NCBI GenBank assembly: GCA_028684095.1
Contig: JAQUGQ010000003.1
Location: 68,979 to 123,634, forward strand
Length of the DNA: 54,656 nt
Reading direction: 5' to 3'
Source of the DNA: Clostridia bacterium
GTDB taxonomy: Bacteria; Bacillota; Clostridia; TANB77; CAG-465
Part shown: positions 1 to 54,656 of the stretch, piece after piece
Position numbering within the stretch: the first letter of the stretch is position 1
How the letters are laid out: the number at the start of each line of letters is the position of its first letter
Program-made: the position numbers and the translations under genes
The notes under the pieces: generated by a model
Seen by the model: the letters and a program-made list of their open reading frames with translations, nothing else
Database searches by the model: none
Told to the model about the DNA's origin: nothing

Positions 1-457
1 CATCTTCTACTTTTATTCCACCGTCAACAAATTTTTTATATACTTCAAATGATTTAGATACAAATTCTATATATTCTTGTTTTACTTCTTGTTTTATTTT
101 TTCAGATACTTCATTAGTATATCTAAATTCAGGCTCATAACATCCTGCTTTTCTAAAGTCAACATATCTACCTGATTTTATTGTGTATGCTGATATTCTA
201 TGTTCAATTAAAAATTGTTCGAAAAACAATGATACATTTTCAAACATTATATTAAAATATCCATGTTCTAATACTGATACATGACCTAAACGTATAATTC
301 TTGAAAGTGTTTTTCTTGCATCTTCTAAATCTTGTATTCCTTCATATACATCTGTACATGTTCCCTCAGTTGTAGACATTCTAGCTGCAGCTGAACATAC
401 TTTCTCTAAATCTGGAGTAGCATTAAAAATTTTAACTTTCATATTCTCATTTGACAT
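1..457 (-). CDS. thyX: Flavin-dependent thymidylate synthase ThyX, N-terminal part
   Basis: This frame is open from the start at 457 to the left edge, so about 152 N-terminal residues are visible and the C-terminus is missing. ThyX makes dTMP from dUMP using FAD, NADPH and methylene-tetrahydrofolate. Recognisable features are the early LGHVSVLEH segment and the ThyX-type signature EHRISAYTIKSGRYVDF, matching the RHR-x7-S flavin/dUMP loop, here with EHR in place of RHR. The start ATG follows an AGAGGT SD site; a nearer upstream ATG at 464 is out of frame. A consensus promoter lies directly upstream, so the gene is probably transcribed on its own and away from pyrG. Confidence 0.88.
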   Translation of the reverse strand, partial: MSNENMKVKIFNATPDLEKVCSAAARMSTTEGTCTDVYEGIQDLEDARKTLSRIIRLGHVSVLEHGYFNIMFENVSLFFEQFLIEHRISAYTIKSGRYVDFRKAGCYEPEFRYTNEVSEKIKQEVKQEYIEFVSKSFEVYKKFVDGGIKVED

Positions 458-487
458 ATCTCATACCTCTTTCTTTTCAATGTATAA

Positions 488-516
488 AGTATATCAAAAA
501 AGAAAAAACAAGTCAA
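488..516 (-). promoter_or_regulatory. Sigma-A-type promoter for thyX
   Basis: On the minus strand TTGACT (511-516) and TATACT (488-493) are separated by exactly 17 bases, 31 bases upstream of the thyX start codon. Confidence 0.75.
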
Positions 517-610
517 TGCTTTTTCTTTTTTTATTATACTTTTTTGATATTTATTTACTTTAATTTACAATATACCCCATAACACTTATATATAAATATT
601 TATAATTTTA

Positions 611-2206
611 TCATTTTTGCATAGACACTTTTACAAAATCTCTAAATAAAGGATGTGCTCTATTAGGTCTAGATTTGAATTCAGGATGAAATTGTACAGC
701 CACAAACCATTTGTGATTTTTAAATTCTAATATTTCAACTAAATTTCCATCTGGTGATAATCCAACTATTTCCATACCATTTTCTTCAAATATTTCTCTA
801 TATTCATTGTTAAATTCAAATCTATGTCTATGCCTTTCAGATATTTGTGTAACTCTATAAGCTTTTCCAGATATAGAGTCAGCTTTAAGTATGCATGGAT
901 ATTTGCCAAGTCTCATAGTTCCACCTTTGTTTGATAAGCCTTTTTGCAACTCCATTATATGTATAATAGGATTTTTTGTTAATTCGTTAAATTCTGAAGA
1001 ATTAGCATCTTTAAGTTCTAATACATTTCTTGCAAATTCAATTGCTGCCATTTGCATTCCTAAACAAATACCAAAAAACGGTACATTATTTTCTCTAGCA
1101 TATTTTATAGCAACTAATTTTCCTTCTATTCCTCTATTTCCAAATCCACCTGGAACTAATATTCCATCTAAATCTGATAATTGTTCTATATTTTCTTCTT
1201 TTAAATTTTCAGAGTTTATATATTTGATATCTATATTTACTTCATTTGCTATTGCTGCATGTCTTAAACTTTCGCTAACTGAAAGATATGCATCTCCATG
1301 ATCTACATATTTTCCAACTATACCAATTTTTACATTACCTATACTGTTTCTTTCTTTGTCAAGCATTTCATTCCATTCTTTTAAATCACATTCTCTAGTT
1401 TCTAGTTTTAAATGCTCACAAACTGACCTTGCTAAACCCTCTTTTTCTAGTAGTATTGGTATTTCATATAACGATTTTGCTGTTGTGTTATTTATAACAT
1501 CTTGAGATCCAACATTACAATATAGTGCTATTTTCTCTTTACTTTCTTTAGGAAGTGGATATTCTGTTCTGCATACTAAAATATCTGCTTGTATACCATG
1601 GGATTGGAGTTCCTTAACAGAATTTTGTGTTGGTTTAGTTTTTAATTCTTTTGAACATTCTATATATGGTACTAATGTAACGTGTATAAATAAAGAGTTT
1701 TCTCTACCTACTTCTAAAGATAATTGTCTAATTGCTTCAATGAAGTGTATACTTTCAATGTCTCCTATAGTTCCTCCTACTTCAATTATTATTACATCTG
1801 CATCACTTTCTTTTGCTAAATTATATGTTTTTTCTTTTATTTGATTAGTTATATGAGGTATTACTTGAACTGTAGATCCTAGATAATCTCCTCTACGTTC
1901 TTTTTGAATAACTTCCCAATATATTTTCCCTGTGGTTACACTTGAAGTTTCAACTAAATTCTCATCAATAAATCTTTCATAATGCCCTAAATCTAAGTCT
2001 GTTTCTGCACCGTCTTCAGTAACAAAAACTTCACCATGTTGATATGGGCTCATTGTACCTGGATCAACGTTGATATATGGATCAAACTTTTGCATCATTA
2101 CTTTATATCCCATACTTTTTAATAGCCTTCCAATAGATGAACCTGTTATACCTTTACCAAGTCCAGATACAACTCCACCAGTTACAAAAATATATTTGGT
2201 TTTCAT
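611..2206 (-). CDS. pyrG: CTP synthase
   Basis: Glutamine-dependent CTP synthase converts UTP to CTP in pyrimidine biosynthesis. The 531-residue protein has the usual length. The N-terminal synthetase domain opens with [16 protein letters not shown], the family P-loop. The C-terminal class I glutamine amidotransferase domain has the nucleophile motif GICLGMQ and the late HPEF histidine-glutamate pair. It is the last gene of a tight minus-strand run with addB (54-base gap). No attenuator was recognised upstream. The assignment is secure. Confidence 0.97.
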
Positions 2207-2260
2207 ATAATTCCCCCTTAGAAAATTAGATATTTATATGTTTTTATTTTTTTATCTTTT

Positions 2261-5200
2261 CTAACATAAATTCTCTTTTCTACATACACTACTAAATTCA
2301 CAATATTTACAATGATTTGCTTTTTTATTTGGTTTTATTTTAATATTTCCAGAAAGTATATCAATACCTATATTTTTCAAAATATTAGTAATACTTAAGC
2401 ATAATATTTCAAACTCTTCTTTTTCAAGTAACTTATTACTTTTTTTATTACTTGAAACTGTTCTAGAAGATACATCTATAAGTCTACCATTTTCAGATAT
2501 TTTATTATCCATTAATTTAAGTATTTCAATGTCCTTTAAGAATATACCTTTCATTCTAAGACTTTCAATTATCTTTTTAGATATCACATCTTCATTATTA
2601 GTATATTCTTTAATATTAATTAATTTTTCTGATAATGTAAAATACATCATACCAGCTGGTACAATTTTCTCACAATTTAAATTATTTATAAATGAAGATA
2701 AATATGTTGTTAACTGAAGCGATAAACCTTCTTTTATATCATCAAGTTTTAAGTCTTTAGAAGATGATTTGTAATCTATTATTCTAGCATATATTACGTC
2801 ATCTAATTTTAATGTATCTATTCTATCTATTTTCCCTACAATGTACATTGTCGTATTATTATTTAACTTTATTTCTATAGGAGCAAATATACCACCATTT
2901 TTAAATTCTATTTCATATCCATATGGTACAAATTTACTTTGATTAAAACTTTGTGCAATTGTTATTATTACTTTATTCATTGTTGTTTTTAATTTTTGTT
3001 TAAGTATCATATATTTAACATTCTCCTTATGTTTAAAGAATGTTTTATCTAATTCATTGTTTATTACATTTTCTAATATCTTAATATATTTTTCTTTATC
3101 TAATAGAATTTCATGCCAATTTATATTATTTTCAAATAGATACAAAGAAAATTTTTCTAATACATTATGCATTAAACTTCCTGTATCCATGTTAGTTATT
3201 GTAAATATCTTTCTCTTATTTAATTTCAGTTCATATTTCATAAAATATGAAAATGGACACTTTTTAAATAGTTCGAGTTTTGATACACTTGTAACAAAAT
3301 CATTTTTATTTATATCATTTATAGTTTGATTAGTTAAATCGTTATTCTCTCTAGTGTATTTCAATATATCTTCTAAATCAGAATCTTGTAATATATATCT
3401 ATATAATGAAAGTGTCTCATCATTCATACCAACATCACTATTTATTAATTTCATCAGTTTTTCAAATGCAGCTTTTTTAGAATATATATTAGAACTTTCA
3501 CCTTCAGATATAACATTACCCATAACATTTATATCTAGTATTTTTCTTAATGTTATTATCAAACTAGATGGTCTTAAAGATTTACCTGCTGTATCTGATG
3601 ATACATATGAAAAATATAATTCATTTTCTACATTATTTATTAGTTCGTATATATTATATAATCCCATATTTAATTTAAATAAAGTTGTTTCTTTAAATTT
3701 TATATTAAAAGATTCAAGTTTTCCAAGTTCTATATCATCAAATAACAAATCGTCATCTATTTTTTTGGGTAACTTGTTTTCATTAACTCCAACAAAAAAC
3801 ATTATCTTTTTACTTCCACATTTTGATATATTTACATCTAAAACTTGTACTTCATCAATGGTAGGTTCAATACTTTTCACTTTAATATCTTTTATTGAAT
3901 ATTTTAAAATTTTTTCAAAATCTGATATACTTATTTCTATTTGTTCATATATTTTTATAATTGATGAAAACACCTCACATAAGTTGTCCCACATTTGATG
4001 ACCAACATTACCGTTATATTTGATACTAGGATCACTACTATTTTTCATCTTATCAATAACTATTGTATATTTATCTAATATTTTATGTTTTAATAAATGA
4101 TCATATATTTTTTTTATTATATCTAAAGTTGTATGTTTAGTACTTGTAAATTTTGATATATCTTGAAATATATTTAATACTTTTTTCCTTATATCGTTTA
4201 ATCTAACTAAATCATATACTACACCATTATTTGAATTATTATATAAAAATTCTCTTTCAAATTTATATCTATCACTATTAAATTCTAAAGTATAGTTTTC
4301 TAAATATGAAATATCATCAATGTTTATATCATTTAATCCAAATTTTAATATTTGAAAAATATTTTCGCATTTATATCCTGTTTTACATATTTCAATTAAC
4401 TTTTGAATGTATTTAATTAATATATTACTTTGGATTGAAATTTTAGAATCAATATACACAGGTATATTATATTCATATAATATCTTATGAACAACATATG
4501 AATATTCGTCAGTAGAAGAAGTATAAATAACAAAATCTTTATATCTATATCCATCTCTTACTTTTTGTGAAATAACAGTAGCAATTTTTTCTATTTCTGT
4601 ATATATGTTTGTGGTTAAATTTATGTGTATATTTTCTGCTTTAAATTTTCTACTAATAGAATCAGATACAAATATATTATTTGCTAAATATTTTATATCA
4701 CCTTTAGCATTCGAATAATTGTTATGCATAAATTCAGATGAAATATTTAAATTCAGTTTTTTAGCATACTTTAAAAGTGCAAGTACAGTTAAATTTGATT
4801 GAGTAAATATATTTGTAATGTCTCCTAAAGTCAAATTTGTAATTTCATTTATACTATAATTTGATATATCATCTAGCTTTTCTGGTATATCTGTTGTTAT
4901 ACTAAATGTAACATTGAATTTAAGTTTAAGTAATAACTTTATAAAATTAAGTTCATGGTGTGTAAAATTGTTATATGAATCAAAATATATACATATATTA
5001 CCTACATCTTTACTTGCATATGAAGTTTCAAATAATTTTAAAAATATATCTGTTTCATCTATAGAATCAATATATTTATCTTCAGTATAATTAATATATT
5101 CTTTATACACATTAATTATTTCTTTTAATTTATATTCTAATAGTTTATCTGAAAGTTCTAATTTATTTATATCATCAACATTTATATCTTCTTTTTTAAA

Positions 5201-5575
5201 TATATCCATATATATATTCAAATTTTCTAAAAAGCCCTCTTTATTTTTAACTTTCTTAAACATATTAAATAGATTTGGATTTTCAAGTATTATTTTAGTT
5301 AATATAAGTTTTCTATCTAATTTAGATATGTATTTATCTCCATGATTAATATTATATTGATTTAAAAAATCTTTAATATATGAACTTATAGTTGTTACAT
5401 TTACATCTATAATACCTGGTTTATTTTGAAATTTAATATAATTTTCTTCTGATAAAACTCTCATTTGAGAAGGAACAAAATATATAACCTTTTTACCAGT
5501 CAATATATCATTATCTATTTTATCAAATATATATTTAGATTTTCCTGTTTTACTTTTGCCAAGTATTAAATTCAT
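2261..5575 (-). CDS. addB: ATP-dependent helicase/nuclease subunit B (AddB)
   Basis: AddB is the nuclease-bearing partner of AddA in the AddAB recombination and double-strand-break repair enzyme. The 1104-residue protein opens with the Walker A motif GKSKTGKS, carries a RecB-family nuclease motif (RIIDYKSS) near residue 950, and has the iron-sulfur staple: one Cys in FKKCPFSYF before the nuclease and three at the C-terminus (CKYC...C). The rest is divergent and Asn/Lys/Ile-rich, as expected at this base composition. AddA normally sits next door but is not in this window; here the neighbours are scpB and pyrG. It follows scpB by 10 bases. Confidence 0.9.
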   Translation of the reverse strand: MNLILGKSKTGKSKYIFDKIDNDILTGKKVIYFVPSQMRVLSEENYIKFQNKPGIIDVNVTTISSYIKDFLNQYNINHGDKYISKLDRKLILTKIILENPNLFNMFKKVKNKEGFLENLNIYMDIFKKEDINVDDINKLELSDKLLEYKLKEIINVYKEYINYTEDKYIDSIDETDIFLKLFETSYASKDVGNICIYFDSYNNFTHHELNFIKLLLKLKFNVTFSITTDIPEKLDDISNYSINEITNLTLGDITNIFTQSNLTVLALLKYAKKLNLNISSEFMHNNYSNAKGDIKYLANNIFVSDSISRKFKAENIHINLTTNIYTEIEKIATVISQKVRDGYRYKDFVIYTSSTDEYSYVVHKILYEYNIPVYIDSKISIQSNILIKYIQKLIEICKTGYKCENIFQILKFGLNDINIDDISYLENYTLEFNSDRYKFEREFLYNNSNNGVVYDLVRLNDIRKKVLNIFQDISKFTSTKHTTLDIIKKIYDHLLKHKILDKYTIVIDKMKNSSDPSIKYNGNVGHQMWDNLCEVFSSIIKIYEQIEISISDFEKILKYSIKDIKVKSIEPTIDEVQVLDVNISKCGSKKIMFFVGVNENKLPKKIDDDLLFDDIELGKLESFNIKFKETTLFKLNMGLYNIYELINNVENELYFSYVSSDTAGKSLRPSSLIITLRKILDINVMGNVISEGESSNIYSKKAAFEKLMKLINSDVGMNDETLSLYRYILQDSDLEDILKYTRENNDLTNQTINDINKNDFVTSVSKLELFKKCPFSYFMKYELKLNKRKIFTITNMDTGSLMHNVLEKFSLYLFENNINWHEILLDKEKYIKILENVINNELDKTFFKHKENVKYMILKQKLKTTMNKVIITIAQSFNQSKFVPYGYEIEFKNGGIFAPIEIKLNNNTTMYIVGKIDRIDTLKLDDVIYARIIDYKSSSKDLKLDDIKEGLSLQLTTYLSSFINNLNCEKIVPAGMMYFTLSEKLINIKEYTNNEDVISKKIIESLRMKGIFLKDIEILKLMDNKISENGRLIDVSSRTVSSNKKSNKLLEKEEFEILCLSITNILKNIGIDILSGNIKIKPNKKANHCKYCEFSSVCRKENLC

Positions 5576-5585
5576 TATTTCACCT

Positions 5586-6131
5586 TCAATTCTCTATATC
5601 ATTAATCATCATCTGTTCATCTTTAATTTTAAGCTGATCATAACTTGGAAGCTCAGATATATTCTTTATGTTACAATTTTTTAGAAACTCTTTTGTAACC
5701 GAATATATGGCTGGCCTTCCTGGAATACTAAGCCTTGCAACCTCTTCAACTAGTCCACACTCTAATAGTCTACCTACTGCAAAATCACTGCTTACTCCTC
5801 TTATTCTTTCTATTTCTGATTTAGTTATTTTAGGATTATATGCAATTATTGTTAGTGTTTCCATAGCGGACGTTGATAAATTTTGTCTCTTAGTATTTTC
5901 AACAAATAATTTTATATTTTCATAATATATTTTATTTGTTACAAGTTGCATACTATCTTCTGTTATATATAAAACTATAGTATTATTATCATTATATTTT
6001 TGTTTTAATTTTTCTATAGCAATATTTATATCACTAATATTAACTTGAAGTGTTTGTGATAGTTCATCAAAAGTAACATCTCTACCTAAAGCAAATAATA
6101 CCGCTTCTATTATATTATCTAAATTTTCCAT
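5586..6131 (-). CDS. scpB: Segregation and condensation protein B
   Basis: ScpB is the winged-helix (kite) subunit of the SMC-ScpA-ScpB condensin, which compacts and segregates the chromosome. The 181-residue protein has the family opening (IIEAVLFALGRDVTFDEL) and the second winged-helix segment LSTSAMETLTIIAYNPKITK followed by IRGV and GRPAIYSVT. The partner scpA is usually adjacent but is not here. It lies 14 bases downstream of the IleRS-like gene and 10 bases upstream of addB, so it is probably co-transcribed with both. Confidence 0.93.
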   Translation of the reverse strand: MENLDNIIEAVLFALGRDVTFDELSQTLQVNISDINIAIEKLKQKYNDNNTIVLYITEDSMQLVTNKIYYENIKLFVENTKRQNLSTSAMETLTIIAYNPKITKSEIERIRGVSSDFAVGRLLECGLVEEVARLSIPGRPAIYSVTKEFLKNCNIKNISELPSYDQLKIKDEQMMINDIEN

Positions 6132-6145
6132 TTAATGTCCCCCTA

Positions 6146-8878
6146 TTAGTTATTTTCTAAAATATTAGCACAATCATTACATAAATAACGATATTTAACG
6201 TGCCTTCCAACATCATTTTTATAGTTATGACATCTTTCGCATTTTTGTCCGTCAGATTTTTGAACAGTAACATTAAATTTGTCAGAAACCTCTATATCAA
6301 GTTGTGATACATTTAATGCTCTTAAGATATCATTAATGTTTTGATTCACAAAATCACTTAATTCTTTTTTACATTCTACTATAACATGAGCTTGTAATGT
6401 ATCTCCAATTATTTTTTCATTTTGAGCTTTTGTTATATACTTATTTATTTTTGTTTTGAATTTAAATATACTATCCCATTTTTCATATTCTTGTACAAAA
6501 CTAAAATTTTCTTTATGGTTATTTTCTCTCTCTACTAATAAAGATTTAGAATTTTCTAAATATGAACAACATTCTATGAAAAGATATGGAATAATCGGCC
6601 CAAGATAAATTTTTAACATATTAAATAAGTCATATAATGTTGACTGTGAAGATCTCCTAATACTATCATTTGTATCTAATATATACAAGTTATATTTTAT
6701 AGCATTAAAGTATTCTTCACATAATGTTTCTAAACAAAAATCTTTAATTAAAACATATGCTTTATAAAAATCAAATTCATTATAACATTTTATAAGTTCT
6801 AAATGTAAACTATTGATTTTTACATAAATATATTTATCTAAATCTGTTCTACTTTGAATATCAATATAATTCTCATCATAGTCTAAATCTAGTATATTTG
6901 ATATAATAAAACTAAGTGTTTTTCTTATGTTAGTATATATTCTTTCTTCATATTTTACATTATTTTCATCTATTAAGATAGTTTTACTTTTAGATTTATG
7001 CAAAGCCCATAGTCTTAATATATCTGGGCCATATTTGTTTATTATATCGTCAATATCTATATTAATTACAATAAATTCTTCTTTGTCTTTAATATCTTCC
7101 TTTAAATAGAATTTAGGTATTCCTAAAATCTTCTTATTTTTAAGTATATTACCATATATAAAAAATTTATCTATTTTTTTCATTTCTTCATTAAATTTAT
7201 CATAGTATCTATTTATCTCTAAACTTTTAATAAATTTATCAATATTAGAAATAAATATGTTATATGTTTTATCATAATTTGTATTCACGGTAGCTATATC
7301 TGATGATAATATTTCAAATGACTCATTAAATAAATTCTCGTTTTTAAAAAAGAAAATACCACCACATTCACAAACTATCGTTCCATCTAAAAGCTCTTCT
7401 GGAGTCATTTTATATAATTTTTCTACTCCATGTTTTTGTATTTTTTCTTTATATTGGTTAATAACTTTATCATTAATTATCTTTTTATTGCATATAGCAC
7501 AACTTATTATAGGAATATTAACACCTTTATTTGTATTTTTTGATATTTTTAAATATTTAGATTTTTTATCTGGTATATTAATTTTAATACTTGCTTTTTT
7601 TAATATTTCCATTATATCTTTTTCAATATCCTCATTATTATTTTCGTTTATATACCATTCAGAAAGATATCTATATACAAGCCTGCTACCACAATTAGCA
7701 CATTTAGACATATTAATTTTATCTGTATCAATAAATAATAACAAATCTGATTTTCTAAGGTCTTCAATTATTTCTAATTCTACTTCCTTATAATTTCTAA
7801 ATTTATAATCATAGGCAAAAACATTTACTTTCCCATCCATATCAATATAATTTCTTACTTGACCTAAATTATTTTCCTTAAATATTGTATATTCTAAATA
7901 GCTATGTGCTGGTGTTATTGTCATTGTAGCAGTATTAATTTTTGATAAATCAATATTGGTAGTTATACATTCAATTTTTTTATTATAATCTATAGGACTA
8001 GAGCATACTATTTTTTGTAACATTTTTCCTGACAATGTCTTTTTTACTTTATAATCAAAAACAAGTGCATTTGCCATATAATCATCAACATATTTACTTG
8101 CAATTATATAATGCACTGTTATTCCAAAACTCGATTTAGTTTCTACTATACTATATTCTTCATTATTTTGAATCGCAAGATTACTAATTCCTATCAAAGT
8201 CCATGGTCTTATAGTTGAGGCAATCAAAAATGTGTTTCTTAAATTATTATATTCGGCTAAAATATAATCAGGATCATCTTCAACTCTAAATAATATATGA
8301 TAATTTTGAACATTTATCTTATTCTTAGAAACCTTCATATTTTTACATTTTGTACAACATTTAGTAGGCATATCTTCACTATATATTTTACCTGTATTAT
8401 ACAATTCAAAAAATGAATCAATCATTTTTTTAGCAAATTCTATATTAACAGTAGTTCTATATGTTTTTACAAAATCAATAATACTTCCAGATTTATTTAT
8501 AGTATTAATTTCTTTTTTAATTATATCATTCATACTTTTGTATTCTTTATTATCATTTTCAATGCTATTAGTGTATGAAAATAATAACTTTGTTTCAGTT
8601 ACTTGTCCAGTTATAAGAGAATATCTAATTATAATATCTTTTAAAATATTACCCAAAAGATCGTTATTACTAAGTTTATTATCTAATTCAATTGGCATCT
8701 CAGATATATATGTTTTATATCTAGAGTTAGAGTTTTTTGTCAATGATTCTTTGTAATTATCACTAGTTAATAGTTTATTAGTAAAATACCCCGTCCTTAT
8801 TTCTAAACTTGCATATACATTTAGAACTTTTTTATGCAGATTTAAAGTTTTTTCAAAGTTTTTATTATTTCTATCCAT
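6146..8878 (-). CDS. Isoleucyl-tRNA synthetase-like protein with destroyed catalytic motifs
   Basis: The protein is collinear with bacterial IleRS over 910 residues, but the active site is gone. The segment GNILKDIIIRY (75-85) matches the sequence that follows HIGH, yet HIGH itself reads SNND (70-73). The expected KMSKS position before INKYGPDILRLW has no KMSKS. The synthetic-core motifs WCISRQRRWG and DVWFDSG are also replaced. Retained are the editing-domain entry (TIRPWTL), the middle zinc site (CANC...YRYLSEWYI), GVNIPI, and the C-terminal zinc knuckle with Cys 880, 883, 900 and 903. It cannot plausibly activate isoleucine; binding tRNA or another nucleic acid is a guess. The frame is intact and embedded between the DUF362 and scpB genes. 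A functional ileS should exist elsewhere. Confidence 0.85.
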   Translation of the reverse strand: MDRNNKNFEKTLNLHKKVLNVYASLEIRTGYFTNKLLTSDNYKESLTKNSNSRYKTYISEMPIELDNKLSNNDLLGNILKDIIIRYSLITGQVTETKLLFSYTNSIENDNKEYKSMNDIIKKEINTINKSGSIIDFVKTYRTTVNIEFAKKMIDSFFELYNTGKIYSEDMPTKCCTKCKNMKVSKNKINVQNYHILFRVEDDPDYILAEYNNLRNTFLIASTIRPWTLIGISNLAIQNNEEYSIVETKSSFGITVHYIIASKYVDDYMANALVFDYKVKKTLSGKMLQKIVCSSPIDYNKKIECITTNIDLSKINTATMTITPAHSYLEYTIFKENNLGQVRNYIDMDGKVNVFAYDYKFRNYKEVELEIIEDLRKSDLLLFIDTDKINMSKCANCGSRLVYRYLSEWYINENNNEDIEKDIMEILKKASIKINIPDKKSKYLKISKNTNKGVNIPIISCAICNKKIINDKVINQYKEKIQKHGVEKLYKMTPEELLDGTIVCECGGIFFFKNENLFNESFEILSSDIATVNTNYDKTYNIFISNIDKFIKSLEINRYYDKFNEEMKKIDKFFIYGNILKNKKILGIPKFYLKEDIKDKEEFIVINIDIDDIINKYGPDILRLWALHKSKSKTILIDENNVKYEERIYTNIRKTLSFIISNILDLDYDENYIDIQSRTDLDKYIYVKINSLHLELIKCYNEFDFYKAYVLIKDFCLETLCEEYFNAIKYNLYILDTNDSIRRSSQSTLYDLFNMLKIYLGPIIPYLFIECCSYLENSKSLLVERENNHKENFSFVQEYEKWDSIFKFKTKINKYITKAQNEKIIGDTLQAHVIVECKKELSDFVNQNINDILRALNVSQLDIEVSDKFNVTVQKSDGQKCERCHNYKNDVGRHVKYRYLCNDCANILENN

Positions 8879-8911
8879 TTAATAACTCCTTTTATCTTGA
8901 TATATATATAT

Positions 8912-10018
8912 TTATTTTCTTTTGAATGTCAATATGTGTTTAATATCTACAGCATAAACTGGACAATGCTCACTACAGCAAAAACATCTTATACATTTAC
9001 TTTTATCTTTTAAAACAACCTTGTTATTTATTAGTTTAAGAGCATTTACCGGACATCTATCTATGCATAGTTTACATCTAATACATTTGTTACTATCAAA
9101 TATTGGGTATGGTTTAACAAACTTTGTTAAATTAAATACTCGTGCAAATTTTTTTTTAGACAAAGTATCTGGAAATTTAAAATCTTTTATTATTATATCT
9201 TCTAGTTTTTCTCCAACTATTTCAATACTACTTGGATTAGTAAGTATACCTCTTTCAATACTATTTTTTACTATATATGAATCTTCTAATTTCAAATTTA
9301 TTAATTTAGTTACTAAGTAATCAATTTCAAATTGATTACTTGAAGCAATTATTAAACCAGTATGTCTAGGACTTCCAGAATTAGGGCCATTACCTTCCAT
9401 TGAATATATAGCATCCACTATTGTTATCTGATTTTTAACAAAATTTGAAATGTCTATCATAGCATTTGAAAAACTATCATAATTAGAATACAGTGAATGT
9501 ATTTCTGCTTTTCTTTCTCCTGGTATTATACCAAATAAATTTTTAACTGAACATGTTAAATTCATCATTGCATGTGTTTTTAATTTAGGAAGGTTTACAA
9601 CTAAATCAGCATTTAATATTGGTGATATAATTTCAATATTTTTTATAAGTTTTCCATTTATATTGACCAATTTAGATGTAGTATCTAAATTTAAAATAGC
9701 ACCTATTTTCTCTATTTCTAAATATCCTAATTTTTCATATAATTTTAATAAGTTTTTTTTGTTATATTTTCCTGGCGGACTATCACAAATTGTACACTTA
9801 GCTCCAAGAGAAATTACTCTTTTTGCAATACATTTTACAAATAAATGATGTGTAGTTGTAGCAGTACTTTCATCCCTTATAGCTAATAAATTGGGCTTTA
9901 ATACTATATTCATTCCCTTTACAATTTTTTCGTTTATTCTTAATTTATCGAATATTTCTTGTATTACAATATCTAGTAATTTTTCATCGTATACTTCACA
10001 TTTATATATTCCTACCAT
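8912..10018 (-). CDS. DUF362 domain protein with C-terminal 2x[4Fe-4S] ferredoxin
   Basis: The first roughly 290 residues match the DUF362 family, which often occurs fused to ferredoxins. The C-terminus carries two Cys clusters, CIRCKLCIDRCP and CIRCFCCSEHCP, typical of paired [4Fe-4S] sites. The likely role is electron transfer or iron-sulfur-dependent redox chemistry; the substrate is unknown. I chose the ATG at 10018 over one at 10036 because it has AAGAGGT seven bases upstream, whereas the longer start lies before that SD site. The gene then overlaps the rpe end by 17 bases, implying translational coupling. Confidence 0.85.
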   Translation of the reverse strand: MVGIYKCEVYDEKLLDIVIQEIFDKLRINEKIVKGMNIVLKPNLLAIRDESTATTTHHLFVKCIAKRVISLGAKCTICDSPPGKYNKKNLLKLYEKLGYLEIEKIGAILNLDTTSKLVNINGKLIKNIEIISPILNADLVVNLPKLKTHAMMNLTCSVKNLFGIIPGERKAEIHSLYSNYDSFSNAMIDISNFVKNQITIVDAIYSMEGNGPNSGSPRHTGLIIASSNQFEIDYLVTKLINLKLEDSYIVKNSIERGILTNPSSIEIVGEKLEDIIIKDFKFPDTLSKKKFARVFNLTKFVKPYPIFDSNKCIRCKLCIDRCPVNALKLINNKVVLKDKSKCIRCFCCSEHCPVYAVDIKHILTFKRK

Positions 10019-10721
10019 TATTACCTCTTTTATCATTTATTATATCTTCAATTTTTATTATTTTTTCTGAAATATCAGATATGTTTTTAGTAATATAACT
10101 TCCAATAACAAAACTACTTACACCCAAATTATTTGGTTTAATTATTGTAATATCGTTTATTCCTCCATCAATTTGAACTATTTTTTTCATATCTATAGCT
10201 ATCTCTATTTTTTTATTTACTTTATTCATATATTTTTGTCCACCAAGTCCTGGTTCAACACTCATTAAAAGTATAACATCACACATGCAGGAGTAATTAA
10301 ATATTTTTTTTATATCTGTTCCAGGTTTTATAGATAGACCAATAGATAATTCTTTATTTTTTATCCTAAGATCATTTTTTACTATATTTAAATATTTTAA
10401 ATTCTTATAAATATTTTCTATTTCATAATGTATTGTTATATTATCTGCTCCTAGTGAAATAGCTTTATCTATATATTCCTTAGGATTACTACACATTAAA
10501 TGTACATCTACAAAAAAATTATATTTTTTAACAAGTTTAATTGAATCTAAACTTATTCCAATATTTGGTACAAAATCACCATCCATTACATCAAAATGAA
10601 TTGATATATTGTCAAACTTATTTTCTTTTCTAAATTCATCTAGACTAATTAAAAAAGAATCTAAATCCTCTATATTTAAAATAGATATTGAAATAGTTTT
10701 CCCATTTAAAAAATTATCCAT
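10002..10721 (-). CDS. rpe: Ribulose-phosphate 3-epimerase, divergent
   Basis: A TIM-barrel enzyme that interconverts ribulose-5-phosphate and xylulose-5-phosphate. The metal/catalytic strands are visible: HFDVMDGDFVPN, DVHLMCSNP, SVEPGLGGQKY and QIDGGI, ending in the phosphate-binding segment FVIGSYI. The sequence is more divergent than housekeeping Rpe (for example in the substrate-closing loop), but all main motifs remain. The start at 10721 has AAAGAGGTG five bases upstream; a longer ATG at 10748 lies inside the rsgA end. Its position after rsgA matches the usual Firmicutes prkC-rsgA-rpe order. Confidence 0.88.
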   Translation of the reverse strand: MDNFLNGKTISISILNIEDLDSFLISLDEFRKENKFDNISIHFDVMDGDFVPNIGISLDSIKLVKKYNFFVDVHLMCSNPKEYIDKAISLGADNITIHYEIENIYKNLKYLNIVKNDLRIKNKELSIGLSIKPGTDIKKIFNYSCMCDVILLMSVEPGLGGQKYMNKVNKKIEIAIDMKKIVQIDGGINDITIIKPNNLGVSSFVIGSYITKNISDISEKIIKIEDIINDKRGNNGRNI

Positions 10722-10731
10722 AGACACCTCT

Positions 10732-11637
10732 TTACTTATATTTAACATCTTCTTTTGTCTTTAAAGAAGCATATATATATTTATATCTCTCATATCTTTG
10801 TATATCTATTTCATTATTATTTACTGCTTGCTTAATTTTACATTCTGCTATACCTTCATTTATATGATTACAATCTAAATAATTACATTCGTATTTACTA
10901 AATTCATCATAATATTTTTTTAAATCTTCTGACTCTATATCATATAACTCATAACTTGAAAACCCAGGAGTATCTAAAATAAATGAATTTTTATCTATAT
11001 TATATAGCTTAACATATTTTGTTGTATGTTTACCCTTATTTGTTTTAGATCCTATTTCACCTATTTCTATTTTAAGAGAACTGTTATTTAATAATTTTAT
11101 TATTACAGAAGATTTTCCAACCCCAGAATTACCTGAGAAAGCAGATGTATTATTTTTCAACTTATCTTTTAAGTTGTCTAAACCAATCTCATTTTTACTG
11201 CTTATTTGTAAAAGTTCTATATTTAAATTAGAATATATTTTTTTAATATATTCTAATTCCAAATCAAGTTTATCATTTAATAAATCAATTTTATTAATAC
11301 ATATTATTGGAATAATATTTTTGACTTTACATAAAACTATCTGTTTATCTAATAATATATAATCTGGCTTTGGATTATCAATAGATATCAAAAGTATCAT
11401 TTGACTAATGTTACTTACCGGTGGACGCATAACAAAATTCTTCCTTTTAATTATTTCTGTTATAAGATAGGTATCGTAACTTTTTTTTATAATAACATTA
11501 TCTCCAACATATATTTTGTTTTTTTTCATATTACCTGGTAATATAGCTGTATGAAGAGAATTACTCTCTTCATCTACAGTTATATACTTATCTAATAATA
11601 TCTCTATTACTTTCGATTTAATAAAATCTTTATTCAA
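10732..11637 (-). CDS. rsgA: Small ribosomal subunit biogenesis GTPase RsgA
   Basis: A circularly permuted GTPase that helps late 30S subunit maturation. The 301-residue protein has an N-terminal OB-fold, then the G motifs in permuted order: NKIDLL (G4) precedes GNSGVGKSS (G1) and DTPGFSS (G3). A C-terminal zinc knuckle has two Cys in CNYLDCNH and one more in AECKIKQ. It follows prkC by 11 bases in the conserved stp-prkC-rsgA-rpe block, which links kinase signalling and ribosome assembly in Firmicutes. Confidence 0.95.
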   Translation of the reverse strand: MNKDFIKSKVIEILLDKYITVDEESNSLHTAILPGNMKKNKIYVGDNVIIKKSYDTYLITEIIKRKNFVMRPPVSNISQMILLISIDNPKPDYILLDKQIVLCKVKNIIPIICINKIDLLNDKLDLELEYIKKIYSNLNIELLQISSKNEIGLDNLKDKLKNNTSAFSGNSGVGKSSVIIKLLNNSSLKIEIGEIGSKTNKGKHTTKYVKLYNIDKNSFILDTPGFSSYELYDIESEDLKKYYDEFSKYECNYLDCNHINEGIAECKIKQAVNNNEIDIQRYERYKYIYASLKTKEDVKYK

Positions 11638-11648
11638 ACTTTTCTCCT

Positions 11649-13700
11649 CTATTCAGCAAATTTAATTGTTTGCGTCTTAACTTCTTTTTTATTTATATAT
11701 ATCTTTAAAGATGCTGATGTATATCCATTTAATGAAAATTCTGCTTTAGTAGCAGTTATTGCAAATGATTTATCAAATACTGTATTTCCGGCTGTGCCAT
11801 CAATACTTGCAATAACTTTTACTTCAATATCTTCTGTGTATTCAGTTGTACCTTTTAGTTCAGTTAAATCTAATGATACAACTTTAGTAACTGAAAGTTT
11901 ATTAACTGTTATTTCAACTAAATCTCCTTCTTTTAACTCTTGATTTTGTGGATAATTTTGAGCTGTAACTACACTATTAGTCTTAGTTTTATCCTCTCCA
12001 TATATAACCTTTACAGTTAGTTTTAAATCTGTTAAAGTTTTATTTGCAACCACTTCGGTATTTCCTATAACTGAAGGCATAATTATTCTAGCTTTTCCAT
12101 CACCTTTACTTATTTTAATTTTTATAGTACTTCCAAAAGGTAGCTGTGTATCTTTTACAGGATCTTGTGAAATAACTATATTTGCTAGTACTTTTGTACT
12201 TATTTCTTCTTCTAATTGTATTACAAATCCAAGTGTATCTTCAAGTTCATATTTAACTACTTTTATGTCTTTACCAGTAACATCAGGAACAGTAACCATT
12301 TTTTGTCCTTTACTTACAACAACATAAATTTTTCTATCAGTCGCAGTTGTAGCTTTTTCAGGTGTTTGTGAAATTATCATACCTTCTGCTAAAACCAAAT
12401 CATATTCAGCTTTATCTTGTAAAACCTCAATATTTTGATTTACATATTCTTTTTGAACTTCTTCAAAGTTTCTGCCAACTAAATTAGGAACTTCAAATGT
12501 AGTAGCTGGTTTATTATCTGCATTGATTTTCTTTATAATTTTAACAGTAAAAAATGTTAGCACAGATAAAATAATAACAGCTATAATTACACTAATTATA
12601 ATAATCTTTTTTTTATTTTTGCTCATCCTCTTATTCATATTTTTATCTGAATTTTTATCTGAATTTTTATCTATATTATTTTCATCTGTAACATCATTAT
12701 TTTCTTGTTTCAAATCATTCTTAAGACTTTTAGAGGTTACTAAATTCATTCTACGTACAGGATTCCTAGTTCTTAAATTTGGCACAATATTTTCTTCGAT
12801 TATTTCATCTGTTATAATAGGAATAACCTGAGTTGATCCAGCTTCTACAGATGAACCAGTTCTATTATATTTATTAGTATCATTCATAGATTCATGAATT
12901 TCTTGTAACATCTCTGTAGCACTTTTATATCTACTAGTAGTATTTTTTGCCATTGCTTTTAGTATTATCTTATTTAACGATTCTGATACATTTGCATTAA
13001 TATCTATAGGATTAATTGGTGCCTCTTGTATATGTTTTAGTGCAACTGAAACAGCAGAATCACTATTAAAAGGTACCCTACCTGTAGCCATTTCATACAT
13101 AACTACACCTAATGAATATATATCAGATTTTTCATCTGTATATCCACCTTTAGCATGTTCAGGTGAAAAATAATGTACAGAACCCATTGTTGTACCAAAA
13201 TTAGTTATTGTTGAAGAAGTTGTAGCTTTAGCTATACCAAAGTCTGTAACCTTTGCAACCATATTCTTATTTAGAACTATATTTTGTGGTTTTATATCTC
13301 TATGAATAATATGTTCTTTATGAGCAGCTTCTAATGCTGATGCTATTTGCATAGAAATTTTTAATGTCTCTTCTGTACTAAGAGCACCTTTTTTCTCTAT
13401 ATAATCTTTTAAAGTTCTACTTTCTAAAAGTTCCATAATTATATAATTTATTCCATTTTCTTCTCCAACATCATATACAGAAACAATGTTTGGATGAGTT
13501 AAAGAAGCTGCAGATTGTGCCTCTGTTTTAAATCTTTTTACAAATGTATCATCTTTGGCAAACTCTGGTTTCAAGACTTTTACAGCAACATTTCTGTTTA
13601 ATAGTCTACATTTAGCTTTATAAACAAAAGCCATTCCACCTACACCAATTTCTTCAATTATCTCATATCTATTAGATAATAACTTACCTATAAGTTCCAT
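11649..13700 (-). CDS. prkC: Serine/threonine protein kinase with PASTA domains
   Basis: A membrane-anchored Hanks-type kinase that senses cell-wall fragments (muropeptides, lipid II) through PASTA domains. The kinase domain spans about residues 10-270 with the P-loop GVGGMAFVYK, HRDIKPQN and TDFGIAK. A Lys-rich juxtamembrane stretch precedes a single transmembrane helix near residue 370. Outside are three PASTA repeats starting VPNLVG, VPDVTG and MPSVIG, then an approximately 80-residue beta-rich C-terminal domain not typical of PASTA. It lies 15 bases downstream of its phosphatase. Confidence 0.95.
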   Translation of the reverse strand: MELIGKLLSNRYEIIEEIGVGGMAFVYKAKCRLLNRNVAVKVLKPEFAKDDTFVKRFKTEAQSAASLTHPNIVSVYDVGEENGINYIIMELLESRTLKDYIEKKGALSTEETLKISMQIASALEAAHKEHIIHRDIKPQNIVLNKNMVAKVTDFGIAKATTSSTITNFGTTMGSVHYFSPEHAKGGYTDEKSDIYSLGVVMYEMATGRVPFNSDSAVSVALKHIQEAPINPIDINANVSESLNKIILKAMAKNTTSRYKSATEMLQEIHESMNDTNKYNRTGSSVEAGSTQVIPIITDEIIEENIVPNLRTRNPVRRMNLVTSKSLKNDLKQENNDVTDENNIDKNSDKNSDKNMNKRMSKNKKKIIIISVIIAVIILSVLTFFTVKIIKKINADNKPATTFEVPNLVGRNFEEVQKEYVNQNIEVLQDKAEYDLVLAEGMIISQTPEKATTATDRKIYVVVSKGQKMVTVPDVTGKDIKVVKYELEDTLGFVIQLEEEISTKVLANIVISQDPVKDTQLPFGSTIKIKISKGDGKARIIMPSVIGNTEVVANKTLTDLKLTVKVIYGEDKTKTNSVVTAQNYPQNQELKEGDLVEITVNKLSVTKVVSLDLTELKGTTEYTEDIEVKVIASIDGTAGNTVFDKSFAITATKAEFSLNGYTSASLKIYINKKEVKTQTIKFAE

Positions 13701-13715
13701 ATTTTTTTACTCCTT

Positions 13716-14471
13716 TTAGTTTAAACTTGAAAGATCAATTATTAAAGCTGTGATATTGTCTGTTCCACCTCTATTATTTGATTCTTCAACTATTTTTTGT
13801 GCTATTATATCAAATTCGTTATCTTTGAATATATTTAATAACTCATGTTTTTTTATCATATTTGTTACCCCATCAGTGCACATAAGTATATATCCATTAA
13901 GTTTGTCATCTATTTTACTGATATCCACTTCTATATCCTTAAATACTCCAACTGCTTTTGTAAGAATATGCCTTTGTGGATGATTTTTAGATTCTTCGTA
14001 CGTTATTATATTTGTTTTAACTAATGTGTTTACATACGTATCATCTTCTGTTAAACGTACTATTTCACTTAAATTTTTATTTATATAATATATTCTGCTG
14101 TCACCTATAGATAAGTAATATAAGTTATTTAAATACCTAAATACTACTAATAATGTAGTACCCATACCTTTATATTTAACATCTGTCTTTTCGAGATTAA
14201 ATATTTTATCATTTGTTATCTTGATTATACTTTTTAGCATACTTGATATATATTTATCTTTATTTTTACTTTTAATAATATTAGAGTATTCATTTAAAAT
14301 GCTATCATATACTGATTCTGCACATATTTTACTTGCAACCTCTCCGCATTCATATCCACCGAGTCCATCCGCTACAATATATATATCACATTCAGTACCA
14401 ATTTTTCTAATTAAGTAATAATCTTCATTTATTTCTCTTTTTCTACCAACATCACTTCTAACAACATACAT
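13716..14471 (-). CDS. stp: PP2C-family protein phosphatase (partner of PrkC)
   Basis: A metal-dependent Ser/Thr phosphatase that reverses PrkC phosphorylation. The 251 residues contain the PP2C motifs RKREINEDYY, VADGLGGYECGE, GDSRIYYI, MCTDGVTNM and GGTDNITALII, which supply the metal-binding aspartates. It is the first gene of the block and has its own consensus promoter. AGGTGA lies upstream of the ATG. Length and motifs are normal for Stp/PrpC. Confidence 0.95.
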   Translation of the reverse strand: MYVVRSDVGRKREINEDYYLIRKIGTECDIYIVADGLGGYECGEVASKICAESVYDSILNEYSNIIKSKNKDKYISSMLKSIIKITNDKIFNLEKTDVKYKGMGTTLLVVFRYLNNLYYLSIGDSRIYYINKNLSEIVRLTEDDTYVNTLVKTNIITYEESKNHPQRHILTKAVGVFKDIEVDISKIDDKLNGYILMCTDGVTNMIKKHELLNIFKDNEFDIIAQKIVEESNNRGGTDNITALIIDLSSLN

Positions 14472-14511
14472 GAATAAAAATCACCTACTCTCATATCATA
14501 TATTCTACTAC

Positions 14512-14540
14512 ATAATACATTATATTGCAATACTTGTCAA
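14512..14540 (-). promoter_or_regulatory. Sigma-A-type promoter for the stp-prkC block
   Basis: On the minus strand TTGACA (14535-14540) and TATTAT (14512-14517) have a 17-base spacer, 41 bases before the stp start. It may drive the whole tightly spaced run down to pyrG; no strong terminator was seen inside the run. Confidence 0.75.
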
Positions 14541-14677
14541 AAAATTTTATGTATTTTAATAGTAATTAACAAGATTAAGTGTATTACTAGATTAATTACT
14601 AAATATATTAATATTTTAATATATAAATTTGTATACTATATATTATTCTGCAGTATAAAAAGTATTATAAATTAAAT

Positions 14678-14730
14678 ATATAAAAAATCATATTAACTTA
14701 ATATTTTAAATATTATGTTGATATGATTTT
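14678..14730 (-). terminator. Rho-independent terminator after rlmN
   Basis: Two 14-base arms (14684-14697 and 14717-14730, one G-T pair) flank a 19-base AT-rich loop. On the minus strand the hairpin runs into TTTTTTATA. It separates fmt-rlmN from stp-prkC. The rest of the 14472-14742 gap is AT-rich sequence carrying the stp promoter. Confidence 0.65.
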
Positions 14731-14742
14731 ACTATTATATTA

Positions 14743-15780
14743 CTACTGATTATTTTCTTCTATATGTTTTTGCCTTAATTGTCCGCAAGCAGCATCTATG
14801 TCACTACCTAATTCTCTTCTTACTGTTGAAACAATACCAGATGAATTTAGTGTATTCATAAATATTTCTATATTTTTTTCTTTAGATTTTATATATACAC
14901 CATTTTTTATTTCATTTACTGGTATTAAATTTACATGAGCAATCATTCCTCTTAAAAGTTTCACTAAATTTAAGGCATCTTCTTTTGTATCATTTACATC
15001 ATTTATTAAAGCATATTCAAAACTAATTCTTCTGCCAGTTGTTTTTATATAATATCTACATGCTTCTAGCAATTCGTTTATTGTATATTTATTTGCAATT
15101 GGCATAATCTTTTTTCTTTCAATATCTGTAGTACAGTGAAGAGAAATCGATAATGTAGATTGTATGTTTTCATCAGCTAATTTATATATATTAGGAACTA
15201 CTCCACATGTAGATAAACTTATATGTCTTGCACCAATATTCAGTCCTAATGGATAGTTAATTAATCTGATAGATTTAACAACATTATCATAATTATCTAA
15301 AGGCTCACCTATACCCATATATACAACATTAGAAATTCTTTCGCCAGTATACTTTTCTACAGCTATTATTTGTCCTTCAATTTCACTAGCAAGTAAATTT
15401 CGTACGTATCCTTCTTTAGTAGAAGCACAAAATTTACATCCCATTTTACATCCAACTTGAGAAGATACACACATTGAATTTCCATAATTGTATTTCATAA
15501 ACACAGATTCTATAGCAGTATCATCCTCTAATTTAATTAAAAATTTAATAGTACCATCCTTTTTAGATTTTTGTACATTTATAATTGATAATTTAAGAAT
15601 GTAAGTTTGTTCTTTTAATTTATCTCTTAAACTTTTAGAAATATCAGTCATATCATCAAAGCTTTCTATTTTCTCTTTATGTAACCATTTAAATATTTGC
15701 TTTGCATGAAATTTTTTTTCACCTAACATTTCAATATATTCTTCTAATTCATCTAATGTATATTCATTTATATTTATCAT
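14743..15780 (-). CDS. rlmN: 23S rRNA/tRNA adenine C2-methyltransferase RlmN
   Basis: A radical-SAM enzyme that methylates C2 of A2503 in 23S rRNA and A37 in some tRNAs. The cluster motif GCKMGCKFCAS gives the C-x3-C-x2-C iron-sulfur ligands. MGIGEPLDNYDNV and the C-terminal catalytic cysteine region (DIDAACGQLR) are conserved. It overlaps fmt by four bases (ATGA type), so the two are translationally coupled. rsmB, which usually sits between fmt and rlmN in Firmicutes, is absent here. Confidence 0.96.
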   Translation of the reverse strand: MININEYTLDELEEYIEMLGEKKFHAKQIFKWLHKEKIESFDDMTDISKSLRDKLKEQTYILKLSIINVQKSKKDGTIKFLIKLEDDTAIESVFMKYNYGNSMCVSSQVGCKMGCKFCASTKEGYVRNLLASEIEGQIIAVEKYTGERISNVVYMGIGEPLDNYDNVVKSIRLINYPLGLNIGARHISLSTCGVVPNIYKLADENIQSTLSISLHCTTDIERKKIMPIANKYTINELLEACRYYIKTTGRRISFEYALINDVNDTKEDALNLVKLLRGMIAHVNLIPVNEIKNGVYIKSKEKNIEIFMNTLNSSGIVSTVRRELGSDIDAACGQLRQKHIEENNQ

Positions 15781-16721
15781 TTAAACATTTCTCCTAATTC
15801 TATTTTATTACCGTTTAAAAATGGTGATATTTCCATAATTTTACTACTCAGTGGCTGAATTTTTTTTATTTCTATTGAACCATTTTTACATTTGATGACT
15901 AATCTATTTTTTGTAACTAAAACTACTGAGCCGTTATTACCTTCGATATTTTCAGCTTCTTTTACTTCTAAAACTTTGAATTTTCTTCCATCGCTGTGAA
16001 CTATATAACTGCCAATATATGGTGAAAGACCTCTTACAAAATTAAATATTTCTCTTGGAGTTTTACTCCAATCTATTTTTGTCATTTCTTTTTTTATCAT
16101 TGGTGCAATAGAAAAATCACCTTCTTGTTTAATTCTAACAATATCACCAATTATTAATTTATCTAATGTTTTAACTAATAACTCTGATCCTACTTTCATA
16201 AGTTTGTTTGTCATCGTTTCTAAATTATCCTCATCATTAATTATAACTGTTTCTTTAAGTAACATATCACCAGTATCCATACCAACATCCATAAACATTG
16301 TTGTTATACCAGTTTCAGATTCTCCATTCATTATAGAATGATGTATTGGAGCAGCACCTCTATACTTAGGTAACAACGATCCATGAACATTAATACATCC
16401 AAATCTAGGTAAATCTAAAATTTCTTTTGGTAATATTTTTCCATAAGCAGTTACTACAATAATATCTGGATTCAACTCATTTAATATTTTAATTACTTCT
16501 TCATTTTTTCTTATCTTTTCAGGTTGGAATACAGGAATATTTTTTTCATTAGCATATTCTTTTACTGGTGAAGATTTAAGTTTCATACCTCTACCACTTA
16601 AAGTATCTGGATTTGTAAAAACACCAATTATATTATATCCCGAATCATACAAACCTTCTAAAGAACATTTTGCAAATTCTGGTGTTCCCATAAAAACAAT
16701 TTTAATATCTTTTCTATTCAT
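15777..16721 (-). CDS. fmt: Methionyl-tRNA formyltransferase
   Basis: Formylates initiator Met-tRNA using 10-formyl-tetrahydrofolate. The 314-residue protein has the N-terminal MGTPEFA and the catalytic segment HGSLLPKYRGAAPIHH with the His of the Asn-His-Asp triad, followed by MDVGMDTGDML with the Asp, and a C-terminal OB-like domain. A CGGAGG SD precedes the ATG and a strong promoter sits upstream. Unlike the usual def-fmt operon, it is separated from def by a HepT-like gene, a 33-residue ORF and a terminator. Confidence 0.97.
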   Translation of the reverse strand: MNRKDIKIVFMGTPEFAKCSLEGLYDSGYNIIGVFTNPDTLSGRGMKLKSSPVKEYANEKNIPVFQPEKIRKNEEVIKILNELNPDIIVVTAYGKILPKEILDLPRFGCINVHGSLLPKYRGAAPIHHSIMNGESETGITTMFMDVGMDTGDMLLKETVIINDEDNLETMTNKLMKVGSELLVKTLDKLIIGDIVRIKQEGDFSIAPMIKKEMTKIDWSKTPREIFNFVRGLSPYIGSYIVHSDGRKFKVLEVKEAENIEGNNGSVVLVTKNRLVIKCKNGSIEIKKIQPLSSKIMEISPFLNGNKIELGEMFK

Positions 16722-16745
16722 ATATTCCTCCGATTAATTCTATTA

Positions 16746-16774
16746 ATTATATCACATATATCTATGCTTATCAA
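16746..16774 (-). promoter_or_regulatory. Sigma-A-type promoter for fmt-rlmN
   Basis: On the minus strand TTGATA (16769-16774) and TATAAT (16746-16751) are 17 bases apart, about 25 bases upstream of the fmt start. It follows the terminator at 16808-16843. Confidence 0.75.
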
Positions 16775-16807
16775 GACTATTATTCAAATACATAATAATA
16801 CTTTAAT

Positions 16808-16843
16808 CAAAAAAATAACGTTGCAGATATTAACTGCAACGTT
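16808..16843 (-). terminator. Rho-independent terminator after the 33-residue ORF
   Basis: A perfect 10-base stem (AACGTTGCAG, 16817-16826, with CTGCAACGTT, 16834-16843) has a seven-base loop and is followed on the minus strand by ATTTTTTT. It ends the def-HepT-like-small ORF unit. Confidence 0.85.
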
Positions 16844-16851
16844 TGGATTGT

Positions 16852-16953
16852 TTACTTCTTTTTATATGTCACGAAAAAATTTCCGTCACTAAAATGCTTA
16901 AGCTGAATATTAATTATTTCATAAATACTCTCATCGAGTTCATCAAAAAACAT
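16852..16953 (-). CDS. Putative 33-residue small protein
   Basis: A short frame starts at an ATG preceded by GGGTGAT at normal SD spacing and ends in TAA nine bases before a strong terminator. The translated protein starts MFFDELDESIYEIINIQ and ends in a basic KKK tail; it is acidic in the first third and has no membrane segment. The placement between the HepT-like gene and a terminator argues that it is transcribed. No family is recognised. It could be a leader or antidote-like peptide, but nothing in the sequence shows that. Confidence 0.5.
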   Translation of the reverse strand: MFFDELDESIYEIINIQLKHFSDGNFFVTYKKK

Positions 16954-17005
16954 AAAAAATCACCCATTCTATTATCGAAAAGGTGTTTTTAACAAATTAA
17001 AATTA

Positions 17006-17416
17006 TTATCCTCTTTTATGTAAATCTTTTAAGAAAACACTGAAATTTGGTAAATCTTTTGAAATTATATCATACATATATTCACATGTTATCTCATCAT
17101 AATTAAAAATTAATTTATTTCTAATATCTAACATATTAGTATACATGTCCAGATTTTTAGGATCTAATTTACCATTTTTACAGAGTATATCAAAAATTTC
17201 ATTATAATTAGAGCCATTTTGAAGCTTAAATTTCTGGGTAGTATGAACAGCTAAAAAAATAGCTGTTTGTATTGCACCATACATATACGTTTGTGATGCA
17301 GCAACATTTTTGGGATTTTCACAAAAACTTTTTTTGTTTAGTTTCAAAAAATTTGATAATTCAATAACACATTTCTTAAAAAACTTTACTTTATCTGCTA
17401 TTACTTTATTATCCAT
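17006..17416 (-). CDS. HepT-like (DUF86) protein lacking the catalytic histidine
   Basis: This 136-residue, all-helical protein resembles HepT/DUF86, the RNase toxin of HEPN-MNT toxin-antitoxin pairs. The family segment with R-x4-H-x-Y near the C-terminus is recognisable as DIRNKLIFNYDEI: the Arg-Asn and the Tyr that is AMPylated in HepT are present, but the catalytic His is Phe. An MNT nucleotidyltransferase partner is not adjacent. It lies 11 bases downstream of def, probably in the same transcript. It is probably not an active RNase; a binding or scaffold role is a guess. Family assignment is moderate. Confidence 0.55.
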   Translation of the reverse strand: MDNKVIADKVKFFKKCVIELSNFLKLNKKSFCENPKNVAASQTYMYGAIQTAIFLAVHTTQKFKLQNGSNYNEIFDILCKNGKLDPKNLDMYTNMLDIRNKLIFNYDEITCEYMYDIISKDLPNFSVFLKDLHKRG

Positions 17417-17427
17417 ACTCTACTCCT

Positions 17428-17955
17428 TTATTTTTTTACTTTTTTATTCTTCTTTTTATCTTTGGTATTATCTTCCTTCTCTCCTACGTATGTATCATAC
17501 GCAATGTCAACGAATACTTTTCCATCTAGATGATCAAGTTCATGTTGAAGAACTACAGATTCTATATCTTTAGCATTTATTGTTATTTTATTTCCTTTTA
17601 TATTAGTAGCTTCTACAGTTATTTTTTCGTGTCTATCTACACAACCAAACAGGTCTGGAAAACTTAAACATCCTTCTTCTGTAGTTACCATTTGTTTAGA
17701 TGATTTAGTAATTACCGGGTTAATTAAGATTTTAGGAGTTCTAACTCCTCCTTCTTTTATGTATTCTATATCATATACTACAATTCTTTTTAAAACTCCA
17801 ACCTGACATGCAGCAAGTCCAATACCATCATATTTATATAAAGTGTCTATCATGTCTTCTGAAATTTCTTTTATTTTATCATCTATTATCTCAACTTCTC
17901 TTGATCTTTTGTATAATAATTCATCTTTTAATTTTCGAATTTCTCTAACTGCCAT
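17428..17955 (-). CDS. def: Peptide deformylase
   Basis: Removes the N-formyl group from nascent proteins, undoing the work of Fmt. The 175-residue protein has all three motifs: GIGLAACQVG, EGCLSFP (metal Cys) and QHELDHLDG (two metal His and the catalytic Glu). The C-terminus carries an extra Lys-rich tail of about 15 residues. It uses a CGA arginine codon near the start, which matters for the CGG question raised in the findings. No clear promoter was picked out in the 184-base gap upstream. Confidence 0.96.
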   Translation of the reverse strand: MAVREIRKLKDELLYKRSREVEIIDDKIKEISEDMIDTLYKYDGIGLAACQVGVLKRIVVYDIEYIKEGGVRTPKILINPVITKSSKQMVTTEEGCLSFPDLFGCVDRHEKITVEATNIKGNKITINAKDIESVVLQHELDHLDGKVFVDIAYDTYVGEKEDNTKDKKKNKKVKK

Positions 17956-18139
17956 ATCCTAACTCCCTTCATTATTCTATTTTATACTTTATTATTTAAT
18001 ATTTAATATTCTTCCATCAATTATTTTATATACTAGAATAATTGTATTACTATTTTATGTTTTTCATATTTAGATATAACAGTTACGTTTTGTTAACTTC
18101 TATTATTAAAACTAATTTTTTATAATTTCTTTTCTAAAC

Positions 18140-20515
18140 TTATTCTTGTTTGGCAGCTTGCTGCATACTGAATTTTATTTCTTGCCATTCTTCTTTAGAT
18201 ATTAATAATTGTCTTGGTTTACTTCCATCATAACCAGATATTAGTCCTCTTGCTTCCATTTGGTCAACTATTCTACCTGCTCTTGAATAACCAATTTTAA
18301 ATCTTCTTTGTAGCATTGAAGCAGATGCTTGTCCCATATCAATTACCATATCTATAGCATCATTTAGTATTGGATCAGATTCATCAACATTTTCACTATG
18401 TTCACTATCTTTACCTTTTGTTTTAATATTTGCTTTTTCTATACTTTCTATTATATCATCACTGTATACAGCTTCAGAATCTTTTTTAATAGTAGTTACA
18501 ATAGCCTCAATTTCCTTTTCAGAAATCCAAGTACCTTGTATTCTTTGTGGTTTATTAGCACCAACAGGAAAATATAGCATATCACCTTTTCCGAGTAATT
18601 TCTCTGCTCCAGCCATATCTAATATAGTTCTAGAATCAATTTGAGATGATACAGTAAATGCTATTCTAGATGGTATATTAGCTTTAATTATTCCTGTGAT
18701 AACATCAACAGAAGGTCTTTGAGTTGCTACAACTAAATGCATTCCTGCTGCTCTTGCCATTTGTGCTAATCTACAAATTGCATCTTCAACATCATTTGGG
18801 GCTACCATCATAAGATCTGCAAGTTCATCAATTATTATAACTATCTGAGGTAATTTTGCTGCATCTTTTTCTTTTTCTATTTCTGCATTATATCCTTTTA
18901 TATCTTTTACACCCTTTGAAGCAAATAAATTATATCTATTAATCATTTCTTGAACAGCCCAATTAAGTGCTCCAGCGGCTTTCTTAGGATCTGTTACAAC
19001 TGGTATCAACAAATGTGGTATTCCATTATATCCTGAAAGTTCTACCATTTTAGGATCTACTAAAATCATTTTTACATCACTAGGTTTTGATTTATATAAT
19101 ATTGAAACAATCAGTGAGTTGATACATACACTTTTACCAGAACCTGTTGCTCCTGCAATTAGCATATGTGGCATTTTTGCTATATCACCAATTACTATAT
19201 CCCCAGCTACATCTTTTCCTAAAGAATATGCAAGTGCCGAAGAACTATTTTTAAATTCTTTAGATTCAATTACTTCTCTTAAAAATACAGATTCTGGTTC
19301 AGGGTTTGGAACCTCAATACCAACTGCTGCTTTCCCTGGAATAGGAGCCTCTATTCTTATACTTTTTGCTGCCAAGTTAAGTGCTATATCGTCCGCTAAG
19401 TTAACTATCTTACTTACTTTAACACCAGTACTCGGAGATAATTCATATCTAGTTACAGTAGGTCCTTTTGTAATATTAGTAACTTTTGCATCAACACCAA
19501 AACTAGATAATGTTTTCTGAAGTTTTACAGCTGTAGAATGTATAGCTTTCTTATCAAAATTTTTATCTGCATTAGTATTTATACCCAAAAGGTTTATAGA
19601 TGGAAATACATAATTTTCTTCAAATGAAAGCTTTGCATGATCAAGTGTAAGAACTTCTTTAATACTTTTATCTTCTTTTTTTTCTATCTGTTTCTTGAAA
19701 AAGTCATCTCTTTGTTGCCTAGCCTGAGATTGCTCATCATTAATTTTTCCACCTAATTTATTGAAATCAAATTCAACTTGTTCAGTTTTATCTGTACTAA
19801 TATTTGTAAGTGCTCCACTATTCCCTTTTTCTTTCATCTTATCTTCTAATTGTTTTTGACTTATTTCTTGTTGTCTCATTTCTCTTTTACTTAATCCTGT
19901 ACTAGCATTTATTTCAAACTCATCTTTTCTAAATATCAAACTGAATATATTATATATACCATTAGCTAAAAATGCTAACATGTTATATATAATATATATA
20001 AGTTGTCTAAGTGACATATTTAAAAAATATAATGATGCTATTATAGCTATAGATGTAAGAATAATTCTACTACCTATTATACCCATTATTTTAACAGATG
20101 TTGCAGCTATTATTCCTCCAAATGTTCCAGCTAAGCTTGTACCAGATATACCATCATTAAAAGTATTACTACAAAATTTAAATACATTATCAAATAAAGT
20201 ATAATTTGATTCAGCAAATACATATATAACAGAAGATATAGTTATAGCAGATATAAGTCCTTTTAGTATTTCTTCAGTAATGTTTACTTTTTTATCTGAC
20301 ATTATAGAATAAATTCCAACTAACATTAAAACAGCTGGAATAATATATGATGCTACTCCCAAACTACCTTTTAAAATATTATTTATTATTTCTGATAATA
20401 CACCAATATTATCAAATGTTAGAAAAACAATAAAAATTAATGATACTACTACAAGTACTCCACCTAATAGATCGTTTTTTATTGTTTTTGTTTGTTTCTT
20501 TTTTTTTCTACCCAT
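18140..20515 (-). CDS. ftsK: DNA translocase FtsK/SpoIIIE
   Basis: A membrane-anchored DNA pump that clears chromosomes from the division or sporulation septum. The 791-residue protein has an N-terminal membrane domain (about residues 15-195, four or five helices), a Lys/Gln-rich linker, an FtsK alpha-beta motor with Walker A GATGSGKSVC and Walker B VIIIDELADLMM, and a C-terminal gamma winged-helix (MLQRRFKIGYSRAGRIVDQM) that reads orientation sequences. Whether it serves division, sporulation or both cannot be told from sequence alone. Confidence 0.96.
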   Translation of the reverse strand: MGRKKKKQTKTIKNDLLGGVLVVVSLIFIVFLTFDNIGVLSEIINNILKGSLGVASYIIPAVLMLVGIYSIMSDKKVNITEEILKGLISAITISSVIYVFAESNYTLFDNVFKFCSNTFNDGISGTSLAGTFGGIIAATSVKIMGIIGSRIILTSIAIIASLYFLNMSLRQLIYIIYNMLAFLANGIYNIFSLIFRKDEFEINASTGLSKREMRQQEISQKQLEDKMKEKGNSGALTNISTDKTEQVEFDFNKLGGKINDEQSQARQQRDDFFKKQIEKKEDKSIKEVLTLDHAKLSFEENYVFPSINLLGINTNADKNFDKKAIHSTAVKLQKTLSSFGVDAKVTNITKGPTVTRYELSPSTGVKVSKIVNLADDIALNLAAKSIRIEAPIPGKAAVGIEVPNPEPESVFLREVIESKEFKNSSSALAYSLGKDVAGDIVIGDIAKMPHMLIAGATGSGKSVCINSLIVSILYKSKPSDVKMILVDPKMVELSGYNGIPHLLIPVVTDPKKAAGALNWAVQEMINRYNLFASKGVKDIKGYNAEIEKEKDAAKLPQIVIIIDELADLMMVAPNDVEDAICRLAQMARAAGMHLVVATQRPSVDVITGIIKANIPSRIAFTVSSQIDSRTILDMAGAEKLLGKGDMLYFPVGANKPQRIQGTWISEKEIEAIVTTIKKDSEAVYSDDIIESIEKANIKTKGKDSEHSENVDESDPILNDAIDMVIDMGQASASMLQRRFKIGYSRAGRIVDQMEARGLISGYDGSKPRQLLISKEEWQEIKFSMQQAAKQE

Positions 20516-20544
20516 AGTATTTTATCAACCCATTTCCGTAGATA

Positions 20545-20982
20545 TTATTTTAATTCTTTTCTATTGTTATGTACAACTTGCATAGTTTCTCTTAAAACAT
20601 CTTCTACTTTTTCTAAAATAGCATCCGCATAATCACGTGTCCCACAAGATATTTCTTTAGAAATTTTATTAGCATTTTCAACTATTTCTTCTTTTTGCAT
20701 AATAGCTTGTTTAGTTATAACATGCTCATCAACCATTTGTATTATTTTATTTTCTGCATCTTTAAGTAATTCGTCAGACTCTTTTTGAGCATCATTTAAA
20801 ATATTCAATCTTTCATCTTTTATTCTTTTGGCTTGTTTTAACTCATCTGGAAGTTTCAGACGAATTTCTTCTAGAATATCACCTAACTCCTCTTTATCTA
20901 CCATAACCTTAGAAGAAAAAGGAACTTTAGAGCTATTTTCAACTAGTTCTTCTAAATTTTCCAATAATGTAAAAATTTCCAT
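20545..20982 (-). CDS. Coiled-coil protein of the rsmD neighbourhood
   Basis: A 145-residue, highly charged protein predicted to be almost entirely helical. The middle (KQAKRIKDERLNILNDAQKE and onward, about residues 48-115) is a long Lys/Glu/Ala coiled coil resembling ATP-synthase subunit-b-like or DivIVA-like stalks. Proteins of this sort often sit next to rsmD and are loosely labelled ATPase, but no nucleotide-binding motif is present. It lies six bases upstream of rsmD's stop-side neighbour and 29 bases after the ftsK start. Function unknown. Confidence 0.7.
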   Translation of the reverse strand: MEIFTLLENLEELVENSSKVPFSSKVMVDKEELGDILEEIRLKLPDELKQAKRIKDERLNILNDAQKESDELLKDAENKIIQMVDEHVITKQAIMQKEEIVENANKISKEISCGTRDYADAILEKVEDVLRETMQVVHNNRKELK

Positions 20983-20988
20983 AAAAAT

Positions 20989-21552
20989 TTACCTCCATTT
21001 ATATATTTTTATAACTACCCTGCCATAAAATTTTGTATTTATACATTCCAAATTTTCTATATTATCATATTTATTATCTAGAAAACTTTTATCAGATTCG
21101 TATACTACTATACCATCTTTTGTTAATACTTTACCTTTATTGTCTGAAATATATTGTAAAGATTTTATAGCATAATCACTATTATAAGGAGGATCAATAA
21201 ATATTACATCAAATAACATTTCATCCTGTGTTATCTTCTTCAAACATTTCAAATAATCTTTCATTGATATTTTAACATACTTTTCAGTATTAGTCAACTG
21301 TATATTAAATAATATTGTCGAAATAGCATTTTTTTCTCTATCATTAATAAGACAAAAACTAGCACCCCTACTTATCATTTCTAAAGCTAGACTTCCAGTA
21401 CCTGCAAATAAGTCTAAAACCTTAGCATCTTTAGTGTATGAAGACACCATAGAAAACACTGCTTCTTTAACTCTATCTAGCGTTGGTCTGGTTTTATCAG
21501 TTGTAGGACTTTTTAATTTTTTACCTTTCAAATTACCTGCTATTATTCTCAT
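20989..21552 (-). CDS. rsmD: 16S rRNA (guanine966-N2)-methyltransferase RsmD
   Basis: An SAM-dependent methyltransferase for G966 of 16S rRNA. The 187-residue protein opens with MRIIAGNLKGKKL and TRPTLDRVKEA, has the SAM-binding motif VLDLFAGTGSLALE and the catalytic motif DPPYNSD. coaD, the usual neighbour, is not seen here; instead the frameshifted nucleoside phosphorylase lies upstream. Confidence 0.95.
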   Translation of the reverse strand: MRIIAGNLKGKKLKSPTTDKTRPTLDRVKEAVFSMVSSYTKDAKVLDLFAGTGSLALEMISRGASFCLINDREKNAISTILFNIQLTNTEKYVKISMKDYLKCLKKITQDEMLFDVIFIDPPYNSDYAIKSLQYISDNKGKVLTKDGIVVYESDKSFLDNKYDNIENLECINTKFYGRVVIKIYKWR

Positions 21553-21560
21553 TTTAACTC

Positions 21561-22941
21561 CTAACTTATAATATCTAAAATTACTGGATTTGATTTCAGA
21601 ACATTAGCCATAGATTGTTCTATCTTATCAATATATATTGCATTAGTAATATATTCAAATGCATCATTAAACTTTTGTTTATCATTATATAATACAGTAA
21701 GTATTACATCACCTTTTTTAACTTTACTACCAACTTTTTTAGAAAACTCAAATCCTACACCATAATCAATCTTATCTTCTTTTTTATTTCTAGATCCACC
21801 TAATGCTACTAATGCTTCTCCAATTTTCTTACTATCTATACTTACTATATATCCATCTTTATCTGCATATATTTCTTTCATATATTTTACTTCGTCTAGT
21901 AAAACAGGCATATCTAAACTTAAATTCAGCCAATCCATGTATACTTTATGTATATGTCCGCCTTGTGATTTAATTAGTTCAATAAATTTATCGTATGCTT
22001 TTCTAGATGTTATACATTTCATAATTTCAAGTTTATTCTTTTCAATATCATCTTCAATTCCAGCCATTTTCATCATTTGAGCTGCTATCTCAAATACAAC
22101 TCCTTTTAATTCTTTATTTTCATAAAGTGCAAGTGCTGACTCATCAGCTAGTAAAAATGAAATTGCTTCTTTTATTTCTACAACATTACCAACACTCTTT
22201 CCAAGTGGTTGTTCCATCGATGTAATTATTGCTTTAGTTTCTACACCAGCTCTTTTACCTATATATACCATGGTTTTTGCAAGTTCTTTTGCACTTTTTA
22301 AATCTTGCATAAATGCTCCACTACCTACAGTCACATCTAGTACTATTTTATCAGCACCAGATGCCAATTTTTTACTCATTATAGAAGATGCAATCAAAGG
22401 AATTGATGATACAGTAGCTGTTACATCACGTAATGAATAAAGTTTCTTATCCGCAATTGCAATTTCACTACTTTGTGATATAAGACAAACACCTATATCT
22501 TGAACTTGCGCAATTGCTTCATCCAAAGGTTTATATAAATCATATCCTTTAATAGATTCTAATTTATCTGCTGTACCTCCAGTATATCCGAAGACCTTTA
22601 CCTGACATTTTGACAACTTTAACTCCAAGTGCTGCTACAATAGGAAGAACAAGTAATGTTACTTTATCTCCAACACCACCTGTAGAATGTTTATCTACTA
22701 TTATAGTACCATCTTCTTTAAGTACTGATAAATCTAACGTTTTAGCAGAATTTGCCATAGCTTTAGTTAAATAAAATAATTCATCACTTTCCATACCATT
22801 TAAATAAATAGCCATAAGCAAAGCTGACATTTGATAGTCAGGAATCTTTTCATTTACATATTCAGTTATAAAAAAATCAATTTCTTCTTTACTTAAAACC
22901 TTTTTATCTCTCTTTTTTTCAATAATATCATAAATTCTCAT
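21561..22941 (-). CDS. pdp: Pyrimidine-nucleoside phosphorylase, requiring a +1 frameshift at CGG
   Basis: Phosphorolysis of uridine/thymidine/deoxyuridine in pyrimidine salvage. The reading frame is in two parts. The first 117 residues (start 22941) include VDKHSTGGVGDKVTL and KMSGKGL. The expected next residues GYTGGTADKLES are in the +1 frame and continue to 21561. The switch is at 22590: codon 117 CTT is followed by C-GGA, so frame zero reads CGG. Skipping the C gives about 459 residues (family about 435), all motifs intact. In frame zero a TAA follows eight codons later. No other lesion is visible. Options are a programmed shift, a sequencing insertion, or a recent mutation. Confidence 0.88.
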
Positions 22942-22965
22942 AAATTACATCTCCTATAATCAATA

Positions 22966-24063
22966 CTAAAATTGTGTGTATAAATCAAAAATATCACTGT
23001 CAATACCATCACTAAAGTAGTTTTTATTCTTTTTATTAATATTTAAAGCTATTGCCATAGCATAGTATTTTTCCCAAACAATATTTGAATCTAACTCTTT
23101 GTTAGATATGTATGAAAATTCATTTAAATATTTTTTTAATGCTTTTAATTTACCCAAAAATTCCACTTCTGATTTGGATTTTTTATTAGCTCTTAATGAA
23201 TAAAATATAAGCCAGTAACTTAATAAATATACAGGAAATAACATTAGTAAGTTGCATTGCATAAACAGCACTAATATTACCAATTGAAATGCTAAATAAT
23301 GAATAAGTATAAATATTATAGGTATTCTATTTTTAGTAGCGGCAAAAATAATTGAATAAATCCCAGATGTAAAGCCAGCAAAACACAATGTTATTATACC
23401 AATCAATAAATTTGAAGATAAGAACATTATTGATATTAATATAAATATATATAATATTATTAGTAATTTTGTTATAGATTGACTTACAGTAATAATAGGT
23501 TCAAATAATTTTTCTTTTTCTTCTTTGATTTTTATTGTAAACTTATCTATAAATGATGTATTCTTACAATTTTTTATTTTATGATTTAAAATAATTAAAT
23601 TAGTTTCTTCATCTATAAAATCATTGAGCCATTTTACAAAATCTTTTTCACAACTTGGAAGTTTGATATTATTCTCTACATATTTTATATTATATGTTTG
23701 AATACCAACTGAATTAGTAGATTTTTCAAGTGAATATACTCCTTTATTTACCAAATTTAAAAACGTTGACCAAATGGTCTTTGATGATACTTTACCACTA
23801 TAAATATATTCAGCAATTTCAGTATCTAAATCATCTGGAATATCTCTAAAATATACGTGTTTTAAAGATATTTTATCTTTATCATAAATTAAAAATATAG
23901 TTATGTAAATGATTATTACAGCTACCAAAAAAGCAATACTTATATTATTAACAATAATTTCTCTTGAAATATTTTCAGTATTACCTATAGCATATATATA
24001 ACTAAATGAAACCATAAATAACATTAGTATCATTATAATAATAAATTTAAATTCAACTTTCAT
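22966..24063 (-). CDS. Membrane protein resembling the C-terminal half of DUF2207 proteins
   Basis: A protein of about 365 residues with an N-terminal membrane helix, a second helix near residues 38-56, a soluble domain (about 60-190) and four to five membrane helices (about 195-290), followed by a cytoplasmic tail. The segment DLDTEIAEYIYSGKVSSKTI and the tail LKALKKYLNEFSYISNKEL...VWEKYYAMAIALNI resemble the cytoplasmic domain of DUF2207 proteins, but the usual extracellular N-terminal domain is missing. The ATG at 24063 has AGGTGTG upstream; a longer TTG frame starts before this SD. Function unknown. Confidence 0.6.
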   Translation of the reverse strand: MKVEFKFIIIMILMLFMVSFSYIYAIGNTENISREIIVNNISIAFLVAVIIIYITIFLIYDKDKISLKHVYFRDIPDDLDTEIAEYIYSGKVSSKTIWSTFLNLVNKGVYSLEKSTNSVGIQTYNIKYVENNIKLPSCEKDFVKWLNDFIDEETNLIILNHKIKNCKNTSFIDKFTIKIKEEKEKLFEPIITVSQSITKLLIILYIFILISIMFLSSNLLIGIITLCFAGFTSGIYSIIFAATKNRIPIIFILIHYLAFQLVILVLFMQCNLLMLFPVYLLSYWLIFYSLRANKKSKSEVEFLGKLKALKKYLNEFSYISNKELDSNIVWEKYYAMAIALNINKKNKNYFSDGIDSDIFDLYTQF

Positions 24064-24172
24064 ATATTCACACCTAACTTTCAATAAACCATTTTATAAA
24101 AATATTTATACATTACCTTTTTATTTACCGATTATTTCTTCTAACATATTTAATTATATCTCCTAATTTATT

Positions 24173-24799
24173 TCATACAAAATGTTTGCAAAAGCTTGGT
24201 CTATGTATAGTGCATAATCCATATTTTTTTATAGCTTCAATATGTAGTTTTGTACCATATCCTTTATGTTTACTGAAATTATATTCTGGATATTCTTTAT
24301 CAAATTCTAACATCATTCTATCTCTTGTAACTTTTGCAACTATACTTGCTGCTGCTATTGATGCACTCTTACTATCCCCAGAAACTAAAGTTTTACTTTG
24401 GATATCAATATCTATATTTTGATTTCCATCTATAAGTACAAAGTCAGGTTTTATATTTAAATTATTTATAGCTTGTATCATAGCAAGTTTTGTAGCATTT
24501 AAAATATTAACTTTTTCTATTACATCTATATCAGAAATTCCAACAGCATATACTATATCTTTATTACTTACTATTTCTTCATATATTTTTTCTCTTTTCT
24601 TTTCTGATAGTTTTTTTGAATCATTTACACCTTCAATATATAGATTAGGTGGTAATATAACTGCCGCAGCTACAACTGGTCCACATAAAGGTCCACGACC
24701 TGCTTCATCTACACCTGCAATATTTAAGTAACCTAAGTTGATTAACTCTTGCTCATATATTAGCATATCTTTTATTCTTTGCTCTTCAATTATGTTCAT
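24173..24799 (-). CDS. rnhB: Ribonuclease HII
   Basis: Cleaves RNA in RNA-DNA hybrids and removes single ribonucleotides from DNA. The 208-residue protein has GVDEAGRGPLCGPVVAA with the Asp-Glu metal pair, VLIDGN with the third acidic residue, and GDSKSASIAAASIVAKVTRD. The C-terminus HRPSFCKHFV is normal. It starts one base after the SDR gene ends, so the two are tightly coupled. Confidence 0.96.
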   Translation of the reverse strand: MNIIEEQRIKDMLIYEQELINLGYLNIAGVDEAGRGPLCGPVVAAAVILPPNLYIEGVNDSKKLSEKKREKIYEEIVSNKDIVYAVGISDIDVIEKVNILNATKLAMIQAINNLNIKPDFVLIDGNQNIDIDIQSKTLVSGDSKSASIAAASIVAKVTRDRMMLEFDKEYPEYNFSKHKGYGTKLHIEAIKKYGLCTIHRPSFCKHFV

Positions 24800-25522
24800 T
24801 TATATACACATACCCCCATCTATTGTTATTACTTGTCCTGTAATATATCTTGCATTATCACTAGCTAAAAACACAGCCATTCCTGATATATCACTTGAAT
24901 TTCCTATTCTATTTAAAGGTATTTGCATTTTTAATTCATTTAAATCATCTTCACTTAAATTACCGATCATATCTGTTTCAATAACACCCGGAGCAATACT
25001 ATTAACTGTTATATTTGATAGTCCTAGTTCTTTAGCTAATGACTTAGTCATTCCAATAACACCTGCTTTTGATGTACTATAATGTACCTCACAAGAAGAA
25101 CCAGTTATTCCCCAAATAGAAGAAATGTTTATTATACTTCCATTTTTTTCTCTTATCATAGTTTTATTTAAAACTGACTTTGTAATATTAAATACACTTG
25201 TTAAATTAGTGTTTATCATATTTATAAATGTATCTTCTGATATATCAGTAAATAATGAATAATCACAAATACCAGCATTATTTACTAAACAATCTATTTT
25301 TCCGTATTTTGAAACTATTTGATCTATAACTATATCTATATCATGTTTTTTTGTTATATCTAACTGATATATATCAATATCTAAATTTTCTTTCATTTCT
25401 TTTGCTTCGTTTTCAGATTTATTATATGTTATACATACGTTATATCCTGCATTTTTAAAATCAATAGCAATTTGTTTTCCTATTCCTTTTGCTGCTCCTG
25501 TAATTAATACTGTTTTATTCAT
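24800..25522 (-). CDS. Short-chain dehydrogenase/reductase, FabG-like
   Basis: Classical SDR fold: NAD(P)-binding TGAAKGIG, NNAGI, active-site SSIWG with the Ser, Y-S-T-S-K with the catalytic Tyr and Lys, and the C-terminal ITGQVITIDGGM typical of 3-oxoacyl-ACP reductases. The lone position beside rnhB and a GGDEF protein, away from other fab genes, leaves the substrate open. I chose the ATG at 25522 because AAGGATGAG lies at normal spacing; an in-frame ATG at 25531 touches the SD. Confidence 0.85.
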   Translation of the reverse strand: MNKTVLITGAAKGIGKQIAIDFKNAGYNVCITYNKSENEAKEMKENLDIDIYQLDITKKHDIDIVIDQIVSKYGKIDCLVNNAGICDYSLFTDISEDTFINMINTNLTSVFNITKSVLNKTMIREKNGSIINISSIWGITGSSCEVHYSTSKAGVIGMTKSLAKELGLSNITVNSIAPGVIETDMIGNLSEDDLNELKMQIPLNRIGNSSDISGMAVFLASDNARYITGQVITIDGGMCI

Positions 25523-25527
25523 TATAC

Positions 25528-26982
25528 TCATCCTTTATACTGTAATTTTTTTATCATATTTTCAATGTTAATTTGTAGACTTGGATAATTTGTTAAAAAT
25601 TCTTCTAAACTACTACTGTCAACTTTTTTAAATAGATAATTGCCTTGTATTTTATCAGCCAAACCATTTAATGCATATTTTAGTTCATCTTCATTTTCTA
25701 TACAAATAACTGTAGTTAAATAGTCTAAATCTTTACAAATATTTATTATATCCATTAATACATTTTTATTAAAGTTAGATTTATTAGAAATATATCCTCT
25801 ATTTATCTTTATTTCATCTATTTTAAGCTCCTTAAATAATTTTAAGCTTTCATATCTTAGTTCAAGATTAGATATACAAATTGATACTCCTGCTTCTTTT
25901 AGTTTATCTATTAAATACTTATAACTTTCTAAAAATTTTACATTAATTTTATTTGTAAACTCTATCTGTATATGTCCTCTATTTAACTTGTATTCATTTA
26001 AAATATCATATAATCTATCTCCAAATTCATGTCTTTTAGCATGTGTATTTGATAGATTAATAGACATTTTAACATTCTTAAATCCGTTTAAATTCAAGTT
26101 ATCTAATCTTTCACATGATTTTTTCAAAACATATTCATCCAAATATATAACAATACCCATTTCTTCAGCTTGCTTTATAAAATATTCTGAATTTAATTTT
26201 CCAAGTACAGGATGATTCCAAAAAATCAATGTTTCTAAACAAATTTCATTTAAATTATTTAAGTTAATTCTAGGTTGAAATTCTATGTCAAATTCTCCGT
26301 TTTTTAATGCAGATTTTAAATCTATTTCCATTTTCTTCTTATTATTAAGTTGTGCTTTTAAAGCATCATTATGGAAATAATAACTATTTTTTCCGTTTTC
26401 TTTTATATGATACATAGCATCATCAGCATATGCCATAAGTTCATTACGTGTTATTCCATCAGTAGGATATATTGATATACCTAGACTATATTCAAGTACA
26501 ATTTTAGTGTTGTTTATTATAACAGGCTCTTTTAAGCCTTCCTTTAAAACATCTAATATCTTAGATATTTCTTCTATTGTATTAACTTTATCCATTATTA
26601 TAGCAAATTCATCTCCACCTAATCTATATGATATAGATGTAACAGGTAAATTTTTTTCTAACATATTTGAAAGCTCAATCAAAAGCAAATCTCCAGCATC
26701 ATGACCTAGTGTATCATTTACATGTTTAAAACCATCTAAGTCCATAAAACATACTGCAAATTTTTCTTTTTTAATTAAATGATCATCCATATCACTTAAA
26801 AATTTATGTCTATTTCCTTTTCCAGTAAGTGGATCAGTAAATGCTTGCTTTTTTATTTGCTTATTTTCTTTAATCTTATACAAAACAGAATATCTATATA
26901 ACACCATACCAATAAGAAGTACCGTTAAATATTCTATTAAACCAATCCAAATAGCTTTTACTAATTCTACATCTAAGTTCAT
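25528..26982 (-). CDS. GGDEF-EAL protein with intact GGDEF and degenerate EAL domain
   Basis: One N-terminal membrane helix (about residues 5-32), a GGDEF diguanylate cyclase domain (about 45-215) with intact active site RLGGDEF and no RxxD inhibitory site upstream, and an EAL domain (about 225-480). In the EAL domain the signature E-A-L is ETL (LETLIFW), the DDFGTG loop is missing around SNLELRYESL, and the EGVE segment reads CIENEDE, so phosphodiesterase activity is unlikely. The likely role is c-di-GMP synthesis with the EAL part as a sensor. The stop overlaps the SDR start region. Confidence 0.88.
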   Translation of the reverse strand: MNLDVELVKAIWIGLIEYLTVLLIGMVLYRYSVLYKIKENKQIKKQAFTDPLTGKGNRHKFLSDMDDHLIKKEKFAVCFMDLDGFKHVNDTLGHDAGDLLLIELSNMLEKNLPVTSISYRLGGDEFAIIMDKVNTIEEISKILDVLKEGLKEPVIINNTKIVLEYSLGISIYPTDGITRNELMAYADDAMYHIKENGKNSYYFHNDALKAQLNNKKKMEIDLKSALKNGEFDIEFQPRINLNNLNEICLETLIFWNHPVLGKLNSEYFIKQAEEMGIVIYLDEYVLKKSCERLDNLNLNGFKNVKMSINLSNTHAKRHEFGDRLYDILNEYKLNRGHIQIEFTNKINVKFLESYKYLIDKLKEAGVSICISNLELRYESLKLFKELKIDEIKINRGYISNKSNFNKNVLMDIINICKDLDYLTTVICIENEDELKYALNGLADKIQGNYLFKKVDSSSLEEFLTNYPSLQINIENMIKKLQYKG

Positions 26983-27029
26983 ATTTTTCTCCTTCTATTT
27001 CATTTTTAATTTAGTTTTTTAATTTATAA

Positions 27030-28790
27030 TTAATCTACGTATGTATCTTGCTTATTGTATTTAGTATGTAATAATTCATGTGATTTCTTTCCATTAGGTT
27101 CACCTAAAAAGTTTTTATATAATTCTTTTACACTAGGATTCTCGTGTGATTTTTTAAATTCAGCCTCTTTATCAGCATTATATAAAGCTTTTGTTCTTAA
27201 AGCTTTATAATCTATTTTACTAGCTTTATATTCATCTACTAGTGGTTGACCACCACCATTTACACATCCACCAGGACAAGTCATAGCTTCAATAAAACTA
27301 TACTTACTAGTTCCATTTTTAATTTCATCTAACACTTTAGAAACGCTTAACAAACCTTGAACAACAGCAATTTTATGAATTTTACCAGCTATTTCTATAT
27401 CTGCTTCTTTTATATTATTGTTTCCAATTACAGATTTAAACTCTACTTTTCCTATTTCTGTGCCATCTAATAGGTATGATACACTTCGCAGTGCTGCTTC
27501 CATTACTCCGCCTGTAGCACCAAATATATGTCCTGCTCCTGTTGCAATACCTAGTGGTGCATCAAATTCTGAGTCTTCACACATAGCCAAATCTATATTT
27601 GATTCCTTAAGCAATCTAGCCATTTCCCTTGTAGTTACAACATTGTCAACTGCCTGAAGTCCATTATCAAGTTTTAATTCTTCGCGTATTATTTCAGCTT
27701 TTTTTGCAGAACATGGCATAAGTGCTACTGAATATATATCTTTAGGATCAATATTCATTTTGTCTGCATAGTATGTCTTTATTAATGTTCCTAATATCTC
27801 CATAGGTGATTTAACTGTAGATAAATCTTTTAACTGATCTGGATAAAATTTTTCAGCAAATGTAATCCAACCACTACTACAAGATGTAATCATCGGCAAC
27901 GTACCACCATTTTTAAGTCTTGAAATAAATTCAGTTGCTTCTTCCATAATAGTAATGTCTGCACCTAAATCAGTGTCAAATATTTTATCGAATCCCATTT
28001 TTCTTAAAGACGTAACCATTTTTCCTGTAACTAAGCTACCAATCGGCATACCAAATTCTTCTCCGATTGAAGCTCTTACAGATGGAGCAGTTTGAATCAC
28101 TACATGTTTTTTAGGATCCACTAATGCTTCTTTTAATTGTTTCACATTACTTTTTTCAGTAAGTGCACCAACAGGACAATGTATGATACATTGTCCACAA
28201 CCAACACATGTTGATTTTTTTATACTCATACCTAATGCTACTCCGACTCTTGACTTATATCCTCTATTCATAACAGAAATTGCAGATACTCCTTGAACAT
28301 TTTTACAAACACTTACGCATCTTCCACATAAAATGCATTTAGCTGTATTTCTTACTATACACTCCGATGCATCATCAAGAATCGCTTCTGGCATTTCACC
28401 ATCATAATCATAATCTTCTATTTCAAATTTTTTACATAAATCTTGTAATGTGCAATTAGTATTTCGCACACAACTTAAGCACTTTTTATCATGAGCAGAT
28501 AATATAAGTTGTAATATTTCTCTTTTAGTTTCAATAAGATCCTTAGTATTAGTTTTAACATTCATACCTTCTTCAGCAGGATAAACACAAGAAGTTTTAT
28601 ATCCTTTTACACCATCTATTTCTACTAAACACATTCTACAATTACCAACTTCATTTATTTCTTTTAAGAAACATAGAGTTGGTATATCTATATCTATTTT
28701 TCTAGCAGCATCTAATATTGATGAACCTTCTACTACTGAAACATTTTTTCCATCTATAGTTAAATTTATCATTTTTTTAGCTATCTCCAC
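27030..28790 (-). CDS. hydA: [FeFe] hydrogenase large subunit of a bifurcating complex
   Basis: Catalytic H2-forming subunit of a trimeric, NAD(P)H/ferredoxin-linked hydrogenase. Domains in order: N-terminal 2Fe-2S ferredoxin (about 1-80), a His-Cys NuoG-like cluster region, a paired 4Fe-4S ferredoxin (CILCGRCVSVC and CVGCGQCIIHC), then the H-cluster domain with TSCSSGW, MPCSAKK and MTCPGGCVNGGGQP. The first motif departs from the usual TSCCPxW. A GTG at 28790 has AGGAGG nine bases upstream; the ATG six codons on is also possible. It is transcribed after hydB and hydC. Confidence 0.93.
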   Translation of the reverse strand: MEIAKKMINLTIDGKNVSVVEGSSILDAARKIDIDIPTLCFLKEINEVGNCRMCLVEIDGVKGYKTSCVYPAEEGMNVKTNTKDLIETKREILQLILSAHDKKCLSCVRNTNCTLQDLCKKFEIEDYDYDGEMPEAILDDASECIVRNTAKCILCGRCVSVCKNVQGVSAISVMNRGYKSRVGVALGMSIKKSTCVGCGQCIIHCPVGALTEKSNVKQLKEALVDPKKHVVIQTAPSVRASIGEEFGMPIGSLVTGKMVTSLRKMGFDKIFDTDLGADITIMEEATEFISRLKNGGTLPMITSCSSGWITFAEKFYPDQLKDLSTVKSPMEILGTLIKTYYADKMNIDPKDIYSVALMPCSAKKAEIIREELKLDNGLQAVDNVVTTREMARLLKESNIDLAMCEDSEFDAPLGIATGAGHIFGATGGVMEAALRSVSYLLDGTEIGKVEFKSVIGNNNIKEADIEIAGKIHKIAVVQGLLSVSKVLDEIKNGTSKYSFIEAMTCPGGCVNGGGQPLVDEYKASKIDYKALRTKALYNADKEAEFKKSHENPSVKELYKNFLGEPNGKKSHELLHTKYNKQDTYVD

Positions 28791-28808
28791 CTATATTTTC
28801 CTCCTATA

Positions 28809-30635
28809 CTAATTATTTATTGCTTTGAAAGGGCATTTTGTTATACATACTTTGCATTTTACACATTTACTTTGATCTATTTCAAATGGACCTTTTCTAA
28901 CCTCACCTTTAATTGCATTATAAGGACAATTTTTTTGACATATACCACATTGTTTACATTTTTCAGGATCTATAAGCACTTTAGTTAAAGTTTTGCATTG
29001 CCCTGTTGCACATCTTTTATTTTCTATATGATCTATATATTCTTCTCTAAAATATCTTAAAGTACTCATAACTGGATTTGATGCTGTTTGACCAAGTCCA
29101 CAAAGTGAAGCACTTTTCATAACTTTACTAAGTTTTTCTAATCTTTCAATATCTTCGATTTTACCTTTTCCTTCAGTAATTCTAGTTAATATTTCAAGCA
29201 TTCTTTTTGTACCTATTCTACAAGTTGGACACTTTCCACATGACTCATCAACAGTAAATTCCAAGAAAAACTTAGCTATATTTACCATACATTTAGAGTC
29301 ATCCATTACAATGAGTCCTCCTGAACCCATCATAGATCCTATGCTTGTTAAAGATTCATAATCAATAGGTATATCTAAATGTTCTGTTGGTATACAACCA
29401 CCACTTGGTCCACCTGTTTGAGCTGCTTTAAAATTTTTACCTTCAGGTATACCTCCACCTATATCAAAAACTATTTCTCTTAAAGTTGTACCCATAGGAA
29501 CTTCAACCAGTCCAACATTATTTATATTTCCACCTAAAGCAAATACTTTAGTTCCCTTAGAAGATTCTGTTCCAACTTTTGCATACCAATCTCCGCCATT
29601 TAATATTATTTGACATATATTAGCATATGTTTCTACATTATTAAGTAATGTAGGTTTTCCAAATAATCCTTTGAAAGCAGGAAAAGGTGGTCTAGGTCTT
29701 GGTTCTCCACGTTTACCTTCAATAGAGTTCATAAGAGCTGTTTCTTCTCCGCATACAAATGCGCCAGCTCCAAGTCTTAATTCTATATTAAAATCAAAAT
29801 TTGTACTTAATATATTTGTTCCAAGTAACCCATATTCAGTTGCTTGTTTTATAGCTATATTTAATCTTTGAACAGCAATAGGGTATTCTGCTCTTACATA
29901 TATATATCCTTGATTAGACCCTATAGCAAACCCTGCAATTGCCATTGCTTCTATTACACTATGTGGATCACCCTCTAGTATACTTCTATCCATAAATGCA
30001 CCAGGGTCACCCTCATCAGCATTACAACATACATATTTAATATCATTTTGAGCAGAAGAAGTAAATTGCCACTTTTTACCTGTAGGAAAACCTGCTCCTC
30101 CTCTACCACGAATACCAGATTTTATAACCTCATTAATAACTTTATCAGAAGACATACCAGTTAATACTTTTTCTAAAGCCAAATATCCATCTACTGCTAT
30201 ATATTCATCTATATCTTCTGGATTTATATATCCACAATTTCTAAGTGCTAATCTTTTTTGTTTTTTATAGAAATTAAGTTCGTGCCATTTTTGTATAAAT
30301 TTATCATCTTCTTCAGGCATTAGTCTCTCTACTTTAGTTCCATTCATAACAGCTTTTATTATTTCTTCGCTGTCTTCAATGTTAACCATTTCATAAAAAG
30401 TTTGATCTGGTTCTATAACTATAATAGGTCCTTTCGCACAAAATCCAAAACATCCTGTCTTCTCAACAATTACATTTGCTCCAAGTTCCTTGCTTTTTTT
30501 TTGTAATTCTTCTAATATTTTATCACTTTTAGATGATGTACAACCTGTGCCACAACATATCATAATTCTTGTTTTTTCAAATATAAGTTTAGTTTTTGCT
30601 CTTATATCTCTTAATTCTTTAGATGTTTTTTGCAT
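28809..30635 (-). CDS. hydB: NuoF-like flavoprotein subunit of the hydrogenase
   Basis: The NADH-binding, FMN-carrying subunit that performs electron bifurcation with hydA and hydC. The 608-residue protein has an N-terminal thioredoxin-like 2Fe-2S domain (ICCGTGCTSSKS...KTGCFGFC), the NuoF nucleotide/FMN motif GRGGAGFPTGKKW, the CGKCPTCRIGTKRM cluster, and a C-terminal paired 4Fe-4S ferredoxin (CKQCGICQKNCP, CVKCKVCITKCP). The order hydC-hydB-hydA in transcription is the standard one. Confidence 0.94.
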   Translation of the reverse strand: MQKTSKELRDIRAKTKLIFEKTRIMICCGTGCTSSKSDKILEELQKKSKELGANVIVEKTGCFGFCAKGPIIVIEPDQTFYEMVNIEDSEEIIKAVMNGTKVERLMPEEDDKFIQKWHELNFYKKQKRLALRNCGYINPEDIDEYIAVDGYLALEKVLTGMSSDKVINEVIKSGIRGRGGAGFPTGKKWQFTSSAQNDIKYVCCNADEGDPGAFMDRSILEGDPHSVIEAMAIAGFAIGSNQGYIYVRAEYPIAVQRLNIAIKQATEYGLLGTNILSTNFDFNIELRLGAGAFVCGEETALMNSIEGKRGEPRPRPPFPAFKGLFGKPTLLNNVETYANICQIILNGGDWYAKVGTESSKGTKVFALGGNINNVGLVEVPMGTTLREIVFDIGGGIPEGKNFKAAQTGGPSGGCIPTEHLDIPIDYESLTSIGSMMGSGGLIVMDDSKCMVNIAKFFLEFTVDESCGKCPTCRIGTKRMLEILTRITEGKGKIEDIERLEKLSKVMKSASLCGLGQTASNPVMSTLRYFREEYIDHIENKRCATGQCKTLTKVLIDPEKCKQCGICQKNCPYNAIKGEVRKGPFEIDQSKCVKCKVCITKCPFKAINN

Positions 30636-30652
30636 ATTATTTCTCCCCTTTG

Positions 30653-31135
30653 TTAATTATATTTTGATAAAACTTCACGAACTTTATCAGGTGACATTTT
30701 ACCATAAACTTCTTCGTTAATAACTATAGCAGGAGCAAGTCCACAAGCACCTATACATCTTATACATTCTAATGAAAACTTACCATCTTTAGTTATTTCT
30801 CCTTCTTTAATTTTCAATTCATCTTTAAATGTATTTAAAACATCTTCTGCTCCCTTTACATAACAAGCTGTACCCATACATACTTCAATACTATATTTAC
30901 CTTTAGGAAGTAGTGAAAATCTCGAATAAAATGTTATAATCCCATAAATATCTGACATAGGAACATCCAACTCTTTAGATAAGTATTTTTGAACACTTTC
31001 TGGTATATATCCATATTCATCTTGAACTTCATGAAGAGCAGCTATTATACCACCGTCTACACTTATATATTTTTTAGCAATAAGAACTACTTTTTCATCT
31101 ACACTACAACCGTTACAACCTTCACAATGACTCAT
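30653..31135 (-). CDS. hydC: NuoE-like 2Fe-2S subunit of the hydrogenase
   Basis: A 160-residue thioredoxin-like ferredoxin. Four cysteines in CMGTACYVKGAEDVL and CIRCIGACGLAPA bind the 2Fe-2S cluster. A short Cys-rich N-terminal addition (CEGCNGCSVDEK) precedes the NuoE fold. The first gene of hydCBA, it follows fba by 11 bases. Confidence 0.93.
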   Translation of the reverse strand: MSHCEGCNGCSVDEKVVLIAKKYISVDGGIIAALHEVQDEYGYIPESVQKYLSKELDVPMSDIYGIITFYSRFSLLPKGKYSIEVCMGTACYVKGAEDVLNTFKDELKIKEGEITKDGKFSLECIRCIGACGLAPAIVINEEVYGKMSPDKVREVLSKYN

Positions 31136-31146
31136 ACTTTTTCCTC

Positions 31147-32091
31147 CTATATTTTATTACTACACCCTAAAACATTTACTATTTTGTGCTCAACCATATC
31201 ACTTACTGCATCTCTTGCTTTACCTAAATAAGTTCTAGGGTCAAATACTTCTGGAGTTTCATTAAAACATTTTCTAACGTATGAAGTCATAGCTAAACGT
31301 ATATCACTATCTATATTTATTTTACAAACCCCATATTTTGCTGCTTCCCTTAACATTTCTTCTGGTACACCTTTAGCTCCTGGGATATTACCACCATATT
31401 TATTACACATTTCTACAAATTCTTGTGGTACAGATGATGCACCATGTAATACAAGTGGAAAACCTGGTAATAAATTAGTTATTTTCTCTAATATATCAAA
31501 TCTAAGTTTTGCCTCACCTTTAAATTTAAATGCTCCATGACTTGTACCAATTGCGATAGCTAAACTATCACATCCTGATTTTTCTACAAACTCTTTAGCT
31601 TCCATTGGGTCAGTAAATAAAGCATCTTCATTGTCTACTTTAACATCATCTTCAATACCTGCTAATTTCCCAAGTTCTGCTTCAACTACCACTCCTCTTG
31701 GATGAGCATAGTCTACTACCTGTTTTGTTATTCTTATATTTTCTTCAAAGCTTAATTTACTTCCATCAAACATAACTGATGTAAATCCACTATCTATACA
31801 ATCTCTGCAAAGTTCAAAGCTATCTCCATGATCTAAGTGTAGAACTATAGGTATATCTTTACCTACAGATTCAGTATATTCTACTGCTGCTTCTACTAAT
31901 TTTCTTAAATATATTGGATTTGCATATTTTCTTGCACCACTTGATACTTGTAGTATAACTGGTGAATTTGCTCTTAAAGAAGCATCAATTATTCCTTGTA
32001 TAATTTCCATATTATTTACATTAAATGCTCCTACTGCATAACCACCTTCATAAGCTTTTTTAAATATTTCTTTTGTTGTTACTAACCCCAT
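31147..32091 (-). CDS. fba: Class II fructose-bisphosphate aldolase
   Basis: Zinc-dependent aldolase of glycolysis. The 314-residue protein has the metal-binding HLDHGDSFELC, VVEAELGKLAGIED, GTSHGAFKF and the late LVLHGASSVP. Being only 11 bases upstream of hydC, it is probably in one transcript with the hydrogenase, linking glycolysis and hydrogen disposal. The short upstream gap (32092-32146) shows no clear promoter. Confidence 0.96.
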   Translation of the reverse strand: MGLVTTKEIFKKAYEGGYAVGAFNVNNMEIIQGIIDASLRANSPVILQVSSGARKYANPIYLRKLVEAAVEYTESVGKDIPIVLHLDHGDSFELCRDCIDSGFTSVMFDGSKLSFEENIRITKQVVDYAHPRGVVVEAELGKLAGIEDDVKVDNEDALFTDPMEAKEFVEKSGCDSLAIAIGTSHGAFKFKGEAKLRFDILEKITNLLPGFPLVLHGASSVPQEFVEMCNKYGGNIPGAKGVPEEMLREAAKYGVCKINIDSDIRLAMTSYVRKCFNETPEVFDPRTYLGKARDAVSDMVEHKIVNVLGCSNKI

Positions 32092-32146
32092 ATTTATTGA
32101 TTACATATTGATAATATATAATCAATTCACCTACCTTTCACATATT

Positions 32147-33559
32147 TTATCTTGTTATATCTTGCTCTTTCACTTTTTCTAATCCTTTATTTGCTTCTCT
32201 AGCTAATGCATTTTTACCTCTTTCTTCAGGAGTATAAACTGCTTTTGCACATTCTTTTTGAAGATTAGAAAGTTCAATAGATTCGTTTAATACATCGTTT
32301 AAATGAATGTCTATTATTTCTGTTTCACTAATTACGTTCTGCTGAATTTCTTCACCATTTTCTGAAGAAATATTACTTTTTAGAACTTCAGAAAAATCTA
32401 AATTTTTATCACTTGTAATAGTTTCTACTTGTTTATTTCCAACTAATTCTTTAGCCTTATTAACCATAAACAGAGCTTCCCCTACATCTTTTTTTTCTAA
32501 AGCAGTTTCAGCAGCATCTATATATGAATTTGCAAGATCAATATTTGTATTTTGTAATTCATTTTTTTCACTTTCAACAGCATTACCTAAAGAATCATGT
32601 TTTTTTTCAGTTTTTCTATCTAATCTTACAACATCAGTATCTATAACTAGATTATTTTTTCTTTTTTCATACATTGTTCCAACAACTCTTGTAGTAGTTT
32701 TTTCCTGTTGCTTTTTTTTATCTTCTTGCCTATATAATTCCAAAATATCAGGTTTAAGCATATGCATTTTTCCATTTAAAACAATATATTGTTTTTCAAG
32801 TAATTCTATTTGTTCCTCATAATTAGTAACAGTTCCATCTTTTACTGCTTCATTAATCTGTATAATTTCATTAGCTTTACTTTCAATTTCAGCATTTAAT
32901 CTATCTATTTCATTTATTGAATCTTCATGTTGATTTACAACTTTTGTTTCACTCTTGGCAGCATCATATGCATATTTATTCTCTTTTTTTGATATATCTT
33001 CATCTTGACTAGATATATAACTACCATTATTTTGTTTAAATACGGTATCACATTTTCTTATATAATTTTCATATTGAAGTAATTTTAAATAATTTCTATC
33101 ATCCAAAGCTATGTTACCATCTTGTATTTGATGTTTGTATAAATCTTGTCTTAAAAAATAATACTCATCTAGTGCTACAGAATACATATACTTTAATGTT
33201 TCTTCTCTTGTTGTAAGTGCTTTATCTAAATTTTCATTAGATGTATTTTCATCTTTTTCTTGATCTAAATCATTAGCTATCTTGTCTACATCTGCACCTG
33301 ATTTAATTTGCCTACTTATTTCTCCTCTTTTTACTTGATCATCAACTTTTTTTATTTTAGGTTCAAAATCTTTTTTTATTTTATCTTCAGATAAAGGTTT
33401 TATACTTTTATTTAACATTTCTTGAAAATTATCACCAAAGGATTTATCAGATTTTTTTAAAATATTTTGCAATAGTACTTCCTGATTTGATTGTGAGTTT
33501 AATCTAGAGTTTAAAACTTCGTGCAAATTTTCTTGGAAATCTTTTAAATTATTCAACAT
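32147..33559 (-). CDS. Coiled-coil protein of unknown function
   Basis: A 470-residue, strongly hydrophilic protein rich in Lys, Glu, Asn and Asp, with no signal peptide and no membrane helix. Long helical stretches (for example about residues 215-275, NEIDRLNAEIESKANEIIQI) look like coiled coil. The C-terminus EERGKNALAREANKGLEKVK is basic. I recognise no domain. The gene faces the divergent asparagine-synthetase-like gene across a 199-base AT-rich gap that should hold promoters for both. Function unknown. Confidence 0.7.
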   Translation of the reverse strand: MLNNLKDFQENLHEVLNSRLNSQSNQEVLLQNILKKSDKSFGDNFQEMLNKSIKPLSEDKIKKDFEPKIKKVDDQVKRGEISRQIKSGADVDKIANDLDQEKDENTSNENLDKALTTREETLKYMYSVALDEYYFLRQDLYKHQIQDGNIALDDRNYLKLLQYENYIRKCDTVFKQNNGSYISSQDEDISKKENKYAYDAAKSETKVVNQHEDSINEIDRLNAEIESKANEIIQINEAVKDGTVTNYEEQIELLEKQYIVLNGKMHMLKPDILELYRQEDKKKQQEKTTTRVVGTMYEKRKNNLVIDTDVVRLDRKTEKKHDSLGNAVESEKNELQNTNIDLANSYIDAAETALEKKDVGEALFMVNKAKELVGNKQVETITSDKNLDFSEVLKSNISSENGEEIQQNVISETEIIDIHLNDVLNESIELSNLQKECAKAVYTPEERGKNALAREANKGLEKVKEQDITR

Positions 33560-33758
33560 ATTTTAGCTAGTTATTAATGTATAACTAACATTCACCTGCC
33601 TTTCTGTAGTAAAAATTAAGATATTTATTTTACCATATTTTATTAGTATTATTTTATCACATATATTTTATTTAATCAATAGAATTATGGCTTTTTCTCA
33701 TAATTTTACATAATTTTAAATGGTTATATATTTCATTATATTTTCATATATTGTATGA

Positions 33759-35573
33759 ATGAAAGGATTGATAATTAAAATGATTAGGTATTTAGGAATA
33801 GTAAATTATTTAAGTGATATATCTCATAGTGATTATATAGAAAAAACATATGATAACTTAAAAAACAAATTCAATATAGCCCAAAAATTAGATTTATTTA
33901 AAACAAATCATATCAATCTATCAAATGGTTTTTTAAATAAAAGTTTTAATAAAGATAGATATGTCATTATGTATAATGGTAATATCTTTAATATAAAGGA
34001 AATAAAAAAACAGTTAAGTAATAAAGGATATAAATTTAGTACTAAGACAAACTTAAAAAAAGAAAAAATTATACCTATTCAAAATATTGATAACTACTTG
34101 GAAGCAGAAATTTTATTAACAAGTTATCATGAATATAAAGAGAAATTTTTGGAACATTTAAATGGCACATTTTCTATATGTATTTATGATAAAACAAATA
34201 ACATAGTATTTCTTTGTATAGATAGAATTGGTATCGAAACTTTATATTATACTAAAAACAAAACAGATAATTCTTTTATATTCTCTACAAATATAAAGGA
34301 CATACTAAATGTTCCTAACATGAAAGCAGTTTTAGATAAACAAGGCATACTTGAATTATTTGGTATTGGTCCAATTCACAATCCAGGGTATACATTCTTC
34401 AAAGATATTTATAAATTATTACCAGGACACTATGCAATATACTCAAATATTGGACTTGTAACTCATAAATATTGGGATTTAAAACCCAAAGAATGTAATG
34501 ATAATGAATTACAATATATAAATAATATGTATTCATTAATCAAAAAGTCTACTAAAATTCAAACAAATGATACCGAAAGAATTGGATTGCTATTTTCAGA
34601 AAATATTAATTCAGGTATACTTATAGAAGTTGTAAGTAAAATATTTCCTACAGTAAATACATTTTCATATAATATTATTGATACCAATAAAAAAAATAAA
34701 AGTTCAAACTATATAAATATATTCAAAAAGCATTATAACATTGATAATTATAACATAATTTCTGATACCAAAGTTCTTTATTCATTACTTATCCCAGCAA
34801 TGATGGCTAGAGATATGCCTGGAATGGCATATTTAGATTCTACTATATTTGAATTTTTTTCATCAGTAAAGAATAGTGGTATTAATAAATGTATATCTAG
34901 TTTATGTAGCAATGAAATTTTTGAAGTAAATGATATATCAACTACTGGGTTTCCATTATGCCTTTCTACAAATATTAGAAGTAATTTAATAAATAAAAAT
35001 ATAGGAAATGAGCAGATATTACAGGAATATTTTGATATAATATATAACAGTGTTATTAAGGATGTAATATTTTTAGATAATGAAACTGAATATGATAAAA
35101 CTATTAGAACAAATAAATATGTAAATATTAAATTGTATATAAGTTCCCTAGTTCAAAGAATAAATCACATTTCTTCTAACATTAATCTAGAAATAATGCT
35201 CCCATATTTAGATTATAGAATAATAGAATATATATATAATATACCAAATCATATAAATACAAATAATTTACTTAAAAAAATATTTAATAAAAATTTTCCT
35301 AATACTACTTCAATTTTAAATACATCATCTAAAATGTGTAATTCAAATTATACAAACATGCTAGAACATGAAATAAAAAAAATATTAAATGATAATAGTT
35401 CTAAACTATTAAAAGTAATTGATAAAAATTACGTGTTACAAATTTTAAATTCAAAAGGTTCTAATTTAATGATAAATAAAAATGATGAGCTTATATCATA
35501 TACTCAAATATTAGCTTATCTTATACAAATTGAATATTGGCTTAATATATACGATATAGAACTTGAATTTTAG
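33759..35573 (+). CDS. Asparagine synthetase B-like protein lacking both active sites
   Basis: The 604-residue protein follows AsnB from end to end. The glutaminase domain is recognisable by NGNIFN (73-78; AsnB has NGEIYN), LNGTFSICIYD and the ASE-type segment FIFSTNIKDIL. The nucleophile Cys after the initiator Met is missing: the N-terminus reads MIRYLGIVNYL. In the synthetase domain the PP-loop SGGxDSS is replaced by SENINSG (280-286), while EIMLPYLDYR still matches the family LE-x-R-x-P-F-L-D segment. Neither ammonia release nor AMP-forming chemistry is likely. Start is 33759 or the ATG at 33780. The frame has no lesion and ends in a strong terminator. Function unknown. Confidence 0.8.
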   Translation: MKGLIIKMIRYLGIVNYLSDISHSDYIEKTYDNLKNKFNIAQKLDLFKTNHINLSNGFLNKSFNKDRYVIMYNGNIFNIKEIKKQLSNKGYKFSTKTNLKKEKIIPIQNIDNYLEAEILLTSYHEYKEKFLEHLNGTFSICIYDKTNNIVFLCIDRIGIETLYYTKNKTDNSFIFSTNIKDILNVPNMKAVLDKQGILELFGIGPIHNPGYTFFKDIYKLLPGHYAIYSNIGLVTHKYWDLKPKECNDNELQYINNMYSLIKKSTKIQTNDTERIGLLFSENINSGILIEVVSKIFPTVNTFSYNIIDTNKKNKSSNYINIFKKHYNIDNYNIISDTKVLYSLLIPAMMARDMPGMAYLDSTIFEFFSSVKNSGINKCISSLCSNEIFEVNDISTTGFPLCLSTNIRSNLINKNIGNEQILQEYFDIIYNSVIKDVIFLDNETEYDKTIRTNKYVNIKLYISSLVQRINHISSNINLEIMLPYLDYRIIEYIYNIPNHINTNNLLKKIFNKNFPNTTSILNTSSKMCNSNYTNMLEHEIKKILNDNSSKLLKVIDKNYVLQILNSKGSNLMINKNDELISYTQILAYLIQIEYWLNIYDIELEF

Positions 35574-35589
35574 TAATATAAATATTAAA

Positions 35590-35633
35590 AATACAACTCA
35601 AATCAATAAATTTATATTGATTTGAGTTGTATT
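35590..35633 (+). terminator. Terminator after the asparagine-synthetase-like gene
   Basis: A perfect 19-base stem (35590-35608 with 35615-35633), six-base loop, followed by TTATTAATTT. It lies 17 bases after the stop codon at 35573 and may also work on the opposite strand. Confidence 0.85.
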
Positions 35634-35646
35634 TATTAATTTGAAT

Positions 35647-35745
35647 TTATTTTATATAAAGTGCTGTACGAAATGTCAAATAATTGCCCCATGCTCTACT
35701 ATCTGTTGTTACATTTTGGCCAGAATTTTGTATCCATTTTCTCAT
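35647..35745 (-). pseudogene. Remnant of an FGE/C-type-lectin-fold surface protein
   Basis: A 32-codon frame starting MRKWIQNSGQNVTTDSRAWG and ending FRTALYIK. The first part matches KWIQNASISVTDSRTWGNY, and the last eight residues match the extreme C-terminus (FRVGLYIL) of the protein at 53567-54656. The intervening approximately 85 residues are missing, so this is an internally deleted scrap of that family. It lies just before the stop-side of the FxLYD-like gene. Not expected to be functional. Confidence 0.65.
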
Positions 35746-35749
35746 TAGT

Positions 35750-36211
35750 TTATTCCATTATTTCATAAGTTATATTCTTAGCATTTGATACATCAGCAGT
35801 TATGTATGAATCTATATATTTAGTTTCATTTTCTTTAATTGATCCTACGTATCCTACTGACTCAGCTATTATACTTCCATCATTTGCTATGAATTTTACT
35901 TTAAATCTTAAATTTTCTTTTGCTATTGTTTCATTTGTTACTTTTGATGTTAGTTTTGAAGTTCCGTTTTTATATACTATTTGGCTTTTTTCTAAAAGTA
36001 TATTTCTTACTTTTTTATCTGTAGATACTTCTTCACTTGTATTTACTTTATTTCCTTCTATTGTTGTATAATTTGTAGTGTCTGTAGTTACTTGTGTTAC
36101 TACATTTCCTTCGTTTTTAGTACCTAACATACTTACAGCCATAATAACTATTATAATTACAGCTACTATTATCAATCCTATTAATATTAATTTTCTTTTG
36201 TCTGCATACAT
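35750..36211 (-). CDS. Membrane-anchored protein with an FxLYD-like domain
   Basis: A 153-residue protein: a short Lys/Arg cytoplasmic start, one membrane helix (about residues 8-30), a Thr/Asn-rich linker and a C-terminal beta-sandwich-like domain (about 68-150). The pattern LTSKVTNETIAKENLRFKVK...FIANDGSIIAES...ENETKYIDSYI resembles FxLYD-type domains of surface proteins. It is likely exposed outside the membrane. No operon partner: an FGE remnant lies downstream. Function unknown. Confidence 0.6.
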   Translation of the reverse strand: MYADKRKLILIGLIIVAVIIIVIMAVSMLGTKNEGNVVTQVTTDTTNYTTIEGNKVNTSEEVSTDKKVRNILLEKSQIVYKNGTSKLTSKVTNETIAKENLRFKVKFIANDGSIIAESVGYVGSIKENETKYIDSYITADVSNAKNITYEIME

Positions 36212-36400
36212 TTTAAATCAACCTCTCTTTTCAATATTTATATACTAAATTTATATGTTTTTATTATATAATATATAATTTTTTTTATCAACATCTTTCT
36301 GACTTTTTTCGACAAAATGATATTATAAAAATATTTATACATTTATTATAATTTATAATTTATACTTAAAATTAAATATATTTTAATTTAGTATGAATAT

Positions 36401-36445
36401 AAAAACACACATTAATACATATTATATGTATTAATGTGTGTTTTT
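36401..36445 (-). terminator. Terminator after rplL
   Basis: A perfect 20-base stem (36401-36420 with 36426-36445) and five-base loop. The minus-strand transcript ends in GTGTTTTTAT. It shows that the rpl operon ends at rplL instead of running into rpoB. The rest of the 36212-36477 gap is AT-rich with no other feature seen. Confidence 0.85.
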
Positions 36446-36477
36446 ATTGTTATTTATATAATCTTAAATTAATAAAA

Positions 36478-36843
36478 TTATTTCATTTCTGCCATTGCGC
36501 CTGCTACTTTTAATGATTCTACTAATTTTTCAGCATCTTCTTTAGGCATAGCTTCTTTTATTGTACTTGGTGCTGAATCTACTAAATCTTTAGCTTCTTT
36601 TAATCCTAAACCAGTTGCTTCTCTTACAACTTTGATTACAGCTATTTTAGTTGCTCCAGTATCTTTTAATATTACATCAAATTCTGATTTTTCATCAACT
36701 TTTACTACATCTGCTACAGGTCCTGATATAACTGCTGCTGCTGCTGATACTCCGAATTTATCCTCTATTGCCTTAACTAAATCACTAAGTTCAATTACTG
36801 TTAATTTTTCTATTTCTAATACTAATTTTTCTATTTTTTCCAT
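36478..36843 (-). CDS. rplL: Ribosomal protein L7/L12
   Basis: The flexible stalk protein of the large subunit that recruits translation factors. 121 residues: N-terminal dimerisation helix pair ([15 protein letters not shown]), an Ala-rich hinge (SAAAAVI) and the C-terminal factor-binding domain ([27 protein letters not shown]). Standard length. It follows rplJ in the stalk operon under L10-leader control. Confidence 0.97.
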
Positions 36844-36882
36844 TTTAAAATTCTCCCTTCGAATTATACAAATTCATTTTAA

Positions 36883-37386
36883 TTACGCGCTTACTTCTTG
36901 TTTTTCTCTAGTTTGATCAAGTACAACTGCAAGATTACGGATATTTCCAATTAATGCAGATGCAACCATAGAGTACAATACTTCTCTTGATGGTAGATTA
37001 GCTAATTTCTTAACTTCTACATTGGATATTACTTTACCATCCATGATTCCTGCTTTAAATTTATAGAAATCATGAGTTTTTGCATATTCATTTATTGCTT
37101 TTGCTGGTGATACATAATCATCATAACCAATAATAACTGCTGTTGGTCCTGCTAATATATTGTCTAATCCTTCAATTCCAGCATTTTTAACAGCAAAATT
37201 GATAACAGAGTTTTTAACTACCATACATTCGTTATTTTCACTTCTTAATGTATTACGAAGTTTTGTGTCATCTAGAACACTTATTCCTCTATATTCAGTA
37301 AATATAACCATTTTAGCTTTTTTAAGTTTTTCAGTAAGTATAGCTGCTTGATTTTTTTTCTGTTTTAATACTTTTTCACTTGGCAT
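36883..37386 (-). CDS. rplJ: Ribosomal protein L10
   Basis: Anchors L7/L12 dimers to the stalk base and represses its own operon by binding the leader. 167 residues from the ATG at 37386, chosen because AAGGAGG lies seven bases upstream; a TTG at 37404 would start inside that SD. The N-terminal RNA-binding part has VIFTEYRGISVLDDTKLR and AGPTAVI, and the C-terminus carries the L7/L12-binding helix. Confidence 0.96.
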   Translation of the reverse strand: MPSEKVLKQKKNQAAILTEKLKKAKMVIFTEYRGISVLDDTKLRNTLRSENNECMVVKNSVINFAVKNAGIEGLDNILAGPTAVIIGYDDYVSPAKAINEYAKTHDFYKFKAGIMDGKVISNVEVKKLANLPSREVLYSMVASALIGNIRNLAVVLDQTREKQEVSA

Positions 37387-37404
37387 TTTTTTCGCCTCCT
37401 TCAA

Positions 37405-37510
37405 AATTAAAAATTCTACAAAACGAAATGTTTGTAGAATTTAAAAATTTATTTTAAATCTTAACACCTCGGTAGGATTTATGAATTAATTCACCTACTG
37501 TCTTTGGATT
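37405..37510 (-). promoter_or_regulatory. Ribosomal protein L10 leader with attenuator-like hairpin
   Basis: The minus-strand sequence between rplA and rplJ has the conserved leader pieces CAAAGACAGTAGGTG (37492-37506) and TCCTACCGAGGTGTT (37463-37478), which pair around AGGTG/CACCT-type helices in the L10-binding structure. A 12-base stem (37411-37422 with 37431-37442) followed by T-rich sequence sits just before the rplJ SD and looks like an attenuator. Regulation by L10 is known for this leader family. Confidence 0.85.
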
Positions 37511-37522
37511 GTTTTTACTTAA

Positions 37523-38206
37523 TTATTTAGATGATGGAATAACTTTTACTCCAGCACCCATTGTTGTTGCTATAGCAATAGATTGTAAATATGTACCTTT
37601 TGCTACTGCAGGCTTAGCTTTAACAATAGCTTCTAATAAAGTCAAATAGTTTTGCTTTATTTTATCTATTCCAAAAGAAACTTTACCTATTGCACAATGA
37701 ACTATATTATTTTTATCTAATCTATATTCAATTTTACCAGCTTTTGTCTCTAATACTGCTTTAGCTACATCTAAAGTAACTGTTCCAGATTTTGGATTTG
37801 GCATAAGACCTTTAGGTCCTAACATTTTAGCTACTTTACCAAGTGTAGGCATCATGTCTGGTGTTGCTATTATAACATCAAACCCAAACCAATTTTCTGT
37901 TTGAATTTTTTGTATCATATCATCATCACCAACAAAATCAGCACCTGCTGTTTTTGCTTGTTCAGCTCTGTCACCTTTAGCTAAAACTAAAACTTTTTTA
38001 GTTTTACCAGTTCCATTTGGAAGTATTACAACTCCCCTTACTTGTTGATCAGCTTGTTTAGAATCAACACCTAATTTGATATGCATTTCTACAGTTTCAT
38101 CAAATTTTGCTTTAGGCATTTTTAATATTGTATCTATAGCTTCAGTTAAGTCATATGATTTACCTGGTACTACAAATTTAGCTGCTTCTTTCATTCTTTT
38201 ACTCAT
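37523..38206 (-). CDS. rplA: Ribosomal protein L1
   Basis: Large-subunit protein of the mobile L1 stalk at the E site. 227 residues with the family stretches [27 protein letters not shown] and [17 protein letters not shown]. Standard length. It lies between rplK and the L10 leader. Confidence 0.97.
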
Positions 38207-38257
38207 TATTTTTCCCTCCTTTGGTTTTAGCGAATAAATAAAATTATTCTCCCATTT

Positions 38258-38686
38258 TTAGTCTTTTACAACTATCCCCATTGATCTAGCTGTACCTTTT
38301 ATTGTAGATACTGCTGATTCTAAAGATGAAGCATTTAAATCACTCATTTTCATATTAGCTATTTCTTCTAGTTGTGCTGTTGTTACGTTTCCAACTTTGT
38401 CTTTATGTGATTTTCCAGAACCTTTTTCTATTTTAGCTGCTTTTTTAAGTAATACTGAAGCAGGTGGAGTTTTAAGTACATATTCAAAAGTTTTGTCATT
38501 ATACACTGTAAGAACTACTGGAAATATCATTCCAATATCTTTAGCTGTTTTTTCGTTAAAATCTTTACAAAATTGCATAATATTTATACCTGTAGGTCCA
38601 AGTGCTGGTCCAACTGGTGGTGCAGGATTTGCTTTACCTGCTGCTATTTGTAATTTAACAACATTAATTATTTTTTTCTCTGCCAT
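38258..38686 (-). CDS. rplK: Ribosomal protein L11
   Basis: GTPase-centre protein of the 50S subunit, needed for stringent-response activation. 142 residues with [35 protein letters not shown] and the C-terminal rRNA-binding GTARSMGI. Standard length. It follows nusG by 30 bases. Confidence 0.97.
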
Positions 38687-38716
38687 CTTAATTCACCCCC
38701 TTAAAATGCATTGTTT

Positions 38717-39280
38717 CTATATCATTTTTTGAACTTGATCATACTCTAAATCAACAGTAGTTTTTCTACCAAACATATCTACTGTAACAACTACTCTTCT
38801 TTTTTCTTTTTGTATTTTTTCTATTACTGCCGGATAATTATAGAATGGATCAGTTGTTATTCTTACACTGTCTCCAACTTCATAATCTAAAGTTATTATA
38901 TCATTTATTCCTAATGTTTTCATTTCATTATCTGTAAGAGGCATTGGTTTATCACCAACTCCTACAAAACTGAAAACACCTTTTATATGCTTAACAGCAT
39001 ACCATGTTTCATCACTCATAAACATTTTTACAAGTATGTATCCTGGAAAAACTTTTTTAATAGATGTCTTTTGTTTGCCATCTTTTATTTCTATTTCTTC
39101 CTCCATAGGAATAACTACATCTTGAATTTTATCTTGTAAATTTCTATTTTCAATGATCTTTTCTAAAGTTGCTTTAACTTTATTTTCATAACCCGAATAT
39201 GTATATACAACATACCAACTTAGTTCATTTGTTGATTCTTCGTTTTTAATATCCTTATTATTGTTATTTTCATTATACAA
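38717..39280 (-). CDS. nusG: Transcription antitermination/pausing factor NusG
   Basis: NusG modulates RNA polymerase pausing and couples it to ribosomes. NGN domain from about residue 20 (SWYVVYTYSGYENKVK, VFPGYILVKM) and a C-terminal KOW domain (EVGDSVRITTDPFYNYPAVI). A short Asn-rich N-terminal extension precedes the NGN domain. I start it at a TTG (39280), six bases after AAGGGGCGG; a longer TTG frame would read through that SD and include a CGG codon. About 187 residues. Confidence 0.93.
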   Translation of the reverse strand: MYNENNNNKDIKNEESTNELSWYVVYTYSGYENKVKATLEKIIENRNLQDKIQDVVIPMEEEIEIKDGKQKTSIKKVFPGYILVKMFMSDETWYAVKHIKGVFSFVGVGDKPMPLTDNEMKTLGINDIITLDYEVGDSVRITTDPFYNYPAVIEKIQKEKRRVVVTVDMFGRKTTVDLEYDQVQKMI

Positions 39281-39319
39281 ATTTAACCGCCCCTTTATCA
39301 ACAATTCTTTAGTACTATA

Positions 39320-39517
39320 TTAATCTATTTTACTTCTTATTAAATTCCACAAGTGTGTATCTAAGAATTCAACTATCATATCAAATGTTAAAACTATAGC
39401 TGCCAAAGCTAATACTAATAATATAACTATTATTGTATTATTTATCAATTGTTTTTTTGTAGGCCATACAACTTTTTTAAGTTCTGCCTTTATACCTTTT
39501 AAAAAAATATTTGTCAT
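39320..39517 (-). CDS. secE: Preprotein translocase subunit SecE
   Basis: A 65-residue single-helix subunit of SecYEG. The cytoplasmic amphipathic part FLKGIKAELKKVVWPTKKQL carries the conserved WPT, and one membrane helix follows (about residues 28-50). It sits in the standard rpmG-secE-nusG order. Confidence 0.96.
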   Translation of the reverse strand: MTNIFLKGIKAELKKVVWPTKKQLINNTIIVILLVLALAAIVLTFDMIVEFLDTHLWNLIRSKID

Positions 39518-39536
39518 TATAAAGCCATCCTTTCAA

Positions 39537-39686
39537 TTATTTTGTTTCTTTGTGCATTGTATGTTTTTTGCAGAATTTACAAAACTTGTTCATTTCTATC
39601 CTATCAGGATTGGTTTTTTTATTTTTTTCAGTTTCATAATTTCTTTGCTTGCACTCTGTACATGCTAATGTTAAATTTTCTCTCAT
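39537..39686 (-). CDS. rpmG: Ribosomal protein L33
   Basis: A 49-residue zinc-type L33: [20 protein letters not shown] has the first Cys pair (CTEC) and [16 protein letters not shown] the second (CKFC), so it is the zinc-binding form. GGAGGTG lies seven bases before the ATG. First gene of the ribosomal/secretion operon. Confidence 0.95.
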
Positions 39687-39744
39687 CTAAAAACACCTCC
39701 AAGACGTTACATAATATATATATGTATATATTTTTTACTAATAT

Positions 39745-39773
39745 ATTTTAACACAAAAATATTTAAATGTCAA
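39745..39773 (-). promoter_or_regulatory. Sigma-A-type promoter for rpmG-secE-nusG-rpl operon
   Basis: On the minus strand TTGACA (39768-39773) and TAAAAT (39745-39750) are 17 bases apart, 59 bases upstream of rpmG. Confidence 0.72.
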
Positions 39774-39831
39774 TGAAAAACATTATTAATAATATAATTT
39801 ATATTAAATATGTACTTTTATATCATTTACT

Positions 39832-40743
39832 TCATATTAATTCCTTACGAATATTATAAAATAAATGTTGCTGTATTATTCCAGCATAACTACCAAAATA
39901 ATCTTCAGCATACTCAAATACTTCTTTTATAGTAGACTCTTTTTTTAAATATAATTTTTCCATAACTCTTTTAATCCAAACATCAATAGGAAATACATCT
40001 TGTCTTCCGTAAGAAAAGAGCATAATGCAATCTGCAACTTTTGGTCCAACACCAACAAATGTCATAAGTACTTTTTTTAGTTGTACATTTGTAAGTTTAG
40101 AAGTACATTCTGCATATATATTGTTTTCCATTAAATCAGCTACTGTTTTAACTATGTATTTATCTCTAAATCCAACAGAACAAGCTTTGAAATCTTCTTT
40201 TTCAACTTTAGATAATTCTTGTATTGTAGGAAATAAGTAATATTCTTTATTTTCAAAAATAACTTTTTTTCCATATCTCTTAGATATTTCTTCTACAGAT
40301 TTTTTTATTCTTGGTATATTGTTATTAGCAGATATTATATATGAAATTAATGTTTCAAAAGTTGATTGATTTAATATATGTATACCTGTTGAATTTTTTA
40401 CTGCAATTTCTATATTTTTATCTAGTTTAGATATTTCCTTTTCAATTTTATCATAATCGTTATATAAATCAAAATAGTATTCAATTGTTTCTTTTAAATT
40501 TTCTTTAATATTAGAATATACGTATATATATTCATTTATTTGTCTTATTTTAATTACTCTATCAGATATAACACCAACAAACTCAGAAACATATCTATTT
40601 TCTCCTGAATTGTTGTCTATTTTTTTCCACCTAAAACATTGACCACATTCTAATGTATCAAGTAAGTTAAAACATTTTGTTTTGAAGATTAAATCTGGCT
40701 TAGTTGCTATTTTATCCTCAAGTTTTTCTTTTTCAATAATCAT
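39832..40743 (-). CDS. ogg: 8-oxoguanine DNA glycosylase, OGG1 family
   Basis: Base-excision repair glycosylase/lyase for 8-oxoguanine. About 303 residues. The N-terminal OGG domain contains LECGQCFRWKK; the helix-hairpin-helix segment VGVGPKVADCIMLFSYGRQD carries the catalytic Lys, followed by FPIDVWIKRVM with the catalytic Asp. I chose the ATG at 40743 with AGGTGA upstream; a GTG nine bases earlier overlaps that SD. It stands alone between the rpmG promoter region and tRNA-Gly. Confidence 0.92.
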   Translation of the reverse strand: MIIEKEKLEDKIATKPDLIFKTKCFNLLDTLECGQCFRWKKIDNNSGENRYVSEFVGVISDRVIKIRQINEYIYVYSNIKENLKETIEYYFDLYNDYDKIEKEISKLDKNIEIAVKNSTGIHILNQSTFETLISYIISANNNIPRIKKSVEEISKRYGKKVIFENKEYYLFPTIQELSKVEKEDFKACSVGFRDKYIVKTVADLMENNIYAECTSKLTNVQLKKVLMTFVGVGPKVADCIMLFSYGRQDVFPIDVWIKRVMEKLYLKKESTIKEVFEYAEDYFGSYAGIIQQHLFYNIRKELI

Positions 40744-40756
40744 ATAAATCACCTAA

Positions 40757-40782
40757 ATAAAAAAAACCGATAGACTCGGTTC
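40757..40782 (-). terminator. Terminator after tRNA-Gly
   Basis: On the minus strand AACCGA-GTCTA-TCGGTT is followed by eight T, directly after the tRNA's CCA end. Confidence 0.9.
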
Positions 40783-40786
40783 TAAT

Positions 40787-40860
40787 TGGAGCGGGTGGCG
40801 GGAATCGGACCCGCACAGCCAGCTTGGAAGGCTGGGATTCTACCACTAAACTACACCCGC
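40787..40860 (-). tRNA. tRNA-Gly (anticodon TCC)
   Basis: The minus strand folds as a cloverleaf: acceptor GCGGGTG with CACCCGC, anticodon arm CCAGC-CTTCCAA-GCTGG giving anticodon TCC, T arm GCGGG-TCCGATT-CCCGC, and an encoded CCA end. It decodes GGA/GGG, the glycine codon read after the skipped C at both frameshift sites described in the findings. Confidence 0.97.
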
Positions 40861-40878
40861 ATTTCTCAGTGCATATAT

Positions 40879-40907
40879 ATTATACTAACTTTTTTTTTAT
40901 TTGTCAA
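40879..40907 (-). promoter_or_regulatory. Perfect sigma-A promoter for tRNA-Gly
   Basis: TTGACA (40902-40907) and TATAAT (40879-40884) on the minus strand have the ideal 17-base spacer, 18 bases before the tRNA 5' end. Confidence 0.9.
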
Positions 40908-41042
40908 TAGTTTAATAGAAAAAGTTTAAAAAACACCAGATTTTTTGATATGAATATTAGTAAATTGTATTAAATTAACCTTTAGGTAGAGCATCTCTAT
41001 TAAAAAACAAATTCATTTTTCTTCTAGATTGTTGATTATATA

Positions 41043-41071
41043 TTGACTATGTTTACATAATATGTTATAAT
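41043..41071 (+). promoter_or_regulatory. Sigma-A-type promoter for the small plus-strand ORF
   Basis: TTGACT (41043-41048) and TATAAT (41066-41071) with a 17-base spacer. It gives a leader of about 75 bases before the ORF. Confidence 0.78.
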
Positions 41072-41112
41072 ATACCTATATTTAATTTTAAGTAAGCTCT
41101 CAGATAACATTA

Positions 41113-41145
41113 GGGGGCTAAGCCTCCAAAATATTAAATAGGGGG
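41113..41145 (+). promoter_or_regulatory. Leader hairpin with two competing SD-like G-tracts
   Basis: GGGGGC (41113-41118) can pair with GCCTCC (41122-41127) over a three-base loop. A second GGGGG (41141-41145), the SD of the ORF, could pair with the same CCTCC, so two exclusive structures are possible. This suggests control of translation, but no known riboswitch or protein site was recognised. Confidence 0.4.
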
Positions 41146-41153
41146 AAATAAAA

Positions 41154-41378
41154 ATAAAAAAAAAATTAGCAACATTAGAACATGAATCAAAACTTGAGAG
41201 GTATCAAAAAATTATTGACGGATTAACAGTAATCGGTCAACAGTATGAACTTAAAGGAAGAGTCAACGATTCTTATGAAGCATTTTTCAAAGAACGTGGT
41301 TGCTCTACCGAAGAATTTGATTTTGGTATTATTATTACTATTGTAACAAGAAATTCATTACCAATATCAGATAATTAA
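41154..41378 (+). CDS. Small protein of about 74 residues with an apparent AUA start
   Basis: An open frame bounded by a good promoter and a strong terminator, yet without ATG, GTG or TTG in frame. AGGGGG (41140-41145) sits eight bases before ATA at 41154, exactly where a start is expected; the next codons are three AAA. The protein continues LATLEHESKLERYQKI and ends NSLPISDN: a hydrophilic helical first half, then FDFGIIITIVT. No family is recognised. Either ATA is used as a start, as infC uses ATT, or an ATG has mutated, or the ten-A run hides an indel. Confidence 0.5.
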   Translation: MKKKLATLEHESKLERYQKIIDGLTVIGQQYELKGRVNDSYEAFFKERGCSTEEFDFGIIITIVTRNSLPISDN

Positions 41379-41391
41379 AATCAAATTAAAT

Positions 41392-41424
41392 AAAAACACA
41401 AGAAATAATATTTCTTGTGTTTTT
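41392..41424. terminator. Bidirectional terminator between the small ORF and folD
   Basis: A perfect 14-base stem (41392-41405 with 41411-41424), loop TAATA, T-tracts on both strands. It serves the plus-strand small ORF and the convergent folD. Confidence 0.88.
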
Positions 41425-41449
41425 ATTTATACAAATTTATAATTATATA

Positions 41450-42289
41450 TTAATTAAGTTTATTACTTGCTACTTCAGTAACATTTTCAAGTAAAGATAG
41501 TACAGTAGTAAGACCTACTCCACCTGGAACAGGTGTTATATATTTAGCTATATCTTTTACATTTTCAGTATCAACATCTCCTATAATTTTATCTTCTATT
41601 CTATTTATTCCTACGTCAATTACAACAGAACCTTCTTTTACCATATCTGCAGTAATGATTTTTGCTTTTCCTACAGCTACAACAAGTATATCAGCTTTGA
41701 TAGTATGTTCCTTTAAATTAGTAGTTTTAGTATGACATAAAGTTATAGTAGCTCCTTTATTCAATAATAAATGTGCAATAGGTTTTCCTACGAGAACACT
41801 TCTACCAACTATTACGGCATTTTTACCACTTATATTTATACCCAATTCATCTAATATAGTCATTATTCCTCTTGGTGTACATGAAACAAGTCCTTTTTTA
41901 TTAGAAAACAATTTACCTAGGTTTAATGGATGTAATCCATCCACATCTTTATCTGGATTTATACTTTCTAATATTTTATTTTCATCCAAATGCTTGTACA
42001 ATGGTAATTGTACTAAAATTCCATCTATAGATGAATCTTCATTTAATTTATTAATTATTGAAATGATTTTATCGGTTGTTATATTTAAATCTAATAAAAA
42101 TTCTTCTTCCTCTATACCTATTTCTTTGCACATGTTTCTTTTTTTAGAAACATATATTTCAGAAGCCGGATCATCACTTGCAAAAATAACTACAAGTTTT
42201 GGTATTATACCATCTTTTTTCAAGTATTCTATTTTTTCTTTTAACTTCTGTTTTCTTTCTTTGACTATATTTTTTACATCAATTATCAT
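41450..42289 (-). CDS. folD: Methylenetetrahydrofolate dehydrogenase/cyclohydrolase FolD
   Basis: Bifunctional one-carbon enzyme: oxidises methylene-THF and hydrolyses methenyl-THF to 10-formyl-THF, feeding Fmt and purine synthesis. 279 residues with YVSKRNMCKEIGI (catalytic Lys region), DGILVQLPLYKHL, CTPRGIMTILDE, VVGRSVLVGKP and DVGINR. It lies 17 bases downstream of dpaA. Confidence 0.96.
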   Translation of the reverse strand: MIIDVKNIVKERKQKLKEKIEYLKKDGIIPKLVVIFASDDPASEIYVSKKRNMCKEIGIEEEEFLLDLNITTDKIISIINKLNEDSSIDGILVQLPLYKHLDENKILESINPDKDVDGLHPLNLGKLFSNKKGLVSCTPRGIMTILDELGINISGKNAVIVGRSVLVGKPIAHLLLNKGATITLCHTKTTNLKEHTIKADILVVAVGKAKIITADMVKEGSVVIDVGINRIEDKIIGDVDTENVKDIAKYITPVPGGVGLTTVLSLLENVTEVASNKLN

Positions 42290-42306
42290 AAGTATCCCAT
42301 CCTATT

Positions 42307-43092
42307 CTATTTTTTTATTATCTTATCAATTGCCTCTTTAACATATATTGCAGATGATAGCGGAGCAACTTTTCCAGGAAGTGCTAATGCCCATACTACA
42401 TTTAAACCAATTTCTTTTGCATAAATAAAATCTATTCCACCTGGACTAGATGCTAAATCTATAATACTACAGTTTCTATTTACAATATTTAATTTATCTT
42501 TATCTAATATAATAGTTGGCACAGTATTAAATATTATATCAAACTTATTTAAATATTTATCTAAATCATTCAAATTGACAGAAGTATATCCCATTGCTCT
42601 TACCATTGATAAATCTTTTTCTTTTCTAGCCTCTACACAAACGTTAGCTCCAATACCATGTAACATTTTGCTAAGTATTTTACCTATTCTGCCAAAACCC
42701 ATAACTAAAACATTTGACTCACATAAAGTAAAATCTGTCATTTCCATAGCCACACCAATTGCTCCTTCAGCTGTTGGTATACTATTTAATATAGCAACTT
42801 CATCTAATTCCATTAAATCATAATATGTAACATTATTTTGTTTTAATTTTGTCTTTATATTATTTGAAATTGCACCAGAAAATATTACCTTATCCTGTAT
42901 ATTAGGTAAATTTAAAATTTCATTCAATGTTAACGTTTCACCGTTCACTTTTTCATCATCTCTAGAAAATGGTATTGGAGCAATTATATAGTCTCCATCA
43001 ATATGATTAGATATTTTATTACCTTCTTTTATATATAATTCTTTTAATTTTACACTTCTATTATCTGTTCCAAGAATACAATAATTTTTCAT
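42307..43092 (-). CDS. dpaA: Dipicolinate synthase subunit A
   Basis: With DpaB it makes dipicolinic acid for the spore core; this marks the host as a spore former. 261 residues. The N-terminal part matches the family (APIPFSRDDE, VIFSGAISN, LNSIPTAEGAI) and the C-terminal NAD(P)-binding part has VMGFGRIGKILSKML and the substrate-site WALALPGKVAP. The usual next gene dpaB is missing: folD follows directly. Etf-type reductases replace DpaB in some Clostridia, so this is not necessarily a defect. Confidence 0.93.
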   Translation of the reverse strand: MKNYCILGTDNRSVKLKELYIKEGNKISNHIDGDYIIAPIPFSRDDEKVNGETLTLNEILNLPNIQDKVIFSGAISNNIKTKLKQNNVTYYDLMELDEVAILNSIPTAEGAIGVAMEMTDFTLCESNVLVMGFGRIGKILSKMLHGIGANVCVEARKEKDLSMVRAMGYTSVNLNDLDKYLNKFDIIFNTVPTIILDKDKLNIVNRNCSIIDLASSPGGIDFIYAKEIGLNVVWALALPGKVAPLSSAIYVKEAIDKIIKK

Positions 43093-43135
43093 ATAATCAC
43101 CTAATTAACTATATTCAAAACATATGCTATTATTA

Positions 43136-44290
43136 CTAAAACTCTAAATCTTTAACAAACCTATAAATAACCTCATCTAATCTATTTTTATCTTTAAATC
43201 TTATTTTACTTTTTACTAAACTTAAGAAGTCATAAAAGTTGTATACTTTAAATTGATCTATATTCTCTTTTAATGCTATATATTCTACTAAAGCCAATAC
43301 TACATCTTTATATGTTTTAACCTCTTTGAACCCTATTTTACTTAATAATATGGGTATTACGGTTTCAAATAAAGTTTTTTTAGAATCAAAACCTGTTAAA
43401 CTAAGTAATTCATATATTTTATTTAATTCTTCTTGATTATACTCGGATAAACTTTTTTGAAATATTTCTTCTGAAAGTGAATTAAAACTATATTCCAAAC
43501 CATCTAAATTATCTAATACTTTTAATGCATCATAATATCCAATATTAATTAAACGGTTAGATGTCTTACTTTCAAAGTTAAGAATATTACCTAAATTGTT
43601 TCTTGGTTCAATTATTTTAAATGTTACATCCTTTTGTTTTCTTATATTTTTAATATTTTTAATTTTAAAATATGAACCCGTTCTTATAACAAATATATCC
43701 TTAAAATCTTTATCTACTAACATATTTAAAGGGCAATTATTATATACACCACCGTCTATATAAAATTTATTTTCTAAAGGTTGTTGTTTAAATCCCGGTA
43801 ATGTAGAACTTGCCATAATATAATCTTTTAGCATACCTTTTGGTATATCTTCTACAAATAATTCATAAGGTTTCTTATCTGTCAAAGAATACGTAACTAA
43901 TCCGAATTTAATATTAGAACCTCTTATTTTATCTTCATCAATGTATTCGTTTAAAAACTCTCTCATTTTTTTTGTATCTATTCCACCATTTTTAATCATT
44001 TCTGTAAATTTTCTAGACATATATTTTACTATATTGAAATTTAAATTTTTATTTAATGCATGCATTAACTTCTTTTCATCTATGTCAAATAAAGTATCAT
44101 ATTTTATAGTTTCCCATATTTTATATCCGATTTCAAAATCACCTTGTGCTATAAATGCCCCATTTACAGCTCCAATTGATGTTCCAGTTATTCCAGTTAT
44201 ATTATATCCCTTTTCAAGTATTGCTTTTACAGCACCCATATGGTAAGCTCCTCTTGATCCTCCACCTTCTAAAACTATTCCACAATCCAT
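43136..44290 (-). CDS. Patatin-like phospholipase
   Basis: About 384 residues. The patatin core has the oxyanion loop GGGSRGAYHMG, the nucleophile motif GTSIGAVNG and the catalytic Asp in YIDGGVYNNCP, all intact. A roughly 170-residue helical C-terminal domain of unknown role follows. I start it at the ATG at 44290 with AAAGGTGA upstream; a longer frame would overlap tgt by 35 bases. The substrate (phospholipid or acyl ester) is not known. Confidence 0.88.
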   Translation of the reverse strand: MDCGIVLEGGGSRGAYHMGAVKAILEKGYNITGITGTSIGAVNGAFIAQGDFEIGYKIWETIKYDTLFDIDEKKLMHALNKNLNFNIVKYMSRKFTEMIKNGGIDTKKMREFLNEYIDEDKIRGSNIKFGLVTYSLTDKKPYELFVEDIPKGMLKDYIMASSTLPGFKQQPLENKFYIDGGVYNNCPLNMLVDKDFKDIFVIRTGSYFKIKNIKNIRKQKDVTFKIIEPRNNLGNILNFESKTSNRLINIGYYDALKVLDNLDGLEYSFNSLSEEIFQKSLSEYNQEELNKIYELLSLTGFDSKKTLFETVIPILLSKIGFKEVKTYKDVVLALVEYIALKENIDQFKVYNFYDFLSLVKSKIRFKDKNRLDEVIYRFVKDLEF

Positions 44291-44318
44291 TTTTTCACCT
44301 TTTCTTTCAAATAAGATA

Positions 44319-45498
<1,180 letters not shown>

Positions 45499-45503
45499 GT
45501 ATT

Positions 45504-45713
45504 TCATATTAATTGATTAAATTTAACATAAGAAATACCCCTTTCTAGAGGAGTATCATTTTTTTGAATATTAAATTTTAATAAAAAAATTGTTATCTGA
45601 TCTGCTTCACTAGTTATTGCTGATGGTAAATTAAATGCATGCTCTCTTGTATCTTCATAATAATATCCTATTATACACCCTTTTGCATATGTTACATTTG
45701 TTCTCCTTTGTTT
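45504..45713 (-). pseudogene. Start-less gene remnant
   Basis: A 69-codon open frame without a start codon; residues include YAKGCIIGYYYEDTREHAF and ITSEADQITIFLLKF. An SD-like AAAGGAG is followed by ATG then immediately TAA in another frame, one base out of step, so a single-base lesion at the start is possible. The protein is not recognised. This is the only content of the 45447-45777 gap besides the tgt promoter. Confidence 0.4.
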
Positions 45714-45777
45714 TTATTTTTTATTTAAATCTTCTCATTTTTGAAACTTTCTTGCTCTAATTATATAAATTTAATCT

Positions 45778-54656: not shown

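Follow-up and report, generated by a model that had tools for sequence, protein, structure and literature searches.

Can a full-length isoleucyl-tRNA synthetase (IleRS) that has lost its catalytic motifs still be worth encoding, and for what purpose? The question is raised by a gene in the window, by which we mean the whole stretch of 54,656 nucleotides of a Clostridia genome that was analysed. A first, sequence-only reading described this gene as a full-length IleRS pseudo-enzyme inside a housekeeping operon, in which selection would act on the binding of tRNA or on the zinc sites and not on charging. Here we compare the gene with the working enzyme of the same family of bacteria, with its orthologues, and with the synthetase paralogs described elsewhere.

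A handful of synthetase families are known to include paralogs that do not charge tRNA. Among them, LeuRS-I of the Sulfolobaceae and LeuRS2 of the Halobacteria are class Ia paralogs that bind tRNA with little or no charging, while SLIMP, an insect mitochondrial SerRS paralog, and HisZ, a HisRS paralog, are non-charging proteins with new functions, SLIMP binding tRNA without charging it (PMC9437257). LeuRS-I, LeuRS2 and SLIMP thus set a precedent for synthetase paralogs that keep tRNA binding after charging is lost. All differ from the gene studied here: the first two are archaeal LeuRS, of which LeuRS-I still makes leucyl-adenylate, and SLIMP and HisZ belong to class II and have known partners (mitochondrial SerRS and LON for SLIMP, HisG for HisZ). 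A family of full-length dead IleRS was not found in the open-licence papers searched, where the IleRS-derived variants were IleRS2 and SbzA, both active.

The gene and its predicted structure

The frame begins with ATG, contains no internal stops and has the length of 910 residues first given for it, with gaps of 33 bases on the side of the DUF362-ferredoxin gene and 14 on the side of scpB (Table 1). A Shine-Dalgarno sequence lies ahead of the start codon in the paralog copies that were inspected. The homology to IleRS is not due to chance. Pfam profiles matched at 2.1e-16 (Anticodon_1, PF08264) and 7.1e-11 (tRNA-synt_1), IleRS entries of the PDB at 1.4e-44 by sequence and 3.2e-54 by fold, and the NCBIfam ileS model TIGR00392 at 2.8e-51, its 174.7 bits lying below the curated cut-off of 621.4.

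An AlphaFold2 model, computed from 42 aligned sequences of paralogs and IleRS, has the full IleRS fold with a mean pLDDT of 84.5 and a pTM of 0.76, although it may lean towards that fold because rows of working IleRS were present in the alignment. The longest stretch of low confidence, residues 585-602, is the former KMSKS loop. The closest solved folds are all IleRS, the first at a TM-score of 0.67-0.69, and they include the S. aureus IleRS-tRNA-Ile-mupirocin complex 1qu2. The IleRS architecture read from the sequence, with its CP1 domain, anticodon bundle and C-terminal zinc domain, is confirmed by profiles, by PDB fold matches and by the model; domain boundaries were taken from alignment and model and are accurate to a few residues.

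Table 1. Features of the IleRS paralog locus, in window coordinates
Feature	Coordinates	Strand	Basis
IleRS paralog, 910 aa plus stop, Shine-Dalgarno aaggagttattaaATG	6146..8878	-	Pfam, NCBIfam and PDB searches, alignment
Former HIGH site, now SNND, residues 70-73	8660..8671	-	alignment
Zinc Cys C175, C178, invariant in 13/13 paralogs	8345..8356	-	alignment
CP1 editing domain, residues 196-372, fold retained	7763..8293	-	alignment, model
Zinc Cys C393, C396, invariant in 13/13 paralogs	7691..7702	-	alignment
Zinc Cys C460, C463, invariant in 13/13 paralogs	7490..7501	-	alignment
Zinc Cys C503, C505, invariant in 13/13 paralogs	7364..7372	-	alignment
Former second Rossmann half (DVWFDSG, KMSKS replaced), residues 513-612, low-confidence Lys-rich loop at end	7043..7342	-	
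Stem-contact (post-KMSKS) segment, residues 613-665, YGxDILRLW..YxxIR..SN	6884..7042	-	
Anticodon-binding helical bundle, residues 666-838	6365..6883	-	PF08264 2.1e-16, model
C-terminal zinc finger, residues 873-910	6149..6262	-	profile, alignment
scpB	5586..6131	-	Pfam; context, association not conserved
DUF362 and 4Fe-4S ferredoxin gene	8912..10036	-	Pfam; context

Loss of the catalytic and editing residues

When the paralog is aligned to real IleRS, HMGH becomes SNND, DVWFDSG becomes NESFEIL and WCISRQR becomes LKISKNT, and at the position of KMSKS there is a variable, non-conserved Lys-rich loop or insertion. Nowhere does the 910-residue frame contain a string resembling HIGH or KMSKS, and the strings H.GH, KMSK, D.WF.S and W.SRQ are found in none of the 13 paralogs described below, two of which, from genomes G084 and G086, are incomplete at one end. 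Alignment and string search thus agree with the motif loss originally noticed. Judged by these motifs, the paralog has lost amino-acid activation and charging. A complete ileS is present elsewhere in the same genome, on contig C1 (L002:1411-4206), as the sequence-only reading would have it; it encodes 931 residues and has HMGH, KMSKS, DVWFDSG and WCISRQR.

The editing domain had also been thought to be kept, and this is true of the fold; its catalytic residues, whose roles are those assigned in E. coli IleRS, are largely gone. It is conceivable that CP1 hydrolyses mischarged tRNA and that the paralog is a trans-editing factor, since the domain is present and well predicted in the model and the amino-group-binding Asp position is occupied by Asp in 11 copies and by Glu in two. 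However, the His of VHTAPGHG is replaced in all 13 paralogs, the TTTPW threonines (the T-rich motif) have for the most part disappeared, as has the PGN Asn, and only 5 of 30 enzyme-conserved CP1-editing residues are kept. By its editing residues the paralog does not class as an IleRS editing factor; editing has almost certainly been lost too, and we consider a trans-editing role highly improbable.

Retention of a zinc knuckle at the C terminus was correctly recognized at first, and it extends to the internal zinc sites, so that 12 zinc cysteines are retained in total, eight in CP1 and four at the C terminus. The latter (residues 880, 883, 900 and 903) do not vary among the 12 copies that extend so far; the G086 copy runs off its contig. 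Within the C-terminal finger the RCW of the enzyme is altered and a new conserved YR stands at residues 896-897; as the RCW tryptophan is gone, anticodon reading is probably altered or lost.

Distribution and origin

Orthologues occur in 13 of the 36 genomes of a single Clostridia family (group code f1), spanning two genera. Searches of 37 relatives, a 287-genome sample of the order and a 391-genome sample of the class yielded none outside this family. A pattern scan of 84,980 species genomes, which requires an exact short motif and could therefore miss distant members, recovered ten known carrier metagenome-assembled genomes (MAGs) of uncultured Clostridia, the rest being distant loci. Those distant loci that were placed in the tree are ordinary synthetases, among them scan matches L049, L051 and L052, which have HMGH and group with ordinary IleRS; the scan added no paralog outside the family.

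The 13 paralogs form a single clade (SH-aLRT 100) that branches inside the family's own IleRS1, and they share a single origin. Support is weaker (92-98) at the point where the clade attaches to IleRS1, and the stem is long. Identity to IleRS1 is about 23-26%, and in the tree the paralog evolves faster than ileS. From its placement the paralog appears to be an old duplicate of the family's IleRS1 (ileS1, TIGR00392), with which it has in common the fold, domain order, N-terminal TLNLP leader, CP1, anticodon bundle, zinc cysteines and descent. In contrast to IleRS1, it has neither the class I activation motifs nor the editing His, and it scores 175 bits against a cut-off of 621. In the G005 paralog (L017 / L122) the C terminus is extended by about 300 residues with abundant Asn, Thr and acidic side chains.

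Of the 36 family genomes, 34 contain an ileS that scores above the curated cut-off. Genomes G022, with the paralog, and G063, without it, have none although they are rated 96% complete, and these assemblies are probably incomplete at ileS. The type of working IleRS was read from length, profile span and motifs, with a subset checked in sequence. Eleven carriers have IleRS1 and one (G013) has an atypical IleRS2-like enzyme, while the paralog is missing from all 14 genomes that have IleRS2 of the usual type (Fisher p 0.003). Phylogeny confounds this association, which we treat as no more than a lead. The working IleRS of G013 (L133, contig C21) has 1051 codons and 758 bits to TIGR00392, with HHAWG for HIGH and KFSKS for KMSKS. 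IleRS2 is described as a mupirocin-resistant, eukaryote-like and active enzyme (PMC4861432). Like the paralog it is another IleRS type that occurs beside or instead of IleRS1, but it is active and of ancient separate descent, whereas the paralog is an IleRS1 offshoot that is inactive by motif.

Genomic neighbourhood

Comparison of the neighbourhoods gave no support to a meaningful position in a housekeeping operon or to a link with scpB. The order DUF362-paralog-scpB is seen only in the two closest genomes, G000 and G001, and in G002, of the same genus, the DUF362 gene directly adjoins scpB with 14 bases between them and the paralog is absent. In the other genus, most paralogs lie 3' of yabP/yqfC-yqfD-ybeY-dgkA-cdd-DUF3298 and 5' of a D-Ala-D-Ala carboxypeptidase gene, and in non-carriers the slot after DUF3298 is occupied by other genes. 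The G005 and G013 paralogs are at other sites. A conserved operon partner was rejected, as the flanking genes are present at sites that lack the paralog, and no gene accompanies it from one site to another. With variable sites and no constant neighbour, the paralog is an accessory gene that has moved. A defence system was likewise rejected, neither the paralog nor the genes sharing its slot having a PADLOC match. No T-box was found in the paralog's own genome or near the paralogs, and no linked tRNA gene in the fetched neighbourhoods except that of G013, where the paralog (L125) comes right after a tRNA-Lys-Glu-Thr cluster, beyond which lies prfA.

Elsewhere in the window, positions 33759-35573 (+) encode a second dead full-length paralog, an asparagine-synthetase-like protein of 604 residues in which the N-terminal MCGI cysteine is absent and SENINS stands instead of the SGGxDS loop. 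Its counterpart in G001 (66% identity) has the same losses, the relatives examined retain the SGGxDS loop, and another AsnB relative is present on contig C11 of the same genome. On the minus strand, by eye, a pyrimidine-nucleoside phosphorylase-like gene in two overlapping ORFs looks frameshifted (21561-22941) and a manganese-dependent inorganic pyrophosphatase-like gene is split across two overlapping ORFs (48879-49809); a lone HepT-like gene (PF01934) at 17006-17416 has no obvious adjoining MNT partner.

Selection and the shift of constraint

Close pairs of paralogs gave dN/dS values of 0.07-0.29 (Nei-Gojobori); for the working enzyme, taken from these genomes or related ones, the range was 0.08-0.15. 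These values and the segment pN/pS values below demonstrate purifying selection on the paralogs, as initially proposed. Absence from 23 of the 36 family genomes makes the paralog dispensable, and a pseudogene or decaying duplicate without function might be suspected from its patchiness, from its faster evolution than ileS and from the copy of one MAG (G084), which has a frameshift near residue 65 and 874 other open codons. That frameshift may be an assembly error or a real lesion. Frameshifts or stops in relatives would count against the sequence-only reading, and this single copy does so; the others have no such lesion. The low dN/dS in all close pairs contradicts decay, as do open frames of at least 910 codons at about 30-35% identity, ribosome-binding sites and invariant zinc ligands, which together leave it the least probable of the explanations considered here.

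Positions conserved in the enzyme are kept unevenly by the paralogs. Retention stands at 5 of 75 across the two catalytic halves and at 11 of 87 in CP1, compared with 22 of 49 in the stem-contact, anticodon-bundle and C-terminal parts (Fisher p 8e-7 against the catalytic halves and 5e-5 against CP1); residues of the anticodon bundle may have been retained for structural reasons. Within close pairs, the second catalytic half has a pN/pS of 0.04-0.06 in the enzyme and 0.16-0.60 in the paralog, while that of the stem-contact segment is comparable (0.09-0.19 and 0.06-0.23, respectively). The second catalytic half is the slowest-evolving part of working IleRS and the fastest in most paralogs, in which the stem-contact segment evolves most slowly. 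The G000/G001 pair departs from this, its former catalytic half (0.16) not being the fastest segment, so that the other genus shows the reversal most clearly. Constraint has moved from the catalytic half to the tRNA-contact parts. Residue retention, pN/pS and the cysteines show constraint concentrated on the tRNA stem-contact, anticodon-binding and zinc parts, in line with the selection on tRNA or zinc-site binding first suggested. The paralogs carry a mean net charge of +13, versus -20 in the family's working IleRS; the shift is greatest in the anticodon bundle (+2.7 versus -9.0) and at the CP1 zinc entry (+4.2 versus -5.2), and AT-driven Lys enrichment may contribute part of it.

The old Rossmann pocket could have acquired a new enzyme activity, SbzA-like or that of another transferase. 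SbzA is listed as an IleRS-like ligase of altemicidin biosynthesis (PMC9437257, Table 1), and as it transfers Ile it is active. It is like the paralog in being IleRS-derived with a non-translational role, and unlike it in that the paralog has no activation motifs or biosynthetic cluster. Retention of the full fold and some newly conserved residues in the pocket region would suit such an activity. The pocket nevertheless has no conserved set of charged or nucleophilic residues and is the fastest-evolving region in most copies, and no biosynthetic genes were seen beside the paralogs in their neighbourhoods, which makes a new activity improbable.

The rival that carries most weight is a protein-interaction role like that of HisZ, in which the paralog would be a scaffold or regulatory subunit, possibly a partner of the working IleRS, and its tRNA binding would be vestigial. 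Values of pN/pS below 1 in every segment place the whole protein under selection, the dead Rossmann halves included, and these halves have new paralog-specific conserved residues (N518, I543 and F549). The paralog also occurs alongside IleRS1 in 11 genomes and with the usual IleRS2 in none of 14. Yet this association is confounded by phylogeny, the stem-contact segment is the slowest-evolving part, and comparison of the neighbourhoods yielded no co-varying partner gene. A scaffold is on balance unlikely, though a serious contender.

A probable tRNA-binding pseudo-synthetase

By its descent from an aminoacyl-tRNA synthetase, its lost catalytic motifs and the housekeeping copy elsewhere, the paralog belongs with the pseudo-synthetases. 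An active site that has been erased while the tRNA-gripping parts and zinc sites stay under selection points to a real protein with a new, probably tRNA-binding job. Our preferred reading, to which we give a probability of roughly 0.55, is that the paralog is a non-charging pseudo-synthetase that binds tRNA. We infer the binding, the tRNA concerned and the effect of binding, with the constraint pattern and the charge as indirect evidence for the binding. The stem-contact, anticodon-bundle and C-terminal zinc surfaces would take up a tRNA, either tRNA-Ile or one related to it, and the paralog would hold or present it stoichiometrically as a tRNA-binding regulator or chaperone, with charging left to the intact IleRS encoded elsewhere in the genome. 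Against this reading stand the lack of a conserved partner gene that would hint at a pathway, the patchy distribution and the one frameshifted copy.

More tentatively, these genes may represent an undescribed Clostridia family of full-length, silent IleRS paralogs that act in trans to IleRS1 as dedicated binding regulators of tRNA-Ile, or of charged tRNA-Ile, in which constraint has moved from catalysis to tRNA docking.

Conclusions

Annotation pipelines could call such paralogs ileS, which calls for caution. The family offers a natural experiment: it has 13 copies, most carriers also have the intact parent enzyme, and close relatives lack the gene. One can ask which regions of a class I synthetase merit retention after the loss of catalysis, and whether a tRNA-binding shell of 900 residues is of any regulatory use to a bacterium.
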